Under the pieces are notes generated by a model. The model worked only from the letters and a program-made list of their open reading frames with translations, searched no databases and had not been told where the DNA came from. Source: Chelativorans sp. (GTDB lineage Bacteria > Pseudomonadota > Alphaproteobacteria > Rhizobiales > Rhizobiaceae). Taken from it: a DNA stretch of 64,000 bases. The position numbers were made by a program, and so were the translations under genes. Of the stretch, positions 1 to 64,000 are shown in pieces. How positions within the stretch are numbered: position 1 is the first letter of the stretch; the number at the start of each line of letters is the position of its first letter. The stretch lies in NCBI RefSeq assembly GCF_031180965.1, contig NZ_JAPSLH010000001.1, positions 62,001 through 126,000 on the forward strand, in the 5' to 3' direction.

Positions 1-824
1 AGATCATCGCCTCGGGGCAGGACAAGGCCATCTCGCTTTTGAATTTCGCCGACCGCATCAACCAGCTTCCCCTCGGCGTCATCGGCGTGGCGGTCGGCGT
101 TGTGCTCCTGCCCGAGCTTGCAAGGTCGCTGAAGGCCGGCAATCATGCCGACGCGCAGCATCTGCAGAACCGGTCGCTGGAATTCGCTCTCGGCCTCACT
201 CTCCCGGCGGCGGTCGGGCTGATGGTGATGCCGGGCCCCATCGTCGGCCTTCTCTATGAGCGCGGCGAGTTCACCGCTCTCGATACGAGCATGACGGCGG
301 CGGCGCTCGCCGCGTTCGCCTCCGGCCTGCCGGCCTATGTGCTGATAAAGGTCTTCCAGCCCGGCTTCTTCGCCCGCGAGGACATGAAGTCGCCCATGTG
401 GTTCTCGCTGGTCTCCGTCGCCGCCAATATCGGCCTCAGCCTGGCGCTCTTTCCCGTCTATGGCCATGTGGCCATCGCGCTCGCCACCTCGCTTTCTTCC
501 TGGGCGAACGTCCTTCTGCTCGCCGGCACCTTGTGGCGGCGCAACCATTTCCGCCCCTCGGCGGTGACGGCGCGCCGCATCGCAATGATCGTCCTTGCGA
601 GCGGGGTAATGGGCGCGGTCGCCTTCGGGCTGAACCTGGTCCTGGCGGATCTGATGCAGGCGTCCGTCGCCTGGCGTGCCGCCGGCGTCCTCTTCATCGT
701 CGCCGTCGCGGCCGCCGTCTACCTTGCGCTTGCCCTGGCCACCGGCGGCTTCGACCGGGCCGAGCTCGCCGGGCTTCTGAAGCGCCGGCGCAAGGCACCT
801 GGTCCGCTTCCCGGCAAAGCCTAG
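1..824 (+). CDS. murJ: Lipid II flippase MurJ (C-terminal part, gene starts before window)
   Basis: This is the 3' half of a murJ (mviN) gene; the frame is open from the first bases of the window, so the start lies upstream. MurJ is an inner-membrane protein that flips lipid II to the periplasm for peptidoglycan synthesis. The visible part holds the family-typical stretch NFADRINQLPLGVIGVAVG followed by LLPELAR, then several hydrophobic membrane segments. It ends in a basic tail (LLKRRRKAPG). In many Rhizobiales murJ is followed by trpS and a universal stress gene, as here. The N-terminal helices cannot be judged because they are outside the window. Confidence 0.93.
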   Translation, partial: IIASGQDKAISLLNFADRINQLPLGVIGVAVGVVLLPELARSLKAGNHADAQHLQNRSLEFALGLTLPAAVGLMVMPGPIVGLLYERGEFTALDTSMTAAALAAFASGLPAYVLIKVFQPGFFAREDMKSPMWFSLVSVAANIGLSLALFPVYGHVAIALATSLSSWANVLLLAGTLWRRNHFRPSAVTARRIAMIVLASGVMGAVAFGLNLVLADLMQASVAWRAAGVLFIVAVAAAVYLALALATGGFDRAELAGLLKRRRKAPGPLPGKA

Positions 825-896
825 CTGGGGCTTGATTGCTCCCTCCCGCTCGTCCATAAGCGCGACGCTTTCTCGTCGGGCTTTCAGGGACCTTCC

Positions 897-1964
897 ATGA
901 GTGAATTCAGGCAGCTCATCTTTTCCGGGGTGCAGCCCACGGGCAACCTCCACCTCGGCAACTATCTCGGCGCGCTGCAGCGTTTCGTGGCCCTGCAGGA
1001 TAGCTATGACTGCATCTACTGCGTCGTCGACATGCATTCGCTGACCGCGACCCTGGTGCATGACGACCTGATGGAACAGACGCGCGCCATTGCCGCCGCC
1101 TATCTCGCCTGCGGGCTCGACCCGAAGAAGAACATCATCTTCAACCAGAGCCGGGTGCCTCAGCACGCCGAGCTCGCTTGGATTTTCAACTGCGTCGCCC
1201 GTATCGGCTGGATGAACCGCATGACGCAGTTCAAGGACAAGGCAGGCAAGGACCGCGAGAACGCCTCGCTCGGCCTTCTCGCCTATCCAAGCCTGATGGC
1301 GGCCGACATCCTCGTTTACCGCGCCACCCATGTGCCCGTCGGCGAGGACCAGAAGCAGCATCTGGAGCTGACGCGTGACATCGCCCAGAAGTTCAACAAT
1401 GACTTTTCCGACCGCATCGCCGCCCTCGGGCTCGGGGTGGAGATGATGGTGGGCGAGGAGAAGGTGAACGGCTTCTTCCCGCTGACCGAGCCGCTCATCG
1501 AGGGGCCTGCGCCGCGCGTCATGAGCCTGCGCGACGGGTCGAAGAAGATGTCGAAATCCGACCCCTCCGATCTTTCCCGCATCAATCTTCTCGACGATGC
1601 CGACACGATCGCCCGGAAGATCAAGAAGGCGAAGACCGATCCGGAGCCGCTGCCGGGCGATGTCGAGGGCCTGGAAGGCAGGCCGGAGGCCGACAATCTC
1701 GTCACCATCTATGCCGCTCTCGCCGGCACCACGCGCGAACAGGTGATCGCCGATTTCGGCGGGCGCCAGTTCTCCGATTTCAAGCCGGCGCTCGCCGATC
1801 TCGCCGTGGAGAAGCTTGCGCCCATCGGCGAGGAGATGCGCCGCATCGCCGGAGATCCCGCCTATATAGACGGCGTCCTGCGCGACGGTGGCGAGCGCGC
1901 CGGTGCCATGGCCGAACAGACCATGAAGCAGGTGCATCAGATCGTCGGCCTGCTGGTGAACTGA
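897..1964 (+). CDS. trpS: Tryptophanyl-tRNA synthetase
   Basis: Charges tRNA-Trp with tryptophan in the cytoplasm, using ATP. It is a class I synthetase of 355 residues, normal for the family. The HIGH-type motif is seen as [13 protein letters not shown] near residues 15-27, and the KMSKS loop is exact at residues 217-221 ([10 protein letters not shown]). The ATG lies about 70 bases after murJ, without a clear terminator between, so the two may be cotranscribed. The start is consistent with the family N-terminus, where the beta strand [10 protein letters not shown] begins within ten residues. Confidence 0.97.
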
Positions 1965-2047
1965 CCGCAGGCTCCAGGCGCGGCTTGCCGCCCGGCGCGG
2001 CGGATGGCAGATTGCGCCATGGCGCGCCCGTGCAGGAAGGGACATGC

Positions 2048-2539
2048 ATGGTTTCCAAACGTCTGATCCGGGAGGCCGGCCACAAGCGCAAATTCCTGGC
2101 GATCGTCGACGACACGCCGGAATGCGACCGCGCCGTCGCCTATGCCTCGCGCCGGGCGAAGTCCACCAATGGCTCCGTCGTCCTGCTCTTCGTCATCGAG
2201 CCCGGCGATTTCCAGCACTGGCTGGGCGTCGAGCAGATCATGCGCGAGGAGGCGATGCAGAACGCGCAGGGCGCGCTCAACGCCCAGGCGACGAAAATCC
2301 GTGAAACGCTCGGCATCGAGCCGGAGCTGGTCGTGCGCGAGGGCAAGACCGTGGACGAGATCCACAGGCTCATCGAGGAGGACCAGGATATCGCCATCCT
2401 GGTGCTGGGCGCCGGCGGCGCCAAGGAAGGGCCGGGGCCGCTTGTCTCCTCCATCGCCGGCAAGGCCGCCGCGTTCCCGATTCCCGTCACCGTCGTGCCG
2501 CACAGCCTGACGGACGAGGAGATAGAAAGCCTGGCATAG
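2048..2539 (+). CDS. Universal stress protein (UspA family)
   Basis: A single-domain Usp protein of 163 residues, cytoplasmic, of the ATP-binding type to judge from the C-terminal motif. The N-terminal strand FLAIVDDTPECDRAV and the C-terminal VLGAGGAKEGPGPL, followed by an IPVTVVPHS ending, match the family fold. The ATG at 2048 was chosen because it follows an AGGAAGGG ribosome site and gives the usual short N-terminus; an upstream in-frame start at 1985 would add 21 unlikely residues. It follows trpS by 83 bases. Its exact stress role cannot be read from sequence. Confidence 0.9.
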   Translation: MVSKRLIREAGHKRKFLAIVDDTPECDRAVAYASRRAKSTNGSVVLLFVIEPGDFQHWLGVEQIMREEAMQNAQGALNAQATKIRETLGIEPELVVREGKTVDEIHRLIEEDQDIAILVLGAGGAKEGPGPLVSSIAGKAAAFPIPVTVVPHSLTDEEIESLA

Positions 2540-2590
2540 GGGCCTCGCCGCCACCATATGCGGCTTGAACAGTCGCCCCGATCGGCCTAT

Positions 2591-2607
2591 TTTAGAACTG
2601 TTCCAAA
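2591..2607 (+). promoter_or_regulatory. Candidate iron control element (Irr box)
   Basis: The 17 bases TTTAGAACTGTTCCAAA form a near-perfect palindrome (TTTAGAA-N3-TTCcAAA). This agrees with the rhizobial iron control element bound by the heme-responsive regulator Irr (TTTAGAA-N3-TTCTAAA) at all but one position. It ends 23 bases before the start of the Fe-S scaffold gene, where binding would block or overlap the promoter. The assignment rests on motif match plus the iron-related function of the downstream gene. Confidence 0.65.
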
Positions 2608-2630
2608 TTACGGCAGTACGGAGATCGCCG

Positions 2631-3200
2631 ATGTTCATCCAGACGGAAGCAACCCCCAATCCCGCGACGCTGAAATTCCTTCCGGGCAGGGTGGTCCTGG
2701 AGGAAGGCACGGCGGATTTCCGCGATTCGGATGCGGCGCGCGCCGCTTCCCCGCTCGCTGGCCGCCTTTTCGAGGTGCCCGGCGTGACCGGCGTCTTCTT
2801 CGGCTTCGATTTCATCACCATCACCAAGGAAGGCGCGGACTGGCAGCACCTGAAGCCGGCCATCCTCGGCACGATCATGGAGCATTTCATGTCGGGCCAG
2901 CCGGTGATGGCGGCAAATGCCGCCGATCGCCCGGCAACCGAAGGCGCCGAGTTCTATGACGAGGCAGACGAGGAGATCGTTGCCACGATCAAGGAGCTTC
3001 TGGAGACCCGCGTGCGCCCGGCGGTGGCCCAGGACGGCGGCGACATCACCTTCCGCGGTTTTGAGAAGGGCACGGTCTTCCTGCACATGAAGGGCGCCTG
3101 CGCCGGCTGCCCGTCCTCCACGGCGACGCTCAAGCACGGCATCCAGAACCTGCTGCACCACTTCGTCCCGGAAGTGCAGCATGTCGAGCAGGTCGCCTGA
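2631..3200 (+). CDS. NfuA/NifU-type iron-sulfur cluster scaffold protein
   Basis: A 189-residue Fe-S carrier or scaffold with an N-terminal Nfu_N domain (MFIQTEATPNPATLKFLPG, residues 1-90) and a C-terminal NifU-like domain (about 112-182). The cluster-ligating CxxC is seen as GACAGCP (Cys157 and Cys160). Such proteins hand assembled [4Fe-4S] clusters to client enzymes. The start at 2631 gives the conserved MFIQTE N-terminus; the longer frame from 2565 would run through the palindrome upstream. The candidate Irr box just upstream suggests control by iron or heme status. A strong terminator follows the stop codon. Confidence 0.95.
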   Translation: MFIQTEATPNPATLKFLPGRVVLEEGTADFRDSDAARAASPLAGRLFEVPGVTGVFFGFDFITITKEGADWQHLKPAILGTIMEHFMSGQPVMAANAADRPATEGAEFYDEADEEIVATIKELLETRVRPAVAQDGGDITFRGFEKGTVFLHMKGACAGCPSSTATLKHGIQNLLHHFVPEVQHVEQVA

Positions 3201-3225
3201 CCGTCGTCCATGTGAGACGGCAAAG

Positions 3226-3251
3226 AAAACCGGGCCGGGAGCCCGGTTTTT
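3226..3251. terminator. Rho-independent terminator after the Fe-S scaffold gene
   Basis: A 10-bp perfect stem (AAAACCGGGC with GCCCGGTTTT) has a five-base loop CGGGA and ends in five T. The stem carries A on one side and T on the other, so it can also end transcription of the converging L,D-transpeptidase gene. Confidence 0.9.
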
Positions 3252-3276
3252 GTTGGGTGGATCACTCGCCGCAGCG

Positions 3277-3900
3277 CTACTGCTTCACGATCACCTTCGC
3301 GCCCACTTTGGTGCGCTCGTAAAGGTCGATGATGTCCTGGTTGAGGAGCCGGATGCAGCCGGACGACACGGCCTTGCCGATCGACCACCATTCCGGCGTT
3401 CCGTGCAGCCGGTATCCCGTATCGCCATTCTTGTTGAAGAGATAGAGCGCGCGCGGGCCGAGTGGGTTCGTCAGCCCGGGCGGCATGCCGCCGCGCCATT
3501 TCGCAAGCTCCGGCTGGCGCTTGATCATCTCCGACGGCGGGGTCCATTTCGGCCATTCGCGCTTCATCGCCACGCGCGCCACGCCCGACCATCCAAACCC
3601 ATCGCGGCCGACCCCGATGCCGTAGCGCATCGCCCTGCCGTCCTCCATCACCAGATAGAGGAATTTTTCCCGCGTATCGACGATGATGGTGCCCGGCTTC
3701 TCCTCGGTCTCCAAGCGGACCACCTGCCGGTGGTATTTGCGCGGCACCTGCGAGATCGGCACGCGGGGCAGCTTGTAGCCCGCATCGGTCACGGCCGCGT
3801 ATTCGGACGTGAAGATGCGGAAGTTGCGGTCGCTGCTGCAGCCGGCAAGCGCCGCCAGGAGCCCGAGAGCGGCGGCGATGAGAAGGTTTTTCGATTTCAT
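3277..3900 (-). CDS. L,D-transpeptidase lipoprotein (ErfK/YbiS/YcfS/YnhG type)
   Basis: A 207-residue YkuD-domain enzyme that forms 3-3 cross-links in peptidoglycan or links proteins to it. The N-terminus is a lipoprotein signal with a lipobox LAGC ending at Cys21. The catalytic motif is seen as YRLHG (His166) and then SSGCIRL (Cys182), with conserved Ser and Arg around it. The start MKSKNLL was chosen because it is the only one that places a proper signal peptide at the N-terminus; the open frame extends 79 codons further upstream. It converges on the Fe-S scaffold gene and diverges from the cueR-like gene. Confidence 0.92.
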   Translation of the reverse strand: MKSKNLLIAAALGLLAALAGCSSDRNFRIFTSEYAAVTDAGYKLPRVPISQVPRKYHRQVVRLETEEKPGTIIVDTREKFLYLVMEDGRAMRYGIGVGRDGFGWSGVARVAMKREWPKWTPPSEMIKRQPELAKWRGGMPPGLTNPLGPRALYLFNKNGDTGYRLHGTPEWWSIGKAVSSGCIRLLNQDIIDLYERTKVGAKVIVKQ

Positions 3901-4087
3901 GAAAGACTGCCCCGATCCCCAGTCGGCGGGATTTACCCTGCCCGATCCCTGCCCCTTTCCCCGGAACGGCGAACTGCCGATATGAGGAAGGCCATTGCTA
4001 GCGCCATCGCTTGGTGCGGCGCTATTGCATTGGGGCAACACTCCACCCCAAATTGAGGGCGGCATCCGGAACCGCGGAGTGAAGAAG

Positions 4088-4477
4088 ATGAATGTGGGCG
4101 ATGTGGCGCGCCGTTCGGGCCTGCCGGCCAAGACCATCCGCTATTACGAGGAGATAGGCCTCGTCAGGCCAGCGCGCGCCGGCAATGGCTATCGTGCCTA
4201 TTCCGACGAGGATGTGCACAGGCTCGCCTTCCTGAAGCGGGCGCGCAGCCTCGGCTTCTCCATCGAGGAGTGCCGTCAGCTGCTGGAGCTGTACCAGGAC
4301 AAGTCGCGCGCCAGCCATGATGTGCAGAAGATCGCCGTCTCTCATGTGAAGGCCATCGAGGAGAAAATCCGCGAGCTTCAGGGCATGCGCTCGACGCTGC
4401 AGAAGCTGGTCGCCGCCTGCCACGGCGACCATCGCCCGGGCTGCCCCATCCTGGAGGACATCGCCGGGCACGGCTGA
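4088..4477 (+). CDS. CueR/HmrR-type MerR-family copper-responsive regulator
   Basis: A 129-residue MerR-family activator. The winged HTH is at residues 1-38 (VGDVARRSGLPAKTIRYYE), followed by the long dimer helix. The effector loop shows Cys111 and Cys119 with seven residues between (CHGDHRPGC), the spacing of the two Cu(I) ligands in CueR, and a Ser at position 76 typical of monovalent-metal sensors. It should twist promoters with long -35/-10 spacing in response to Cu(I). No copper ATPase or oxidase gene is next to it, so its targets must be elsewhere. A GTG three codons upstream (4079) is an alternative start. Confidence 0.87.
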   Translation: MNVGDVARRSGLPAKTIRYYEEIGLVRPARAGNGYRAYSDEDVHRLAFLKRARSLGFSIEECRQLLELYQDKSRASHDVQKIAVSHVKAIEEKIRELQGMRSTLQKLVAACHGDHRPGCPILEDIAGHG

Positions 4478-4527
4478 CGGCGCATATAGGTCTTTTTTCC
4501 TGCCGGCTTTGCTGGCATTGTGCGGCC

Positions 4528-5022
4528 ATGCCGATCGTATCGCCGATTCCCTTCAACCCGCTGGTGGATGGACGCCAGTCCGAGCGCGCGCTGGTCATCC
4601 GCCGCGGCGTCCAGCGCCTCCTGTCGCAGATGGGCGCCGTCGTCCTGCCGGAGCTTTCGCTCGCCACCGGGCGGCGGGCCGATCTTGTCGCGCTTACCGC
4701 CAGGGGCGACATCTGGATCATCGAGATAAAGTCATCGGTCGAGGATTTCCGCGTCGACCGCAAATGGCCGGAATACCGGCTGCATTCGGACCGCTTCTTC
4801 TTCGCCTCCCATCCCGACGTGCCGGAAGAGATCTTTCCGGAGGAATGCGGCTTCATCCTTTCCGACGGCTACGGCGCGGAGATACTGCGCGACGCGCCGG
4901 AACACCGGCTCCCCCCCGCCACGCGCAAGGCGCTGATGCTGCGCTTTGCCCGCGTCGGCGCCGCCCGGCTGACGGCGGCCGAACTCGCCGGCATCAGGAT
5001 ACCCGCTTTGGACGGCGATTGA
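4528..5022 (+). CDS. mmcB: MmcB-family DNA repair protein
   Basis: A 164-residue protein matching the MmcB family (formerly DUF1052), found across alphaproteobacteria and linked in Caulobacter to the SOS response and mitomycin resistance. The core ADLVALTARGDIWIIEIKSS has the nuclease-like D..E-x-K pattern of PD-(D/E)XK folds, followed by FRVDRKWPEYRLHSDRFFFA. The enzyme activity is not proven for the family. I looked for the alphaproteobacterial LexA site GTTC-N7-GTTC just upstream and did not see one, so SOS control here is uncertain. Confidence 0.85.
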   Translation: MPIVSPIPFNPLVDGRQSERALVIRRGVQRLLSQMGAVVLPELSLATGRRADLVALTARGDIWIIEIKSSVEDFRVDRKWPEYRLHSDRFFFASHPDVPEEIFPEECGFILSDGYGAEILRDAPEHRLPPATRKALMLRFARVGAARLTAAELAGIRIPALDGD

Positions 5023-5029
5023 GCCCTCC

Positions 5030-5241
5030 CCCTTGCGGGGCAGGACTATCGCATATGCCGTTTTCCCCACTCCGTCCCGCTTCGCGGGCCACCTCTCCCC
5101 CACTTCGTGGGGTAGAGGAAGGGTGCCGAGCCTTGCGGTCGGCGTTTCCTCTCCCCGGCGAGCGGGGGAGAGGTGGTCGGCGAAGCCGATCGGAGTGGGG
5201 GTCGAACCCCATATATGCGATTGCCCCTGCCTTGCGGGGAC
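5030..5241. repeat. Long palindromic intergenic repeat (RIME-like or MITE-like)
   Basis: Two arms of roughly 95 bases face each other. Both carry the order GCATAT, CCCCACTCCG, a CTTCG-loop hairpin, then CCACCTCTCCCCC. The CTTCG hairpin stem differs between arms but stays paired (CCCG/CGGG in the left arm, ATCGG/CCGAT in the right), which is compensatory change. The flanks of both arms also match (CCCC.TGC..GGGGCA in mirrored order). Such elements are common between genes in Rhizobium relatives. No transposase is present, so any movement would depend on a source elsewhere. Confidence 0.7.
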
Positions 5242-5399
5242 CCGGTGGGAAAACGCAAGTGAGGGGTGCTTTCGGAAAGCCCATCCGTCGCAAGGCGATG
5301 AGGGTGTGGATCGAATCGGCCCCGCCGTCCGGATGCGCAAAAAAAATTTGCAGCAAAAACAAGCTCCTACACGATTTCCGCATTTTTTCGCCGGAAAAT

Positions 5400-5408
5400 T
5401 TATCCACA
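5400..5408 (+). promoter_or_regulatory. Consensus DnaA box beside an AT-rich patch
   Basis: TTATCCACA is an exact match to the DnaA box consensus and follows a 60-base AT-rich stretch (runs of A at 5339-5346 and T near 5384). A weaker inverted box (TGTGGATcg) sits at 5305-5313. Two boxes alone do not make an origin, and the region has no other origin hallmark. It could instead be a DnaA-titrating or regulatory site, or chance. Confidence 0.35.
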
Positions 5409-5449
5409 CCCCCTGCAGCCCTCTTACAATCCGTCCCATCGCTCTTGCG

Positions 5450-5925
5450 GGAACCGGATGCGCACCGGGTGTTCGGGAGAGCGGCGGCAACCTCCCCCTC
5501 CAGGGATCGGTACCTGGAGGCATGATGAGGGCCCGCGACAGGCCGGCGGTGCCGGGATGCAGGGTCAGAGACTGCATCTCGGAAAAACGGGTGCTGGGTG
5601 AGAGCCGGCATCGCGGAAACCGCGGAGAGCCGCTAGGGTTTTTCCTTCGGCCCGGCAAAGACCACCCCCTTCATTGGGTGCAGCCGGGACGGAAGAGAAA
5701 CCCGAGTGACCGGCCAATGTCGGGACAGCGGCCGGCGGGGCGCGTGAGACGCGCCACATAAACTAACAGAGAGGCACGGATCACGCGCCCCGCTTCCCAC
5801 CTTCCTCAATGGCCAGACGGTAAAAAACCGGGCGTGGCAGCGATGACGCGTGCGTTCACCTCCCTTGAGAGGGTCGAAGGTATGAACGAGGCGCCCATCG
5901 AAACGCATCGCTGCCACGAAACCGC
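5450..5925. ncRNA. Candidate structured RNA region of unknown class
   Basis: Several stems are perfect by eye. GATGCAG (5556-5562) pairs with 5572-5578. GGAAAAAC (5581-5588) pairs with 5638-5645 and encloses two smaller hairpins. A 13-bp stem joins 5735-5747 to 5781-5793 and competes with a smaller hairpin at 5739-5755. A rod-like hairpin of 13 bp has arms at 5833-5845 and 5906-5918, with nested stems 853-858/883-888 and 862-865/870-873 (add 5000). The apical part carries CCTCCC, a possible anti-Shine-Dalgarno loop. Strand, ends and function are unknown; one or two separate RNAs are possible. Confidence 0.4.
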
Positions 5926-6128
5926 CCCTTTGCTTCAGCAGGAGAGATTCAGATAGTGACGGTGCCCTTCACCGGCCGTTAAACACTGGGGACAATCACC
6001 TGTTTAGGTGAATCGGTTACGTTTTCACATATAATGTGATGCGGGATCGTGCCCGAAGCTGTGGCAAGTGACCGAAGGGGAGCGCTGCTTTGCGACAAAA
6101 TTCCAAATCGGTGCGGACTAGAAAAAGC

Positions 6129-7484
6129 ATGTCGAAACAGTATTTCGGAACGGACGGGATCCGGGGGCGGGCCAACCGATTTCCCATGACTCCGGAAGTT
6201 GCCATGCGCGTCGGCATGGCGGCCGGGCTTTCCTTCCAGAACGGCAGTCACCGCCATCGCGTGGTGCTGGGCAAGGACACGCGCCTGTCCGGCTATATGA
6301 TCGAAAATGCGATGGTCGCGGGCTTCTGCGCGGCGGGCATGGATGTGTTCCTGCTCGGCCCGATCCCGACGCCCGCCGTCGCCATGCTCGTCCGCTCGTT
6401 GCGCGCCGATATCGGCGTCATGATCTCGGCATCGCATAACCCCTATTACGACAACGGCATCAAGCTGTTCGGGCCGGACGGCTACAAGCTGTCCGACAGC
6501 ATCGAGAGCCGCATCGAGGCGATGCTGGACAAGGATGTCGAGCTGACCCTTGCCGATTCGGACATGCTCGGCCGCGCCAAGCGCGTGGACGGCGTGCACG
6601 ACCGCTACATCGAATTTGCCAAGCGCACCCTGCCGCGCGACATGTCGCTTGCCGGCCTGCGCATCGTCGTCGATTGCGCCAATGGCGCAGCCTACAAGGT
6701 GGCGCCGGCCGCGCTCTGGGAGCTCGGCGCCGAGGTTGTGGCCATCAACGACGATCCCAACGGGTTCAACATCAATCTCGATTGCGGCTCCACCCATCCG
6801 TTGGGCCTTGCCAAGAAGGTGCACGAGGTGCGCGCCGATATCGGCATCGCCCTTGACGGAGATGCCGACCGGGTCGTCATCGTCGACGAGAACGGCACGG
6901 TCATCGACGGCGACCAGATCATGGCGCTCATCGCCCAGTCCTGGCACGAGCGCGAGAAGCTTCATGGCGGCGGCGTGGTGGCTACCGTCATGTCCAATCT
7001 CGGCCTGGAGCGGTTCCTGCGCGACATCGGCCTTTCGCTCCACCGCACCAAGGTCGGCGACCGCTATGTGGTCGAGCATATGCGCGAGCACGGACTCAAT
7101 GTCGGAGGCGAGCAGTCGGGGCATGTCATCCTTTCCGATTTTTCCACCTCCGGCGACGGGCTTGTGACCGCGCTCCAGGTGCTCGCCTGCATCAAACGCC
7201 TGAACAGGCCGGCGAGCGAGGTGTGCCGGAAATTCGAGCCGGTGCCGCAGGTGCTGAAGAATGTGCGTACGAGCGGCGGAAAGCCGCTTGAGAACGCCGC
7301 CGTCAAGGCGGCAATCGCTGATGCCCAGTCGCGGCTTGGAGAGTCGGGCCGCCTGGTGATCCGCCCCTCCGGCACCGAGCCGCTGATCCGCGTCATGGCC
7401 GAGGGCGACGATCCCGATCTCGTCCGCACGGTCGTCGACAACATTGTCGAGGCCATCGCCGACGCGAGGACGGTCGCGGCCTAG
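6129..7484 (+). CDS. glmM: Phosphoglucosamine mutase
   Basis: Converts glucosamine-6-phosphate to glucosamine-1-phosphate, the step that feeds UDP-GlcNAc for peptidoglycan and lipopolysaccharide. It has 451 residues. The phosphoserine loop is [15 protein letters not shown] with Ser102, the metal loop is DGDADR, and the C-terminal phosphate-binding loop is [12 protein letters not shown]. The ATG at 6129 gives the standard [14 protein letters not shown]-terminus; a TTG at 6090 in the same frame would add 13 atypical residues. The ribosome site is weak (GAAAAAG). It stands alone behind the gene-free kilobase and ends before a GC-rich hairpin. Confidence 0.97.
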
Positions 7485-7512
7485 ACACCGCTTCCAACAC
7501 GATGGAAGGGCC

Positions 7513-7541
7513 GGCCGGGCACGCCCCGGCCGTCGCCGTTT
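7513..7541 (+). terminator. Probable terminator after glmM
   Basis: GGCCGGG (7513-7519) pairs with CCCGGCC (7525-7531) over a five-base loop, followed by a short T run near 7538. The T tract is weak, so termination may be partial. Confidence 0.5.
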
Positions 7542-7579
7542 TCATGGTTCCGGGAGCGCAGCGGCGCGCCGCGTTAGGG

Positions 7580-7595
7580 TTAAGCGCAACTTAAC
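7580..7595 (+). promoter_or_regulatory. CtrA box upstream of first outer-membrane barrel gene
   Basis: TTAAGCGCAACTTAAC matches the full CtrA site TTAA-N7-TTAA(C) exactly. It lies 77 bases before the ATG, a usual promoter distance. CtrA is the cell-cycle response regulator of alphaproteobacteria and is known to influence outer-membrane protein genes in Brucella. Binding here is inferred from the motif only. Confidence 0.65.
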
Positions 7596-7671
7596 TTTTT
7601 TGCTGCAATCTTCGACAGGATTCAACCGGCCGTAGAGCGATGCGCGCTTGAGCGGCACATGGGGGATGAGA

Positions 7672-8523
7672 ATGTCGAATATGCTGAAGCCGCTCCTTGC
7701 CGCCTTGTTCCTGGCCCTTCCGTCCGGCGCCTACGCCGCCGATGTGTATGTCCCGGATCTCCCGCCTCCGCCGCCGCCCCAGATCATCGAGAAGGAAGTC
7801 GCGGTCGGCGGCTGGTATCTGCGCGGCGACGTCAACTACCACTGGTCCAAGCTGCGCGGGACTGAATACATCACCTACGGCCCGCCGCCCGGGACCAGCG
7901 AGTTCACCTCGACGGAGCTTGACGGCGCGCTCTCGCTGGGCGCCGGTATCGGCTACCAGATGACCCGTCATTTCCGCACCGACTTCACGGCGGATTACTG
8001 GTTCAAGTCCGATTTCCGCGGCACGACAGCGGGCTTCTGCGGCCCCGTCCCCTGCACCTCGACGGACTCGTCGAGCTACAGCGCGCTTCTGCTGATGGCC
8101 AATGCCTATGTCGATCTCGGCACCTTCAAGGGCATCACACCCTATGTCGGCGCAGGCATCGGCGGCGCCTATGTGAAATGGGACGATCTGCGCAACACGA
8201 TCGGCGAAGACAGCTGGGTGCACAAGGGCGCGAAGGAGTGGCGCTTCGCCTGGTCGCTGATGGCCGGCGCCTCCTACTGCCTCACCCAGAACCTGCAGCT
8301 CGACGCGGGCTACCGCTATACGCGCATCGCCGGCGGACGCATGTTCGAGGAGTCGGGTATCGGCGTCGGACCCGGCTTCGACGACGGCTTCAACGTCCAC
8401 GAAGCGCGCGCGGGTCTGCGTTATTCCTTCGGCGGATCGAACATCAACTGCGCTGTCCCGCAGGTTGTCGCCTACGAGCCGCCAGTCTATGTCCCGCCTG
8501 CAGAGCCGGTGGTCTATAAATAG
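7672..8523 (+). CDS. Outer-membrane beta-barrel protein (Omp25/31-like)
   Basis: A 283-residue barrel protein of the Omp25/31 or OmpA-barrel type. The signal peptide runs to about residue 25, with cleavage after AYA before ADVYVPD. A proline-rich segment follows (LPPPPPPQ). Next are alternating beta strands such as GWYLRGDVNYHWSK and the family-like LDAGYRYTRIAGG, with AGLRYSF near the end. An unusual C-terminal tail is rich in Pro, Val and Tyr (YEPPVYVPPAEPVVYK) and may reach the periplasm or cell wall. ATG 7672 was chosen for its GGGGGA ribosome site; 7666 is an alternative. Likely CtrA-controlled. Confidence 0.88.
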   Translation: MSNMLKPLLAALFLALPSGAYAADVYVPDLPPPPPPQIIEKEVAVGGWYLRGDVNYHWSKLRGTEYITYGPPPGTSEFTSTELDGALSLGAGIGYQMTRHFRTDFTADYWFKSDFRGTTAGFCGPVPCTSTDSSSYSALLLMANAYVDLGTFKGITPYVGAGIGGAYVKWDDLRNTIGEDSWVHKGAKEWRFAWSLMAGASYCLTQNLQLDAGYRYTRIAGGRMFEESGIGVGPGFDDGFNVHEARAGLRYSFGGSNINCAVPQVVAYEPPVYVPPAEPVVYK

Positions 8524-8545
8524 AACTTCCCCGTCCCCCATCCCA

Positions 8546-8574
8546 AGCCGCCCGGCCCCGCCGGGCGGCTTTTT
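8546..8574 (+). terminator. Rho-independent terminator after barrel gene 1
   Basis: AGCCGCCCGG (8546-8555) pairs perfectly with CCGGGCGGCT (8561-8570) over a five-base loop and runs into five T. This separates the two barrel genes into different transcription units. Confidence 0.9.
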
Positions 8575-8612
8575 CGTTTCGGCGGCCGCGCGACGGTAAA
8601 TCTCCGTTATCC

Positions 8613-8628
8613 TTAACCGGCGTTTAAC
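8613..8628 (+). promoter_or_regulatory. CtrA box upstream of second outer-membrane barrel gene
   Basis: TTAACCGGCGTTTAAC is an exact TTAA-N7-TTAA(C) CtrA site, 77 bases before the ATG at 8705. That is nearly the same distance as in the upstream barrel gene. A further GGTTAACAC half-site follows at 8635-8643. Confidence 0.65.
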
Positions 8629-8704
8629 CCGGATGGTTAACACTCTGCCAAAGACGGTGGCGGGGGCAGCTACGCTCCGTCGGCAATTTGCGGAGTGAAA
8701 ATCC

Positions 8705-9403
8705 ATGTGGAAGCCCTGCAGCCTTACCTTGCTCGTCGCGGCCGTGGCGGCTGCAGCGGCATTGCCCGCTGGCGCCGCCGACTACGACCCTCCCCTCGTG
8801 CTCGAGGATGCGCCGAATTACGTGCCCGTGGAGGTGGGGTCAGGCTGGTACCTGCGCGGCGACCTGACCTACAACATCAACGAATCGGTCTACGACCTCG
8901 ACGTGCTCGGCGAGCGGATGGAGAATACCCGCTTCGGCGGCAGCGTCGGTTTCGGCTACCATTTCACCGATTTGCTGCGGGCGGATGTCAATCTCGCCTA
9001 CCTCTCACGGGACAAGTTCGAGCTCGAAGACGGACTGGATGAAATCTCGGCGGAGAACCGCGTGCTTGCCGCGATGGTGAACGGCTATTTCGATCTCGGC
9101 ACCTTCGTCGGGGTCACTCCCTATGTGGGCGCCGGCGCGGGCGTTCTCTACTCAATGCACGAGATCTCGGTGGATTCGCCCACCCTCGGCGTCATGTTCG
9201 AGGCTACCGACAGGCAGTATGAATTCGCCTATGCCCTCAATGCTGGGGTGAATTATCAGGTAACGCAGAACCTTTCCGTCGATCTGGGCTACCAGTATCT
9301 GAGCTCTCCCGGCACACAATATGTGGACGTCGACTCGGGCGACCTCGAGAAAGGGCTCGATTACCACCAGGTCAAGCTCGGCCTGCGATACGATCTCTGG
9401 TGA
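8705..9403 (+). CDS. Outer-membrane beta-barrel protein
   Basis: A 232-residue paralogue of the barrel gene just upstream. It has a signal peptide of about 24 residues ending in AGA before ADYDPP. Both share the strands GWYLRGDLTYNIN and YFDLGTFVGVTPYVGAGAG and the ending VKLGLRYDLW, a terminal aromatic residue as in outer-membrane proteins. It lacks the Pro/Val/Tyr tail of its neighbour. The ATG follows a GGAG ribosome site. A separate promoter with its own CtrA site and its own terminator make it a single-gene unit. Pore activity cannot be inferred. Confidence 0.88.
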   Translation: MWKPCSLTLLVAAVAAAAALPAGAADYDPPLVLEDAPNYVPVEVGSGWYLRGDLTYNINESVYDLDVLGERMENTRFGGSVGFGYHFTDLLRADVNLAYLSRDKFELEDGLDEISAENRVLAAMVNGYFDLGTFVGVTPYVGAGAGVLYSMHEISVDSPTLGVMFEATDRQYEFAYALNAGVNYQVTQNLSVDLGYQYLSSPGTQYVDVDSGDLEKGLDYHQVKLGLRYDLW

Positions 9404-9420
9404 GCTGACGTATGAAAAAA

Positions 9421-9447
9421 GGCCGGCACTGAAGCCGGCCCTTTTTT
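9421..9447. terminator. Bidirectional terminator between barrel gene 2 and symporter gene
   Basis: GGCCGGC (9421-9427) pairs with GCCGGCC (9434-9440) over a six-base loop. It is flanked by six A on the left and six T on the right, so it can stop transcription from both converging genes. Confidence 0.88.
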
Positions 9448-9473
9448 CGTTCTCCGTCTTTCCGTTCGGCCGT

Positions 9474-10841
9474 TCAGGCGGCCTGCGGCGTCGGCTCCGC
9501 ATCGAGCACATCCGCCTCGCCGGCACGGTCGTACCGCGCCTGGTCGAGGATACCCGCGCGCTTGGCGACGATGGTCGGCACCAGCGCCTGGCCCGCCACA
9601 TTGACTGCAGTGCGGCCCATATCGAGGATCGGGTCCACTGCCAGAAGCAGGCCGACGCCCTGAAGCGGCAAGCCGAGCGTCGACAAAGTGAGCGTCAGCA
9701 TCACCACCGCGCCGGTGAGCCCGGCCGTGGCCGCCGACCCGATGACCGAAACGAAGGCGATCAGCAGGTAATCCTGGAAGGCCAGCGGGACATTGTAAAA
9801 TTCGGCGATGAAGATCGCCGCGATGGCCGGATAGATCGCGGCGCAGCCGTCCATCTTGGTCGTCGCTCCAAGCGGCACGGCAAAGGCCGCGTATTCCCGG
9901 GGCACACCGAGTTCGCGCTCGGTTACCGCCTCCGTCACCGGCAGGGTGCCGATCGAGGAGCGCGAGACGAAGGCAAGCTGGATGGCGGGCCAGGCGCCGG
10001 CGAAGTAGCGGACCGGATTGAGGCCGTGGACTGAAAGCAGGACCGGGTAGACGACCAGCAGCACGATGGCGAGGCCGAGATAGACGGCGGCCGAGAACCA
10101 GCCGAGTTGGCCAAGCGTATGCCAACCATACTGGGCCACCGCGTTTCCGAGGAGGCCGATCGTGCCGATCGGCGTCAGCCGGATCACCCACCAGAGGATC
10201 TTGCGCACAACGGCGAGCAGCGACCTGTTGAGCTCCAGGAAGGGCTCGGCCGCCTGACCGACGCGCAATGCCGCGATCCCCACCACGATGGAGACGACGA
10301 GGATCTGCAGGACGTTGAAGTTGAGGGAGGTCGTGGCGGCGCCGTCCGTCAGCTTGGTCGAAGCCTGCAGGCCGAACATGTTCACCGGCACGAGCCCCTT
10401 TAGGAAGTCGAGCCACGAACCGGTGGTGGACGGCGCGGTAGCCGCTGCCGCGTCGATCACCGCGCGGCTGCCCGGCTGGATGATGAGGCCGAGGGCTATG
10501 CCGATGATGACGGCGATCACCGCGGTTATGGCGAACCAGAGAAGGGTCTGCCACACCAGCGCGGCGGCATTGGACAATTCGCGCAGATTGCTGATGGACG
10601 CGACGATGGCCGTGAAGATCAGCGGCGGCACAAGCACCCGCAGCAACTGGACGAATATCGAGCCGATCGTCTGCAGGGTCTGGGCGAGCCAGTTGGGATT
10701 TCCGTCCGGACCGGTGCCCATTTCGCGGGCAATCAGGCCGAGAACGAGGCCGATCACCATCGCGGTGAGGACCTGAAAGCCGAAAGAACGGTAGAAGGGC
10801 TTCGGCTCCGCCGGCCGGGACGTCTGGGTTTGCGTAGTCAT
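9474..10841 (-). CDS. Dicarboxylate/amino acid:cation symporter (DAACS/SDF family)
   Basis: A 455-residue inner-membrane transporter of the sodium:dicarboxylate/glutamate symporter family. The N-terminal helix FGFQVLTAMVIGLVLGLIA and the later conserved block FAVPLGATTKMDGCAAIYPAIAAIF with the preceding hairpin SRSSIGTLPVTE match the substrate and ion-binding HP1/HP2 region. Eight membrane spans are expected. It imports C4-dicarboxylates, glutamate or aspartate; the substrate cannot be set from sequence. It is transcribed away from serC, and an inverted repeat 100 bases upstream may be its operator. Confidence 0.92.
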   Translation of the reverse strand: MTTQTQTSRPAEPKPFYRSFGFQVLTAMVIGLVLGLIAREMGTGPDGNPNWLAQTLQTIGSIFVQLLRVLVPPLIFTAIVASISNLRELSNAAALVWQTLLWFAITAVIAVIIGIALGLIIQPGSRAVIDAAAATAPSTTGSWLDFLKGLVPVNMFGLQASTKLTDGAATTSLNFNVLQILVVSIVVGIAALRVGQAAEPFLELNRSLLAVVRKILWWVIRLTPIGTIGLLGNAVAQYGWHTLGQLGWFSAAVYLGLAIVLLVVYPVLLSVHGLNPVRYFAGAWPAIQLAFVSRSSIGTLPVTEAVTERELGVPREYAAFAVPLGATTKMDGCAAIYPAIAAIFIAEFYNVPLAFQDYLLIAFVSVIGSAATAGLTGAVVMLTLTLSTLGLPLQGVGLLLAVDPILDMGRTAVNVAGQALVPTIVAKRAGILDQARYDRAGEADVLDAEPTPQAA

Positions 10842-10941
10842 GGCGAAAACTCTTGTAGGTTACCGAGGAATAGATGGAGCGCCTCTGAAGAGGAAACAGC
10901 CTCGGGAATGATCTTCTATGTAGGGTCAGAGAGCCCCGTTT

Positions 10942-10961
10942 GTGAGATATGCAATTCTCAC
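10942..10961. promoter_or_regulatory. Inverted repeat, candidate operator
   Basis: GTGAGA-N8-TCTCAC is a perfect 6+6 palindrome, 101 bases upstream of the symporter start. Its form suits a dimeric regulator of GntR, LacI or similar type. The protein that binds it is unknown. Confidence 0.45.
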
Positions 10962-11138
10962 TGAAGGGCAGATTGCGCACAATCTTTCCCCCATCTTCCC
11001 GGATTGGGAAAGGCGACGAGGCTGCGGCACGCCCTCACCGGCGCGCTGAAGCTGAAGGGGCGGGCGGAAGCCATGACGCGTTTGGCATCACTGCCACTTG
11101 CGCTCTGCCGCGACTTCGATTAACGCCGTCCGTGGGCC

Positions 11139-11165
11139 ACCCCTCCCCACCGAGGGGCGTGCTAT
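11139..11165 (+). promoter_or_regulatory. serC leader hairpin (possible serC-type RNA element)
   Basis: CCCCTC and GAGGGG pair over CCCACC just upstream of the serC ribosome site (AGGATAGGAA). A conserved RNA motif called serC is known before serC genes in Rhizobiales, and this hairpin sits in the right place. I could not match it to the published consensus from memory, so the identity is tentative. Confidence 0.35.
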
Positions 11166-11184
11166 CTGGAAGGATAGGAACATC

Positions 11185-12357
11185 ATGACCAAGCTCGCTA
11201 AGCCGGACCGCCGTCCGGCCAATCCCCATTTCTCTTCAGGACCCTGCGCAAAGCGCCCCGGCTGGACGGTCGAGGCTCTGAAAGGCGCTGCCCTCGGCCG
11301 CTCGCATCGCGCCAAGATCGGCAAGGAAAAGCTCAGCCGAGCCATCACGCTCACGCGCGAAGTCCTTCAGGTTCCCGCCGACTACCGAATCGGTATCGTT
11401 CCCGCCTCAGACACCGGCGCCGTCGAGATGGCGCTATGGTCGCTGCTCGGGGAGCGCGGCGTCGACATGCTCGCCTGGGAATCCTTCGGGTTGGGCTGGG
11501 TGACCGACGTGGTCAAGCAGCTGAAGCTAAAAGATGTCCGCCGTCTGGAGGCCGGCTACGGCCAGCTGCCCGACCTCGCGCAGATCGATTTCGACCGCGA
11601 CGTGGTCTTTACCTGGAACGGCACGACCTCCGGCGTGCGGGTGCCGAACGGCGATTTCATCCCTGTGGAGCGCAAGGGACTCACCATCTGCGACGCCACT
11701 TCGGCAGCCTTCGCCCAGCGGCTCGACTTCGCCAAGCTGGACGTGGTGACCTTCTCCTGGCAAAAAGTGCTGGGCGGCGAGGCCGCACACGGCATGCTGA
11801 TCCTCTCGCCGCGCGCGGTGGAACGGCTCGAAAGCTACGTGCCCGCCTGGCCGCTGCCGAAGATCTTCCGTCTGACTGCGGGCGGCAAGCTCATCGAAGG
11901 CATCTTCAAGGGCGAGACGATCAACACGCCCTCGATGCTCTGCGTGGAAGACTATCTCGACGCTCTAGAATGGGCAAAGTCGGTCGGCGGGCTGGACGGC
12001 CTGATCGAGCGGGCGGACGCGAATTTCGCCGTCATCGACCGCTTCGTGGAGGAAAGCCGCTGGCTCGGCCACCTCGCGGAAGATCCGGCGACGCGCTCGA
12101 ACACTTCCGTGTGCCTCTCCATCGTGGATGAGGCGGTAACGCGCCTCGACGCTGAGGCCAAGGCCGCCTTTGCCAAGGGACTGGTCTCCCTATTGGAGAA
12201 GGAAGGCGTCGCCTATGATATCGGCCACTATCGCGATGCCCCTCCGGGACTGCGCATCTGGGCCGGCGCCACGGTCGAAAGCTCCGATCTTGAGGCACTG
12301 ATGCCGTGGCTCGACTGGGCTTTCCAGGAGCAGAAGGCGGCGCTGCAGCCCGCCTGA
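11185..12357 (+). CDS. serC: Phosphoserine aminotransferase
   Basis: Makes 3-phosphoserine from 3-phosphohydroxypyruvate and glutamate, the second step of serine synthesis; it also serves in B6 synthesis in many bacteria. It has 390 residues, of the alphaproteobacterial type ([15 protein letters not shown] at the start). The PLP lysine is Lys194 in [18 protein letters not shown] 11185 has a good AGGATAGGA site; the frame from 11098 has no family match before it. serA follows 58 bases later, so the two form a serine operon. Confidence 0.96.
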
Positions 12358-12415
12358 CTGTTCGGCGCGCGCTGCGTCGCCCTCTCCCGTTCGCCTCACT
12401 CAATGGAGTCCAGAA

Positions 12416-14014
12416 ATGGCCCCTCGCGTTCTCGTTTCCGACCAGCTTTCGCCGACCGCCGTGGAAATCTTCCGCCAGCGCGGCGTCGAGGTCGACTACC
12501 AGCCCGATCTCGGCAAGGACAAGGAAAGGCTCCTGTCCGTGATCGGTGAATATGACGGCCTTGCGATCCGCTCGGCCACCAAGGTCACGGAAAAGCTGAT
12601 CAACGCCGCCACAAGGCTGAAGGTGGTGGGGCGCGCCGGCATCGGCGTCGACAATGTCGATATCCCCGCCGCCTCGCGCCGCGGCATCATCGTGATGAAT
12701 ACGCCCTTCGGCAATTCCATAACGACGGCCGAGCATGCCATCGCCCTGCTCTTTGCCGTGGCGCGGCAGATTCCGGAGGCGAACGCCTCCACCCACGCCG
12801 GAAAGTGGGAGAAGAACCGCTTCATGGGCGTGGAGATCACCGGCAAGACGCTGGGCGTGATCGGCTGCGGCAATATCGGCTCCGTGGTGGCCATGCGCGC
12901 GATCGGGCTGAAAATGCATGTTGTGGCCTTCGATCCCTTCCTTTCGGAGGACCGGGCGGAAGAGCTGGGCGTGGAAAAGGTGGAGCTCGACGAGCTCTTC
13001 GCGCGCGCCGACTTCATCACCCTGCACACGCCGCTCACCGACAAGACGCGCGGCATCATCAATGCCGGTGCCATCGCCAAGATGAAGGACGGGGTGCGCA
13101 TCATCAACTGCGCCCGCGGCGGGCTGATCGTGGAGGCCGATCTCGTCGCGGCGCTCAAGTCCGGCAAGGTGGCTGGCGCCGGCATCGACGTGTTCGAGAA
13201 CGAGCCGGCCACCCAGAACCCGCTCTTCAACCTGCCCAATGTGGTCTGCACACCGCATCTCGGCGCCTCCACAATGGAGGCGCAGGAGAATGTGGCGCTG
13301 CAGGTGGCCGAGCAGATGTCGGACTATCTGATCAAGGGCGCCGTGACCAACGCCATCAACATGCCGTCCATCACGGCGGAAGAAGCGCCGCGCCTGAAAC
13401 CCTTCATCAAGCTGGCCGAGGTGCTCGGCGCTTTCGTCGGGCAGGTCACCGACGAGCCGATCGAGGAGGTGGAGATCCTTTTCGACGGCTCGACCGCCGC
13501 GATGAACACGCGCGCGCTGATCAGCGCGGCGCTCGCGGGTCTCATCCGCCCGCAGGTCGCCGACGTCAACATGGTCTCGGCCCCACTCATGGTGAAAGAG
13601 CGCGGCATCATCGTCGCCGAGGTAAAGCGCGACAAGTCGGGCGTGTTCGACGGCTATATCAAGCTGACGGTGAAGACCGCTGAGCGCACGCGCTCGATCG
13701 CCGGCACCTGCTTTTCCGACGGGAAGCCGCGCTTCATTCAGATCAAGGGCATCAACCTCGACGCCGAGGTTGGCGAGCACATGCTCTACACGACCAATTC
13801 CGACACGCCGGGCATTGTCGGCCTGCTCGGCACGATCTGCGGCAGGAACGGGGTGAACATCGCCAACTTTCAGCTTGGCCGCAACCGGCCCGGGGGCGAT
13901 GCCATCGCGCTGCTCTATCTCGACGCCCCCTTCCCCGAGAATGTGCTCAACGAGCTCCTGTCGGCCGGCTCCATCATGTCGGCAAGGCGGCTGCGCTTCG
14001 ACGTGGGGGTGTGA
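12416..14014 (+). CDS. serA: D-3-phosphoglycerate dehydrogenase
   Basis: Oxidises 3-phosphoglycerate to 3-phosphohydroxypyruvate with NAD, the first step of serine synthesis. It has 532 residues, the long form with catalytic, NAD-binding, intervening (ASB) and C-terminal ACT domains. The NAD fold is seen as LGVIGCGNIGSVVA, with the catalytic region INCARGGLIVEADL and the His in VVCTPHLGAST. The ACT domain (SDTPGIVGLLGTICGRNGVN) is the usual serine-feedback site. The frame opposite is a long GC-driven shadow. It is the second gene of the serC-serA pair. Confidence 0.97.
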   Translation: MAPRVLVSDQLSPTAVEIFRQRGVEVDYQPDLGKDKERLLSVIGEYDGLAIRSATKVTEKLINAATRLKVVGRAGIGVDNVDIPAASRRGIIVMNTPFGNSITTAEHAIALLFAVARQIPEANASTHAGKWEKNRFMGVEITGKTLGVIGCGNIGSVVAMRAIGLKMHVVAFDPFLSEDRAEELGVEKVELDELFARADFITLHTPLTDKTRGIINAGAIAKMKDGVRIINCARGGLIVEADLVAALKSGKVAGAGIDVFENEPATQNPLFNLPNVVCTPHLGASTMEAQENVALQVAEQMSDYLIKGAVTNAINMPSITAEEAPRLKPFIKLAEVLGAFVGQVTDEPIEEVEILFDGSTAAMNTRALISAALAGLIRPQVADVNMVSAPLMVKERGIIVAEVKRDKSGVFDGYIKLTVKTAERTRSIAGTCFSDGKPRFIQIKGINLDAEVGEHMLYTTNSDTPGIVGLLGTICGRNGVNIANFQLGRNRPGGDAIALLYLDAPFPENVLNELLSAGSIMSARRLRFDVGV

Positions 14015-14168
14015 CTACTCGCCCCGCGAATCAATCAGGCGGATTCTCGGATCTTCAAAATGCCTGATGTTCCGGGTCGCGAGCGCCGCGCCGCGAGAGA
14101 TAGCGATACCCGCAATCCGCGTGGCGCGGGTATCGATGTTGCGGCCCTGGGCATACGTTGGGCGACGA
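14015..14168 (-). pseudogene. Remnant of a PIN-domain toxin (VapC/FitB-like), C-terminal tail only
   Basis: Read on the minus strand, about 49 codons ending in TAG give GRNIDTRATRIAGIAISRG followed by AALATRNIRHFED and RLIDSRGE. This is the typical end of VapC/FitB PIN toxins (family pattern GRPIDTRDAQIAGIALSRGA..LATRNVRHF). The catalytic Asp expected in TRDAQ is replaced (TRATR). Everything upstream is missing, as is any antitoxin gene. The fragment abuts serA and the downstream EamA gene, so it is a dead remnant of a toxin-antitoxin locus. Confidence 0.7.
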
Positions 14169-14204
14169 TCCTTGCGGCCCCCTCCGCCGCGTCCGCGTTT
14201 CTGA

Positions 14205-15131
14205 TCATCTCCCGTCCATCGGCGCCCTGACGCGCGGCGGAAGAGGCATGCTCTTGCGGCCGCTGTATTCGGCGAGCCAGATGCCGCAGAACACCAGGAC
14301 CAGCGCGACTGCGTGGAACAGGTGGAAGACCTCGCCCAGGATCAGGATCGAAAGCAGCGTTCCGAAGATCGGCACCAGGTTGACGAAGAGCCCGGCGCGG
14401 TTGGCGCCGATGAGTTCGTTGCCGCGGATATAGAAGACCTGGGCCAGGAAGGACGGGAACAGGGCGACATAGGCCACGATCATCCAGCCCGTGCGGTCCG
14501 GCACGACGAGGTTGCCCGCCGCGATTTCCCATGCGGCAAGCGGGATGGAGCTCAGACAGGCGGCGCTTGCGAGTACGGTGATCATGCTCAGCCAGTGGAT
14601 CTCCGGCTTGAACCGCAGGGCAATCGTGTAGACGCCGTAGGCCACGACGGCAAACAGCATCAAGAGGTCGCCGAAATTGATGTCGAGTTCCGCAAGCCGC
14701 AGGAGATCGCCATGGCTCGCCGTCAACCCGACGCCGATCAGCGACAGCACGAATCCGGCAAGCTGCAGGAGACTCGCTTTCACGCCGAACAGCAGGAAAT
14801 TGGCGACGATGATCACCAGGGGGATTGCTCCCTGCTCGATCGAGACATTGACGGCAGAGGTGAAGGCAAGAGCGCTGTACATGGTGGCGTTGAAGCAGGT
14901 GAAGCCGATCACGCCGAGCAGTCCGAGGAGCGGCAGGTTTCCTCTGACCTGCGGCCAGTCGCGCCGCAGCGGCTTCCAAGCAAAGGGCAGGAGGATCGCA
15001 AGCGCCAGCACCCAGCGTAAAAAGGTAAGCGCCATGGGCGAGACATGGCCGACCGCAAGCTTGCCCGCGACGGCGTTTCCACCCCAAAAGAGCGTTGTCA
15101 GAAGCAGCAGGGGATAGGCGGAATTGTGCAT
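14205..15131 (-). CDS. EamA/DMT-superfamily transporter
   Basis: A 308-residue inner-membrane protein with ten predicted spans in two EamA repeats (first repeat from PLLLLTTLFWGGNAVAGKLA, second from LLMLFAVVAYGVYTIALRFK). Proteins of this type mostly export metabolites or amino acids; the substrate is unknown. The start MHNSAYPLL places the first helix at the N-terminus; the open frame runs 150 codons further but overlaps the purA promoter and coding region. It diverges from purA. Confidence 0.9.
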   Translation of the reverse strand: MHNSAYPLLLLTTLFWGGNAVAGKLAVGHVSPMALTFLRWVLALAILLPFAWKPLRRDWPQVRGNLPLLGLLGVIGFTCFNATMYSALAFTSAVNVSIEQGAIPLVIIVANFLLFGVKASLLQLAGFVLSLIGVGLTASHGDLLRLAELDINFGDLLMLFAVVAYGVYTIALRFKPEIHWLSMITVLASAACLSSIPLAAWEIAAGNLVVPDRTGWMIVAYVALFPSFLAQVFYIRGNELIGANRAGLFVNLVPIFGTLLSILILGEVFHLFHAVALVLVFCGIWLAEYSGRKSMPLPPRVRAPMDGR

Positions 15132-15317
15132 GCGGCCCCGGTCGGATGTGACTGCCCGGAGGGATAAAGCATCTTTCCGGCCGATGCGCCATGCCGCCGG
15201 AATTGTCGGGCTGCCCTGTGCCGAGCGAAAGAGGGGTCGCAAGAGCGGCGGCATGTCTGTATAGAGCCCCTGGTTTCCATGGCCGGCCCAGTCCGGCCGG
15301 CAGGAAGGACGGAACTG

Positions 15318-16616
<1,299 letters not shown>

Positions 16617-16823
16617 CGACTTGCGCTTTGCACCCTTTCGGGACAAAAGCGGAATGACGAGGCTTGGGGGCAGGAACTTTGATCTTGCGCGCAGGAGCTT
16701 GCATCCATGCGCCACCTTCAGTTCCATTTCTCGAACCGGGTTGTAGGTTGACCACATTTTCGCGCGACTTGTCGCCGAGTGTGGCCGGATCGGCGGGCAA
16801 GGCAGGAGCGGGCGTTTTAGATC

Positions 16824-18410
16824 ATGGCGGATTTTGCTGCGGTTTTGCGTAAGGCCGTTGAAACGCTGAAGGACAATACGCCTGAGGCGCGCACGAAGGT
16901 GTACGAGAAGGCCCGCGCGACCATCGAGGCGAAGCTTGCCGCCGCCTCCCCGCCGCCCCAGGTCGCCGAGCGCCAGCGGGCGCTCTTGGAAGAGGCGATT
17001 GCCAAGGTCGAAGCGGAACACGCGCCTCCTCCGCCGCCGCCTCAGGCCGAGGAGGACGATCTTGAAAATCTCCTCGCAGAGCTGAAATCGGGTAATGTGC
17101 AGAGCGCACCAATGCCGCGCCCCGCCGCCCAGGAAGCTGGTTTCGGCGTGACTGCTGGCGGTTACTCCGCTCCCGCGCCACAGGAAAGCTACGTCGGTCC
17201 GGACGACTTTTCCCGCCGCGATGCCGGGGACGAGGAAGCGCCGCACGGGGCCGATCGATCCTACGGAGATGATATCGACTGGTCCCGCACCACCCAGGCA
17301 TCGGCCGGCGGCCCTGAACACCTGCCGGGAAGCGCCCCGGTCCCCATGCCCGTGCGGCAAGCCCGGCACCGTCGCAGCGGGGGTTTGGTCGCGGCGCTTC
17401 TTCTCCTGGCCGTCGTGGCGGGCAGTGCTGTCGCGGGCTGGTTCTACCGCGACCAGGCGGCGCAATTTGCGGGCTTCGCGAATTTCGACGATCTTGTGGA
17501 CAGGGGTACAGAGCTGGCGCGCGGGGCACCAACGGAAGAGGCCGCACCCGGCGAAGCCGGGGATGAGGTTGCAGCCGCCTCGGCGCCCGCCCAACAGCCG
17601 TCTCCTACCCAGCAGCCTGCCGAGGAGCCGCAGCAACCAACTGCCCCACCAGCGCCTGAAGCGGAGCGCCCGCAGAAATTCACGCAGCGCCTGACCGCCG
17701 ACGGCCAGGAGGTGGACGAGGGCCCCGCGGGCGGCGAGCCGAGCGTGGGCGAGGGCACCTCGGTCGCGCAGGCAACGCCCGGCACCGGCGCTCCCGCAGG
17801 ACAACCGGCCGGAGAGAACGGGACCGCCACGCCCGACGCGGCTCAGCAGAACGTGCCGGTCGGCCAGAAGGCGATGTTCTACGAGGAGCGCACGAGCGCC
17901 GCCAGCGACTATGCAGAAGGCGGCTCGGTCGTCTGGTCGGTCCTGGAGGAGTCGCCCGGCGAGAACCTGCCGCCCGAGCCGGTCATCCAGGCGGAGGCAA
18001 CCATCCCGAAGAAGGGACTGCAGCTGAAGATGACCATTCGCCGCAACGCGGACGAATCGCTGCCGGCAAGTCACATCGTGGAGCTGATTTTCCTCACGCC
18101 CGAGAATTTCACGGAAGGCGGCATCACCAACGTATTGCGGATCAACATGAAGCAGACCGAGCAGGACATCGGCCGGCCGCTGCTTGGCGTGCCGGCTAAG
18201 ATCGCCGACGGCTTCTTCCTGATCGCGCTCAGCGACGATGCCACCGACCAACAGGCCAACGCCACCTTGCTGCGCGGGCAGAACTGGATCGACATCCCGG
18301 TCGTCTACACCTCTGGCCGCCGCGCCTTGATCACGCTGGAGAAGGGCGTGCCTGGCGAGGAGGTGTTCAACCAGGCGCTGGACGGGTGGGCGCGGGCTTC
18401 GAGCGGCTGA
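16824..18410 (+). CDS. Single-span anchored protein of unknown function
   Basis: A 528-residue protein I do not recognise by name. Residues 1-65 look helical and conserved (MADFAAVLRKAVETLKDNTP and on). A Pro-, Asp- and Glu-rich linker follows, with basic RHRR at 181-184. One membrane span lies at about 186-206 (GGLVAALLLLAVVAGSAVAGWF). Another disordered segment rich in Ala, Pro, Gln and Glu runs to about 345. A compact C-terminal domain starts near MFYEERTSAASDYAEGG and shows beta-rich sequence such as LQLKMTIRRNADESLPASHI. A cytoplasmic N-terminus and periplasmic C-domain are likely from the positive-inside rule. It stands alone between purA and rpoH. Confidence 0.85.
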   Translation: MADFAAVLRKAVETLKDNTPEARTKVYEKARATIEAKLAAASPPPQVAERQRALLEEAIAKVEAEHAPPPPPPQAEEDDLENLLAELKSGNVQSAPMPRPAAQEAGFGVTAGGYSAPAPQESYVGPDDFSRRDAGDEEAPHGADRSYGDDIDWSRTTQASAGGPEHLPGSAPVPMPVRQARHRRSGGLVAALLLLAVVAGSAVAGWFYRDQAAQFAGFANFDDLVDRGTELARGAPTEEAAPGEAGDEVAAASAPAQQPSPTQQPAEEPQQPTAPPAPEAERPQKFTQRLTADGQEVDEGPAGGEPSVGEGTSVAQATPGTGAPAGQPAGENGTATPDAAQQNVPVGQKAMFYEERTSAASDYAEGGSVVWSVLEESPGENLPPEPVIQAEATIPKKGLQLKMTIRRNADESLPASHIVELIFLTPENFTEGGITNVLRINMKQTEQDIGRPLLGVPAKIADGFFLIALSDDATDQQANATLLRGQNWIDIPVVYTSGRRALITLEKGVPGEEVFNQALDGWARASSG

Positions 18411-18457
18411 CCTGAGCGTTTAGGGACCCCCGGCGCGCAGCCACCGAGTACAAAGCA

Positions 18458-18487
18458 AAACGCCCTCCGATTGGAGGGCGTTTCGTT
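18458..18487. terminator. Bidirectional terminator between unknown protein gene and rpoH
   Basis: AAACGCCCTCC (18458-18468) pairs perfectly with GGAGGGCGTTT (18473-18483) over the four-base loop GATT. A-rich and T-rich ends on both sides let it serve both converging genes. Confidence 0.9.
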
Positions 18488-18508
18488 TGACGGGCGTCGG
18501 GCCGTGGT

Positions 18509-19429
18509 TCAGACCGGTGCGCTCTGGCTTTCGCCCTGCGCCGCACGAGTGGATTGGGCCTGGCGCTTCGCGGATGCCTTGACCGCTTCCTGCACCTTCT
18601 CGAAGGCGCGTACCTCGATCTGGCGGACGCGCTCGCGGCTGATGTCGAATTCGCCGGAAAGCTCCTCCAGCGTCAGGGGCTCGTCGGAGAGGCGGCGAGC
18701 CTCGAAGATGCGGCGCTCGCGATCGTTGAGCACGTCCATCGCGTCCTCCAGCATGCGCCGGCGCGATTCCAGCTCGTCCTGCTGGACCAGCATCTCTTCC
18801 TGGTTCTCATGCTCGTCGACGAGCCAGTCCTGCCACTCGCCGGATTCACCTTCAGTCGCCCGGATGGGCGCATTGAGCGACGCATCGCCGGAGAGCCGGC
18901 GGTTCATCGAGACGACTTCTTCCTCGCTGACATTGAGCCTGGTGGCGATCTCCGACACCTGGTCGGGGTTGAGATCGCCCTCCTCGAGCGCCTGGATCTT
19001 CCCCTTCACCTTGCGCAGGTTGAAGAACAGCCGCTTCTGGTTGGCCGTGGTGCCCATTTTCACGAGGCTCCACGAGCGCAGGATGTATTCCTGGATGGAC
19101 GCCTTGATCCACCACATGGCATATGTGGCAAGGCGGAAGCCGCGTTCCGGCTCGAATTTCTTGACGGCCTGCATGAGGCCGACATTTCCTTCTGAGATTA
19201 CCTCGCCAATAGGCAGGCCATAGCCGCGATAGCCCATGGCGATCTTCGCCACGAGACGCAGATGGCTGGTGACGAGCTTGTGCGCGGCGTCGGTGTCGCC
19301 ATGCTCGCGATAACGCTTCGCAAGCATGTACTCCTCTTCCGGCTGCAACATGGGGAAGCGGCGGATTTCCTCGAGATACCGGGTAAGACCACCCTCGCCC
19401 GAAACGATGCTCGGCAGTGTCTGGGCCAT
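18509..19429 (-). CDS. rpoH: RNA polymerase heat-shock sigma factor RpoH
   Basis: A 306-residue sigma-32-type factor that directs transcription of heat-shock genes. Region 1.2/2 starts at GGLTRYLEEIRRFPMLQPEEE. Region 2 reads ISEGNVGLMQAVKKFEPERGFRLATYAMWWIKASIQEYIL. The RpoH box is present as NQKRLFFNLRKVK, which separates it from RpoD-type factors. Region 4 has the HTH LTLEELSGEFDISRERVRQIE. Rhizobia often carry two rpoH copies; this one cannot be assigned as rpoH1 or rpoH2 by eye. rluD lies upstream on the same strand, 168 bases away. Confidence 0.96.
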   Translation of the reverse strand: MAQTLPSIVSGEGGLTRYLEEIRRFPMLQPEEEYMLAKRYREHGDTDAAHKLVTSHLRLVAKIAMGYRGYGLPIGEVISEGNVGLMQAVKKFEPERGFRLATYAMWWIKASIQEYILRSWSLVKMGTTANQKRLFFNLRKVKGKIQALEEGDLNPDQVSEIATRLNVSEEEVVSMNRRLSGDASLNAPIRATEGESGEWQDWLVDEHENQEEMLVQQDELESRRRMLEDAMDVLNDRERRIFEARRLSDEPLTLEELSGEFDISRERVRQIEVRAFEKVQEAVKASAKRQAQSTRAAQGESQSAPV

Positions 19430-19597
19430 TCTAGCACCCTCCTTGTCTCAACGCCCCCATGGCGGCGGGCGGACGCGTGGCCGCATCGGCGCGCACCACG
19501 CCATGTCCTATATAGGGGCGAATGCGGAAAAATAAAAGCTTCCTACTCCGGTCAACAAACCGTGAGCACGCTGCCCTGCAGCGATCCGCGTCTTGCC

Positions 19598-20629
19598 TCA
19601 CAAACCGGCGAAGCAGCCCAGGAGTTCCCTCATGTCCCGCGGGATTGGCGCCTCGAAACGCATCACCTTTCCCGTTTCCGGGTGGCGGAACGCAAGCAGC
19701 CGGGCATGCAGCGCCTGGCGCGGAAACCCTGCCACTTTCCCGGCCAGCTCCGGCGGCAGGCGGTTCACCTTTGTTTTGAAAGCCCGGCCATAGGCGGGGT
19801 CGCCCACCAGCGGGTGGCCTATATGGGCCATATGGACACGGATTTGGTGCGTGCGGCCTGTCTCCAGGCGGCATTCGACGAGCGAGGCGATCTGCTCCTC
19901 CGGCCGACCCCGGCCGTAGCGTTCGAGCACGGTAAAATGCGTGACGGCGCGGCGGGCATCGGGACGGTCATGCGGCACCACGGCACGCAATGTCCTGTCC
20001 TGCGCCGAGCGGCCGAGGGCTGCATCGATAGTCCCGGTGCTGCGCGGCGGCACGCCCCATACCAGCGCCACATAGGCCCGCTCCAGATCGCCCGCCTGAC
20101 CGTGGTCGGCGAAGGCTTCAGCCAGAGACCGGTGCGCGTGGTCGGTCTTCGCGACGACCATCACGCCGCTCGTCTCGCGGTCGAGCCGGTGCACGATGCC
20201 GGGCCGGCGCACCCCCCCGATCCCGGAAAGCGTCTCGCCGCAGTGATGGATCAGGGCATTGACCAGCGTGCCGGTCCAGTTGCCGGGCCCGGGATGGACG
20301 ACGAGGCCGGCGGGCTTGTCGATGACGATGAGCGCGTCGTCCTCGTAGAGGATGTCGAGGGGGATGGCTTCGCCGCGCGGCTCCGGCGGCTCCGGTTCCG
20401 GCAGCTCGACCTCGTAACGCTCGCCGGCGGAGACCTTCCGCTTCGGCTCCGTTACCGCCTCACCATTCAGCATCACCCTGCCCTCCCGGATGAGCGTCTG
20501 AACGCGGCTGCGCGAAAGGTCCGGCGCCAGCGCCGCCGCCAGCCACTGGTCGAGCCTTTTCCCCTCGGCATCTTGATCGGCCAGCAGCTCTTTCCATTCG
20601 CCGCCGGCTTCGTTATCAGGGTCGCTCAT
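19598..20629 (-). CDS. rluD: 23S rRNA pseudouridine synthase RluD-like
   Basis: A 343-residue RluA/RluD-family enzyme. An S4 RNA-binding domain lies at residues 24-75 (RLDQWLAAALAPDLSRSRVQ). The catalytic domain carries IVHRLDRETSGVMVVAKT with the catalytic Asp150. RluD modifies U1911, U1915 and U1917 in helix 69 of 23S rRNA in E. coli; the same sites are likely but not proven here. MSDPDNE was chosen as start since the frame further upstream overlaps the divergent gene. It heads a likely rluD-rpoH order, which is common in Rhizobiales. Confidence 0.93.
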   Translation of the reverse strand: MSDPDNEAGGEWKELLADQDAEGKRLDQWLAAALAPDLSRSRVQTLIREGRVMLNGEAVTEPKRKVSAGERYEVELPEPEPPEPRGEAIPLDILYEDDALIVIDKPAGLVVHPGPGNWTGTLVNALIHHCGETLSGIGGVRRPGIVHRLDRETSGVMVVAKTDHAHRSLAEAFADHGQAGDLERAYVALVWGVPPRSTGTIDAALGRSAQDRTLRAVVPHDRPDARRAVTHFTVLERYGRGRPEEQIASLVECRLETGRTHQIRVHMAHIGHPLVGDPAYGRAFKTKVNRLPPELAGKVAGFPRQALHARLLAFRHPETGKVMRFEAPIPRDMRELLGCFAGL

Positions 20630-20657
20630 TTCCAGGCTTTCTGCGATTGGACGATCA

Positions 20658-21062
20658 ATGGCCGGCGCGAACGCATCGCTCGAACCCGACGAGGAGAAGC
20701 CGCTCGACCCGGCGGCGGAGCGTGTGCGCCGCAAGCTCGTCCGCTTCATGGTGGTCAATTTCGGCATTCTCTTCGCCGCGGTTATGGCGGTGGTGCTGGC
20801 GCTTGTCTACAAGTCCATGGCGCCGCAGGCGGGCAGCTCCCCGACGGAGAGCGCCTCCCCCGCTTCCGTGACGCCGACCGGCGAGATGTTATCTGGCGAG
20901 ATCCAGCTGCCTGCCGGATCGACGATCGTCTCGCATTCGGCGGCGGGAAATCGGCTGACACTGCTTGTGGAGCTCCAGGACGGCGGGGAGGAGTTCCATC
21001 TCTACGACATGTCGGAGAAGCGTCTGGTCGGCCGTTTCCCGGTGATGCGCCAAGGCGAATAG
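20658..21062 (+). CDS. Small single-span membrane protein (DUF6476-like)
   Basis: A 134-residue protein with one membrane span at about 31-51 (MVVNFGILFAAVMAVVLALVY). A cytoplasmic charged N-terminus precedes it. The periplasmic domain is predicted to be beta-rich (EIQLPAGSTIVSHSAAGNRL, then a FHLYDMSEKRLVGRFPV ending). The function is unknown; the family label is from memory of the sequence pattern. It starts 28 bases from the divergent rluD and ends one base before the VOC gene, so the two form an operon. Confidence 0.8.
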   Translation: MAGANASLEPDEEKPLDPAAERVRRKLVRFMVVNFGILFAAVMAVVLALVYKSMAPQAGSSPTESASPASVTPTGEMLSGEIQLPAGSTIVSHSAAGNRLTLLVELQDGGEEFHLYDMSEKRLVGRFPVMRQGE

Positions 21063-21063
21063 A

Positions 21064-21471
21064 ATGGCTCACCAGGCCCTCGCGCTTGTGACGGTCATGG
21101 TGCGCGATTATGACGAGGCGATTGCCTGGTATGGGGAAAAGCTCGGCTTCGCCCTGGTGGAGGACACGCCTCTAGGCAGCGGCGGAAAGCGCTGGGTGGT
21201 CATGCGGCCGCAAGGTGGGGCCGGCTGTTCTCTGCTCCTTGCCAGGGCGGACGGGGCGCGGCAGGAGGCGGCGGTCGGCAATCAGACCGGCGATCGTGTC
21301 TTTCTGTTTCTTCACACCCAGGATTTCTGGCGTGACTACGCCGCCATGCGCGCTGCCGGGGTCGCTTTCCGCGAGGAGCCGCGCCATGAGACCTACGGCA
21401 CGGTCGCGGTATTTGCTGATCTTTACGGCAACCTTTGGGATCTCCTGCAGCCGGCTGGCGGCAATCGTTGA
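21064..21471 (+). CDS. VOC-family protein (glyoxalase/extradiol dioxygenase fold)
   Basis: A 135-residue VOC protein with paired beta-alpha-beta-beta-beta units. The first unit reads LALVTVMVRDYDEAIAWYGEKLGF; the second ends EPRHETYGTVAVFADLYGNLWDLLQP, where the last Glu/Asp positions are typical metal ligands. Members include glyoxalases, fosfomycin-resistance enzymes and ring-cleaving dioxygenases; this one is closest to generic glyoxalase-like proteins with no set substrate. It begins one base after the preceding stop codon, so translation is probably coupled. tRNA-Glu follows. Confidence 0.88.
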   Translation: MAHQALALVTVMVRDYDEAIAWYGEKLGFALVEDTPLGSGGKRWVVMRPQGGAGCSLLLARADGARQEAAVGNQTGDRVFLFLHTQDFWRDYAAMRAAGVAFREEPRHETYGTVAVFADLYGNLWDLLQPAGGNR

Positions 21472-21530
21472 CTTTATGATCGAGGCTGTTGCAATTCCGT
21501 CTGATCGCGACTATATCGCGGCTTCCGCGC

Positions 21531-21606
21531 GCTCCCATCGTCTAGCGGTCTAGGACGCCGCCCTCTCACGGCGGAAACAGGGGTTCGATTCCCCTTGGGA
21601 GTGCCA
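21531..21606 (+). tRNA. tRNA-Glu (anticodon CTC)
   Basis: A 76-base cloverleaf with encoded CCA. The acceptor arm is GCTCCCA pairing with TGGGAGT. The anticodon stem CCGCC/GGCGG encloses loop CTCTCAC with anticodon CTC at 21565-21567, which reads GAG. The T arm is GGGGTTCGATTCCCC. Confidence 0.96.
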
Positions 21607-21621
21607 GCAAAATCATACATC

Positions 21622-23640
21622 CTAATTTCCCGATTCGGCCTCCAGCCAGCGCACGTCTTCCGGCGACAGGTTGATGTCGAGTGCGCGCAAGCTGTCGTCG
21701 AGCTCGGCCATCGTGCGCGGGCCGATGAGCGGCACGACGGGGAAGGGCTGCGACAGCACGTAAGCAAGCGCCACATGGATCGGCCTGCAGCCGAGCCTCT
21801 CGGCCATTTCCACGGCGCGGTCCCTGCGCTCGAAGTTCTTGTCAGAATACCAGACCCGCACGAGTTCCTTGTTATCGCGCTTGTCGCGGCCGGCGCGCTC
21901 GGTGAAGAAGCCGCGGCCCTGGCTGGACCAGGCGAAATTGGTGACCTGCCGCTCCTCGAGCCATGCCCTCCACGCCTCGTCCAAGGCGGCCACGCAGCCT
22001 GCCCAGATCGGGTCGAGCATTTCGGCAAGCGAGAAGTTGTTGGAGAGCGCCATGGGCGGCGTCTTGCCCGTGCGCTGCGCATACTCGATCGCCGCATCCA
22101 TGCGTTCGCGCGTCCAGTTTGAGCCGCCGAAGGGGCCGCGGATGCGGCCCGCCTTCACCTCGGCATCCATTGCATCGACGAACTCGTCCACCGGCACGTC
22201 CGGGTTGTCGCGATGCATGAAATAGACGTCGACATGATCGGTTTTGAGGCGCTCGAGCGACTCGGTGAGCTGTCGGCCGATGACCTCCGGATAGGTGAGG
22301 GGGGAGTGCGCTCCCTTGCCGATCAGGACCACCTCGTCGCGTACGCCGCGGCTTTCCACCCAGCCGCCGAAGACGCGCTCGCAGCGGCCCGAATGATAGA
22401 TCCAGGCAGTGTCGAAAGCATTGCCACCCTTTTCAAAGAAGGCGTCAAGCAGCGGAGCGGCGGCTGCGAAGGTCGGAAAATCCTCAAAGCCGAGCGCAAC
22501 CTGCGAGATCGGCTTCTTCAGGCCCGCGATCATACGGGTGCCGATGATCTCGGAGCGCCTCTCAAGCTTCTCGCCTTTGAGGGTGCGGGTGCGCAGCGCC
22601 GGTTTCTCGATCTCGTATTCCAGGCCCGCTGCCGCCCGCCACTTGTCCAGGACCTTCAGATTGCCGAGCGTATCGTCCCAGGTCATGCCGGGCGGCGAAA
22701 ACTCCTGCCGCCCCGCACGAATCGCCTCCGCCGCCGCATCGGCCTCGAAGGAATAAAGATGCCGCGGCTCCTCCACCGCCACGGTCTCGCGCGCGCCGTC
22801 TGCCTTGACGATCTCGATCCGGCCGGTCCCGCCCTGCCGCCCGGACGCGAACCAGAAATCCGCGACTTCGATGCGGCCGTTGGTGCCGTAGATGCGCAGC
22901 ACATTGTCCTGCTGCAGGGATACGGAGCAGGAGACCTCGGCGATGATGCCGCCCGGGAACTGGAGGATGGCCGATGCCCATTCATCCACACCGGATTGCC
23001 CAAGATGCGCCGCGCCCATCACCTTGTCCGGCTCGGCGAAGGCTTTCCCCTGGACAGATCCCGCAATCAGCCGCGCCATCGAAACGGGATAGCCGCCGAC
23101 ATCCAGGATGCCGCCGCCCGCCAGGTGGTTGGCATAGAGCCGGTGCTCGGGATCGAAGCGCGGCATGGCGAAGCCAAAGCCCGACTTGATCATCCGCACC
23201 TCGCCGATCACACCCTCGCGAATGAGCTCGGCAAGCCGGATCGTCTGCGGGTGCAGGCGATACATATAGCCTTCGCCGATGAAAGTGCCCGCCTTGCGCG
23301 CTGCATGGATGATGGCATCCGCCTCGAAGGCCGTGAGCCCCATCGGCTTTTCCACGATCACGTGCTTGCCGGCTTCGGCCGCCTTGATCGCCCATTCGGC
23401 ATGGCTCGGGTGCGGAGTCGCGATATAGACGGCGTCGATATCGGGATCCGCCAGCAGTGCCTCGTAGCCGTGATGTACACGCGCTCCGGGGAAGTGCTCG
23501 GCGAGGGCCGGGTTGCCGGGATTGCGCGTGCCAATCGCCATAAGTTGACCGGTTCGCGTGTCGGCGAGGCCGGAAGCGAAGGCTCTGGCAATTGTGCCCG
23601 GCCCGATGATGCCCCAGCGCAGATGGAAGGCGGCTGTCAT
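21622..23640 (-). CDS. Fusion of Gfo/Idh/MocA oxidoreductase and aldo/keto reductase
   Basis: One 672-residue frame joins two NAD(P)-dependent enzymes. The N-terminal half (about 1-330) is a Gfo/Idh/MocA dehydrogenase: Rossmann start LRWGIIGPGTIARAFASGL and the catalytic EKPMG at 97-101 (Lys98). The C-terminal half (about 350-672) is an aldo/keto reductase with all four catalytic residues in context: FDTAWIYHSGRCERVFG (Asp, Tyr), LIGKGAHSP (Lys) and VYFMHRDNPD (His). No stop or break separates them. The pair could oxidise and then reduce a sugar or inositol intermediate on one chain; the substrate is unknown. It diverges from an AraC regulator. Confidence 0.9.
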   Translation of the reverse strand: MTAAFHLRWGIIGPGTIARAFASGLADTRTGQLMAIGTRNPGNPALAEHFPGARVHHGYEALLADPDIDAVYIATPHPSHAEWAIKAAEAGKHVIVEKPMGLTAFEADAIIHAARKAGTFIGEGYMYRLHPQTIRLAELIREGVIGEVRMIKSGFGFAMPRFDPEHRLYANHLAGGGILDVGGYPVSMARLIAGSVQGKAFAEPDKVMGAAHLGQSGVDEWASAILQFPGGIIAEVSCSVSLQQDNVLRIYGTNGRIEVADFWFASGRQGGTGRIEIVKADGARETVAVEEPRHLYSFEADAAAEAIRAGRQEFSPPGMTWDDTLGNLKVLDKWRAAAGLEYEIEKPALRTRTLKGEKLERRSEIIGTRMIAGLKKPISQVALGFEDFPTFAAAAPLLDAFFEKGGNAFDTAWIYHSGRCERVFGGWVESRGVRDEVVLIGKGAHSPLTYPEVIGRQLTESLERLKTDHVDVYFMHRDNPDVPVDEFVDAMDAEVKAGRIRGPFGGSNWTRERMDAAIEYAQRTGKTPPMALSNNFSLAEMLDPIWAGCVAALDEAWRAWLEERQVTNFAWSSQGRGFFTERAGRDKRDNKELVRVWYSDKNFERRDRAVEMAERLGCRPIHVALAYVLSQPFPVVPLIGPRTMAELDDSLRALDINLSPEDVRWLEAESGN

Positions 23641-23840
23641 TTTCAAATCTCTTTCTGTTGTTTGCTGTCGTTGACCGTCTCGATCGAAGAGATTGGCCGG
23701 TCGGCCAGAATGGAGATGGCAAGCGCGGTGAGGGCGCCTTCCGAGCGGCGCTGCTCGCGTCCACGACGATCTGCTCGCGCGCATTGGCGGTAGCGTAACC
23801 CCGACTGGCCAGCCGAGCTGCTCGACCGCATCGATCCTTA
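23641..23840 (-). pseudogene. Possible frameshifted remnant upstream of the oxidoreductase fusion
   Basis: On the minus strand the last 32 codons before the fusion gene read GALTALAISILADRPISSIE followed by TVNDSKQQKEI and a TGA, with codon use like a real gene. Just upstream another frame reads AREQIVVDASSA and a third DAVEQLGWPVGV. This looks like a protein tail broken by frameshifts, but I do not recognise the family with certainty (it has the flavour of a sugar-regulator or kinase tail). The rest of the gap up to the AraC gene holds no feature I can support. Confidence 0.3.
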
Positions 23841-23963
23841 AGTCAGCGCGAGAGAGAACAACTGCATCGCATGGCCATGAAGGTCCTCCCTTTCCTGTTG
23901 CTCCGATTCAGAGGCTAGATTACCGTTCTTCGGGCCAGCGTCTTGCGTGATGGGAAGGCGAAC

Positions 23964-24896
23964 TTGTCCGATGGTAAGAATCCGGGAAAGCGTTACTGGG
24001 ACCCGCTGAAGAGCACGGTCGAGAGGGTTCCCAATACCCTGGTCGTCAGCCATATGCAGCCGGGTATCATGCCGGTGGCGCACTGGCACGCGCAGGTCGA
24101 GATCAACTACGTCTTCCGCGGGACCGTCGACTACGAGATGCACGGCCACCCCGTGCATCTGGAAGAGGGTGATCTCTGCATCTTCTGGGGCGGCCTGCCG
24201 CACCGGGTGGTCGACACGTCGGAGGATCCGTTCTACGTGGCCATCCACCTGCCGCTCATCCATTTTTTCCGCCTGCAGCTGCCGCCGGACATCCAGCAGC
24301 GGCTGATGCGTGGGGCCGCGCTGGTGACCGGCCGGCCGGATCCGGGGGATGCCACGAGTTTCGCGCGCTGGTCGGCCTATATGCAGTCCGGCGAGGCGTC
24401 TCGCGTGAACCATGCCCTCGAGGAGCTTTTGCTGCGCGTCGAACGCATCCGGTTCGATCCTTACCGGCTCGTGGAAGCGGACGACCTGCCTGCCACCCGC
24501 CCGGAAGCGACGGACCAGCAAAGTTTCCAGAATATCGGGCGCATCTGTGCCTTCGTGGTGGAGAACTTCCGGCATCAGATCGATTGCGCGGACATCGCGG
24601 TCTTCGCGGACATCCATCCGAAATACGCGATGAACGTATTCAAGAAATCGACCGGCATGACGCTCAACGAATATGTGAGCCTGCTGCGGCTCTCCTATGC
24701 GCAGGCCCTTCTGATGCAGGACGACGCGAAGGTGCTGCAGGTGGCGATGGACAGCGGCTTCGGGTCGCTCTCGGCCTTCAACAAGACCTTCCGCAAGATC
24801 GCCGGCATGAGTCCTTCTGAGTTCCGCCGCGGCGCGCGCCTGCGGCCGCTCTCCACCGCCGAAATCGGCAGGGCGGAGCACGGTTCCCCGCATTGA
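23964..24896 (+). CDS. AraC-family transcriptional regulator
   Basis: A regulator of about 310 residues with an N-terminal cupin sensor (HWHAQVEINYVFRGTVDYEM, then LEEGDLCIFWGGLPH) and a C-terminal double HTH (IAVFADIHPKYAMNVFKKST, then VLQVAMDSGFGSLSAFNKTF). No ATG fits. TTG 23964 was chosen because GGAAGG lies about seven bases before it; TTG 23943 has no ribosome site. It diverges from the oxidoreductase fusion, so it probably responds to the sugar-like substrate of that enzyme and controls its transcription; this is inference from position. Confidence 0.85.
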   Translation: MSDGKNPGKRYWDPLKSTVERVPNTLVVSHMQPGIMPVAHWHAQVEINYVFRGTVDYEMHGHPVHLEEGDLCIFWGGLPHRVVDTSEDPFYVAIHLPLIHFFRLQLPPDIQQRLMRGAALVTGRPDPGDATSFARWSAYMQSGEASRVNHALEELLLRVERIRFDPYRLVEADDLPATRPEATDQQSFQNIGRICAFVVENFRHQIDCADIAVFADIHPKYAMNVFKKSTGMTLNEYVSLLRLSYAQALLMQDDAKVLQVAMDSGFGSLSAFNKTFRKIAGMSPSEFRRGARLRPLSTAEIGRAEHGSPH

Positions 24897-25019
24897 CCTT
24901 GCTCATTCCATTTCCCAGCAGCTGCTCCCCGGCGAAAGCGGCACGTGATGGGCATGGGTACGGATACAGCCCTCACGGATTGCCCGGCCATACGGGGATA
25001 GCGCCGTCGCGGGAAAAAG

Positions 25020-25031
25020 ATGCTTAAGCAT
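25020..25031. promoter_or_regulatory. Perfect 12-base palindrome upstream of receptor-like channel gene
   Basis: ATGCTTAAGCAT is self-complementary and lies 69 bases before the ATG of the channel-like gene. It could be an operator. No known regulator is matched. Confidence 0.3.
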
Positions 25032-25099
25032 TTGGCCCTAGGTTGACCACCTCAACTGACGGCGGAGAGGCCGCCGGAACAGGCGCTGGATGGTTCCCG

Positions 25100-26215
25100 A
25101 TGCGGATCGGTAAAATGGCTTCATTCTGGAGGCGGGCGGCAGGCGCCTTTCTGTTCCTGTGCCTTGCGGCATGCGGCACCCTCGCCTATGCGCAGGCCCA
25201 GCCGCAGCAGCCCATACCACCGGTCGTGAAGGTCGGCGTCTATGTCAGCCCGCCTTTCGTGATGAAGGACGGGGACCGCTACTCCGGCATGGCGATCGAT
25301 CTTTGGGACGTCGTTTCCACTCAGCTTCATCTCAGATCGACCTACCAGGAGTTTGCCAACTTCCGGGAGCTTCTCGACGCCGTGGCCGCTGGAAGGGTCG
25401 AGGTGGCGGTCACGGACGTTAGCATCACGGAGGACCGGGCCAAGGTCGTCGACTTCACGCATCCATGGTTCGACAGTGGTCTACGCGTGATGGTCCACTC
25501 CAGCCCAGGCTCAGGCCTGTCGGACATTTTCGGTCAGCTCGCCGATGCCGGGCATCTCATGAACTATGCCCTCATCGCTCTTCTCATCCTCCTGGTCTGC
25601 GGAGTGATGACGATCGTCGACCGGCGCTTCGACCCTGAGTTTCCTCAGCGCTGGCGTGAGGGTCTAGCCGAAAATTTCTACCACGTCATGTCGATGGCGA
25701 CGCAAGGGCAGACCGATCGCAAGAACCTCTTCGGCTGGCTCGGCCGTATCTGGCAGGGCATCTGGATGATCCTGGCCCTCGCCGTGGTCGCCTATATCAC
25801 ATCATCCATCACCAGCGTGATGACGGCATCCCACCTCACGAACCAGATCCAGAACGTGGCGGACTTGCAGGGCAAGTTGGTCGGGGTTCGGGAAGGAAGC
25901 GTGGCGGAGGAGTATATGAGCACCTCCTTCGCGGATGTGAAGCGCTTCGACCATCTAGCGGAAGCGGCGCGGGCACTGCTCGACGGCGAGCTGTCGGCGA
26001 TCGTCGACGAGGGCCCGGAGCTGGAATACTACGTCAATACTCATCCCGGCGAGCCGCTAGAAGTCGTCGGCAGCACGTTCCGTCCCGACAAATACGGCTT
26101 CGCTTTCACGCCGGGAAGCAGCCTCCTGAAGCCAGTCTCCGTCGCTTTGATAGGAATGCACGAGAGCGGCGAGCTGGAAAGGCTGAGGGCCAGGTATTTC
26201 GGATTTAATCCGTAG
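25100..26215 (+). CDS. Prokaryotic ionotropic glutamate receptor-like channel protein
   Basis: A 371-residue protein with the GluR0 layout. A signal peptide or first hydrophobic segment (about 12-32) is followed by ligand lobe S1 (42-135), a membrane span M1 (154-173), a pore loop (about 192-206), span M2 (219-243) and lobe S2 (250-371). S1 has the amino-acid-binding signature SITEDRAKVVDFTHPWFDSG, with Arg113 at the place of the conserved carboxylate-binding Arg. S2 has REGSVAEEY and IVDEGPELEYYV. The pore loop reads VMSMATQGQTDRKN, not the potassium filter TVGYGD. An inner-membrane ion channel or sensor gated by a small ligand is likely. The start is not certain (Met6 at 25115 is an alternative). 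Confidence 0.82.
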   Translation: MRIGKMASFWRRAAGAFLFLCLAACGTLAYAQAQPQQPIPPVVKVGVYVSPPFVMKDGDRYSGMAIDLWDVVSTQLHLRSTYQEFANFRELLDAVAAGRVEVAVTDVSITEDRAKVVDFTHPWFDSGLRVMVHSSPGSGLSDIFGQLADAGHLMNYALIALLILLVCGVMTIVDRRFDPEFPQRWREGLAENFYHVMSMATQGQTDRKNLFGWLGRIWQGIWMILALAVVAYITSSITSVMTASHLTNQIQNVADLQGKLVGVREGSVAEEYMSTSFADVKRFDHLAEAARALLDGELSAIVDEGPELEYYVNTHPGEPLEVVGSTFRPDKYGFAFTPGSSLLKPVSVALIGMHESGELERLRARYFGFNP

Positions 26216-26278
26216 CTGCGGCGCAGCTTTACATCGGGCGATCAGCGACCTCGGACAGTTCTCCGAGCGTCGGAGCAT

Positions 26279-26533
26279 CTAAGCAAGGAGCCTGTACGCC
26301 CTCGCGAACGTCCTGAGCCCCTTCCTCGCCTCCTCCACGCAGCTGGTGTCGTAGGTGGCGACGAAGCACGCCTCGAGGGCGCTCTCGAACACAGGGCCTT
26401 CCTGGACCGGGCAGTTCCGCAGATAATCGAACGCTTCGCGCGGATTGCTGATTTCCCGGGCTGCTCCACCCGGGCGAAACGCCACGCGGACGGGAGTGGC
26501 GAATCGTGCTTGGCCCGTGATTGTCTGATCCAT
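26279..26533 (-). CDS. DUF982 protein
   Basis: An 84-residue protein of the DUF982 family, common in many copies in rhizobia and of unknown role. The typical core is seen: AREISNPREAFDYLRNCPVQ, followed by FESALEACFVATYDTSCVEEARKGLRTFARA. ATG 26533 was chosen since it gives the usual short N-terminus and lies 44 bases from a GGAAC-N18-TT promoter. It is therefore a probable member of the general stress regulon. Confidence 0.87.
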   Translation of the reverse strand: MDQTITGQARFATPVRVAFRPGGAAREISNPREAFDYLRNCPVQEGPVFESALEACFVATYDTSCVEEARKGLRTFARAYRLLA

Positions 26534-26576
26534 AGGAACCCCTTTGCCAGCCGGTGCGACCGGCGCGTTTTGAGCG

Positions 26577-26602
26577 AAACTGTCCACCTCCCGGAAAGTT
26601 CC
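26577..26602 (-). promoter_or_regulatory. EcfG/RpoE2-type stress promoter of the DUF982 gene
   Basis: On the minus strand GGAAC (26598-26602) is followed after 17 bases by GTTT, the GGAAC-N18-TT pattern of the general stress response sigma factor in rhizobia. It lies at proper distance before the DUF982 start. Confidence 0.6.
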
Positions 26603-26701
26603 ACTTTTTTTCCTACTGGATGCGCTTTTTTGCCGGCATCCGTCCGGATCGGCAGGCAAGCTCGCGCTGCAGCCCGACGCGAGCAGATCGGAAGGCGGGG
26701 C

Positions 26702-26728
26702 GGAACGTTTCCGCCCCGCAAGTGGTTT
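26702..26728 (+). promoter_or_regulatory. EcfG/RpoE2-type stress promoter with overlapping 11-bp hairpin
   Basis: GGAAC (26702-26706), 19 bases, then TTT fits GGAAC-N19-TT. The -35 part lies inside a perfect inverted repeat, GCGGGGCGGAA-CGT-TTCCGCCCCGC, spanning about 26696-26720, which could also act as an operator. Confidence 0.5.
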
Positions 26729-26754
26729 GCTGGCCAGACGGAGCGGAGAACGAC

Positions 26755-26985
26755 ATGCCGCCGGAGCAAATGGACGTTGTCCTTGCGAATCTGCCCCTGC
26801 GCATCGGCGCCTACGTACCGAGCGATATTCTGGAGGAATGGTTCGCTCCCGGGACCGGCATGAACCCGGTCAGCGGCGAGGCCATCGAGGCGGCTAAGGC
26901 CTATGGTCAACGCTTTGAATGCGAGTTCGAATATTACCCCGACAGATTGGAAGGCGTGTTCTGGAAATGGGTACCGGCGATATGA
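26755..26985 (+). CDS. Small hypothetical protein
   Basis: A 76-residue protein I do not recognise. It has no signal peptide or membrane span; the composition is acidic with aromatic residues near the end (FECEFEYYPDRLEGVFWKW). The ATG follows GGAGAAC and lies about 27 bases after a predicted stress-sigma promoter. The stop overlaps the start of the next gene (ATGA), so the two are translated together. Confidence 0.7.
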   Translation: MPPEQMDVVLANLPLRIGAYVPSDILEEWFAPGTGMNPVSGEAIEAAKAYGQRFECEFEYYPDRLEGVFWKWVPAI

Positions 26986-27179
26986 CTTCTCACGAAACAG
27001 GTTCGGTGCTGGAAGAAAAGGTCAAGCAAGCCATCATCGACGAGCTCAAGCGCCAGGCGGAGATAAGGCCGGACGGTTTGCGCGTGTCCACCGCAGAGAA
27101 GGGACTCTCGGTCAGTGGCGAGATCGATCTCGACGACTTGGCCATGGTGGTCATCGGATCCCTCGCTGGCGGTCCGTGA
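26982..27179 (+). CDS. Small hypothetical protein, coupled to upstream gene
   Basis: A 65-residue cytoplasmic protein without recognised family. It has an amphipathic, helical first half (LEEKVKQAIIDELKRQAEI) and a beta-like second half (LRVSTAEKGLSVSGEIDLDD). The start is the ATGA overlap with the preceding gene; an ATG at 26967 is possible. It shares the predicted stress promoter of its partner. Confidence 0.68.
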   Translation: MTSHETGSVLEEKVKQAIIDELKRQAEIRPDGLRVSTAEKGLSVSGEIDLDDLAMVVIGSLAGGP

Positions 27180-27304
27180 GCCCTTCCCGCCGGCACACGG
27201 GAGTTTACCCCGCGGTAAGATGTTTGAATTGCGGATGAACGCCGCATTCAGCAACAATTCGGGCGACCGTCAATAAGCGTAGATCCTCCACAGGGATGAT
27301 CCAC

Positions 27305-27445
27305 ATGCTTGCTCGCCTGTTCTTTGCAATCCTGTTCGCCGTCTGCCTGGGCGGCGTGCTGTCCATGACGCTCGATCCATCACTAAGCAAGCGGGGCGGG
27401 CAGCCTGCCTATGTCGGGCAGGCCACGCTACGCTCCGCACAATAG
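27305..27445 (+). CDS. Small membrane protein, 46 residues
   Basis: A short frame, MLARLFFAILFAVCLGGVLS and then MTLDPSLSKRGGQPAYVGQA, with one hydrophobic segment that could be a span or a signal peptide. An AGGGATG ribosome site lies about ten bases before the ATG and the codon use fits the genome. It lies in a cluster of small stress-type genes and converges on the DUF3072 gene five bases later. The function is unknown. Confidence 0.55.
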   Translation: MLARLFFAILFAVCLGGVLSMTLDPSLSKRGGQPAYVGQATLRSAQ

Positions 27446-27449
27446 CGCT

Positions 27450-27683
27450 TCAGCTCTTGCCGTCGGCAAGCCCGAGCTTCTGCTTCAGCGCGTCGATGCG
27501 CTTAGAAGCCTCCGCCTTGCTGAGGTCATCGGCATAGGCGTCCGCATCGCCGGCCTGCTCCGACAGCGTCTTCAGATAGGAGGCTTGCGCCCCGGTCATC
27601 GGCTCGTCCCCACTGACCCAGTCTTCCGGGTCCTTCTCCATGTTGGACCTGGGATGTTGTTTCGGATTTTCGCTGTCCTGCAT
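27450..27683 (-). CDS. DUF3072 protein
   Basis: A 77-residue protein of the DUF3072 family. The family core is visible: DPEDWVSGDEPMTGAQASYL followed by KTLSEQAGDADAYADDLSKAEASKRIDALKQKLG. Members occur in stress regulons of soil bacteria but have no known activity. ATG 27683 was chosen for GGAG six bases upstream; ATG 27689 and GTG 27695 are alternatives. The promoter 27711-27736 fits the general stress consensus. Confidence 0.85.
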   Translation of the reverse strand: MQDSENPKQHPRSNMEKDPEDWVSGDEPMTGAQASYLKTLSEQAGDADAYADDLSKAEASKRIDALKQKLGLADGKS

Positions 27684-27710
27684 CTTCATCTCCACGTGAG
27701 GCGGGAGGAA

Positions 27711-27736
27711 AACAATCCTGCGCCGCCGGAGGTTCC
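27711..27736 (-). promoter_or_regulatory. EcfG/RpoE2-type stress promoter of the DUF3072 gene
   Basis: On the minus strand GGAAC (27732-27736) is followed after 18 bases by GTTTT, fitting GGAAC-N19-TT. It lies about 30 bases before the DUF3072 start. Confidence 0.55.
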
Positions 27737-27757
27737 GACCATGGACGCGCCCGGAGC

Positions 27758-27783
27758 GGAACCAGCGCCCCGATGTCTAGTTG
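27758..27783 (+). promoter_or_regulatory. EcfG/RpoE2-type stress promoter of the PepSY gene
   Basis: GGAAC (27758-27762), 17 bases, then GTT at 27780-27782 fits GGAAC-N18-TT. Its -35 lies only about 20 bases from the -35 of the opposing DUF3072 promoter, so the two genes form a back-to-back stress-regulated pair. Confidence 0.55.
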
Positions 27784-27815
27784 AAAGACATCGGCAACAC
27801 TGAAAGGACGTCTCG

Positions 27816-28085
27816 ATGCCCCGCAAGACTGTGCTCGTGCTCTCGGCAGCAGCCATGCTGCTCTACGGTCCGCTCCAGGCCCAGGAGGCGGAGGAGCGGC
27901 AGATACCCCCGGAGAATGCACTCAAGGTTTCGGAGATTGTTGCACGCATCGAAGCGCGGCCCGATTTCCGCTATCTCGACGAGGTGGATTGGGACGAGGA
28001 AGGTCATTACCAGATCGTTTATTTTACGACCGACAAGGCCAGAGTTGAGATGAACATCAACCCGGTGACCGGCGAGCCGTTATAG
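27816..28085 (+). CDS. Exported PepSY-domain protein
   Basis: An 89-residue periplasmic protein with a signal peptide of about 22 residues (cleavage near LQAQEA) and one PepSY unit (LKVSEIVARIEARPDFRYLD and then VDWDEEGHYQIVYFTTDKARVEMNINPVTGE). PepSY domains often inhibit proteases or bind cell-surface partners. The ATG follows AAAGGA. It sits behind a predicted stress-sigma promoter. Confidence 0.85.
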   Translation: MPRKTVLVLSAAAMLLYGPLQAQEAEERQIPPENALKVSEIVARIEARPDFRYLDEVDWDEEGHYQIVYFTTDKARVEMNINPVTGEPL

Positions 28086-28093
28086 CCGCCGGC

Positions 28094-28119
28094 GGCGCGC
28101 ATCAATTTCGATGCGCGCC
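28094..28119. terminator. Hairpin between PepSY gene and downstream convergent gene
   Basis: GGCGCGCATC (28094-28103) pairs perfectly with GATGCGCGCC (28110-28119) over six bases. No T run follows, so its termination strength is uncertain. A second perfect stem, GGCCGCGG/CCGCGGCC, lies at 28150-28170. Confidence 0.5.
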
Positions 28120-28193
28120 ACGAAGAATTCCGATCCGCGCAACGAGAACGGCCGCGGCAAAACCGCGGCCATCTCGGTTGTATGCGCCCAGAC

Positions 28194-28673
28194 TTACTGA
28201 CCGGCCGGAGCTGTCGTATTCGGTGCCGGGGTCGTCGGGGCCGGCGTGGTCGGAGCCGGAGCAGTCGCGTCGCCCTCGGGCGCCGCAGGTGCCGAACCGG
28301 CCGCACCGCCGCCGGTTGCGCCGCCGCCGGTCGCGCTGCCGCCCGTGCCGGAACCCGTGCCTGCGGGAGCGCTGTCCGTCGCGCCGCCAGGAGCCGGCGT
28401 CACCGTCGTGTTATTGGTGTCGCCTCCCGGCACCACCACCGTGTCTTCGCCGTCCGGTACCACGGCCGTATCGGCGCCGCCAAAGAAGGACGAGCCGCCA
28501 AAGGCCAGGAACAGGATGACGAGGATCGCGGCAAGTACGGCCACGACGATGAAGGTGCTCCCGCTGCCGCCGGAGCGGACCACCGTCTGGTTCGACGCCG
28601 GGGACGTGCCGGCGGGAGGAACGCGCGGGTCGGTGCTGCCCGGCGCATTTGTGGGTCGATCAAAATTGTCCAT
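28194..28673 (-). CDS. Membrane-anchored low-complexity protein
   Basis: A 159-residue protein with a polar N-terminus, one span at about 40-60 (TFIVVAVLAAILVILFLAFGG) and a long Gly/Ala/Pro/Thr-rich tail with repeats (ATGGGATGGGAAG, PAPTTPAPTTPAP). The tail is likely periplasmic and unstructured. No family is recognised. The promoter upstream is an exact general stress match (GGAAC-N16-CGTT). Confidence 0.8.
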   Translation of the reverse strand: MDNFDRPTNAPGSTDPRVPPAGTSPASNQTVVRSGGSGSTFIVVAVLAAILVILFLAFGGSSFFGGADTAVVPDGEDTVVVPGGDTNNTTVTPAPGGATDSAPAGTGSGTGGSATGGGATGGGAAGSAPAAPEGDATAPAPTTPAPTTPAPNTTAPAGQ

Positions 28674-28703
28674 GGGAACTCTTCTCCGTTGCCATCGGCG
28701 ACT

Positions 28704-28729
28704 AAACGCCGCACCGCAATAAGGGTTCC
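28704..28729 (-). promoter_or_regulatory. EcfG/RpoE2 consensus stress promoter
   Basis: On the minus strand GGAAC (28725-28729), 16 bases, then CGTTT (28708-28704) is an exact match to the rhizobial general stress consensus GGAAC-N16-CGTT. It lies 31 bases before the ATG of the low-complexity membrane protein. Confidence 0.75.
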
Positions 28730-28748
28730 GTACAGTACTTTCCGAGAC

Positions 28749-29798
28749 TTAGCTGCGCTCGGCGCGGCTCAAGCGATATCCGGCCTTCCGCAGCAGCTCG
28801 ACCAGCCCGTTCGGTCCCGGCAGATGCATGGCACCGACGGCGATGAAGGCGCCGCCCTCCTCGATCAGCTTCTGCGAACGTTCGGCCATCACGTGATTGC
28901 GCGCATCGATCATGCGCTGCTCGAATGCCGAATAATCGGCGGCCTCTCCCTCTCCCATCGGCAGAAGCTTGCCCAAGGCGGGCCGGAACATACCTGTCCT
29001 CCCGTCCAGGTAAAGCGCGACCATGGTTTCGATCATATCGTCCATCCGGTCGCCCAGTTCGATCGCGCCGACCAGCCCCCGCACATGCAGTTCCATCGGC
29101 AGCGATGCCATCGCCGACAGCTGCTCGGCGACCGTCTCAAGTCCTGCGACCTTCTTGCCGGCGGCCTTAGCCTCCTTCGCAAGCTTGGCATCGAGAATGA
29201 TGGCGCCGGCCTGCTGGCGCTTCAGCTCGCAATCGGGCATCGAGACCAGCGATACCAGAATCCAAGGCTTCATCTTCGATATGCCGTCGAAGGGCGCGCC
29301 GCGTTCTTCGAACTCCTCCTCGACGATCTTGCGCTGGTCGGGCGTGAGGTGATCCGTCAGGCTCTCCCCTTGGGAAAACATCATCAGGCCGGGCTTCTCG
29401 AAAACAGCCGCCATCATTGCCGCCTCGTCCAGGATCTGCGTCGTCTCGATGGCCACTGTGCTTGCCAGATCGAAAGCCTCTTGCGCCTGGCCCGGCAACC
29501 TGGTCACGCGCGGATCGGTGACATGCATGGTGCCGAACAGATAGGAAGGAGCGGCGCCGTCCGCCTCGATGCGCCAAAGGAGACCCTCGCCATTTGGTGT
29601 TGCGGCGGCCTCATTTTCAATTTCGCGCAGCAGTGCGGGGTCCTCTGTCGCAAGCTGGGCCACAAGATTGGCCCCCTCGCAGGCTATCGGTTCCTCCGCC
29701 TGCGCCTGGGCGCCCGCTAACAGGAGCAAGGCCATCGCGAAGAGAAGATTTGCCGCGGCGGTGAGGGATAGGTTAGTCGCGCTTTCGGTGCGTTCCAT
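28749..29798 (-). CDS. TraB/GumN family protein
   Basis: A 349-residue exported protein of the TraB/GumN family. A signal peptide or anchor lies at about 10-36 (LLFAMALLLLAGAQAQA). The first family motif is LWRIEADGAAPSYLFGTMHVTDPRV and the second is the C-terminal GGAFIAVGAMHLPGPNGLVELLRKAGY; the paired GTMH and GAMHL are thought to form a metal-dependent hydrolase site. Its role in bacteria is not settled. ATG 29798 gives the proper signal peptide. It lies downstream of xerC on the same strand, 40 bases away. Confidence 0.9.
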   Translation of the reverse strand: MERTESATNLSLTAAANLLFAMALLLLAGAQAQAEEPIACEGANLVAQLATEDPALLREIENEAAATPNGEGLLWRIEADGAAPSYLFGTMHVTDPRVTRLPGQAQEAFDLASTVAIETTQILDEAAMMAAVFEKPGLMMFSQGESLTDHLTPDQRKIVEEEFEERGAPFDGISKMKPWILVSLVSMPDCELKRQQAGAIILDAKLAKEAKAAGKKVAGLETVAEQLSAMASLPMELHVRGLVGAIELGDRMDDMIETMVALYLDGRTGMFRPALGKLLPMGEGEAADYSAFEQRMIDARNHVMAERSQKLIEEGGAFIAVGAMHLPGPNGLVELLRKAGYRLSRAERS

Positions 29799-29838
29799 CC
29801 GCCCGCAGCTAGCGCCGAATCTGGGCGAAATTGGCGGC

Positions 29839-30780
29839 TTACGCCCGAGGATGCGCGTTTTCGTAGATTTCCAGGAGTCGTGATGTATCGACCGCGGTGT
29901 AGATCTGCGTGGTCGACAGGCTGGCATGGCCGAGAAGCTCCTGGATGGCGCGCAGATCGCCGCCGCGGGCGAGCAGATGCGTGGCGAAGGAGTGGCGCAG
30001 CGCATGCGGGGTGGCTGTCTCCGGCAGGTTCAGCGCAGAGCGCATCCTCTGCATCTCGCGTTGAATGATGGCCGGCTGCAGTCCTCCCCCGCGCGCGCCG
30101 CGGAAGAGCGGCGCTTCCCCGCCCAGATGATACGGGCAAAGGCGCTGATATTCCGCCACCGCTTCGGCTACCACCGGCAGTACCGGCACGACCCGCGTCT
30201 TGCCGCCCTTGCCGGTCACCCGCAGCGTCCCTGCCCGCAGCGCGGGGATATCCGCGCCTGTGAGACCCAGAGCCTCGCCGATGCGCAGGCCGGAGCCGTA
30301 GAGCAGGGCAAGGACCGCCGCGTTCCGTGCCGCGATCCAGGGCTCTTCCGCAAGCTGGCCTTCTCCGGATGCGACGCGCCTGGCATCGGCGGCGGCAAGC
30401 GGCTTCGGCAGCCCCTTGGGCGCACGCGGCGCGCGCAGCGCTCCGGCGCCCGCCGCATTGGCGAGGCCGCGCCTCTCCATGAAGCGCAGGAATGAACGAA
30501 TGGCCGCCAGGCCGCGTCCGACCGTGCGGGCGCCGGCGCCACCCGCCCGTCGCGCCGCAAGAAAGGCGCGCAGATCGGCGGGGCGCAAGTCGGCTATGTC
30601 GGCAATTCCGGGCGCGCCGCCGCAATGGCCCGTGAGGAACTGCAGGAACTGCCGCGTGTCCCGCTCATAGGCATCGAGGGTGAGCCGGGCCAGTCGCCGC
30701 TCCTCCTTCAGCGACGACAGCCAATCGGCGCGCGCCTTCTGAAGATCGGGTCTTGCGGAAACGAGAAATTCTTCGCTCAT
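29839..30780 (-). CDS. xerC: Tyrosine recombinase XerC
   Basis: A 313-residue site-specific recombinase that, with XerD, resolves chromosome dimers at dif. The SAM-like N-terminal domain (residues 15-103) is followed by the catalytic domain. Active residues are seen in context: Arg166 (GLRIGEAL), Lys191 (VTGKGGKTR), His259 and Arg262 (HALRHSFATH), His282-285 region (LLGHASLSTTQIYT) and Tyr294. Its place beside housekeeping genes and the full domain set favour XerC over a phage integrase. ATG 30780 gives a normal N-terminus. Confidence 0.92.
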   Translation of the reverse strand: MSEEFLVSARPDLQKARADWLSSLKEERRLARLTLDAYERDTRQFLQFLTGHCGGAPGIADIADLRPADLRAFLAARRAGGAGARTVGRGLAAIRSFLRFMERRGLANAAGAGALRAPRAPKGLPKPLAAADARRVASGEGQLAEEPWIAARNAAVLALLYGSGLRIGEALGLTGADIPALRAGTLRVTGKGGKTRVVPVLPVVAEAVAEYQRLCPYHLGGEAPLFRGARGGGLQPAIIQREMQRMRSALNLPETATPHALRHSFATHLLARGGDLRAIQELLGHASLSTTQIYTAVDTSRLLEIYENAHPRA

Positions 30781-30847
30781 TGCCGGTGCTCCTGCCCGCC
30801 AGGAGTTTTGCGCGCGCTGGTTAGGATCGGGTGAACACGGACGTGCC

Positions 30848-31681
30848 CTAGCGGCGTGCCCGGCTGGAGAGGACCTGCATGGCTTTTTCGAGGGTGCTGC
30901 GAAAAACCGTATCGAACGAGACTCCACCGGCCCCCCACCGCTCGAGCGACTCCTCCGTGAGCAGCCGCCAGGTGGAGGACCAACGAAGAGCTTTTTCATC
31001 CCATGTAAGCGTGCCGGCCAGGAGCACCTTGGCCCCCAGCTCCCGGCGCGCGTCCTCGAGCCGCTCGCGGTCCGCCCAGCTGAGCGGCGTATCGCCGGCT
31101 ACCCTCGCCAGCGCTGCTTGGCCGGGAAAATCGATCGTCAACCCGAGCTCGGCGCCGGTTTGCGTCAGCGCTTCCCGCTGCGCGGCACCGGCTTCCGCCC
31201 CCTCGCCCAACATGAATTGCTGCGTCCCGTTGTCGATGCTGACAGCAAGCGTGATGGGCGGCCGGTCGAGCCAAGGCTCATGCCCGAGCTCCCGCAGCGC
31301 CCGGTCGACCTTCGCGCGCGCGAACTCCACTGTGAGGATGTGGGGCCTATCGCGCGTCCCCTGCTCGTCATGCACGGGGATGCCGGCCATGCGGTCGCGA
31401 AGCTCGTAGTCTTGCACGAACTCGGCGGCCCGTACTGCGAGACCGACTACCTTGGGCGAGCCGGCAAGGTCCGGGTCCCCCGAGAGCTTCACCAGCACGC
31501 GCTCGAGCGATGCGGCAAAGCCGCGCTGTTTCTCGTGCTCCTGCGTACCGGTTATGATCGTCGACGCGCGATAAAGCTCGCCCACATGCTCCGAAGCGCC
31601 GCCGGCGCCAGCTAATGCCAGCAGGATCGAAACCGCGGCGCATAGCGCGCAGGCTGTTCGACCGAAAAGCGCAACAACCAT
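30848..31681 (-). CDS. DUF2066 periplasmic protein
   Basis: A 277-residue exported protein with a signal peptide of about 29 residues (ALCAAVSILLALAGAGGA). The DUF2066 region starts at YRASTIITGTQEHEKQRGFA and continues with VLVKLSGDPDLAGSPKVV. The function is unknown. It lies upstream of xerC on the same strand and may be cotranscribed with it. Confidence 0.86.
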   Translation of the reverse strand: MVVALFGRTACALCAAVSILLALAGAGGASEHVGELYRASTIITGTQEHEKQRGFAASLERVLVKLSGDPDLAGSPKVVGLAVRAAEFVQDYELRDRMAGIPVHDEQGTRDRPHILTVEFARAKVDRALRELGHEPWLDRPPITLAVSIDNGTQQFMLGEGAEAGAAQREALTQTGAELGLTIDFPGQAALARVAGDTPLSWADRERLEDARRELGAKVLLAGTLTWDEKALRWSSTWRLLTEESLERWGAGGVSFDTVFRSTLEKAMQVLSSRARR

Positions 31682-31743
31682 GATGATCCCCGCACGCCGA
31701 TAGGACGATTATCACAGGCCGCGCATTCCAAAGCAACGGCCGG

Positions 31744-33501
31744 CTAGCCGCTTTCGATCTCCTCGCGCAGCATTTCGAGCTCCAGCCACTCCTCTTCGAG
31801 CCGCCCGCGCTCGGCGCGCTTTTCGTCGAGTTCCTTGGTGAGGCGGGCAAACGCGGCCGCATCGCGCGAATACAGCGCTGGGTCGGCAAGACGTTCCTCG
31901 ATCCGCGTGATCTCCCTCCCCAAGGCGTCGATCCGGCCCGGCAGGGTCTCCAGCGCGAATTTCTGCTTGTAGGATAGTTTTTTCGTGCTCTGCCGCGGCG
32001 GCTCGGAGCTTCCCTCCCGTTTGCCGGCAGGCGCTTCGCTGGGCCGCGCCCTGCGGCGCTCCAGCCCCTCACCTTTCCGCTGCGTCATCATGTCCGAATA
32101 GCCGCCGGCATACTCGATCCAGCGGCCGTCTCCCGCCGGCGCGATCGTGCTCGTCACAGTGCGGTCGAGGAAATCGCGGTCGTGACTGACAAGGATCACC
32201 GTCCCGGGAAAGCCCTCCACCAGCTCCTGCAAGAGATCGAGGGTTTCCATGTCGAGGTCGTTGGTCGGCTCGTCCAGAACTAGCAGATTGGCGGGGCGGG
32301 ACAGGAGCCGCGCCAGGATCAGCCGCGCCCGCTCGCCGCCAGAAAGTTCGCGCACCGGCGTGCGCGCCTGTTCCGGCTTGAACAGGAAATCCTTCATATA
32401 GGAGACGACATGCCGTTCCTGGCCATTGACGACGACGGTCTCTCCGCGCCCGTCGGTGAGGAAATGGGCCAGCGTCTCGCTCGGATCGAGCTCGGCGCGG
32501 TTCTGGTCGAGCGTGGCAATGTCCAGATTTGCGCCGAGCCGCACCGTGCCCGCATCGGGCGCGAGGGAACCGGTGAGCATCTTGAGCAGCGTCGTCTTGC
32601 CCGCACCGTTTGGGCCGACAAGACCTATCCGGTCGCCGCGCAGGATGCGGAGCGAGAAATCCTTCACGACCGTGAGGTCGCCGAAGCGCTTCTCCAGCCC
32701 CTTCGCCTCGATGACGAGCTTGCCGGATTCGCCGGCCTCGCTGGCGTTCATAACAGCCAGGCCCTCCGAACCGCGGTGGCCACGGTGGCGCGCGCGCAGG
32801 CCCTGCAACTCGCCCAGCCGCCGCACATTGCGCTTGCGCCTTGCCGTCACCCCGTAGCGCAGCCAGTGCTCCTCGCGGGCGATTTGGCGCCCGAGCTTCT
32901 GCTGCTCCCGCTCCTCCTCTTCCAGGAGCTTGTCGCGCCAGTCCTCGAACTGGCCAAAGCCCTTATCAAGCCGGCGCGTCATGCCGCGATCGAGCCAGAC
33001 CGTGGCGCGGCTTACTTTCTCCAGAAAGCGGCGGTCGTGCGAGACGGTCACCACTGCGGAGGAGGAGCGCGCAAGCTCGTCTTCCAGCCACTCGATCGTG
33101 GTCAGGTCGAGATGGTTCGTTGGCTCGTCGAGAAGCAAAAGGTCGGGCTCGGGCGCCAGCACCCGCGCAAGGGCGGCGCGCCGTGCCTCGCCTCCCGAAA
33201 GCGAGGCCGGCGCTTCCTCGCCGGTTAGGCCGAGCCGATCGAGCACCAGCGCCACGCGGTTGATATCGTCGGCCGGCCCGAGCCCCGCCTCCACATAGGC
33301 GCGGACGGTCACAAAGCCTTGCCAGTCCTGCGCCTCCACGAGCCCGCCGGCAATCTTCAGGAGGGTCGACTTGCCGGAGCCGTTGCGGCCGACAAGCGCG
33401 ATGCGCTCGCCCGGCCCAACCATCAGGGACGCGCCGTCGAGGAGCGGCGTTCCGCCGAAGGTGAGCCGGATGTTCTCGAGCTTGAGGAGCGGCGGGGCCA
33501 T
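31744..33501 (-). CDS. ABC-F family ATPase (Uup-like)
   Basis: A 585-residue soluble protein with two ABC domains and no membrane span. Walker A motifs are GRNGSGKST and GPNGAGKTT; signatures are LSGGEARRAALAR and LSGGERARLILAR; Walker B motifs end LLLDEPTNHLD and LVLDEPTNDLD. The inter-domain linker holds RYGVTARRKRNVRRL and a C-terminal coiled coil ends the protein, which is the Uup pattern (DNA or ribosome-linked housekeeping role) rather than antibiotic resistance. It starts one base after the thiamine pyrophosphokinase stop codon, so the two are coupled. Confidence 0.92.
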   Translation of the reverse strand: MAPPLLKLENIRLTFGGTPLLDGASLMVGPGERIALVGRNGSGKSTLLKIAGGLVEAQDWQGFVTVRAYVEAGLGPADDINRVALVLDRLGLTGEEAPASLSGGEARRAALARVLAPEPDLLLLDEPTNHLDLTTIEWLEDELARSSSAVVTVSHDRRFLEKVSRATVWLDRGMTRRLDKGFGQFEDWRDKLLEEEEREQQKLGRQIAREEHWLRYGVTARRKRNVRRLGELQGLRARHRGHRGSEGLAVMNASEAGESGKLVIEAKGLEKRFGDLTVVKDFSLRILRGDRIGLVGPNGAGKTTLLKMLTGSLAPDAGTVRLGANLDIATLDQNRAELDPSETLAHFLTDGRGETVVVNGQERHVVSYMKDFLFKPEQARTPVRELSGGERARLILARLLSRPANLLVLDEPTNDLDMETLDLLQELVEGFPGTVILVSHDRDFLDRTVTSTIAPAGDGRWIEYAGGYSDMMTQRKGEGLERRRARPSEAPAGKREGSSEPPRQSTKKLSYKQKFALETLPGRIDALGREITRIEERLADPALYSRDAAAFARLTKELDEKRAERGRLEEEWLELEMLREEIESG

Positions 33502-33502
33502 G

Positions 33503-34150
33503 TCAGACCTTTTCTTCAGGCACGAGATCGGCAACGAGCAGGGCCCGCCCCTGGCCCAGCGTCACCGCAAGCTTTCCACGCACCATGTTGGAAAGCGTCA
33601 GCGAGGAGGCGAAGGGCACTTCCACCGCTTCGAGCGGCCATTTGGCCCCCTCCACGGTGAGACCTGAAAGATCGGTGAAAGCGAGGATGCTGAACAGCGT
33701 GCCGTCTTCGAAATCGAATGCATGGCGCTCGCCCGTCGTAAGCGGCCGGCCTTCCTGGCTGCCGCTCGAAAGCAATGTCGGTATGCCCTTTTCCGCCAGC
33801 CGCACCGCCTGGGCGAGATGCAGATAGGCGTGGTCGGGGCGCGCGCCGCCAAACGCGCCCACCAGGATGAGCGATGTGGCCCCAAGGCCGAGCGCCGCCT
33901 CGATCGCCAGTTCGCCGTCGGTCTTGTCCTTGTCGGCCGGAAACACCTCGCGCGCAACCTCGGGGAAGGTGCCGCGCATCTCGTCCGGCACCGAATCGAA
34001 ATCGCCCAGCCAAAGTTCAGGCTCGAGCCCGAGCGCTGCTGCGTGGCGCATGCCCGAATCGGCGGCGATTGCGCGCGTGCCGGAGACTTGGGCCAGCAGG
34101 CGCCGCGTGCGGCAGACCTCGCCGCCAAGCAGAATGGAAAATCGGCTCAT
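33503..34150 (-). CDS. Thiamine pyrophosphokinase (thiamine diphosphokinase)
   Basis: Transfers pyrophosphate from ATP to thiamine to make the cofactor TPP. It has 215 residues. The catalytic domain shows IAADSGMRHAAALGLEPELWLGDFDSV, with DFDS, and DKDKTDGELAIEAAL, which are the active-site motifs. The C-terminal TPK_B1 domain is the beta-rich FSILAFTDLSGLTVEGAKWPLE region. It heads the two-gene unit with the ABC-F gene. Confidence 0.9.
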   Translation of the reverse strand: MSRFSILLGGEVCRTRRLLAQVSGTRAIAADSGMRHAAALGLEPELWLGDFDSVPDEMRGTFPEVAREVFPADKDKTDGELAIEAALGLGATSLILVGAFGGARPDHAYLHLAQAVRLAEKGIPTLLSSGSQEGRPLTTGERHAFDFEDGTLFSILAFTDLSGLTVEGAKWPLEAVEVPFASSLTLSNMVRGKLAVTLGQGRALLVADLVPEEKV

Positions 34151-34205
34151 GGCGGGGCCTTATCATGGCCGCGGGTTTCGGTGGAAGCCCGGCTGCTCGG
34201 CACCG

Positions 34206-35213
34206 TCAGGCGACATCGAGGACGATCTTGCCGATATGAACGCTTTCCTCCATGCGCTCATGCGCCCGCCATGCCTCGCGCAGCGGAAAGATCGTATCCA
34301 TCACCGGGGCGATCTTGCGTGTTGCCAGCAGCGGCCAGACACGCGCCTCGAGTTCGGCGGCGATATGCGCCTTGAACTCGATGCTGCGCGGCCTCAACGT
34401 CGATCCCGTATGCGTCAGCCGCTTGACCATGAGTTTCGAGAAATCCGTCTTGGCCGACGCGCCGCCGAGCACCGCGATCTGCACGATGCGCCCATCCATG
34501 GCCGCCGCCGCATAGTTCCGCTCTATATAGTCCCCGCCCACCATATCGAGGATGACGTCGGCGCCCCGGCCCTCCGTCGCCTCCTTCACGGCGAGAACGA
34601 AATCCTCCGCGCGGTAGTTGATCGCGCGCCGGGCTCCCAGCTTCAGGCATGCCTCGCATTTTTCCGCCGAGCCCGCCGTAGCGATGACCGCCGCGCCGAA
34701 GGCGGTACCCAGCTGGATGGCGGTGGTGCCGATTCCCGACGAGCCGCCATGCACGAGCAGCGTCTCGCCGGGCTTGAGCGCGCCCCGCTCGAATACGTTG
34801 TGCCAGACGGTGAAGAATGTTTCAGGCAGCGCGGCGGCCTCGGTGAAGGTGAAGCCCTGTGGGATGGGCAGCGCGTTCGTCTCGTGCACCAGACAGTATT
34901 CGGCATAGGCGCCCCCGGGCGTCAGAGCCGTCACCTGGTCGCCGAGGCGCCAGCGCCGCACTCCGGGGCCGATGGCGGCGACCTCGCCCGCCGCTTCCAG
35001 CCCCGGCAGGTCGGACGCGCCGGGCGGCGGCGGATAGATCCCCTTGCGCTGGGCGACATCGGGCCGGTTGACGCCGGCTGCCTTCACCTTGATGAGGATC
35101 TCGCCCTGGCCCGGCTTCGGCACCGGCCGCTCTTCCGGCTTCAGCACCATCGGGCCGCCGGGCTCGCTGATGGCCACCGCCGTCATCGTCTCGGGAAGAG
35201 ATTGCGATGTCAT
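34206..35213 (-). CDS. NAD(P)H-quinone oxidoreductase (zinc-free MDR family)
   Basis: A 335-residue medium-chain dehydrogenase/reductase of the quinone oxidoreductase type. The cofactor fold reads LVHGGSSGIGTTAIQLGTAFGA, and the catalytic domain has AGVNRPDVAQRKGIYPPPPGAS, typical of PIG3/QOR-like enzymes; no zinc-binding Cys cluster is seen. ATG 35213 was chosen for its AGAAAGAAGG ribosome site. It diverges from the DUF1192 gene, 113 bases apart. Substrates are likely quinones or enones. Confidence 0.9.
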   Translation of the reverse strand: MTSQSLPETMTAVAISEPGGPMVLKPEERPVPKPGQGEILIKVKAAGVNRPDVAQRKGIYPPPPGASDLPGLEAAGEVAAIGPGVRRWRLGDQVTALTPGGAYAEYCLVHETNALPIPQGFTFTEAAALPETFFTVWHNVFERGALKPGETLLVHGGSSGIGTTAIQLGTAFGAAVIATAGSAEKCEACLKLGARRAINYRAEDFVLAVKEATEGRGADVILDMVGGDYIERNYAAAAMDGRIVQIAVLGGASAKTDFSKLMVKRLTHTGSTLRPRSIEFKAHIAAELEARVWPLLATRKIAPVMDTIFPLREAWRAHERMEESVHIGKIVLDVA

Positions 35214-35326
35214 GCTAAAGCCTTCTTTCTGCAATTCCTCATGCGCCTTGACGGCGGGAGCATTGCCTCTTTCTTTGCCGCTTATGTATTGTCTGCATGT
35301 TTGTCGCAACGAATTGCGGAACGGCT

Positions 35327-35515
35327 ATGATGGACGAGGATGCGGCGCCACGGCCGAGCAAGTACACGATCGGCCAGGATCTTTCGACCCTGTCGGTCGA
35401 GGAATTGAGACGGACGATCGCCCTCCTGCGCGAGGAGATCGCGCGGCTGGAGCAGGAATTGCGTTCCAAGGATTCCACCAAGGCAGCCGCCGACGCGCTT
35501 TTCCGGCGCAGCTGA
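35327..35515 (+). CDS. DUF1192 protein
   Basis: A 62-residue protein of the DUF1192 family, conserved in Rhizobiales. It shows the typical YTIGQDLSTLSVEELRRTIALL and then REEIARLEQELRSKDSTKAAADALFR, a helical, coiled-coil-like second half. The function is unknown. ATG 35327 or 35330 can be the start. The MFS gene follows 83 bases later. Confidence 0.85.
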   Translation: MMDEDAAPRPSKYTIGQDLSTLSVEELRRTIALLREEIARLEQELRSKDSTKAAADALFRRS

Positions 35516-35598
35516 CGGGCGGTCTAGGCTGAAGCTTTGATTCGCCGCGGCCATTCGACCGCGGCTCACCAGGGTTGGCAGGAAAGGCGCATCCGGTC

Positions 35599-36873
35599 AT
35601 GCTCTCCTCCTTCGGCTCGATCGTAGCCCTGCTCATCGGCACCGCCTTCCTGCTCGGCGGCTCCGGGCTCTTCGGTCTTCTCATCCCCCTGCGCGGCCAG
35701 TACGAGGACTTTTCCACCACCGCGCTTGGGCTGCTCGGCACCGGCTGGGCGGGGGGGTTCATCGCCGGCTGCTATTTCGGGCCGCGCTTGGTGCGCCGCG
35801 TGGGACATGTGCGCGCCTTCGGCGCCTTTGCCGCGACGGGTGCAATCGTGGCCCTGCTCAATGGCATCTGGATCGAGGAAGCGGTCTGGTTCGTGCTGCG
35901 CATCTTCACCGGCTTCACCATGGCCGGCGCTTTCATGGTGATCGAGAGCTGGCTCAACGAGCGCTCGACAAACGAGACGCGCGGCCGGGTCTTCGGCCTC
36001 TATATGATGGTGACCTACGCCTCCATCATGGCGGGACAGATGATCGTCACCTTGGGCGATGTGACGACGCCGACTCTTTTCATGGCTACCGGTATCCTGT
36101 TCTGCTTTGCCCTTCTGCCCACCGCCGTATCGACGGCGGTGACCCCTGCGCCGCTTGCGGATGTGAGGCTGGACTTCCGGAAGCTTTACGCCCATTCGCC
36201 GATCGCCGTCGTCGCCTGTGTTTTGATCGGCATCGCCAATGGCGCCTGGGGAACGCTCGGCGCGGTCTATGGCGCGCAGATCGGCATCGCGACCTTCGAG
36301 ATTGCGGTGATGATGAGCATTGCCGTCATCGCCGGCGCGGTGGCGCAGGTCCCCACCGGCAGGCTCTCCGACCGCACGGACCGGCGCTTCGTTTTGGCCG
36401 GCTGCGCGCTGGGAGCGGCCATCACGGGGCTTCTCATTTTCGCCGCCGCACCGCGGGCCGGAACAGTGGTTATCGCCATGACCGGCCTTTATGGGCTGAT
36501 GGCCTATTCGCTCTACCCCATTGCCGTCGCCCACGCCAACGACCACGCATCGAGCACGGAGTTCGTCAAGGTCTCGAGCGGGCTTCTGCTGCTTTATGGC
36601 GTCGGCACCATGATCGGGCCGATGCTGGCCGGCGTGGTGATGCAATGGCTTCGCCCCGAAAGTCTCTTCCTCGCCACCGCCGGCGCGCATCTTGGCATTG
36701 CGGCCTATGCGGTCTTGCGCATTTCGCGGCGCGCCCCGGTTCCGGTCGAGGACCGCGACACCTTCATGACGCTGCCTGCCCAACCCGCCGCGACGCACCA
36801 GAGCGCAATGATGGACCCGCGCGCGGACACCGAAACGAGGACGGAGGAGGTGAAGAAAGAAGCGGCCGAATAG
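35599..36873 (+). CDS. MFS transporter (YcaD-like)
   Basis: A 424-residue major facilitator with about twelve spans. The loop 2-3 motif is less typical, but TMs such as LLIGTAFLLGGSGLFGLLIPL and GFTMAGAFMVIESWLNERST match the YcaD-type group in which VIESWLNERA is characteristic. The loop 8-9 motif is GRLSDRTDRRFVL. The substrate is unknown. ATG 35599 is the first Met; TTG 35575 with a longer N-terminus is possible. It ends in a charged tail (TEEVKKEAAE). Confidence 0.86.
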   Translation: MLSSFGSIVALLIGTAFLLGGSGLFGLLIPLRGQYEDFSTTALGLLGTGWAGGFIAGCYFGPRLVRRVGHVRAFGAFAATGAIVALLNGIWIEEAVWFVLRIFTGFTMAGAFMVIESWLNERSTNETRGRVFGLYMMVTYASIMAGQMIVTLGDVTTPTLFMATGILFCFALLPTAVSTAVTPAPLADVRLDFRKLYAHSPIAVVACVLIGIANGAWGTLGAVYGAQIGIATFEIAVMMSIAVIAGAVAQVPTGRLSDRTDRRFVLAGCALGAAITGLLIFAAAPRAGTVVIAMTGLYGLMAYSLYPIAVAHANDHASSTEFVKVSSGLLLLYGVGTMIGPMLAGVVMQWLRPESLFLATAGAHLGIAAYAVLRISRRAPVPVEDRDTFMTLPAQPAATHQSAMMDPRADTETRTEEVKKEAAE

Positions 36874-36914
36874 ATGCCGTCATGCGCTCTGGGATGCGGG
36901 TGGCTATTGATAGC

Positions 36915-36945
36915 GCCCCTGCGCGCTAGAGGGCGCGCAAGGGGC
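36915..36945. terminator. Strong hairpin between convergent MFS and DUF465 genes
   Basis: GCCCCTGCGCGC (36915-36926) pairs with GCGCGCAAGGGGC over a short loop, with one mismatch. No long T run is present, yet its place between converging genes suggests a shared terminator. Confidence 0.55.
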
Positions 36946-36971
36946 TGAATAAGCCTTTGGAGTTCCCGGAG

Positions 36972-37151
36972 TCAGTGCCGGGTCTGCTGTTCCCTAAGTC
37001 GTTCCATCTCGTCCTTCAGGGCGAGCTTGCGTCTTTTAAGCTGGGCGATTTCGAGTGCGTCGATCGAGGGATGCGTCAGTGCATTGCTGATCTCGCGCTC
37101 GAGTTCCCCGTGCTTGCGCTGGAGCTCTGCGAGATGAGTTTCAAGCGACAT
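36972..37151 (-). CDS. YdcH/DUF465 small coiled-coil protein
   Basis: A 59-residue DUF465 protein: MSLETHLAELQRKHGELERE then LKRRKLALKDEMERLR, the family pattern in which a heptad helix pairs with a KxKKLxLKDExxxL segment. The role is unknown. The start is ATG 37151; an upstream Met would add four residues. A paralogue is encoded divergently at 37409. Confidence 0.88.
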   Translation of the reverse strand: MSLETHLAELQRKHGELEREISNALTHPSIDALEIAQLKRRKLALKDEMERLREQQTRH

Positions 37152-37408
37152 GGGTGCCTCCATTTAGGTTGATATAACCCGCCCGGAATGCTCCCGCCCT
37201 TGTTCCATGACGGTACAGTGACAGTGTGCCATCATCGGATGCGAATGTCGAATGTTAAGAGCAGGATTTGCTCAGATTGGTCACCTCTTTTCCGGCCCCA
37301 GATTTATCGCAGCGCCGAAACATGATAGAAGCCGGACCTTGCTTTCCCAATCCGGGACGGGCCAACCGCAACCGCAGAACACCTGCCGGAGACAACCGCA
37401 CAGTGAAC

Positions 37409-37612
37409 ATGTCGGAACAGGAAGAGGCAGAGATTCGCCTCGAATTCGCCCGCCTGAAGCAGGACCACGCCGATTTCGACGCGGCCATTAACGCGATGAT
37501 GGCCATGGGATGCGATCCTCTGCAGATACAACGAATGAAGAAAAAGAAGCTGGCCATCAAGGACCGTCTCCAACAGCTGGAAGACCGGATCATCCCCGAC
37601 ATCATCGCCTGA
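37409..37612 (+). CDS. YdcH/DUF465 small coiled-coil protein, second copy
   Basis: A 67-residue DUF465 protein: EAEIRLEFARLKQDHADFDA then MKKKKLAIKDRLQQLEDRIIPDIIA, the family ending. It faces away from the first copy across a 257-base gap (37152-37408) that holds both promoters. It lies 65 bases before purE, an order seen in many alphaproteobacteria. Confidence 0.87.
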   Translation: MSEQEEAEIRLEFARLKQDHADFDAAINAMMAMGCDPLQIQRMKKKKLAIKDRLQQLEDRIIPDIIA

Positions 37613-37677
37613 ATGCCAACTTGCCGATTCTCCCGCATTCGGTTAGGCCACACTCCTGACAACGCACGGAGTCCGGC

Positions 37678-38175
37678 ATGAGCCAGCATCGAGCCGACGT
37701 CGCCATCATCATGGGGAGCCAGTCGGACTGGGACACGATGCGCCACGCAGCCGAGACGCTCGAGGCCCTCGAAATCTCCCATGATGTCCGCATCGTCTCG
37801 GCCCATCGCACGCCCGAGCGGCTATACGCCTTCGCCAAGGGGGCAAAGGAGCAGGGCTTCCGCGTTATCATAGCCGGGGCGGGTGGCGCGGCCCATCTGC
37901 CCGGCATGACGGCGGCGCTGACGCCGCTTCCCGTTTTTGGCGTTCCCGTCCAGTCCAAGGCCTTGTCGGGTCAGGATTCGCTTCTCTCCATCGTGCAGAT
38001 GCCGGCCGGCATTCCCGTCGGCACGCTGGCCATAGGACACGCCGGCGCCGTGAACGCGGCACTTCTCGCCGCAGCGGTGCTTGCCCTCTCCGACGAGGGT
38101 CTGGCGGGGCGTCTTGATGCCTGGCGCGCCACCCAGTCCGCCGCGGTGGCTGAACACCCGGTGGAGGACACATGA
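37678..38175 (+). CDS. purE: N5-carboxyaminoimidazole ribonucleotide mutase
   Basis: Rearranges N5-CAIR to CAIR in purine synthesis. It has 165 residues. The N-terminal phosphate loop [14 protein letters not shown] and the active-site [12 protein letters not shown] are typical of class I PurE, as are [10 protein letters not shown] and GVPVQSKAL. The stop overlaps the ATG of purK (ATGA), so the two are coupled. Confidence 0.96.
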
Positions 38176-39275
38176 AGGCTCCGCTCGAGCCCGGCGCGAC
38201 AATCGGCATCATCGGCGGGGGCCAGCTTGGCCGCATGCTCGCCATGGCGGCAGCCAGGCTGGGATATCATGCCGCGATTCTGGAGCCGGACCCCACATGT
38301 CCCGCAGCCGAGGTGGCGCGCCGGCACATGGCAGCGCCCTACGAGGACGCTGAGGCGCTTGGCCAGCTGGCGGCATTAAGCGATGTGGTCACCTACGAGT
38401 TCGAGAATGTTCCGGTTGGGGCGGTCCGCAGCCTTGTCGACCGGGTTCCCGTCAATCCGCCGCCGGAAGCCTTGGAGATCGCGCAGGACAGGTTTTCCGA
38501 GAAAGTCTTCCTCAACTCGTTGGGCATCGCCACGGCGCCTTTCGCCACGGTGGACGGCGACAGCGATCTCGCGCAGGCGCTTGCTCGCTTCGGCGGCAAT
38601 GGCGTGCTGAAGACCCGCCGGCTCGGCTATGACGGCAAGGGACAGCGCGTGTTCCGCGACGCGAATCCTAAAGCCGTTGAGGGGACCTACGCGGCAATGG
38701 GCGGCGTTCCCCTCATATTGGAGGGGCTGGTCGCCTTCGAAAAGGAGATCTCCGTTATCGCGGCGAGAGGCATGGATGGCTCGGTCGCCGCCTATGACCC
38801 GGCGGAAAACATCCACAAGAACGGGATCCTCTTCAGCTCCACCGTTCCGGCCGACATTCCCCCGGCCACCGCCGATGCGGCTCGCAACGCGGCGCTCTCC
38901 ATCGTCACGGCACTCGACTACGTCGGGGTGATGGGGGTGGAGTTCTTCGTCGCCGAGGGCGGGGCGCTTTTGGCCAACGAGATTGCTCCCCGGGTGCACA
39001 ATTCCGGCCATTGGACCGAGGCTGCCTGCGCCGTCTCGCAATTCGAGCAGCATATCCGCGCGGTCGCCGGCCTGCCTCTGGGCGCTACTGCCCGCCATTG
39101 CGATTGCGTGATGGAGAACCTCTTGGGCGCGGAGCAGGATCGGGCGGCTGAGCTGCTCGCCGAACCCGATCTGGTGCTGCATCTATACGGCAAGGCCGAG
39201 CCGCGCCCGGGCCGAAAGATGGGCCATTTCACGCGGCTTTTCCCGCCCGGCAAGCGCCACCTCCAATCGCGCTGA
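38172..39275 (+). CDS. purK: N5-carboxyaminoimidazole ribonucleotide synthase
   Basis: ATP-grasp enzyme that makes N5-CAIR from AIR, bicarbonate and ATP, the substrate of PurE. It has 367 residues. The N-terminal glycine loop is [21 protein letters not shown], and the ATP-grasp core shows [15 protein letters not shown] and [14 protein letters not shown], both characteristic. The start overlaps the purE stop by four bases. No third gene clearly belongs to the operon; the next gene on the other strand is broken. Confidence 0.96.
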
Positions 39276-39285
39276 GGTCCGAGCC

Positions 39286-39682
39286 CTAGGGAGATGGGCA
39301 GACGCCCTCGCCTTCCTCCATGCAGCGCAGGAGATCCCGGAAGTCCGCGGCCCTCTGGTCAGTTTCCTTCATGCGACAGCCCGCCAGGACCATCGGATAG
39401 ATGGATCGCCCTTGCTGCCCGAGCTCCGGAATCGCATTCCACGTCGCGAAAGGCGATCCAGGCCCGCTACGCCCTGCGCAAAAGCGCCTGCGCCTCCTCG
39501 TCCCCGTCAAGGCGTCTCAGGACGGTGCCGTAGAGCCGGTTCAGCTCCGCGTCCGAGCGGTCGTATTCCTGTCCGGCACAGGTGTTGAGCTCCGCCCGGG
39601 TGTCGGAATTTGCGCAGTCGATCGCAACAGTCGGAAGCGGCGCGGCGACCACAATCATCGCAAGCGTCAGAGACAGGCGCAT
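39286..39682 (-). pseudogene. Broken LprI-like (DUF1311) gene
   Basis: The minus strand begins with an exported LprI/DUF1311 protein (signal peptide to TVA, then IDCANSDTRAELNTCAGQEY). Codon 72 is TAG (39467-39469) where the family has a Gln (RRA-Q-RAWIAFRDVECD). About 25 codons later the frame must also shift by one base to reach GRSIYPMVLAGCRMKETDQR, with the expected last Cys pair downstream. So there are two independent defects, a stop and a frameshift. It was once a secreted lysozyme-inhibitor-like protein with its Cys residues intact. Confidence 0.82.
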
Positions 39683-39835
39683 TCATCCTCCCTCGGTTCG
39701 ACCCTCGGAGCTTGACAAGAAAGGCGCGCCTCGTCTATGTGCGGCATCGATTTCTGGCGCGCCGCAGGGCGCGCCTTCCGTTTCGGCCATCGGGGCCATC
39801 ACACTTACGGCCCTCGGGCCATGGCGGGCAGAACA

Positions 39836-39961
39836 ATGAAGATCAGGAATTCGCTCAAGGCGTTGAAGGGCCGTCACCGCGAGAACCGCATGGTTCGCCG
39901 CAAGGGCCGCATCTACATCATCAACAAGTCCAACCCGCGCTACAAGGCGCGCCAGGGCTGA
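39836..39961 (+). CDS. rpmJ: 50S ribosomal protein L36 (zinc-free type)
   Basis: A 41-residue ribosomal protein: [20 protein letters not shown] then [21 protein letters not shown]. It lacks the Cys residues of the zinc-binding form, as is usual for the L36 of alphaproteobacteria. It is too short for most gene finders. No other ribosomal protein gene is near. Confidence 0.95.
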
Positions 39962-40029
39962 TCCCGGCGAAAGCCGCGCTTAGCGCGGTTTCTCCTTTAT
40001 TCTGGCGCAAAGGCGGGTATTCTTGCCTT

Positions 40030-40617
40030 ATGCGCCGCTTTCTCGTTTCACTATGCTTCCTCGCAACGCTGCTTGCGCCGCCCTACGCAGCGGCGCAGAC
40101 CAATGAGGCGTCCCGATCCTCCGCACAAGGAGACGGCGCGGAGCGACTGGACGAGCTCTTTGCCGAGCTGAGGCAGGAGCGCAACGAAGTGGCCGCGCGC
40201 CGCATCGCCGGCCGCATTCGCCAGGAGTGGCAGCGTTCAGGTGGGGAGACCGCCGATCTGCTCCTCCAATGGGCGCAGAAGGCGGCTTCGGAACAGAAGT
40301 TCCACGTCGCGCTCGATCTGCTCGACCAGGCCGTCGTCCTCTATCCCGACTATGTCGAGAGCTGGAACAGCCGCGCGCTCGTTCATCTGATGATGAATGA
40401 TTTCGACCGCGCCATGTCCGACCTGTCCCGTGTGCTCGCCGTGGAGCCGCGCCATTTCGGCGCCATGAGCGGCCTGGCGGGCATCCTGCGCGTGACCGGC
40501 AATACCGACCGGGCGATCGAGCTCTACCGCCGGATGCTCGAAATCTACCCGATGCAGCGCAGCGCCCAGCGCGCCCTGCTCGATTTGGCGGACGAGAAGA
40601 CCGACGAGCGTCTCTAA
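40030..40617 (+). CDS. Exported TPR-repeat protein
   Basis: A 195-residue periplasmic protein. A signal peptide of about 23 residues (FLVSLCFLATLLAPPYAAA) is followed by a helical N-domain and three tetratricopeptide units (FHVALDLLDQAVVLYPDYVE, then FDRAMSDLSRVLAVEPRHFG, then TDRAIELYRRMLEIYPMQ). TPR units mediate protein contacts; the partner is unknown. The frame extends upstream to 39610, overlapping rpmJ, so ATG 40030 was chosen as the only start with a proper signal peptide. It converges on pyk. Confidence 0.88.
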   Translation: MRRFLVSLCFLATLLAPPYAAAQTNEASRSSAQGDGAERLDELFAELRQERNEVAARRIAGRIRQEWQRSGGETADLLLQWAQKAASEQKFHVALDLLDQAVVLYPDYVESWNSRALVHLMMNDFDRAMSDLSRVLAVEPRHFGAMSGLAGILRVTGNTDRAIELYRRMLEIYPMQRSAQRALLDLADEKTDERL

Positions 40618-40638
40618 GGCAAATGCATCGGCTGGACA

Positions 40639-40668
40639 CACTCGCCGGGCTAGACTGCCCGGCGGGTG
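40639..40668. terminator. Hairpin between TPR gene and pyk
   Basis: A 12-bp stem (40639-40650 with 40657-40668, one G-T pair) has a six-base loop. It sits between converging genes. There is no T run, so it may stop transcription weakly or protect the RNA end. Confidence 0.5.
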
Positions 40669-40717
40669 ATTGCCCGCAAGCGCTGTATCTTGCGCAAACG
40701 GATGCGGATAAATCCGG

Positions 40718-42154
40718 CTAGAGTCCGCCGAGCCCGTCCGAGCCGATGTAGGCAATCCGCAGCATGTTGGTGGCGCCGGGCGTCCTCAGCGGTACGCCGG
40801 CGGTGATGATCACCCGGTCTCCCGGCTTGGCGAACTGCTCCTCATAGGCAATGCGGCAGGCGCGATCGACCATGTCGTCGAGATCGGATGCATCCTCGGA
40901 GACCACGCAATGCGTACCCCAGACCAGGCTGAGCCGTCTTGTCGTCTCCACCACCGGCGACAGCGCGATGATCGGCACGCGCGGCCTTTCGCGCGCCGCC
41001 CTCAGGCCCGTCGTACCGGAAGCCGTATAGGTGATGATGGCGGCGAGATTCAGCGTCTCGGCGATTTGGCGGGATGCGAGCGAGATGGCATCCGCCCCTG
41101 TCGCCTCCGGCCCTGTGCGCTGAGCGTTGATGATGTCGTTGAAGGTCGGGTCGCGCTCCACCTGCGTGGCGATGGCGTTCATCATGGCCACCGCTTCGGC
41201 CGGGTACTGGCCCGCGGCCGATTCGGCCGAGAGCATCACCGCATCCGCCCCTTCGAAGACCGCTGTCGCGACGTCCGACACCTCGGCTCGCGTCGGCACG
41301 GGCGCGGAGATCATCGATTCCAGCATCTGCGTGGCCACGACCACGGGCTTGCCGGCGCGCCGGCAGGCGCGCGTGATCTGCTTCTGGATGCCAGGCACCG
41401 CCTCAAGCGGCATTTCCACGCCGAGATCGCCGCGCGCAACCATCAGTGCGTCTGAGAGTTCCAGGATTTCCGACAGCCGCTTGACGGCTTGCGGCTTCTC
41501 GATCTTGGCCATCAGCGCCGCGCGCCCCCGCGCCACTTTGCGCACCTCCGCCAGATCCTGCGGCCGCTGGATGAAGGAAAGGGCGATCCAGTCGACCCCC
41601 GTCGAAAGCACTGCGTCAAGATCGCGCCTGTCCTTCTCCGTCAGCGCGCCGAGCGGCAGCTCGGTATCGGGCAGGCTCACGCCCTTGCGATCGGAGATCT
41701 TGTTCCCGGCGATCACGCGGCAGAGGATTGAGCGCCCATCGGTCTTAACCGCCGCCAATTGCAGGCGCCCGTCGTCGATCAGGAGACGATGCCCAGGCTC
41801 GACCGACTTGAGGATTTCCGGATGCGGCAGGTGCACGCGCGTGGAATCGCCTGGCGTCGGATCGTCATCAAGCACGAATTCCTGCCCGACCGCGAGGGTG
41901 GCGCTCTTATCGGCGAAGGTGCCGACGCGCAGCTTGGGTCCCTGAAGATCGGCGAGGATGCCTATGGGCCGGCCCACCTGCGTTTCCACGCTGCGGATGC
42001 GCGCCACCAGTTCGCGCATGGTCGGATGGTCCGTGTGGCTCATATTGATGCGGAACGCGTCGGCGCCCGCCTCATACAGCCTGGCGATCGTCTCCTCGTC
42101 GGAAGAAGCCGGCCCGAGTGTCGCCAGTATCTTGACCTTGCGGCTCCGCCTCAT
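40718..42154 (-). CDS. pyk: Pyruvate kinase
   Basis: Last step of glycolysis: phosphoenolpyruvate and ADP to pyruvate and ATP. It has 478 residues. The N-terminus KVKILATLGPASSDEETIARL and the active-site block LMVARGDLGVEMPLEAVPGIQK are exact family motifs; the Lys in LMAKIEKPQAVKRL is the catalytic one. The C-terminal domain holds TASGTTGLRAARERPRVPI. It starts inside the stop of DUF1036 (ATGA overlap), so the two are coupled. Confidence 0.97.
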   Translation of the reverse strand: MRRSRKVKILATLGPASSDEETIARLYEAGADAFRINMSHTDHPTMRELVARIRSVETQVGRPIGILADLQGPKLRVGTFADKSATLAVGQEFVLDDDPTPGDSTRVHLPHPEILKSVEPGHRLLIDDGRLQLAAVKTDGRSILCRVIAGNKISDRKGVSLPDTELPLGALTEKDRRDLDAVLSTGVDWIALSFIQRPQDLAEVRKVARGRAALMAKIEKPQAVKRLSEILELSDALMVARGDLGVEMPLEAVPGIQKQITRACRRAGKPVVVATQMLESMISAPVPTRAEVSDVATAVFEGADAVMLSAESAAGQYPAEAVAMMNAIATQVERDPTFNDIINAQRTGPEATGADAISLASRQIAETLNLAAIITYTASGTTGLRAARERPRVPIIALSPVVETTRRLSLVWGTHCVVSEDASDLDDMVDRACRIAYEEQFAKPGDRVIITAGVPLRTPGATNMLRIAYIGSDGLGGL

Positions 42155-42630
42155 GGATTGGCGGCCCCCGTGAGGGCCGGAATGCCGTCCTGTGACGGAC
42201 CGTCGGTCAGCTGCACCATCCAGTTCTCCTGGTCCCCCGTGTCATATTCCTGAAAGCCGGCGCGCTGGAACCCGCGCGCAATGCAATCCCTGGCGCCCGA
42301 AATCTTGAACGTATCGTCCGAGACGCACATCTGCGTGGGCCCTTCCCAGCGCCCGCCACGCGTCGCATCTTCGGCGTAGAGATAGTAGTAGCGCGACTGA
42401 AGCGGCCCATCGAGCAGGGTCTCGCAATTCTTCGGCTTCACGTGCCACCACCCCTCGCTGACCCAGCCCGCAGCCGTGCGGTAGCCGATCGCCACCCCGA
42501 CGAGGTTCTGCGTGGCATTGCAGACGCGGAAATCCGCGAGCGCCGGCATACTGCCGGTAAGAACGATGCCTGCCCCGGCGGCGAACGCCAACGCGCTCCT
42601 CTGGACCGTCCGATAGCTGATGAATCGCAT
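42151..42630 (-). CDS. DUF1036 exported protein
   Basis: A 159-residue protein with a signal peptide of about 32 residues (LAFAAGAGIVLTGSMPALA). The DUF1036 core is FRVCNATQNLVGVAIGYRTA followed by GWVSEGWWHVKPKNCETLLDG and LQSRYYYLYAEDATRGGRWEG. The role is unknown, yet it is often next to pyk in Rhizobiales. It overlaps pyk by four bases. ATG 42630 is the only start with a signal peptide. Confidence 0.9.
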   Translation of the reverse strand: MRFISYRTVQRSALAFAAGAGIVLTGSMPALADFRVCNATQNLVGVAIGYRTAAGWVSEGWWHVKPKNCETLLDGPLQSRYYYLYAEDATRGGRWEGPTQMCVSDDTFKISGARDCIARGFQRAGFQEYDTGDQENWMVQLTDGPSQDGIPALTGAANP

Positions 42631-42784
42631 GATTGTTGCTCTGCGAACCTGGTTGGAACCCTTTTCCGCAAACTGCATGGCTGTGTCAACGCGCCTGCGC
42701 GGCCTTGTCGCTGGCCGATGCAGCCATTGCGCGGTCACGCGCTTCGTGGGAAGACCTCGGCTTTCCAATCCCTCCCTGCCCGGC

Positions 42785-43594
42785 ATGATACGCACCTCCC
42801 TTTTCGCGCCCTTCGAGATCATTGACGGCGACCGCGCCAAGGGTCTGGTGCTGGTGGCGGACCACGCCTTCAACCTTCTGCCGGAGGAGTATGGCGATCT
42901 TGGGCTCTCCCCAGCCGAGTTCAACAGGCACATCGCCTATGACATCGGCGTGGAAGCGGTGACGCGCAGGCTTGCCAAGCTCACCGGCGCGCCTGCCGTG
43001 ATGGCCCGCTTTTCCCGTCTTCTCATCGACCCCAACCGTGGTCCCGACGATCCGACCCTAATACGCCAGCTCTATGACGGCACTGTGGTGCCCGGCAATT
43101 ACCCCATGCGGCCGGAAGAGCGACACAAGCGGCTGGAAAGTTTCTACGAGCCCTATCACGATGCGGTGGCGGCCCTCATCGCCTCCACCGCGTCGGCCTG
43201 CGGCGCAGCTCCGCTGGTGATCTCCATCCACTCCTTCACGCCCTTCATGCAGGGGCGGGAGCGCCCGTGGCATGTCGGCATCCTCTGGGACCGCGACCCG
43301 CGCGCGCCGAAGTTGCTTCTGCAGGCCCTTTCCCGCGAGCCCAACCTCATCGTCGGCGACAACGAGCCCTATGACGGCGCGTTGCGCGGCGACACCATGT
43401 TCCGTCACTGCACCGCTAGCGGCTTCGCGCACGCCCTCATCGAGATCCGCCAGGACCTGATTGTCGCAGATACCGGGGCTGCCGAATGGGCAGAGCGCCT
43501 TGCGCCGATACTTGACGCCATCAACCGCCATCCCGATATGCACGAGATAAAGTTCTTTGGCTCCCGCACCGGGCCCATCGGGGTGGATCGATGA
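42785..43594 (+). CDS. N-formylglutamate amidohydrolase
   Basis: A 269-residue FGase-family enzyme that releases formate from N-formylglutamate, the last step of one histidine degradation route; related family members act on cell-wall peptides. Metal and active-site motifs are LVLVADHAFNLLPEEY, FSRLLIDPNRGPDD and SIHSFTP. No hut genes are nearby, so the substrate is not fixed. ATG 42785 gives the usual start; the frame runs upstream over the divergent DUF1036 gene. DUF1244 follows with an ATGA overlap. Confidence 0.88.
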   Translation: MIRTSLFAPFEIIDGDRAKGLVLVADHAFNLLPEEYGDLGLSPAEFNRHIAYDIGVEAVTRRLAKLTGAPAVMARFSRLLIDPNRGPDDPTLIRQLYDGTVVPGNYPMRPEERHKRLESFYEPYHDAVAALIASTASACGAAPLVISIHSFTPFMQGRERPWHVGILWDRDPRAPKLLLQALSREPNLIVGDNEPYDGALRGDTMFRHCTASGFAHALIEIRQDLIVADTGAAEWAERLAPILDAINRHPDMHEIKFFGSRTGPIGVDR

Positions 43595-43875
43595 CCGATC
43601 TTTCGCAAGACCAGAAGCGCGATCTTGAAGCTGCGGCCTTCCGTCGCCTGGTGGAGCATCTGCGTGCGCGGACCGATGTGCAGAACATCGACCTGATGAA
43701 CCTCGCCGGCTTCTGCCGCAATTGCCTTGCCAACTGGTATCTGGAAGCCGCCGAAGAGGCCGGCGTCGCGCTGTCGAAGGAACAATCGCGCGAGATCATC
43801 TACGGCATGCCTTATGCCGAGTGGCGCGAGAAATATCAGGCTGGACCGACCGTCCGCGTGACCGGGAGCCATTGA
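43591..43875 (+). CDS. DUF1244 protein
   Basis: A 94-residue protein of the DUF1244 family: FRRLVEHLRARTDVQNIDLM followed by NLAGFCRNCLANWYLEAAEEAG and EIIYGMPYAEWREKYQ. The conserved FCRNC pair could bind metal. The function is unknown; structures of relatives show a helical fold. Translation is coupled to the amidohydrolase gene by an ATGA overlap. Confidence 0.92.
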   Translation: MTDLSQDQKRDLEAAAFRRLVEHLRARTDVQNIDLMNLAGFCRNCLANWYLEAAEEAGVALSKEQSREIIYGMPYAEWREKYQAGPTVRVTGSH

Positions 43876-43902
43876 CGGGCGCGTCAGGCTCCGGCTTACT
43901 GC

Positions 43903-43930
43903 TTGACAGGGCCAGCAGCGCGTCTCTAAT
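43903..43930 (+). promoter_or_regulatory. Sigma-70-like promoter of the MarR-MFS pair
   Basis: TTGACA (43903-43908), 16 bases, then TCTAAT (43925-43930) is close to consensus. The predicted start of transcription is near 43937, which makes the TTG there unlikely as a start codon and favours GTG 43970. Confidence 0.6.
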
Positions 43931-43969
43931 ACAGAATTGATAAGCATCCCTTACGTTCCGTCTAGTACA

Positions 43970-44413
43970 GTGAGCATCAAGATCGACCCCGACACTTTCG
44001 GCTTTCTGCTCAGCGACCTTGCTCGTTCGATTCGCGCGGATCTCGACCAGCGTATCCTGAAGGAAGGAATAGGGATCACTCCCGGGGAGGCGCGCACCCT
44101 TCTGCACGCCGCGCGCGCCGGCGAAATGCGCCAGAACGTGCTGGCCGAGCGAATGGGGCTGGAGGCCATGACCCTGAGCTCCTACCTCGACCGCCTTGAG
44201 GAGCGCGGGCTTATACAGAGAGTCCCTGACCCGTCCGACCGTCGGGCGAAGCTGGTTCGCCTCACCGACGCGGCAGACGCCGCGCTCCAGGCGATCATGC
44301 GCGTGACGACCGAGGTGCGCAGAAAGGCGCGCGGCGACATGAGCGACGACGAATGGGCCTTGCTCAATCAGCTCCTGAGAAGAGTGCGCGCCAATTTCTC
44401 TGGCGGCGCGTGA
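43970..44413 (+). CDS. MarR-family transcriptional regulator
   Basis: A 147-residue winged-HTH regulator. The recognition region is RQNVLAERMGLEAMTLSSYL, with the wing DRLEERGLIQRVPDPSDRRAKLVRLT. It stands 33 bases before an MFS drug exporter gene and likely represses it until a ligand binds, as is common for MarR-MFS pairs. The start is uncertain: GTG 43970 fits the promoter position; TTG 43937 is the alternative. Confidence 0.88.
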   Translation: MSIKIDPDTFGFLLSDLARSIRADLDQRILKEGIGITPGEARTLLHAARAGEMRQNVLAERMGLEAMTLSSYLDRLEERGLIQRVPDPSDRRAKLVRLTDAADAALQAIMRVTTEVRRKARGDMSDDEWALLNQLLRRVRANFSGGA

Positions 44414-44446
44414 CTTGGTTTCCGATCGGCATTTGAAAGCGGCGCG

Positions 44447-45679
44447 ATGACCATCCACAGCGAAGCCGTTCCCGCGCCCGTGATGAGCGAGAGGCGCGTC
44501 AGCCTCATCGGTGCCATGCTGGTTGCCGTAGGCCCGATTTCGCTCGCCCTCTACACCCCCGCCATGCCGCAGATCGTGGAGGCCTTCGGAACGACCGAGG
44601 CGGCGGTGAAAATGACGCTGTCGCTCTATTTCGCCGGATTTGCGGTAGCGCAGCTCTTCTGCGGGCCGCTCTCCGACGGGCTGGGCCGCAAGCCGGTCAC
44701 CTTCGCCTTCATGGGCATTTATGCCGTCGCCAGCCTGCTTGCGGTGGTGGCGCCTACAGTCGAGCTTCTGATCGCCGCCCGCTTCCTGCAGGGCGTGGGT
44801 GCGGCCGTGGGGGTCGCCGTGTCCCGCGCCCTCGTGCGCGACCTCTTCACGCAGGAACAGTCCGCCCGCATCATGAACCTGATGGGCATCATCCTCGCCG
44901 CCGGGCCGGCCCTCGCGCCAACGATCGGCGGGCTCACCATGGAGCTCGCCGGCTGGCACGCGATATTCCTGATCATGCTTGCCTGCGGCTTCGTGATCGT
45001 GTTCATCGTGCAATTCTGGATGCGGGAGACCGTGACCCGCGATATGTCCCGCATCAGCCCGCGCGGACTCCTCCAGGCCTATTCGCAGCTGCTGCGCAGC
45101 CCCTATTTCCTGGCCTCCAGCCTCGTCACGGCAGGAAGCGTCGGCGCGATGTACACCCAGGCGACGGTGCTCCCCTTCATCCTCATGAACCGGGTCGGCC
45201 TCACCCCCGCGGAATTCGGCTTCGGCATGCTGATGCAGTCTGGCATGTTCTTCGCGGGATCGCTCGCCGTCCGTCCCCTCCTGCGGAAGGTGAGCGCCTA
45301 TCAGCTCGTTCCGGTGGGGCTGTGCTTCATCGCGGCAGGCAGCATCCTGCTTGTGTATTTTCTGAATACGGCGCCCCCCACATTACTGCATGTGATGGGG
45401 CCGGTGGGCTTCTATTCTTTCGGCATCGCCTTTGTGATGCCGGCCATGATGACGGCCTCGCTGGCGCCCTTTCCCCGCATTGCGGGGGCCGCGTCGTCTC
45501 TCTCGGGCTTCATGCAGATGGGCGCCGGCCTTCTCGGCGGCTCCATCGCCGCCCTGATCGGAGACCCCGTATTGGCGATGGGCGTGGTTATCCCCGCAAT
45601 GGGAACGATCGCGATTGTGACCTGGCTCTTCTGGCGCCGCCTTCCGGAACCCGCGGCGGCGGCGATCATACGCGGCTAG
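44447..45679 (+). CDS. Bcr/CflA-type MFS multidrug exporter
   Basis: A 410-residue inner-membrane drug:proton antiporter of the DHA1 family, twelve spans. The first helices read LIGAMLVAVGPISLALYTPAMP and the loop 2-3 motif is GPLSDGLGRKPVTF, both typical of Bcr/CflA. The antiporter motif C is present near GIILAAGPALAPTIGG. Substrates are not known. It is the second gene after the MarR regulator. Its end overlaps the carbonic anhydrase stop by four bases on the other strand. Confidence 0.9.
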   Translation: MTIHSEAVPAPVMSERRVSLIGAMLVAVGPISLALYTPAMPQIVEAFGTTEAAVKMTLSLYFAGFAVAQLFCGPLSDGLGRKPVTFAFMGIYAVASLLAVVAPTVELLIAARFLQGVGAAVGVAVSRALVRDLFTQEQSARIMNLMGIILAAGPALAPTIGGLTMELAGWHAIFLIMLACGFVIVFIVQFWMRETVTRDMSRISPRGLLQAYSQLLRSPYFLASSLVTAGSVGAMYTQATVLPFILMNRVGLTPAEFGFGMLMQSGMFFAGSLAVRPLLRKVSAYQLVPVGLCFIAAGSILLVYFLNTAPPTLLHVMGPVGFYSFGIAFVMPAMMTASLAPFPRIAGAASSLSGFMQMGAGLLGGSIAALIGDPVLAMGVVIPAMGTIAIVTWLFWRRLPEPAAAAIIRG

Positions 45680-46320
45680 CGGAGTTCAGGCCGGGCGAAA
45701 TCGCCGGTTTTCGGGTCCATCACCCAGAGTTCGCCGGAGGAGATGTCGAACCAGGCGCCGTGCAACGTCAGCTTCCCCTTCTGCTCCAAGATGCGCACGC
45801 AGGGGAAGGTGCGCAGATTCTCCACCTGAAAGCGGATCGAGACGCGCTCCAGCGCCGTCTGGCGCTCGGACGGCGTCAAGAGATTGTTGCCGGCAATGGC
45901 CTCCGCCGCCGGCGCCACGAGGCTCATCCAGCGGCCGATGAAGTCGCCCGGTGAGAGCGGCTCGGCGGCAGGGTTCAGCGCCGCGCCGATGCCGCCGCAG
46001 CGCCCATGGCCCATGACGACGATACTCTTCACCTTGAGGCTCTGCACCGCGAATTCGAGCGCGGCGGACGTGCCGTGATGGTGCTCGTCCGGGGCATAGG
46101 GCGGCACCAGATTGGCGACATTGCGGACCACGAAGAGTTCGCCGGGTCCTGCATCGAAGATAGTTTCGGGAGCCGCCCGCGAGTCACAGCAGGCGATCAC
46201 CATTGTCTCGGGCGACTGCCCCTCGCGCGCAAGCGAACGATAGCGCTCGCTTTCCGTGGCATAGCGCGTCGCCATGAAATTGCGATATCCGGCCAGAAGC
46301 CGCTCGGGAAGATGTGCCAT
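45676..46320 (-). CDS. Beta-carbonic anhydrase
   Basis: Interconverts carbon dioxide and bicarbonate. It has 214 residues. Zinc ligands are in context: Cys44 with Asp46 and Arg48 in ACCDSRAAP, then His105 and Cys108 in GHGRCGG. It provides bicarbonate to biotin carboxylases and to PurK, whose substrate it makes. The stop lies inside the end of the converging MFS gene. Confidence 0.94.
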   Translation of the reverse strand: MAHLPERLLAGYRNFMATRYATESERYRSLAREGQSPETMVIACCDSRAAPETIFDAGPGELFVVRNVANLVPPYAPDEHHHGTSAALEFAVQSLKVKSIVVMGHGRCGGIGAALNPAAEPLSPGDFIGRWMSLVAPAAEAIAGNNLLTPSERQTALERVSIRFQVENLRTFPCVRILEQKGKLTLHGAWFDISSGELWVMDPKTGDFARPELR

Positions 46321-46368
46321 GGCTTGCGAATAGCCGGGATCGTTAAAAGCCGCAACACCGAGATGGAC

Positions 46369-47265
46369 TCAGGCGCTGAGATCCCGGCCCGGCACCGGCA
46401 GATTGCGCATCTTGACCATGGCCATCGGCGAGGAAAGGCTTGCGGCGTCGGTTTGCAGCATCAGTTCGTCCGCTCCGCGCTTGGCCGCCCGCGCCAGCGC
46501 CTCGAAGACCGACGCGGTCGCCCTGCGCAGAGCGTCCGCCGGTGCAAGGCCGCGCAGCAGCCAGGCGGTAAAGAGCGCGGCCGCAAGGTCCCCCGGACCC
46601 TTGGTCGGGTTCTCGATGGCGCGATGCTCGGCAAGGTATGCTTCCTGCGGCGTGAGCAGCAGGTTTCCGATGCCGCCCGGCACCGTGCCGGGCACCGACG
46701 TGACCAGCATCATGCCCGGTTCGGTTCGCGAGGCCGCCTCCAGCGCGTCTTCGAGCGTGACGAGGTCCTCGCCGGCGATCCAGGCGAGTTCGTACCGGTT
46801 GGGCGTCGCAACATCCGAGAGCGGCAGCAGCACGTCTCGCATAGCGGCGGCCGTGGCCTCCGGCACATAGAGCCCGCCGAGATCGCCCATCACCGGATCG
46901 CAGACATAGAGCGCGCGCGGATTGCGCCGCTTGAGCGCGCCAACGAGCGAGGCCACCGCTTCCGCCTGCCCCGCCTCGCCGAGATAGCCTGAAAGCACCG
47001 CGGCAACCTCGCCGAGCCAGGGGGCATTTTCGAGGTCCCGCATCAGCGCTGCGAAGTCGGCGGTCGGCGGCACGATGCGCGTCGCCCGCCCGTGGCCGGG
47101 ATGCCAGGGAAGGGTCACGGTGGGCACGGCCCAGACCGGAAAACCGAGCGTCTCCAGCGCGAAAACCGAGGCCCGGTTGCCCACCGAGCCTCGTGCGACG
47201 TGGCTGGAGACCACGATCACAGCGCGCGGGCCGTTTCCCGCATCCAAGCTTCCACCCGTATCCAT
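46369..47265 (-). CDS. pdxY: Pyridoxal kinase
   Basis: Phosphorylates pyridoxal to PLP in the B6 salvage pathway. It has 298 residues of the ribokinase-like fold: VIVVSSHVARGSVGNRASVFALETLGF at the start, YVCDPVMGDLGGLYV in the middle and the anion-hole motif TKGPGDLAAALFTAWLLRG. PdxY and PdxK are hard to tell apart by eye. ATG 47265 shares its A with the stop of the upstream gene, so they are coupled. Confidence 0.9.
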   Translation of the reverse strand: MDTGGSLDAGNGPRAVIVVSSHVARGSVGNRASVFALETLGFPVWAVPTVTLPWHPGHGRATRIVPPTADFAALMRDLENAPWLGEVAAVLSGYLGEAGQAEAVASLVGALKRRNPRALYVCDPVMGDLGGLYVPEATAAAMRDVLLPLSDVATPNRYELAWIAGEDLVTLEDALEAASRTEPGMMLVTSVPGTVPGGIGNLLLTPQEAYLAEHRAIENPTKGPGDLAAALFTAWLLRGLAPADALRRATASVFEALARAAKRGADELMLQTDAASLSSPMAMVKMRNLPVPGRDLSA

Positions 47266-47540
47266 CACGATCCGCCACCTGAAGCATATGCGATGAGCCA
47301 GACGATGAGGGCGACCGCAAAAGCGAGCCCGAGCATGCGCCCGATCCGCCTCCCCCAGAGCTCGGTCCAATCCTCCCCTTGCGCCTCACTCGCCGTAAAG
47401 TGACCGCGCGCGCGGGAGGCCGAGCGCAGCAGGAAGGATTGGCTGTCACGCTCCACCCGCTCCAGGATGCGGCGCGACTCCTCCTGCCGTTCCTGGTCGC
47501 TGCGTCTGTCGCCCATTCCGCCCGATCCGTGAACCGTCAT
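47265..47540 (-). CDS. Small C-terminally anchored membrane protein
   Basis: A 91-residue protein with a charged helical N-terminal half (RSDQERQEESRRILERVERD) and one membrane span near the C-terminus (MLGLAFAVALIVWLIAYA). It is probably tail-anchored with the charged part in the cytoplasm. No known family. It is translationally coupled to pdxY (TGATG overlap). Confidence 0.75.
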   Translation of the reverse strand: MTVHGSGGMGDRRSDQERQEESRRILERVERDSQSFLLRSASRARGHFTASEAQGEDWTELWGRRIGRMLGLAFAVALIVWLIAYASGGGS

Positions 47541-47598
47541 TTGCTTGTGAGGCGAATAGCACTATTCTCCCGCGCGGTCGAACATCTCGGGGAGCTTC

Positions 47599-48219
47599 AT
47601 GCCTATCGCACTACCCTTCACGCCCGGCCTGCGTGCCTTTCTCGTTCTTGTTCTGGCCCTGCCGCTGCTTTCCGCCTGCGGCTTCAATGCAATCCCCACC
47701 TATGAGGAGCAGGCGAAGGCCGCCTGGAGCGAAGTCCTGAATCAGTACCAGCGCCGTGCCGACCTCATTCCCAATCTGGTCGAGACCGTGAAGGCCTACG
47801 CTGCCCATGAGCGCGAGGTGCTGCAAAGCGTGGTCGAGGCGCGCGCCAAGGCGACCCAGGTGCAGGTCTCGCCCGAGATGCTGACCGACCCCGATGCCTT
47901 CCGCGCCTTTCAGGAGAACCAGGCGCAGCTCACGGGTGCGCTGTCGCGACTCCTCGCCGTGGTCGAGAACTATCCGGACCTGAAAGCAAACCAGAACTTC
48001 CTCGCCCTACAGGCGCAGCTCGAAGGCACGGAGAACCGCATTGCCGTCGCCCGGCGCGACTATATCGAGGCCGTCCGCCTCTACAACACCTCACTGAGAA
48101 CCTTCCCGACGATCCTCTGGGCAAGATTCTGGTACACGGAAGCCGAGCCGATGCAGAACTTCACCACCACCGAGGAGAATATGAACGCGCCGAGAGTCGA
48201 TTTCGGCAACGGCGGCTAA
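47599..48219 (+). CDS. LemA family protein
   Basis: A 206-residue envelope protein of the LemA family. The N-terminal segment looks like a lipoprotein signal (LLSACGF). The LemA core is present: WSEVLNQYQRRADLIPNLVE followed by TVKAYAAHEREVLQSVVEARAKA and FLALQAQLEGTENRIAVARRDY. Functions of LemA are poorly known. Two TPM-domain genes follow, an operon found in many bacteria. Confidence 0.92.
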   Translation: MPIALPFTPGLRAFLVLVLALPLLSACGFNAIPTYEEQAKAAWSEVLNQYQRRADLIPNLVETVKAYAAHEREVLQSVVEARAKATQVQVSPEMLTDPDAFRAFQENQAQLTGALSRLLAVVENYPDLKANQNFLALQAQLEGTENRIAVARRDYIEAVRLYNTSLRTFPTILWARFWYTEAEPMQNFTTTEENMNAPRVDFGNGG

Positions 48220-48227
48220 GAGCGCGC

Positions 48228-49046
48228 ATGGCTCCGGCGGTCCGGCGGCGACTCGCCGCGTTTGTTTGCGCTTGGCTCTTTGCGCTGTCGGCATTTGCGG
48301 CCGCCGCCGCGGCGGAGCTGCCGGCCCTCACTGGCCGCGTCGTCGACAATGCAGATCTCCTTGATGCCGCCACGGAAGCGCGGCTCATCGAGAAGCTCGC
48401 CGCCTTCGAGCAGAAATCTTCCGACCAGATCGTCGTCGCCACGATCAAGAGCCTTGACGGGGAGCCAATCGAGCCTTTCGCCAATCGCCTGTTCCGCGCT
48501 TGGGGTCTTGGACAGGCGGGCGAGGATAACGGCGTGCTGCTCATCGTAGCGCTCGAAGACCGCAAGATGCGCATTGAGGTGGGCTACGGGCTGGAAGGTA
48601 CGCTGACCGACCTGCATTCCAAGCTCATCATCGAGAACACAATGGTGCCGGCCTTCCGTGCTGGCGACTTCGCCGGCGGCATCAGCCGGGCGGTGGACGA
48701 CATCATTACGGTGCTTGAAGGCAACGCGGCGGAACTCGAGGAGCGCGCCCGCCGGTTCGAGGAGCAGGGGGTGCCGTTCGACTGGGGGATCACGGTCTTT
48801 ATCGTCATTTGGGCGGTCGTCTTCTTCGGCGGCATGGCCGGCGCGATCCTGCCGCCGATCTTCGGCCGGAAAATCGCACCCAACCGCTACCGCTGGCTGG
48901 GCATGAATTTCACCTATGGCTCGGGTGGGAGGCGCCGTGGCCGGTCCGCCGGCGGGTGGTCGTCGGGAGGCCGGTCTTCGGGGGGCGGGGGCTTTTCCGG
49001 CGGGGGCGGCTCGTCCGGGGGCGGCGGCGCGTCGGGGGGCTGGTGA
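48228..49046 (+). CDS. TPM-domain envelope protein with Gly-rich tail
   Basis: A 272-residue protein with a signal peptide of about 29 residues. The TPM_phosphatase domain (residues 30-155) starts TGRVVDNADLLDAATEARLI and ends near VGYGLEGTLTDLHSKLIIE. A membrane span is at about 186-208. The tail of about 35 residues is almost only Gly and Ser with Arg and Trp (SGGGGFSGGGGSSGGGGASG). TPM proteins include YgcG and PSII repair factors. Spaced eight bases after lemA. Confidence 0.9.
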   Translation: MAPAVRRRLAAFVCAWLFALSAFAAAAAAELPALTGRVVDNADLLDAATEARLIEKLAAFEQKSSDQIVVATIKSLDGEPIEPFANRLFRAWGLGQAGEDNGVLLIVALEDRKMRIEVGYGLEGTLTDLHSKLIIENTMVPAFRAGDFAGGISRAVDDIITVLEGNAAELEERARRFEEQGVPFDWGITVFIVIWAVVFFGGMAGAILPPIFGRKIAPNRYRWLGMNFTYGSGGRRRGRSAGGWSSGGRSSGGGGFSGGGGSSGGGGASGGW

Positions 49047-49687
49047 TGGCGAACGGCAATATTCTGACCGGGGAGGAACGGGCGCGGGTGGCAGAGGCGA
49101 TCCGCCAGGCCGAGGGAAGGACCTCAGGCGAGATCTATTGCGTGCTCGCCCGCGCAAGCGACAGCTATTTCTTCCCCGCCGCCTTCTTTGTCAGCCTGTC
49201 GATCCTCCTCTTCAGCCTGCTCGCCAGCTTCTTTCTTCACCATTGGTGGATTTCCGTCAGGCCGGGCAGCCTCGTTATGACGCAGCTTGCTGCGATCGGC
49301 GCCGCGCTCCTGCTGCTCGAGGTCTTCCCGCGCCTGCGCATCCATTTCGTCCCGCGCCGCCTGCGCTACCGCCGCGCCCACGACAACGCGCTGCGGCAGT
49401 TCCTTTCCCGCAACATCCACGCCACCGGCGGGCGCACGGGCGCGCTGATCTTCGTCTCCCTCGCCGAGCGCTATGCGGAGGTCGTCGCCGATGCGGGTAT
49501 CGGTGCGCGCGTGCCCCAGGAGCGCTGGAACGAAGCTGTGGCGATTCTCATTCGCCACGCCGCCGGCAGCAGGCTGGCGGACGGGCTAGTGGAGGCCGTG
49601 CAAATCGTAGGCACGGAGCTGTCCACCCACTTCCCGCCGGGAACCGTCAACCCGGACGAACTCGACAATCATGTGGCGGAAATCTGA
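49046..49687 (+). CDS. Second TPM-domain membrane protein
   Basis: A 213-residue protein that starts inside the stop codon of the previous gene (TGATG). The TPM domain is split by two membrane spans: EERARVAEAIRQAEGRTSGE, then spans near 48-68 and 79-99, then RRAHDNALRQFLSRNIHATGG and ALIFVSLAERYAEVVADAGI. It has the family ending without a Gly-rich tail. With LemA and the first TPM protein it probably forms one envelope complex; this is inference from order. Confidence 0.88.
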   Translation: MANGNILTGEERARVAEAIRQAEGRTSGEIYCVLARASDSYFFPAAFFVSLSILLFSLLASFFLHHWWISVRPGSLVMTQLAAIGAALLLLEVFPRLRIHFVPRRLRYRRAHDNALRQFLSRNIHATGGRTGALIFVSLAERYAEVVADAGIGARVPQERWNEAVAILIRHAAGSRLADGLVEAVQIVGTELSTHFPPGTVNPDELDNHVAEI

Positions 49688-49747
49688 CTCTCCGCTGCCA
49701 TCCAGGATTGCCTTGGAGCCGCTTGCCAGCCGCCGCCCGACGCAGCT

Positions 49748-50266
49748 ATGGTTAATGCCATGAAGACGCTTTCGATCGACATCAGACGGGCGGATCCGCA
49801 GGACGCGGAAGCCATCGCTGCTGTCCACGACCGCGCCTGGCGCGGCGCCTATGTGGGCATCATCCCGCATCGCGCGCTGAACGCGATGATCGGCCGGCGG
49901 GGCCCGCGCTGGTGGGCGAACGCCATCCGCCGCTCTGCCACGGTCCTGGTGCTGGAGATCGGCGGCGAGATCGCCGGCTATGCCACGCTCGGCCGCAACC
50001 GGGCGCGCGAATTGAAGCAGGCGGGGGAGATCTACGAGCTCTATCTCGGCCCCGAATACCAGGGCATCGGCCTTGGCCGGCGCCTCTTCCAGGCGGCGCG
50101 CGAGATGCTCGCCGCGCATGGCATGAAGGGTCTCGTCGTCTGGGCGCTCGAGGAGAACACGAGTGCGGTCTCCTTCTATCAAGGCGCGGGCGGCCGCGAT
50201 GCGGCCGAGGGCGTCGAGGTCTTCGACAGCAAGGCCCTGCGCAAGATCGCCTTCGTCTGGGATTGA
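49748..50266 (+). CDS. GNAT family N-acetyltransferase
   Basis: A 172-residue acetyl-CoA-dependent transferase. Motif A, the CoA pyrophosphate loop, is LGPEYQGIGLGRRLFQAARE, with the beta bulge before it (EIYELY). The first part RRADPQDAEAIAAVHDRAWR is typical of the RimI/ElaA-like group. The substrate is unknown. Two starts are possible, 49748 and 49760. It has no clear operon partner. Confidence 0.87.
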   Translation: MVNAMKTLSIDIRRADPQDAEAIAAVHDRAWRGAYVGIIPHRALNAMIGRRGPRWWANAIRRSATVLVLEIGGEIAGYATLGRNRARELKQAGEIYELYLGPEYQGIGLGRRLFQAAREMLAAHGMKGLVVWALEENTSAVSFYQGAGGRDAAEGVEVFDSKALRKIAFVWD

Positions 50267-50354
50267 GCGCCCCCGCGCCCGTGAGCCCATACGCCGCATT
50301 GCCTGGCTTCGCGTAAGCCGCTAGGCACGCGGCCCAATTCACATCGGAGCCATC

Positions 50355-50894
50355 ATGCGCATCGAAGCCATTTCCATCGGCGACAATCCGCCGGAAGACG
50401 TGAACGTCATCATCGAAGTGCCCGTTGGCGGGCAGCCGATCAAATACGAGATGGACAAGGAAGCCGGCACCCTCATCGTCGACCGCTTCCTCTATACGCC
50501 GATGACATATCCGGGGAATTACGGCTTCGTCCCGCACACGCTCTCCGACGACGGCGACCCGATCGACGTGCTGATCTGCAACACGCGCCAGCTCATACCC
50601 GGCTGCGTAATCAATGTGCGGCCGATCGGCGTGCTCGTCATGGAGGACAACAAGGGCCAGGACGAGAAGGTCATCGCCGTCCCCTCGCCGCATCTGACCC
50701 GCCGCTATGAGAAGGTGTTCAACTACACCGACCTGCCGGAGATCACGCTGCAGCAGATCCAGCATTTCTTCGAGCACTACAAGGATCTGGAGCCCGGCAA
50801 ATGGGTGAAGATCGGCGACTGGGGCGACGCCGCCGTCGCCCGCCGCCTCATCTCGGAAGCGATCGAGCGGGCCAAGGGGGCGGCGAAAACCTGA
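50355..50894 (+). CDS. ppa: Inorganic pyrophosphatase
   Basis: Splits pyrophosphate to phosphate, which drives biosynthetic steps forward. It has 179 residues, family I soluble type. Active-site motifs are [41 protein letters not shown] with the DxDPxD core and the [22 protein letters not shown] block. The stop is two bases before the stop of the converging hypothetical gene. Confidence 0.96.
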
Positions 50895-50896
50895 CC

Positions 50897-51502
50897 TTAT
50901 TCGCTGCGCGTGAAGTCCGGCAGGGGAATGCTGCTGGCGGCGGTCACCGGCTGGTCTGAGCCGCAGGCGAAACTGCGCGCCTTATCGTCGGCAATCCGCC
51001 GCGCCTGCGCGTTGGCGTCCCTGTTGCCTGTCGCCACCACATAGCCGACGGCGCAGCCCTGCCATTCCCCGATCCGGCCCACCTTGTGGACGACGAGCAC
51101 CTCGATCTGCCTGTCCGGTTCCTCCGGATTGGCCGATACGAACCAGCGATGGATCGCGGCAAAGGGTTTTTCGCCGGTCCCGTCCCTCTCGACGCGCCAT
51201 TCGATCTTCGGTCCGGCATTGTTGAAGGCGGAAAAGGATTCCCATGCGAGATCGCGGCCCTGCGGCGGAAAGCCATAGAACAGGGATTCACGCGCGTCGC
51301 TGCAATGGATGAAGACCGGAAAACCCTTGTAGCCGGAGCAGACCAGATTACTCCAATCGCCGTCCCCCTCGGCCGCGCTTGCGTAGACCGTGCAATCCCG
51401 CATGGGATTGAGCTCCGTATAGGCGCTGGCGATTTCCTGGGCCCCCGCAGGACCGGCGACGGTGAGAAAGGACGTAATGGCAAGCGGAAGACGCATGATC
51501 AT
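50897..51502 (-). CDS. Exported hypothetical protein
   Basis: A 201-residue protein with a signal peptide of about 21 residues (ITSFLTVAGPAGA). It has Cys residues spaced through the chain (Cys at DCTVY, VCSGY, HCSDA, GCAVG and ACGSD), which suggests disulfides in the periplasm. The sequence WSNLVCSGYKGFPVFIHCSD is the most conserved-looking part; no family is recognised. The ATG follows GAGGAGAC. It lies between ppa and xth. Confidence 0.8.
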   Translation of the reverse strand: MIMRLPLAITSFLTVAGPAGAQEIASAYTELNPMRDCTVYASAAEGDGDWSNLVCSGYKGFPVFIHCSDARESLFYGFPPQGRDLAWESFSAFNNAGPKIEWRVERDGTGEKPFAAIHRWFVSANPEEPDRQIEVLVVHKVGRIGEWQGCAVGYVVATGNRDANAQARRIADDKARSFACGSDQPVTAASSIPLPDFTRSE

Positions 51503-51546
51503 GTCTCCTCGTTCAACGTCCTGCCGGAACCGGGCGATCCCGTGCC

Positions 51547-52347
51547 TCAGCCGAATCCGGCGATGACCGGCACGTGGTCAGACGGGCGGTCCCAGCCGCG
51601 CGCGTCGCGCAGCACTTCAATCCGACCCAGCGCCGAGGCCAGATCGGCAGACGACCAGATATGGTCGAGCCTTCGGCCGCGATTGGAAAGGACCCAGTCC
51701 CTGGCGCGGTAGCTCCACCAGGTGAAGAGCTTTTCCTCGGGCGGAATATGCTGCCGCATGACATCCACCCAGCCGCCGCCCTCGCGCACGGTTTCCAGAC
51801 CTTCGGTTTCCACCGGCGTGTGGCTCACCACATTCAGCATCTGCTTGTGCGACCAGACATCCGTCTCCAGCGGCGCGACATTGAGATCGCCCACCAGGAT
51901 GCTTCCCGTATTCGCCTCGCCGGCGGGGCGCACCTCGCGCATTTCCTGTAGGAAGTCGAGCTTGTGGCGGAATTTCGGATTGATCTCGGGATCGGGTTCG
52001 TCGCCGCCGGCCGGCACGTAGAAATTGTGCAGCAGCACCCGCCGTCCATCCACATCGACCAGGGTCGAGAGGTGACGGCAGTCGATGAGGCCGCAGAAGC
52101 TGCGCCGCTCCACCACTTCAAGCGGCCGGCGCGAGATGGTGGCCACCCCGTGATAGCCCTTTTGCCCGTGGATCTCGATATGGCCGTAACCAAGCTTGCG
52201 GAAGCCTGAATAGGGGAATTGGTCGTCCGGGCATTTGGTCTCCTGGAGGCACAGCACATCCGGCTGATGTTCCTCCAGGAAGCGCTGGACGATCGGCAGG
52301 CGCAGGCGGACGGAGTTGATGTTCCAGGTGGCAATTTTGAAGGGCAT
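51547..52347 (-). CDS. xth: Exodeoxyribonuclease III
   Basis: AP endonuclease and 3' exonuclease of base-excision repair. It has 266 residues. Motifs are IATWNINSVRLRL at the start, CLQETKCPDDQFP with the metal-binding Glu, GDLNVAPLETDVWSHKQ and the C-terminal SDHVPVIAGF with the catalytic His. ATG 52347 gives the standard MPFKIATWN start. lolA lies upstream on the same strand, 78 bases away. Confidence 0.95.
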   Translation of the reverse strand: MPFKIATWNINSVRLRLPIVQRFLEEHQPDVLCLQETKCPDDQFPYSGFRKLGYGHIEIHGQKGYHGVATISRRPLEVVERRSFCGLIDCRHLSTLVDVDGRRVLLHNFYVPAGGDEPDPEINPKFRHKLDFLQEMREVRPAGEANTGSILVGDLNVAPLETDVWSHKQMLNVVSHTPVETEGLETVREGGGWVDVMRQHIPPEEKLFTWWSYRARDWVLSNRGRRLDHIWSSADLASALGRIEVLRDARGWDRPSDHVPVIAGFG

Positions 52348-52425
52348 GTTTCGTTCCGACTTTTCGCAGCCGGAATAGACCGCCGGCAGCGCCCACACAA
52401 GCGCTTCCGGCGGCATGGCGCGCGA

Positions 52426-53070
52426 TCAGTTCGCCTGGCGAGCCAGCGCGTTGACGCGGCGGTAGTCGATGTGGAAGACGCTCTGATCGAAGGTGACGCC
52501 TGTCTTCACGTTGAAGATCATCACCGTCGTGTCCCGACCCTGGGCGTCGCTGATCGTCCACTGCTTCAGGTCATAGGTCTTTGAATCGAACATCATGGTG
52601 ATCGTCGAGTTGTTGCCCATCTGCCGGTCGAGGAGCCGCACCGTCGTGAGATCCGGTTCCACCTTGACGTCCTGCACATTTGCGGCGGAGAGGTCGATGC
52701 GTTCCCCGAGCAGGACCTGCAGCGGCGTCTGCGACAGCGAATAGATCTGCACCGTGTCCATCTTCTTGTTCTCGAGCACCACAGTCCTCCCGTCGGAGGT
52801 GACGCGGAATTGCGCCGGCGGCTCGTAGTCGAAGCGCAGCTTGCCCGGCCTTTCGATGTAGAATTTTCCGCCCGTCTGCTCGCCGCGCGGGCCAAACTGC
52901 ACGAACTCGCCGGTCATGGTGCGCACGCTGGAAAAATGCTGCGCGATTCGCTGGGCTATGTCCGACTGGGCGGCGGCGGGTCCCGCAAGGCCGAATATCA
53001 GCACGGTGAGTGCGAGGATCGAGTACCGCGCCAGGCGCAGCACGCCATTCCGCTCGGCAATTCTGGTCAT
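52426..53070 (-). CDS. lolA: LolA-family outer-membrane lipoprotein carrier protein
   Basis: A 214-residue periplasmic protein that carries lipoproteins from LolCDE to the outer membrane. The signal peptide is about 34 residues (YSILALTVLIFGLAGPAAA). The carrier core shows FSSVRTMTGEFVQFGPRGEQ, then GKFYIERPGKLRFDYEPP, typical of LolA. ATG 53070 was chosen since it starts the signal peptide; the frame upstream has no match. In many Rhizobiales ftsK precedes this gene; here 480 gene-free bases and a foreign-looking segment do. Confidence 0.92.
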   Translation of the reverse strand: MTRIAERNGVLRLARYSILALTVLIFGLAGPAAAQSDIAQRIAQHFSSVRTMTGEFVQFGPRGEQTGGKFYIERPGKLRFDYEPPAQFRVTSDGRTVVLENKKMDTVQIYSLSQTPLQVLLGERIDLSAANVQDVKVEPDLTTVRLLDRQMGNNSTITMMFDSKTYDLKQWTISDAQGRDTTVMIFNVKTGVTFDQSVFHIDYRRVNALARQAN

Positions 53071-53550
53071 GGATCGTTGTTCTCCGAAACTGGCCCCATA
53101 GCCGGCATATAGAGCGGCAACGGGGCCGAAATTAGGCTTCGGCCAATCGGCCGCAGCGTTTTTGGCCCGACTGCTGGCTGGCCGGCTTTCCGAAGCACCT
53201 CTTGTTCGTGGAAAACGGGTGCTTGCAGATGGTTCGGTGTGTCCGCTGGCGGTTTTGATACAGTGGCCGCGACTTGAGCCGGTGTGCAATGCCAAGAATG
53301 AGAGCCAATTTCCGACGTCTCGCGCGCGGACTGCAGCACTCATTCATGCACGGGCATTGAGCGAAGACGGCGCTCGTGAGGTTCATCACTAGGCGGCCGC
53401 CGACGAAGTGGCCGGACGTCCAGACGGCTCGTTCACCCAGCTGCCATGGAACCTAACCATGTAGAGCAAGTTACACGGTTATTCTGCTGCTAACTCCTAT
53501 TACGAAGTTAAGCGGTTACACAATTCGGGAAAGCAGCCCAGGAGGGAAGC
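53071..53550. other. Gene-free region between lolA and broken hydrolase
   Basis: No gene is supported in these 480 bases on either strand. The last 100 bases before the hydrolase are AT-richer and contain two GTTACAC direct repeats (near 53469 and 53514) and the inverted repeat TAACT-N10-AGTTA between them, which could be operators of the hydrolase. The lolA promoter lies in the first 100 bases. Confidence 0.5.
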
Positions 53551-54438
53551 ATGCTCGACCTCGACAAGACCAAGCAGAAAACGGTCAAAGTGGATGGCGT
53601 TGATCTTTTCTATCGCGAAGCGGGGCAACGTGGTGCGCCGGGTTTGCTTCTTCTCCACGGCCAGCCTTGCTCCTCGTTTTATTTTCGCAACATCATCACC
53701 CCCTTGGCAGAGGTAGCTCATGTGGTCGCGCCGGACTCGCCCGGTTTCGGCTTTACTGAAGCTCCCGACGACTACGAGTACACTTTTGATGCCATGGCTC
53801 GAACGATCGATGCTCTGACACGCAGGTTGGGATGGACCAGTTCTTTCTCTACGTCCATGATTTCGGGTCGCCTGTCGCCTATGCCCTGGCGCTGAAATAT
53901 CCTGAACGCGTGCTCGGACTTATCATTCAGAATGGCAACGCCCATGAAGAGGGCCTCGGGTCGGCCTGGGATCTGGTCAGATCATATTGGGCTGAGCCTA
54001 CCCCCGAAAACCGTGCGAAACTGCCGGAATGGCTCAACTTCGAGGGAGTGAAGCATACCTACGTGGGTGGCATACCAGATCGCCTCGTGCCCTTTTTTGC
54101 ACCTGAGGGCTGGCATCTAGACTGGGAGCGAATGAGCCAGCCTGGACGTGTCGAGATTCAGTTCCGCATCTTTTCAGACTATGCTTCCCACGTGGACCGC
54201 TTTCCCGAATTTGCGGCCTATCACCGCGATCATCAGCCGCCCGCACTACCTGCTCTGGGGGCGGCACGACCCGTACTACCAGATTGATGAAGTTTTCGCA
54301 TATGCAAGAGATCTCGATCGGATCGACATGCACATTTACGACGGGGCACATCTTCTACTCAAGACGCATCATCAGGAATGCTCGACGCTGATGCGTAACT
54401 TCATCATCAATGTGCAATCAGATAAAACAGAGCTTTAA
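53551..54438 (+). pseudogene. Frameshifted alpha/beta hydrolase
   Basis: Three overlapping frames together give one alpha/beta hydrolase (epoxide hydrolase/haloalkane dehalogenase-like). Frame one: LFYREAGQRGAPGLLLLHGQ to the PGFGFTEAPDDY block. Near 53830 a shift of one base leads to frame two (FFLYVHDFGSPVAYALALKY, with VHDFG in the nucleophile-elbow position). Near 54240 a second shift leads to frame three (HYLLWGRHDPYYQIDEVFAY and GAHLLLKTHHQEC, with the catalytic Asp and His). Codon use is less GC-biased than the neighbours, which suggests transfer. As read it cannot make a full enzyme. Confidence 0.85.
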
Positions 54439-54684
54439 CGGCTACTCTCGGGCTGGTGAGTTGGATAGCCAGCCTATCCGGTTCTATCATGTGTCGCCAT
54501 TCGCTCGGCGGCCCGCCAGTAGGTCGAGCTAAGCTGTTGTTCCATTCGTAGCAACTGAGCCTCACGCGCTAGTCGCCCCACATTCTAGCTAACCTGGCGC
54601 GGGGGTGCCGCTGGGGATCGAGGTTCCGGCCGACCGACCGCAGATAAGCAGCGTCTATCGCACCAAAAAGGGCAATCGGCGGTT

Positions 54685-54776
<92 letters not shown>

Positions 54777-55198
54777 AAGCCCTTCAAGGACACCCTCAAA
54801 ATTCAATTTAGCGACTGTGGTTGAAATCGCCGTTTGCTACCGAATTCCACCGAGCGTCCTTGGCCGCGCGCCTCTTTAGCGCCAACTGCAGGGCATCGTC
54901 AACGCGAGAGGCCGCGTCATCCTGCATGCCCGAGCAGCACATGGGAATATGGGGCCAGGGCAAGGCCGGCGCGAGAGCATCCGGGGCGTTCGGACGCTAC
55001 TTCGGATGGACGTCGTCGTCAGTAGATGCCTGGCCTCGGCAATGGCAGTCGTGAACGAGCGGTGCCCGTCAGGGACTTTCGTCCCTCTTGCATTCGCTCG
55101 CTAACCTCTTCTTAGTCTTTCTTAACGGGGCTCCCATCGAGGATTGTTTTGGTGCGCGGCTGCTGTTGAACGAGTGACAGTTGAGTTCAGGGGCCACA
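54777..55198. other. Gene-free region between tRNA-Ser and methyltransferase
   Basis: A 78-codon open frame (54821-55054) exists but has no start context, family match or typical codon pattern, so it is not called. The last 120 bases hold the probable promoter of the methyltransferase (AT-rich near 55108-55150). Nothing else was seen. Confidence 0.4.
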
Positions 55199-55915
55199 AT
55201 GATTTCCGAGCAAAGTTCTACCGTCGCCGACACTCCCGTCCGCAATCCCTATACAGATCGCACGAGCCTTGAATTCCGCTTTCGCACCCGGCGCTTTGCC
55301 AAGGTGCGTGCGCTGATCGAGGACGCCCTCGCAGAAAAGGGAAGCGCGCGAATCCTCGATCTTGGCGGGACCGAAGTCTATTGGCTCATTGGCGAAGATT
55401 TCATTCGGCAGAATCGCCACCGCCTGACAATCACACTGGTCAATTTGGAGCGCGAGACCGTCCGGGACTCCGTCTTGTTCACCGCTCTTGTTGGCGACGC
55501 CGCCGATCCGGACCTCTTCGCCGGCGAGCAATTCGACCTGGTTCACTCCAATTCCGTCATCGAACACGTTGGCGGTTGGGATCGCATGCAGCAGTTCGCC
55601 GCCAATACCAAGCGGCTATCCAAGCGCTACTACGTGCAGACGCCCAACTACTGGTTCCCTTATGAGCCGCATTTCCGGTTCCCGGGATTCCAGTATTTGC
55701 CCGCGCGTCTTCGCACCTCGCTCGTCCAACGGTACTCCCTCGGCTTTTTCCCTCGTATTGACGATGCGGAGGAAGCCCGTCACATCGTGGAGCATCACAC
55801 GCTCATCTCGACGCGCCAAATGCGGGCTTTGTTCGCCGATTCCAAGATCAGTCACGAAAAGATCTTCGGCATCAACAAGTCGATCATTGCTGTTCGCGGG
55901 GATCGGCTTGGCTGA
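55199..55915 (+). CDS. Class I SAM-dependent methyltransferase
   Basis: A 238-residue methyltransferase. The SAM-binding Gly loop is RILDLGGTEVYWLIG (motif I), the acidic turn is TLVNLE, and motif IV-like DLVHSNSVIEHVGGWDRM follows. The rest (YYVQTPNYWFPYEPHFRFPG) resembles enzymes of polysaccharide or lipid-linked clusters. The substrate is unknown. ATG 55199 begins at MISEQSS; the frame from 55181 adds six residues without a better start. It stands alone between tRNA-Ser and a small gene. Confidence 0.85.
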   Translation: MISEQSSTVADTPVRNPYTDRTSLEFRFRTRRFAKVRALIEDALAEKGSARILDLGGTEVYWLIGEDFIRQNRHRLTITLVNLERETVRDSVLFTALVGDAADPDLFAGEQFDLVHSNSVIEHVGGWDRMQQFAANTKRLSKRYYVQTPNYWFPYEPHFRFPGFQYLPARLRTSLVQRYSLGFFPRIDDAEEARHIVEHHTLISTRQMRALFADSKISHEKIFGINKSIIAVRGDRLG

Positions 55916-55987
55916 CCTTCAGGCTGCTTTCCGGGTCCCGGTTGCGAAGCAGTCAAGGACCCCCTTACGGGGTCGGGGCTGCACACT

Positions 55988-56200
55988 TCAGCGTCCTTCC
56001 CACTGGTTTTTGCCAACTCCCCCTGCCTGCTTCCTGCGCGCCTCCCGCACAAATCGGGAGCGCAGCATGTGCAATGCCGCCGCCGCCTCGATCAGTTCGA
56101 GCTGTGCTAGGCGCACGCCGCCAAGCGAAGCGACATTGCCGGTCTCGACGTCAATGACCTCCCACGTGCCGTCGGCACGCTGGCGAGCATCGTACTGCAT
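55988..56200 (-). CDS. Small hypothetical protein
   Basis: A 70-residue protein: MQYDARQRADGTWEVIDVET followed by GNVASLGGVRLAQLELIEAAAALHML and a basic tail. The first part looks like a short beta domain and the rest like a helix. Codon use fits the genome. No family recognised, no signal peptide or membrane span. It converges with the methyltransferase gene. Confidence 0.6.
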   Translation of the reverse strand: MQYDARQRADGTWEVIDVETGNVASLGGVRLAQLELIEAAAALHMLRSRFVREARRKQAGGVGKNQWEGR

Positions 56201-56638
56201 GTGTGGGTCCCTTCTTCGGGGAACAGAACTTTCGTGTCTCGGCGATGTTCCTGGTCCGGAATTCTTGCCTGAGGCGGGAACATCCTATCATTTGTTAAGT
56301 TAGACGCTTCGTAGCTTCGGAGCCTTACGCTCCTGCAGCTGCTTCGGCGCCTTGTTCGGCCTTCGACAGGGCGGCACCCGCTTCGAGGCCACGGCGATCG
56401 CACCCCGTGGCCTCGTTGCGACGAACCGTCACCGGTAAATGGCAAGGATATGCGCTCGTCCACGGGCTCGCCTTGACCTTTGTCTCCTGCTCCGGTATGG
56501 GAACGCGAACCTGCGGCGTGGAGCCTCTCCGCGCCGCTTGTTTCATGGGGCTAAAGTCCCGATCCAACGACTGATAAAAAGACGGCGGGCCGCCCTCGGG
56601 GAGGTCCAGACCGGACCGGACACCGAAAGGCAAGAAAG
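56201..56638 (+). promoter_or_regulatory. rplU upstream region with strong hairpin
   Basis: No gene is supported in these 438 bases. A perfect 11-bp stem (CGAGGCCACGG at 56384-56394 with 56405-56415) has a ten-base loop. Just upstream on the minus strand about 20 codons (GLEAGAALSKAEQGAEAAAG) look gene-like, but they run through the stem and have no start. The last 60 bases contain the rplU ribosome site (AAAGGCAAGAAAG). A long leader that controls ribosomal protein synthesis is possible. Confidence 0.4.
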
Positions 56639-57370
56639 ATGTTCGCAGTCCTCAAGACAGGCGGCAAGCAGTACCGCGTCGCCGCCAATGACGTGCTTCA
56701 GATTGAAAGACTGGCCGGCGAGATCGGCGAGATCGTGCAGATCGGCAATGTGCTCGCCGTGGGCGAGGGCGAGAATGTCACCATCGGTGCGCCCTTTGTC
56801 GAAGGCGCCAGCGTGGCGGCGGAAGTGGTCGAGCAGGGCCGCGGCCCCAAGGTGATCGCCTTCAAGAAGCGCCGCCGGCAGAATTCGCGCCGCAAGCGCG
56901 GCCATCGCCAGCTTCTGACGACGGTACGCATCGCCGAAATCCTCCTGGACGGCGCCAAGCCCTCGAAGAAGGCAACGGCCAAGCCGGCCGCCAAGGCCGA
57001 GGACAAGAGCGAAGCCAAGGCCGAGCAAAAGCCGGCCAAGCCCAGGAAGGAAGCAGAGCCGAAAGCGCAGACGGGCGAGACCGAGGCCGCGCCCAAGAAG
57101 GAGACTGCTTCCGCTAAAAAGGAATCCGCTCCGAAGAAGGGCAAGGCGGCTACCCTCTTCACCGCGCCCGAGGGCGAGCCGGATGATCTTACCGTCATAA
57201 AGGGGATCGGTCCGGTGGCCGCCGAGCAGCTCAAGGAGCAGGGCCTCACCACTTTTGCCCAGCTTGCCGCTCTGACGGATGAGGATATCGCCCGGATCGA
57301 CGCGGCGATGCCCTTCAGCACGGATCAGATCCGCGACTGGCGCGAGCAGGCCACCAAGCTGGCGCAATAA
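56639..57370 (+). CDS. rplU: 50S ribosomal protein L21 with C-terminal helix-hairpin-helix extension
   Basis: Residues 1-103 are a complete L21 ([20 protein letters not shown] to [17 protein letters not shown]), which binds 23S rRNA. A Lys/Ala/Glu-rich linker follows (104-178). A compact domain ends the protein (180-240): [20 protein letters not shown] then [20 protein letters not shown], a helix-hairpin-helix fold with the nucleic-acid-binding hairpin IKGIGP. Typical L21 has about 103 residues, so this is more than double. Extended L21 proteins are known in Rhizobiales. rpmA follows. Confidence 0.95.
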
Positions 57371-57467
57371 AGCCGGGACTCTGGCCCCAGGGAAGACATT
57401 TGCATTTGGACGCACGTGCGTTCATAAGGGAATCGAAGGCGCTCTTCGGGCGCAAAGGAGTTGAGTC

Positions 57468-57737
57468 ATGGCACACAAGAAAGCTGGCGGTTCGTCGCGC
57501 AACGGTCGCGATTCTGAATCCAAGCGCCTTGGCGTGAAGAAGTTCGGCGGCGAGACCGTGCTCGCGGGCAATATCATCGTGCGTCAGCGCGGGACCAAGT
57601 GGCACCCCGGCACCAATGTCGGCATGGGGAAGGACCACACGCTTTTTGCGCTTCAAACGGGCGCGGTTGCCTTCGCGAAGAAAGCCAACGGCCGAACCTA
57701 TGTGTCGGTAAACCCGATTACGGAAGCAGCGGAGTAG
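57468..57737 (+). CDS. rpmA: 50S ribosomal protein L27
   Basis: An 89-residue ribosomal protein near the peptidyl-transferase centre: [20 protein letters not shown] followed by [28 protein letters not shown]. The N-terminus has no cleavage extension of the Firmicutes type. It is the usual partner of rplU, 97 bases downstream. An apparent attenuator follows. Confidence 0.97.
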
Positions 57738-57759
57738 CCGGTTCCGCGTCAAGACACCG

Positions 57760-57822
57760 GCGACCCATCTGGGAGCCCGGTGTCCGGCAGAATCCGGAAA
57801 AGGTTCAGGGGAGATGGGTCGC
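57760..57822 (+). promoter_or_regulatory. Antiterminator-like long-range stem overlapping the terminator
   Basis: GCGACCCATCT (57760-57770) is the perfect complement of 57812-57822, which lies inside the 5' arm, loop and first base of the 3' arm of the downstream terminator. If the first stem forms, the terminator cannot. Two exclusive folds of this type are the mark of an attenuator controlling read-through from rplU-rpmA into the GNAT gene. Confidence 0.5.
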
Positions 57823-57840
57823 CATCTCCCCTTAATTTTT
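57808..57840 (+). terminator. Rho-independent terminator after rpmA
   Basis: GGGGAGATGG (57808-57817) pairs perfectly with CCATCTCCCC (57822-57831) over the loop GTCG, then TTAATTTTT. It lies 15 bases before the GNAT gene, so that gene is read only by read-through or from its own promoter. Confidence 0.9.
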
Positions 57841-57854
57841 GTCCGGAGGAAGCC

Positions 57855-58442
57855 ATGGTTGCCGAATATGAAGAGGCCGAGGGTGAAAGTCTAAGCATCG
57901 AGTGTCCCGTTCTCGTGACCGAGCGCCTGGTCCTGCGCCCGCCCCATGAGGACGACATTCCCGAAATGGCGGAGCTTGCCAACAGCCGCCGCGTGGCGGA
58001 GATGCTCTCGCGCATGCCGCATCCCTATTCGGAGGCGGACGCGGCGGCCTTCGTGCGCGGCAGCCGGTCGAGGGACCGCTCCGGCTGCCACTACGCCGTC
58101 GCGCTCGCCGACAGCGGGGCCTTCATCGGCTGCGCCGGACTTGACACGCGCGAACATGGCCTGGAGCTCGGCTATTGGATCGGCGAGCCCTATTGGGGGC
58201 GGGGCTATGCCACCGAGGTGGCGCATGCGCTGGTCGATCTCGCCTTCCGCGCTACCGACATCGACAAGCTCAACGTCTCCTGCCGCGTCATCAATGATGG
58301 CTCGCGCCGCGTTATCCATAAATGCGGCTTCCAGTATGTCGGCCAGGGCATGATGGATTCGGTGGTGGCGGGCAAGGTGCCGGTGGAGCGCTACCAGCTC
58401 GACCGCAGGACCTGGGTCAGCCTCAGAAGCTGGGGAACTTGA
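57855..58442 (+). CDS. GNAT N-acetyltransferase (RimJ/RimL-like)
   Basis: A 195-residue acetyltransferase of the RimJ/RimL group: VTERLVLRPPHEDDIPEMAE, then the CoA loop IGEPYWGRGYATEVAHALVDLAF and the ending VIHKCGFQYVG. Members acetylate protein N-termini or small molecules. Between rpmA and obgE such a gene is a common arrangement in Rhizobiales. ATG 57855 follows GGAGGAAG. The terminator upstream may modulate its expression. Confidence 0.9.
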   Translation: MVAEYEEAEGESLSIECPVLVTERLVLRPPHEDDIPEMAELANSRRVAEMLSRMPHPYSEADAAAFVRGSRSRDRSGCHYAVALADSGAFIGCAGLDTREHGLELGYWIGEPYWGRGYATEVAHALVDLAFRATDIDKLNVSCRVINDGSRRVIHKCGFQYVGQGMMDSVVAGKVPVERYQLDRRTWVSLRSWGT

Positions 58443-58520
58443 CGCCGGCCGGCGGCGCGGGCGGCGAAAAGGCTGCCCGCCCTCGCCAGCGCCCTCGCGC
58501 TTCGCCGCCCGATGCGCTAG

Positions 58521-59588
<1,068 letters not shown>

Positions 59589-59597
59589 GCGGCTTTC

Positions 59598-60770
59598 ATG
59601 AACCGCATCTCCCTCACCTCCTATCGCCGCGTCACCGTCAAGATCGGCTCGGCCCTGCTCGTGGATCGGACCACGGGCCTGAAACGCGAGTGGCTCGCCG
59701 CGCTCGTCGACGACATTGCGCGGCTCGCCGCGTCAGGAACGGAAGTGCTGGTGGTCTCCTCCGGCGCCATCGCGCTCGGGCGCACCGTGCTCGGCCTTGG
59801 CAGGCGGACATTGCGGCTGGAGGAAAGCCAGGCTGCGGCGGCGGTCGGGCAGATCGCCCTTGCCGGCGCCTGGTCGGGCGAGCTCGGCCGCCATGGCCTG
59901 ATCTCCGGCCAGGTGCTCGTCACGCTCGGCGATACCGAGGAGCGGCGGCGCTACCTCAATGCACGCGCCACGATCTCGACGCTGCTCAGGATGAAGGCCA
60001 TTCCGGTCATCAATGAGAACGACACGGTCGCCACCAGCGAAATCCGCTATGGCGACAACGACCGGCTCGCCGCGCGCGTGGCCACGATGATGGGCGGCGA
60101 CCTCCTTGTTCTTCTGTCCGATGTCGACGGGCTTTATACCGCGCCGCCGGAACGCGACCCTCAGGCCCGCTTCATTCCGGTCGTGGATGCGATCACGCCG
60201 GAGATCATGGCGCTCGGAGGCGAGGCGGCGTCGGAACTTTCGCGCGGCGGCATGCGCACCAAGCTGGACGCCGGCCGCATCGCCACCGCCGCCGGCACGG
60301 CGATGGTCATCGCCTCCGGAAAAGAGCTTAACCCCCTCTCCGCGATCGAGCGGGGGGCACGCGCGACCCTTTTCCGGCCGAGCCCCACGCCCGTGCGCGC
60401 CTACAAGACCTGGATCGCCGGCCAGCTTGAGCCGGCAGGCCGGATCACCATAGACGAGGGTGCGCTCCGGGCCTTGCTCGCCGGAAAAAGCCTCCTGCCG
60501 GCCGGCGTGAAAAAAGTACAGGGTGCCTTTTCGCGCGGCGACACTGTGGCCATCATCGGCCCCGATGGGCTGGAAGCCGGGCGCGGGCTGATTGCCTATG
60601 ATGCCGCGGATGCCGTAAAGATCGCCGGACTGAAGACCGAGGCGATCGCTGCCGCGCTCGGCTACGAGGCGCGGGCGGCGATGGTGCACCGGGACGATCT
60701 GGTGCTTTCCCGGCATGCTGCGAGGCCGGACGAGCGCAAGGTGGAGGGTAGCGATGCTGCAGGCGCGTGA
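59598..60770 (+). CDS. proB: Glutamate 5-kinase
   Basis: Phosphorylates glutamate to glutamyl-5-phosphate, the first step of proline synthesis. It has 390 residues: an amino-acid kinase domain ([61 protein letters not shown]) and a C-terminal PUA domain (from about 280). The regulatory loop [13 protein letters not shown] is intact. proA begins 17 bases before its stop codon, so the two are tightly coupled. Confidence 0.97.
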
Positions 60771-62037
60771 GCGGACTGGCGAGATTTCCGCCCTTATGGC
60801 GGAGCTTGGCCGGCGGGCTCGCGCCGCCGCACGGCCTCTTGCCGTTGCGAGCACGGACCAGAAGAATAAGGCGCTCGCCGCGATGGCCGACGCGCTCGAG
60901 GCGAGCGGAGCCAAAATCCTCGCGGCCAATGCCGTCGACATGGAGCGCGGCAGGGCGGCCGGCCTTTCCTCGGCACTGCTCGACCGGCTGAAACTGGAGC
61001 AGAATCGCATCGCGGCGATGGCGGAGGGCATTCGCGCCATCGCCGGACTGGAGGACCCCGTCGGGAAGGTGATCGCCGAATGGGATCGGCCGAACGGCCT
61101 TCATATCGAGCGGGTGCGCACGCCGCTCGGCGTTATCGGCGTCATCTACGAGAGCCGGCCCAATGTGACGGCGGATGCCGGCGCGCTCTGCCTGAAGGCG
61201 AGCAATGCGGTGATCCTGCGGGGCGGATCCGATTCAGCCAGTTCCTCGGCCGCCATCCACGCCTGCCTTGTCGAAGGCCTTCGCGTCGCGGGCCTCCCCG
61301 AAGATGCGATCCAGCGCGTGCCGGTGACGGACCGCGAGGCGGTGGGCGAGATGCTGCAGGGGCTTTCCGGCAATCTCGACGTAATCGTGCCGCGCGGCGG
61401 GCGCAGCCTCGTCGAGCGGGTGCAGAATGAGGCGCGCGTGCCCGTCTTCGCGCATCTGGAAGGCATCTGCCATCTCTATGTCGACAGATCCGCCAAGCTC
61501 GACATGGCCGTCCCGCTCACGGTGAACGCCAAGATGCGGCGCACCGGCATTTGTGGCGCCGCGGAAACGCTGCTCGTCGACCGTGCCGCGGCCGACACCC
61601 ATCTCGTGCCGATCCTGGAGGCGCTGGCGGCGGCAGGCTGTGAGATCCTCGGCGACGAGGGCGTGCGTGTGCGCTTCCCGTCAGCAGGCCCTGCCACCGA
61701 AGAGGACTGGCGCACAGAGTATCTCGACGCCATCATCTCGGTGCGGCTGGTCGACGGCATTTCCGCAGCGATAGAACATATCGAGACCTATTCGTCGCAC
61801 CACACCGAGGCGATCATCGCCGAGGACAGTGCGGCGGTGGGGCGGTTCTTCAACGAGATCGATTCCGCCATCCTCCTGCACAATGCTTCCACCCAGTTCG
61901 CCGATGGCGGCGAGTTCGGCATGGGCGCGGAGATCGGCATCGCCACGGGAAAGATGCATGCACGCGGTCCGGTCGGCGTGGAGCAGCTCACATCCTTCAA
62001 GTACCGCGTACGCGGCGCCGGACAGATCCGGCCCTGA
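60754..62037 (+). CDS. proA: Gamma-glutamyl phosphate reductase
   Basis: Reduces glutamyl-5-phosphate with NADPH to glutamate semialdehyde, the second step of proline synthesis. It has 427 residues. The aldehyde dehydrogenase-type motifs are [22 protein letters not shown] and [15 protein letters not shown] with the catalytic Cys267. It ends with [18 protein letters not shown] 60754 overlaps the proB end by 17 bases; the earlier frame start would overlap more. Confidence 0.97.
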
Positions 62038-62040
62038 CGG

Positions 62041-62685
62041 ATGGTCTCGTTCGAGGAGGACGTTCCGCCGCAATATTTCCGCATGCCCCATGTGGAAAAG
62101 GGCATGGCCGTCGGGCTTTTCGGCGGCTCCTTCAATCCGCCTCATGCGGGCCACGCGCTTGTCGCTGAAACGGCGCTGCGCCGCCTGAAACTCGATCAGA
62201 TCTGGTGGATTGTCACCCCCGGCAATCCTCTGAAGGACCATCGCGGCCTTGCTCCACTGCCGCATCGTATCGCACTTTCCGAAGCGCTTGTCGGCGATCC
62301 GAGGATCAAGGTGACCGCCTTCGAGGCGAAGCATCGGATCCGTTTCACGGCCGATACCATCGGGCTCGTGCGGGCCCGTAACCCCGGCGTCCATTTCGTC
62401 TGGATCATGGGCGCCGACAGTCTGCGCAGCTTCCATCGCTGGGAACGCTGGCGGAAGATTGCGCAGAGCGTGCCTATCGCGGTGGTGGACCGACCCGGCG
62501 CCACCCTTTCCTTCCTCTCCTCCACCATGGCCAAGGCGTTCGACCACGCACGGATCGACGAATCGGACGCCGCCAAGCTTGCCCGGACGATGCCGCCAGC
62601 TTGGACCTTCATCCACGGCCCGCGTTCATCGCTTTCCTCCACCGCGTTGCGGGCGGCATCGAAAGCCGGGAAGGCTTTGGGCTGA
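62041..62685 (+). CDS. nadD: Nicotinate-nucleotide adenylyltransferase
   Basis: Makes nicotinic acid adenine dinucleotide in NAD synthesis. It has 214 residues. The nucleotidyl-transferase signature is GLFGGSFNPPHAGHALVAETAL, with the HxGH motif, and the C-terminal ISSTALR-type motif is RSSLSSTALRAASKAGK. An N-terminal extension of about 20 residues precedes the first strand, as seen in Rhizobiales. It starts three bases after the proA stop codon. Confidence 0.95.
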   Translation: MVSFEEDVPPQYFRMPHVEKGMAVGLFGGSFNPPHAGHALVAETALRRLKLDQIWWIVTPGNPLKDHRGLAPLPHRIALSEALVGDPRIKVTAFEAKHRIRFTADTIGLVRARNPGVHFVWIMGADSLRSFHRWERWRKIAQSVPIAVVDRPGATLSFLSSTMAKAFDHARIDESDAAKLARTMPPAWTFIHGPRSSLSSTALRAASKAGKALG

Positions 62686-62836
62686 GTTCCCGCGTCGCAT
62701 GGCGAAACACCTCCACGACCGGCCTCCGCTTCTGGACAGGTGCGTGCCTTGCCCATCAAGAAATCATGAAAGCCCGGCGAGGCGTGGGAACACTGCTATC
62801 GCCGACGCGTTTTTATGATCGGAGGAACAAGCTGTC

Positions 62837-62866
62837 TTGAAACTTACAAGCTTGTCTGCCTATCTA
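62837..62866 (+). promoter_or_regulatory. Sigma-70-like promoter of rsfS
   Basis: TTGAAA (62837-62842), 18 bases, then TATCTA (62861-62866) is a near-consensus pair. A GGCGG-CGTA-CCGCC hairpin follows in the leader. It places the start of transcription about 50 bases before the rsfS ribosome sites. Confidence 0.5.
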
Positions 62867-62955
62867 TAGTTGTCTGGCGGCGTACCGCCTGACATCGTTG
62901 TTCTTGTCGGAAAGGAAAGACACTGAGAACAGCACTTCAGAGGAAGGCAGCCATA

Positions 62956-63330
62956 TTGCCTTCACCGGCCGGGACAGGTGATCTGAGCTTGTCTCGAGCC
63001 TTGGAAACAACGCTCCGGAGTCTTGAAGACTCGAAAGCGGAAAACATCGTTCCCATCGACATTCAGGGCAAGTCGCCGCTGGCGGACTACATGATCGTAG
63101 CCTCCGGCCGGTCGCACCGTCACGTTGCGGCTGTGGCGGACCACCTGATCCGCGCCTTGAAGGATGCCGGGTTCGGCAATGCGCGGGTGGAAGGCCTGTC
63201 GAGCGCCGACTGGGTGTTGATCGACGCGGGCGACATCATTGTCCACGTGTTTCGCCCGGAGGTCCGGGAGTTCTACAACATCGAGAAGATGTGGCAGACT
63301 CCTGACCTGGAGGACGAGACGCTGCACTAA
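62956..63330 (+). CDS. rsfS: Ribosome silencing factor RsfS
   Basis: Binds L14 of the 50S subunit and blocks subunit joining in slow growth. It has about 124 residues. The core LEDSKAENIVPIDIQGKSPLADYMIVASGRSHRHV is diagnostic; DWVLIDAGDIIVHVF and REFYNIEKMW complete it. No ATG is available. TTG 62956 has AGGAAGG before it; CTG 62923 has GGAAAGGA before it and adds 11 residues (LRTALQRKAAI) that resemble the N-terminus of relatives as I recall them. Either non-ATG start is plausible. Confidence 0.93.
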   Translation: MPSPAGTGDLSLSRALETTLRSLEDSKAENIVPIDIQGKSPLADYMIVASGRSHRHVAAVADHLIRALKDAGFGNARVEGLSSADWVLIDAGDIIVHVFRPEVREFYNIEKMWQTPDLEDETLH

Positions 63331-63505
63331 GGCGGAATGCCGCCGGTGACGCCCGGAAGGGCCTGAGGCCTCGACGCGGTGCGCTCGCGCGCTGAAGAAC
63401 TAGGGGGCGTTAGGCGCGGCTCTACGCTTGGGAGGCTGGTGGCCGGCGGTTGGTCGGCACCGGCCCTACGCCGCAGCACGGCCACCGAAACCGGACGAGG
63501 CGCCG

Positions 63506-63985
63506 ATTCGCATTTCCATTCACGCTGTGGGCAGCTTGAAAGCCGGCCCGGAACGGGAGCTTGCCGAGCGCTACCTGAAGCGTCTCGCCAAGGCCGGACC
63601 TGCTGTCGGCCTGGAATTTTCTGGCGTCAGAGAAATCGCCGAAAGTCGTGCCAGAACGGATCTCGAGCGCAAGCGCGAGGAAGGCCGCAGGCTGCTTGAT
63701 TTTCTCGGCGACGGCACCCTCTTGTTGCTTGACGAGAAGGGCAGGAATTTTTCCTCGCGGGAGATCGGCGGACGGCTCGCCGGCTTTCGCGACAGAGGCG
63801 TTCGGCACCTTGTCATAGCCATAGGCGGCGCGGACGGTCACGACGAGGAGTTGCGGTCGAGAGCCGATTTGTGGCTTTCCTTCGGCGCCCAGACCTGGCC
63901 ACATCAGCTCGTCCGCGTCATGCTCGCCGAGCAGCTCTATCGCGCGACCACCATCCTTTCCGGTCACCCCTATCACCGGGAATGA
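63506..63985 (+). CDS. rlmH: 23S rRNA (pseudouridine1915-N3)-methyltransferase RlmH
   Basis: SPOUT-class methyltransferase that methylates pseudouridine 1915 of 23S rRNA; RluD, also in this window, makes that pseudouridine in E. coli. It has 159 residues. The family start is MRISIHAVG..KAGPERELA; here it reads IRISIHAVGSLKAGPERELA, so the start codon is ATT at 63506, with GAGG five bases upstream. No ATG, GTG or TTG is found nearer than 63428. The C-terminal SAM knot is LVIAIGGADGHDEEL and HQLVRVMLAEQLYRATTIL. Confidence 0.92.
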   Translation: MRISIHAVGSLKAGPERELAERYLKRLAKAGPAVGLEFSGVREIAESRARTDLERKREEGRRLLDFLGDGTLLLLDEKGRNFSSREIGGRLAGFRDRGVRHLVIAIGGADGHDEELRSRADLWLSFGAQTWPHQLVRVMLAEQLYRATTILSGHPYHRE

Positions 63986-64000
63986 CCGCCGGCCGCCCGT

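Follow-up and report, generated by a model that had tools for sequence, protein, structure and literature searches.

A glutamate-receptor-type gene of Chelativorans whose predicted pore lacks the potassium filter, and the bacterial clade to which it belongs

GluR0 of Synechocystis (slr1257) is the only prokaryotic glutamate receptor for which the literature that we searched gives a measured channel function, and it is K+-selective. It has a K+-channel filter (PMC12332018, available part); both of its termini lie outside, it conducts K+ and shows K+ uptake activity, and under KCl stress it influences the volume of the cell (PMC13099474, available part). A survey of 22 prokaryotic receptors with the topology S1 lobe, two spans with a pore loop, S2 lobe found 12 with the K+ filter and 10 without it, the latter known as Group 2 (Ger et al. 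2010, PMC2950845). In that work the P regions of Group 2 are only termed unrecognised, several of its members are annotated as binding proteins, and, of the two groups, Group 2 is stated to lie closer to the human receptors; an Arg in S1 and an acid in S2 hold the amino-acid ligand in the prokaryotic receptors (PMC2950845). Prokaryotic receptors devoid of the K+ filter have thus been in print since 2010, and the preliminary description of the gene studied here, which supposed a link between ligand and ion flow by a route not described for GluR0, went too far in this respect. In the open literature (that is, outside subscription papers) we found no description of a TSGK-type filter, the kind that prevails among the relatives presented below, or of a current from a non-K+ prokaryotic receptor.

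The window (the whole stretch of Chelativorans sp. DNA analysed here, 64,000 nucleotides) contains an open reading frame that starts with ATG at 25100 and ends with the stop codon at 26213-26215 (Table 1); with an alternative TTG start in the same frame, at 25043, the product would have 390 aa. It matches three Pfam models above their cut-offs, SBP_bac_3 (76.8 bits, cut-off 26.4), Lig_chan-Glu_bd (40.3 bits, cut-off 30), and Lig_chan (39.7 bits, cut-off 30.8), so that these matches are not due to chance, and it is the single Lig_chan match at E ≤ 0.01 in the 4.37-Mb host genome. Pfam and the predicted structure place S1, M1, the pore helix (P), M2, and S2 in one chain that stops after S2, with neither M4 nor N-terminal domain. 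GluR0 shares this domain order, the ligand-lobe family (1iit and 1ii5 were matched), and the lack of M4 and N-terminal domain, but has the K+-channel filter (PMC12332018, available part) where the window protein has TQGQTD instead of the TVGYGD-like sequence of GluR0 and Group 1. With its pore loop between two spans, the S1 and S2 lobes on either side, and no recognised K+ filter, the protein agrees with Group 2, by description rather than by sequence comparison (PMC2950845). The GluR0-like order in 371 residues read in the preliminary description is therefore borne out by the Pfam profiles, including the Lig_chan and SBP_bac_3 searches that it had proposed, by the structure model, and by Foldseek; the absence of a potassium filter also stands, and the sequences that it quoted, VMSMATQGQTDRKN and AYITSSITSV, both occur in the translation as given.

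Table 1. Features of the glutamate-receptor-type gene in the window
Feature	Coordinates	Strand	Basis or remark
Whole gene, prokaryotic glutamate-receptor-type protein	25100..26215	+	371 aa plus stop
N-terminal hydrophobic helix, residues 6-29	25115..25186	+	Model helix and sequence
S1 ligand-binding lobe, residues 43-133	25226..25498	+	Pfam Lig_chan-Glu_bd 43-133
R113, Arg predicted to bind the ligand carboxylate	25436-25438	+	Present in 80/80 (best 80 of 166 relatives); role per PMC2950845
M1 helix, residues 152-177	25553..25630	+	Structure model
Pore helix, residues 185-202	25652..25705	+	Structure model; F193 in 80/80 (best 80 of 166)
Filter TQGQTD, residues 201-206, net charge -1	25700..25717	+	Replaces TVGYGD; register from hhalign and residue counting
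Post-filter loop RKNLFG, residues 207-212	25718..25735	+	Mean pairwise identity 0.90
M2 helix, residues 213-248, gate-like YITSSITSVMT	25736..25843	+	Structure model
S2 ligand-binding lobe, residues 250-368 (about)	25847..26203	+	Pfam, model, conservation
E304, acid predicted to pair with the ligand amino group	26009-26011	+	D in 80/80 (best 80 of 166)

The N-terminal helix, judging from model and sequence, may be an export signal. The signal region includes LAAC (25163-25174), a possible lipobox which, if real, would make the protein lipid-anchored besides membrane-spanning, and it is followed by AYA-Q, a possible signal-peptidase I site. By homology with GluR0, the same membrane topology is presumed (PMC13099474, available part). 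A promoter and terminator scan gave no promoter-like site and one terminator-like site within the reading frame, at chance level. A phage origin was considered and rejected, with 0 matches in 50,697 phage records.

An AlphaFold2 monomer model built from 88 aligned sequences (mean pLDDT 90.4, pTM 0.78) predicts M1, the pore helix, a loop at 203-212, and M2, flanked by the two ligand lobes, with mean pLDDT of 89 at residues 191-200 and 83 at 201-210. A 12-row alignment of close relatives had given a poor pore (pLDDT about 45 at 181-210) and the deeper alignment was used instead; its K+-type sequences may have pushed the loop toward a K+-channel-like shape. In Foldseek, the first binding protein is preceded by 37 AMPA-receptor chains, whose alignments span 364-382 columns and cover both domains, with a best E of 3.1e-23 and moderate query-normalised TM-scores (0.47-0.62 in these first 37 rows). 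Since the model contains both a pore helix and a loop, the two hydrophobic stretches would form a pore module and not the plain hairpin that had been named as fatal to a channel reading.

The register of the filter can be obtained by counting from the aromatic residue of the pore helix: F193 is ten residues from G203, as is the Tyr from the first filter Gly in the K+-type receptor L014, and TQGQTD therefore overlies TVGYGD. Comparison of the clade and K+-type membrane profiles with hhalign (97.6%) marks the two as homologous and likewise aligns TSG onto TVG. By the same counting residue 201 is the equivalent of the Q/R site, with T in the window protein and in 77/80 of the best 80 of 166 relatives. 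Direct alignments with the plant receptor GLR3.4 offer an alternative, pairing its Arg666 with R207 through a two-residue gap in the pore helix; if Phe663 of GLR3.4 is the Q/R/N site, Arg666 stands at +3, like residue 204 from T201. The +4 residue from that site is Glu in plant GLRs (PMC12226733, available part). Under either register, a basic residue would be common to GLR3.4 and most of the clade; the window protein itself has Q at 204 and hence shares only R207. The GLR3.4 alignment sets SYTASLTSILT against YITSSITSVMT, which thereby occupies the place of the animal SYTANLAAF, as had been proposed.

Sequence and fold point to different nearest receptors. Searched with a membrane profile built from 19 clade members, the PDB yields two sequences at E ≤ 1: AtGLR3.4 (sequence E 0.0049, stretch E 0.014), the sole glutamate receptor of the two, and Lmo2059, a K+ channel (E 0.067, M2 only); no K+ channel does better and no animal receptor appears at this threshold. 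The membrane profile of 11 K+-type receptors finds 527 PDB sequences, K+ channels first at 8e-14. The clade pore profile aligns with plant GLR at 91.7% in hhalign. In the whole-sequence PDB search, plant GLR3.4, AMPA and NMDA receptors, and 2pyy, a receptor from Nostoc, are among the top matches; AtGLR3.4 (7lzh) is the best full-length receptor (E 2e-33), followed by GluN3A (1.5e-22) and GluA2 (6e-19), in a comparison with many animal receptors but a single full-length one from plants. GLR3.4 is thus, weakly, the nearest solved pore domain by sequence, and the likeness to the plant pore is a lead rather than a result, AMPA receptors coming first by fold and GLR3.4 by sequence. Plant GLRs have a basic filter residue, as most of the clade does, and their gate TASLTSILT compares with TSSITSVMT, but they also have an N-terminal domain, M4, the FF at the filter entrance (FF..HRE filter), and the +4 Glu, none of which the window protein has, and the pore resemblance is weak. 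With AMPA receptors the window protein shares the ligand and pore domain fold (Foldseek E 3e-23) and a filter glutamine and glycine; they have M4 and an N-terminal domain, both absent here, and the Q/R-site Gln, +4 acid, and SYTANLAAF gate of the animal type are likewise lacking. In GluA2 the acid for the ligand amino group is Glu, as E304 would be here. The GluA2 loop presumably has two more residues between the filter Gly and the 'GR' of M2 than the window protein.

Matches at E ≤ 1e-10 occur in 17 of 61 genomes searched, the window's among them, 12 with its kind and five with other receptors. A scan of named genomes, using two peptide patterns located outside the pore, found 166 relatives, and all fractions over 80 refer to the best 80 of 166. 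These 80 span Alpha-, Beta-, and Gammaproteobacteria, Bacteroidota (Chitinophaga, Parapedobacter), and Cyanobacteriota (Synechococcus sp. SynAce01). By identity, the closest of the sequences in the tree described below is L019 from Chelativorans sp. J32 (62% over 345 columns). Paracoccus denitrificans has a TSGR member (L128), and one Group 2 accession presumably comes from this same species. Matches on Salmonella enterica plasmids (H15-H18, 43-45% identity) are annotated as substrate-binding proteins, and 'transporter substrate-binding domain-containing protein' is the annotation of 18/25 among the plasmid matches listed (76 further).

The usual filter of the clade is TSG[KR]..RKN. Residue 204 is K or R in 74/80 (K 57, R 17, E 2, and Q, T, G, and N once each) and residue 202 is S in 69, T in 7, K in 2, and N and A in 1 each, with Q in 0/80; G203 and W213 are present in 80/80, R207 and N209 in 79/80 each, and S239, M241, and T242 of M2 in 80/80 each. 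Neither GYG nor GFG occurs in the pore loop of any of the 80 named clade members; an acid within residues 201-206 is found in only 3/80, and residue 205 (T in the window) is acidic in 0/80. The animal-type pore that the preliminary description had extended from this protein to its family does not survive these counts, and animal likeness as a family-wide trait was rejected because the filter residues and charges of the relatives differ. By mean pairwise identity over the same 80, the post-filter loop is the most conserved of nine stretches compared (0.90), followed by pore helix (0.75), M2 (0.70), filter (0.65), M1-P loop (0.62), M1 (0.61), S1 (0.57), S2 (0.52), and linker (0.40). As pore helix, post-filter loop, and M2 exceed both ligand lobes, the pore appears more constrained than the sensor, which also speaks against a non-pore hairpin. 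In the distant relative L018 (1498-2586, - strand; 24% identity), a proline-rich charged stretch replaces the pore helix while both ligand lobes and both spans are kept. The objection that homologues might be non-channel sensors is thus touched by this one remote protein.

A tree of 122 rows (115 different), computed quickly and lacking bootstrap, places the 98 TSGK-clade rows, the window protein included, on one side of a branch (SH-aLRT 100) with a long stem (2.17); the branches among the remaining rows are long as well. The 98 rows come from Pseudomonadota, Bacteroidota, and Cyanobacteriota. Rows had been assigned to the TSGK group by filter and likeness, and their falling on one branch indicates that filter type tracks ancestry. 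The net charge of residues 201-206 among the best 80 of 166 relatives is +1 in 71/80, +2 in 2/80, 0 in 5/80, and -1 in 2/80 (L020 and L022, filter TKGEAE), the last value being that of the window. Later searches by order and phylum added 31 further loci (L010 was already in the set; in one search 7/36 non-window matches had no locus and stay outside the charge count), 30 of them at +1 (three by eye) and one, L198 (TQGETS), at -1. Eight of these loci duplicate earlier ones, which leaves 22/23 at +1, with L198 at -1, as new evidence; in one of the later searches L198 is moreover the top match to the window. A -1 filter thus occurs, among all members read, only in the window protein, L020, L022, and L198, and QG at 202-203 only in the window protein and L198. 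These four form a clade in a tree of 33 chosen rows (support 96/89) that persists after removal of the filter columns (91/63, 86% of bootstrap trees), suggesting a moderately supported sub-clade; the next branch outside it is L019, with TSGKTS. TQGQTD is best read from these sequences as a derived exception and a late change within the sub-clade, and its likeness to the animal QQGCD as local and, most simply, late.

A census of 297 genomes of the window's family yielded 65 Lig_chan matches in 62 genomes, all 65 of which were read: 46 belong to the TSGK clade (38 recognised by pattern and 8 by eye), 11 are K+-filter receptors, one has a TQATTG loop (L107), and the remaining seven, which stay below 40 bits against the receptor profile, are probably K+ channels of the ordinary sort. 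One bacterial family therefore houses both filter kinds, in a census that is not an independent sample since at least 21/65 of its proteins are identical to named loci over the last 250 residues. In four of the 46 (L178, L183, L184, and L191) the basic residue, K or R, stands at 202, with S or T at 204 (TKGSLPS and similar loops), and the charge is still net positive, so that TSG[KR] is not universal in the clade. Further non-K+ filters are TQASTG in L130 (Rhizobium tumorigenes plasmid), akin to that of L107, and ITRGPFN and ITKGPFN in L129 and L132 on Vibrionaceae replicons; loss or replacement of the K+ signature may have happened on several occasions. Contig 64 of G465, a 1.9-Mb genome of the window's class, carries four tandem receptor-like genes at 3948-9760 (L137, L154, L161, and L162), and the two that were read have other pore loops, IAVLNEAGD and VVTSENVVDG.

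We consider it rather probable that the window protein forms, as one of four subunits, a channel of the prokaryotic glutamate-receptor kind that is gated by amino acids and does not select for K+. The domain order, the predicted monomer fold, the conservation, the loss of the K+ signature, and the charge difference form the basis of this reading, from which we infer the tetramer, gating, ligand class, and ion selectivity. A periplasmic amino acid would close the S1/S2 clamshell onto the predicted contacts R113 and E304, closure would pull M2 and open the gate at YITSSITSVMT, and ions would cross the filter T201-Q202-G203-Q204-T205-D206, which in this inverted pore would lie towards the cytoplasm; gating would be GluR0-like with a different filter. 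The channel is expected to pass cations with weak selectivity because its filter is net negative and residue 204, in a clade with mostly Lys/Arg in the filter, is Q or E in all four members of the window protein's sub-clade. Retention of a K+ preference by a degenerate filter seems very improbable: by residue counting TQGQTD does overlie TVGYGD and keeps its T, G, and D, but V, Y, and the second G are gone, GYG and GFG are absent from the relatives, and the clade profile matches K+ channels poorly.

The same fold might instead serve a non-conducting, membrane-anchored amino-acid sensor or a docking protein for an ABC importer, which we regard as unlikely. The prevailing annotation of the plasmid matches listed, the variable filter sequence, and L018, whose missing pore helix suggests that some homologues may be sensors only and so counts against a channel, favour it, as does a general amino-acid binding-protein gene (importer) near loci of the L021-L042 group; yet the three largest neighbour clusters are confined to that group, no ABC domain was detected in the ten nearby window ORFs scanned, the two spans and pore loop set the protein apart from ABC-transporter binding proteins, and the best-conserved stretches are precisely those of the pore. 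It is also conceivable, if quite unlikely, that a ring of filter Lys/Arg makes the pores of most of the clade permeable to anions or biased toward them, the window's sub-clade having turned back toward cations. The frequency of K/R at 204, the positive charge in 73/80, and the rarity of filter acids (best 80 of 166) suit this idea, as do homomeric GluA2(R), which with Arg at the Q/R site has a PCl/PCs of about 0.14 without auxiliary subunits but negligible Cl- flux with gamma-2 (PMC6754398, available part), and Arg666 at the filter of plant GLR3.4, for which an anionic route was termed plausible from a model (PMC11479355, available part). However, basic residues on the cytoplasmic side may merely follow the positive-inside rule. 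Moreover, the filter Tyr side chain at the place of residue 204 in K+ channels is directed away from the pore. A broader version, in which an inverted K+ pore became anion-permeable or anion-leaning by the TSG[KR] ring in a three-phylum clade, the sub-clade (TQGQTD, TQGETS, and TKGEAE) re-inverted its charge to conduct cations, and plant GLRs with Arg666 use the same device, appears distinctly improbable to us; its grounds are the Cl- permeability of GluA2(R) and the GLR3.4 anionic-route model (PMC6754398 and PMC11479355, available parts).

The channel without K+ selectivity that we favour would belong to a large, conserved clade without the K+ filter, able to show how the receptor family lost K+ selectivity, and whose records, as encountered, are mostly annotated as binding proteins. 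The window filter, opposite in charge to those of nearly all close relatives, makes with them a natural pair for asking what these pores pass, and the clade offers small proteins, free of M4 and N-terminal domain, for gauging the effect of a single filter charge. This bears on which ions plant GLR pores conduct, described as unpredictable from known channels (PMC11479355, available part); were the anion-permeable pore real, plant GLRs with Arg666 would use the same device as the clade.

Grouping the ORFs around 81 of these genes gave 92 clusters, and none of them reveals a partner gene that accompanies the window's kind from one group to another. The three largest, with 20, 19, and 15 of the 81 loci, occur only in L021-L042, a Brucella/Ochrobactrum/Falsochrobactrum group plus M. 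soli, and one of them is the general amino-acid binding-protein gene; smaller clusters (8-11 loci) draw on several groups and, judging by their examples, contain widespread families, an SDR-type enzyme and an ABC ATPase among them. The window locus figures in just one cluster, together with one other locus, and the neighbours of the window gene, L019, L020, and L022 are unlike one another. Directly upstream and in the same direction lies a gene for an AraC-type regulator with a cupin domain (23943-24896, +), not seen beside L019, L020, and L022. Further upstream, a 720-aa frame (21622-23784, -) joins a GFO/IDH/MocA dehydrogenase and an aldo/keto reductase, a possible natural fusion. On the other side, a TraB/GumN-family frame and a tyrosine recombinase with phage-integrase domains (28749-30005, -, and 29839-30999, -, respectively) overlap in different frames at the 5' end of the former, whose true start is probably further in.
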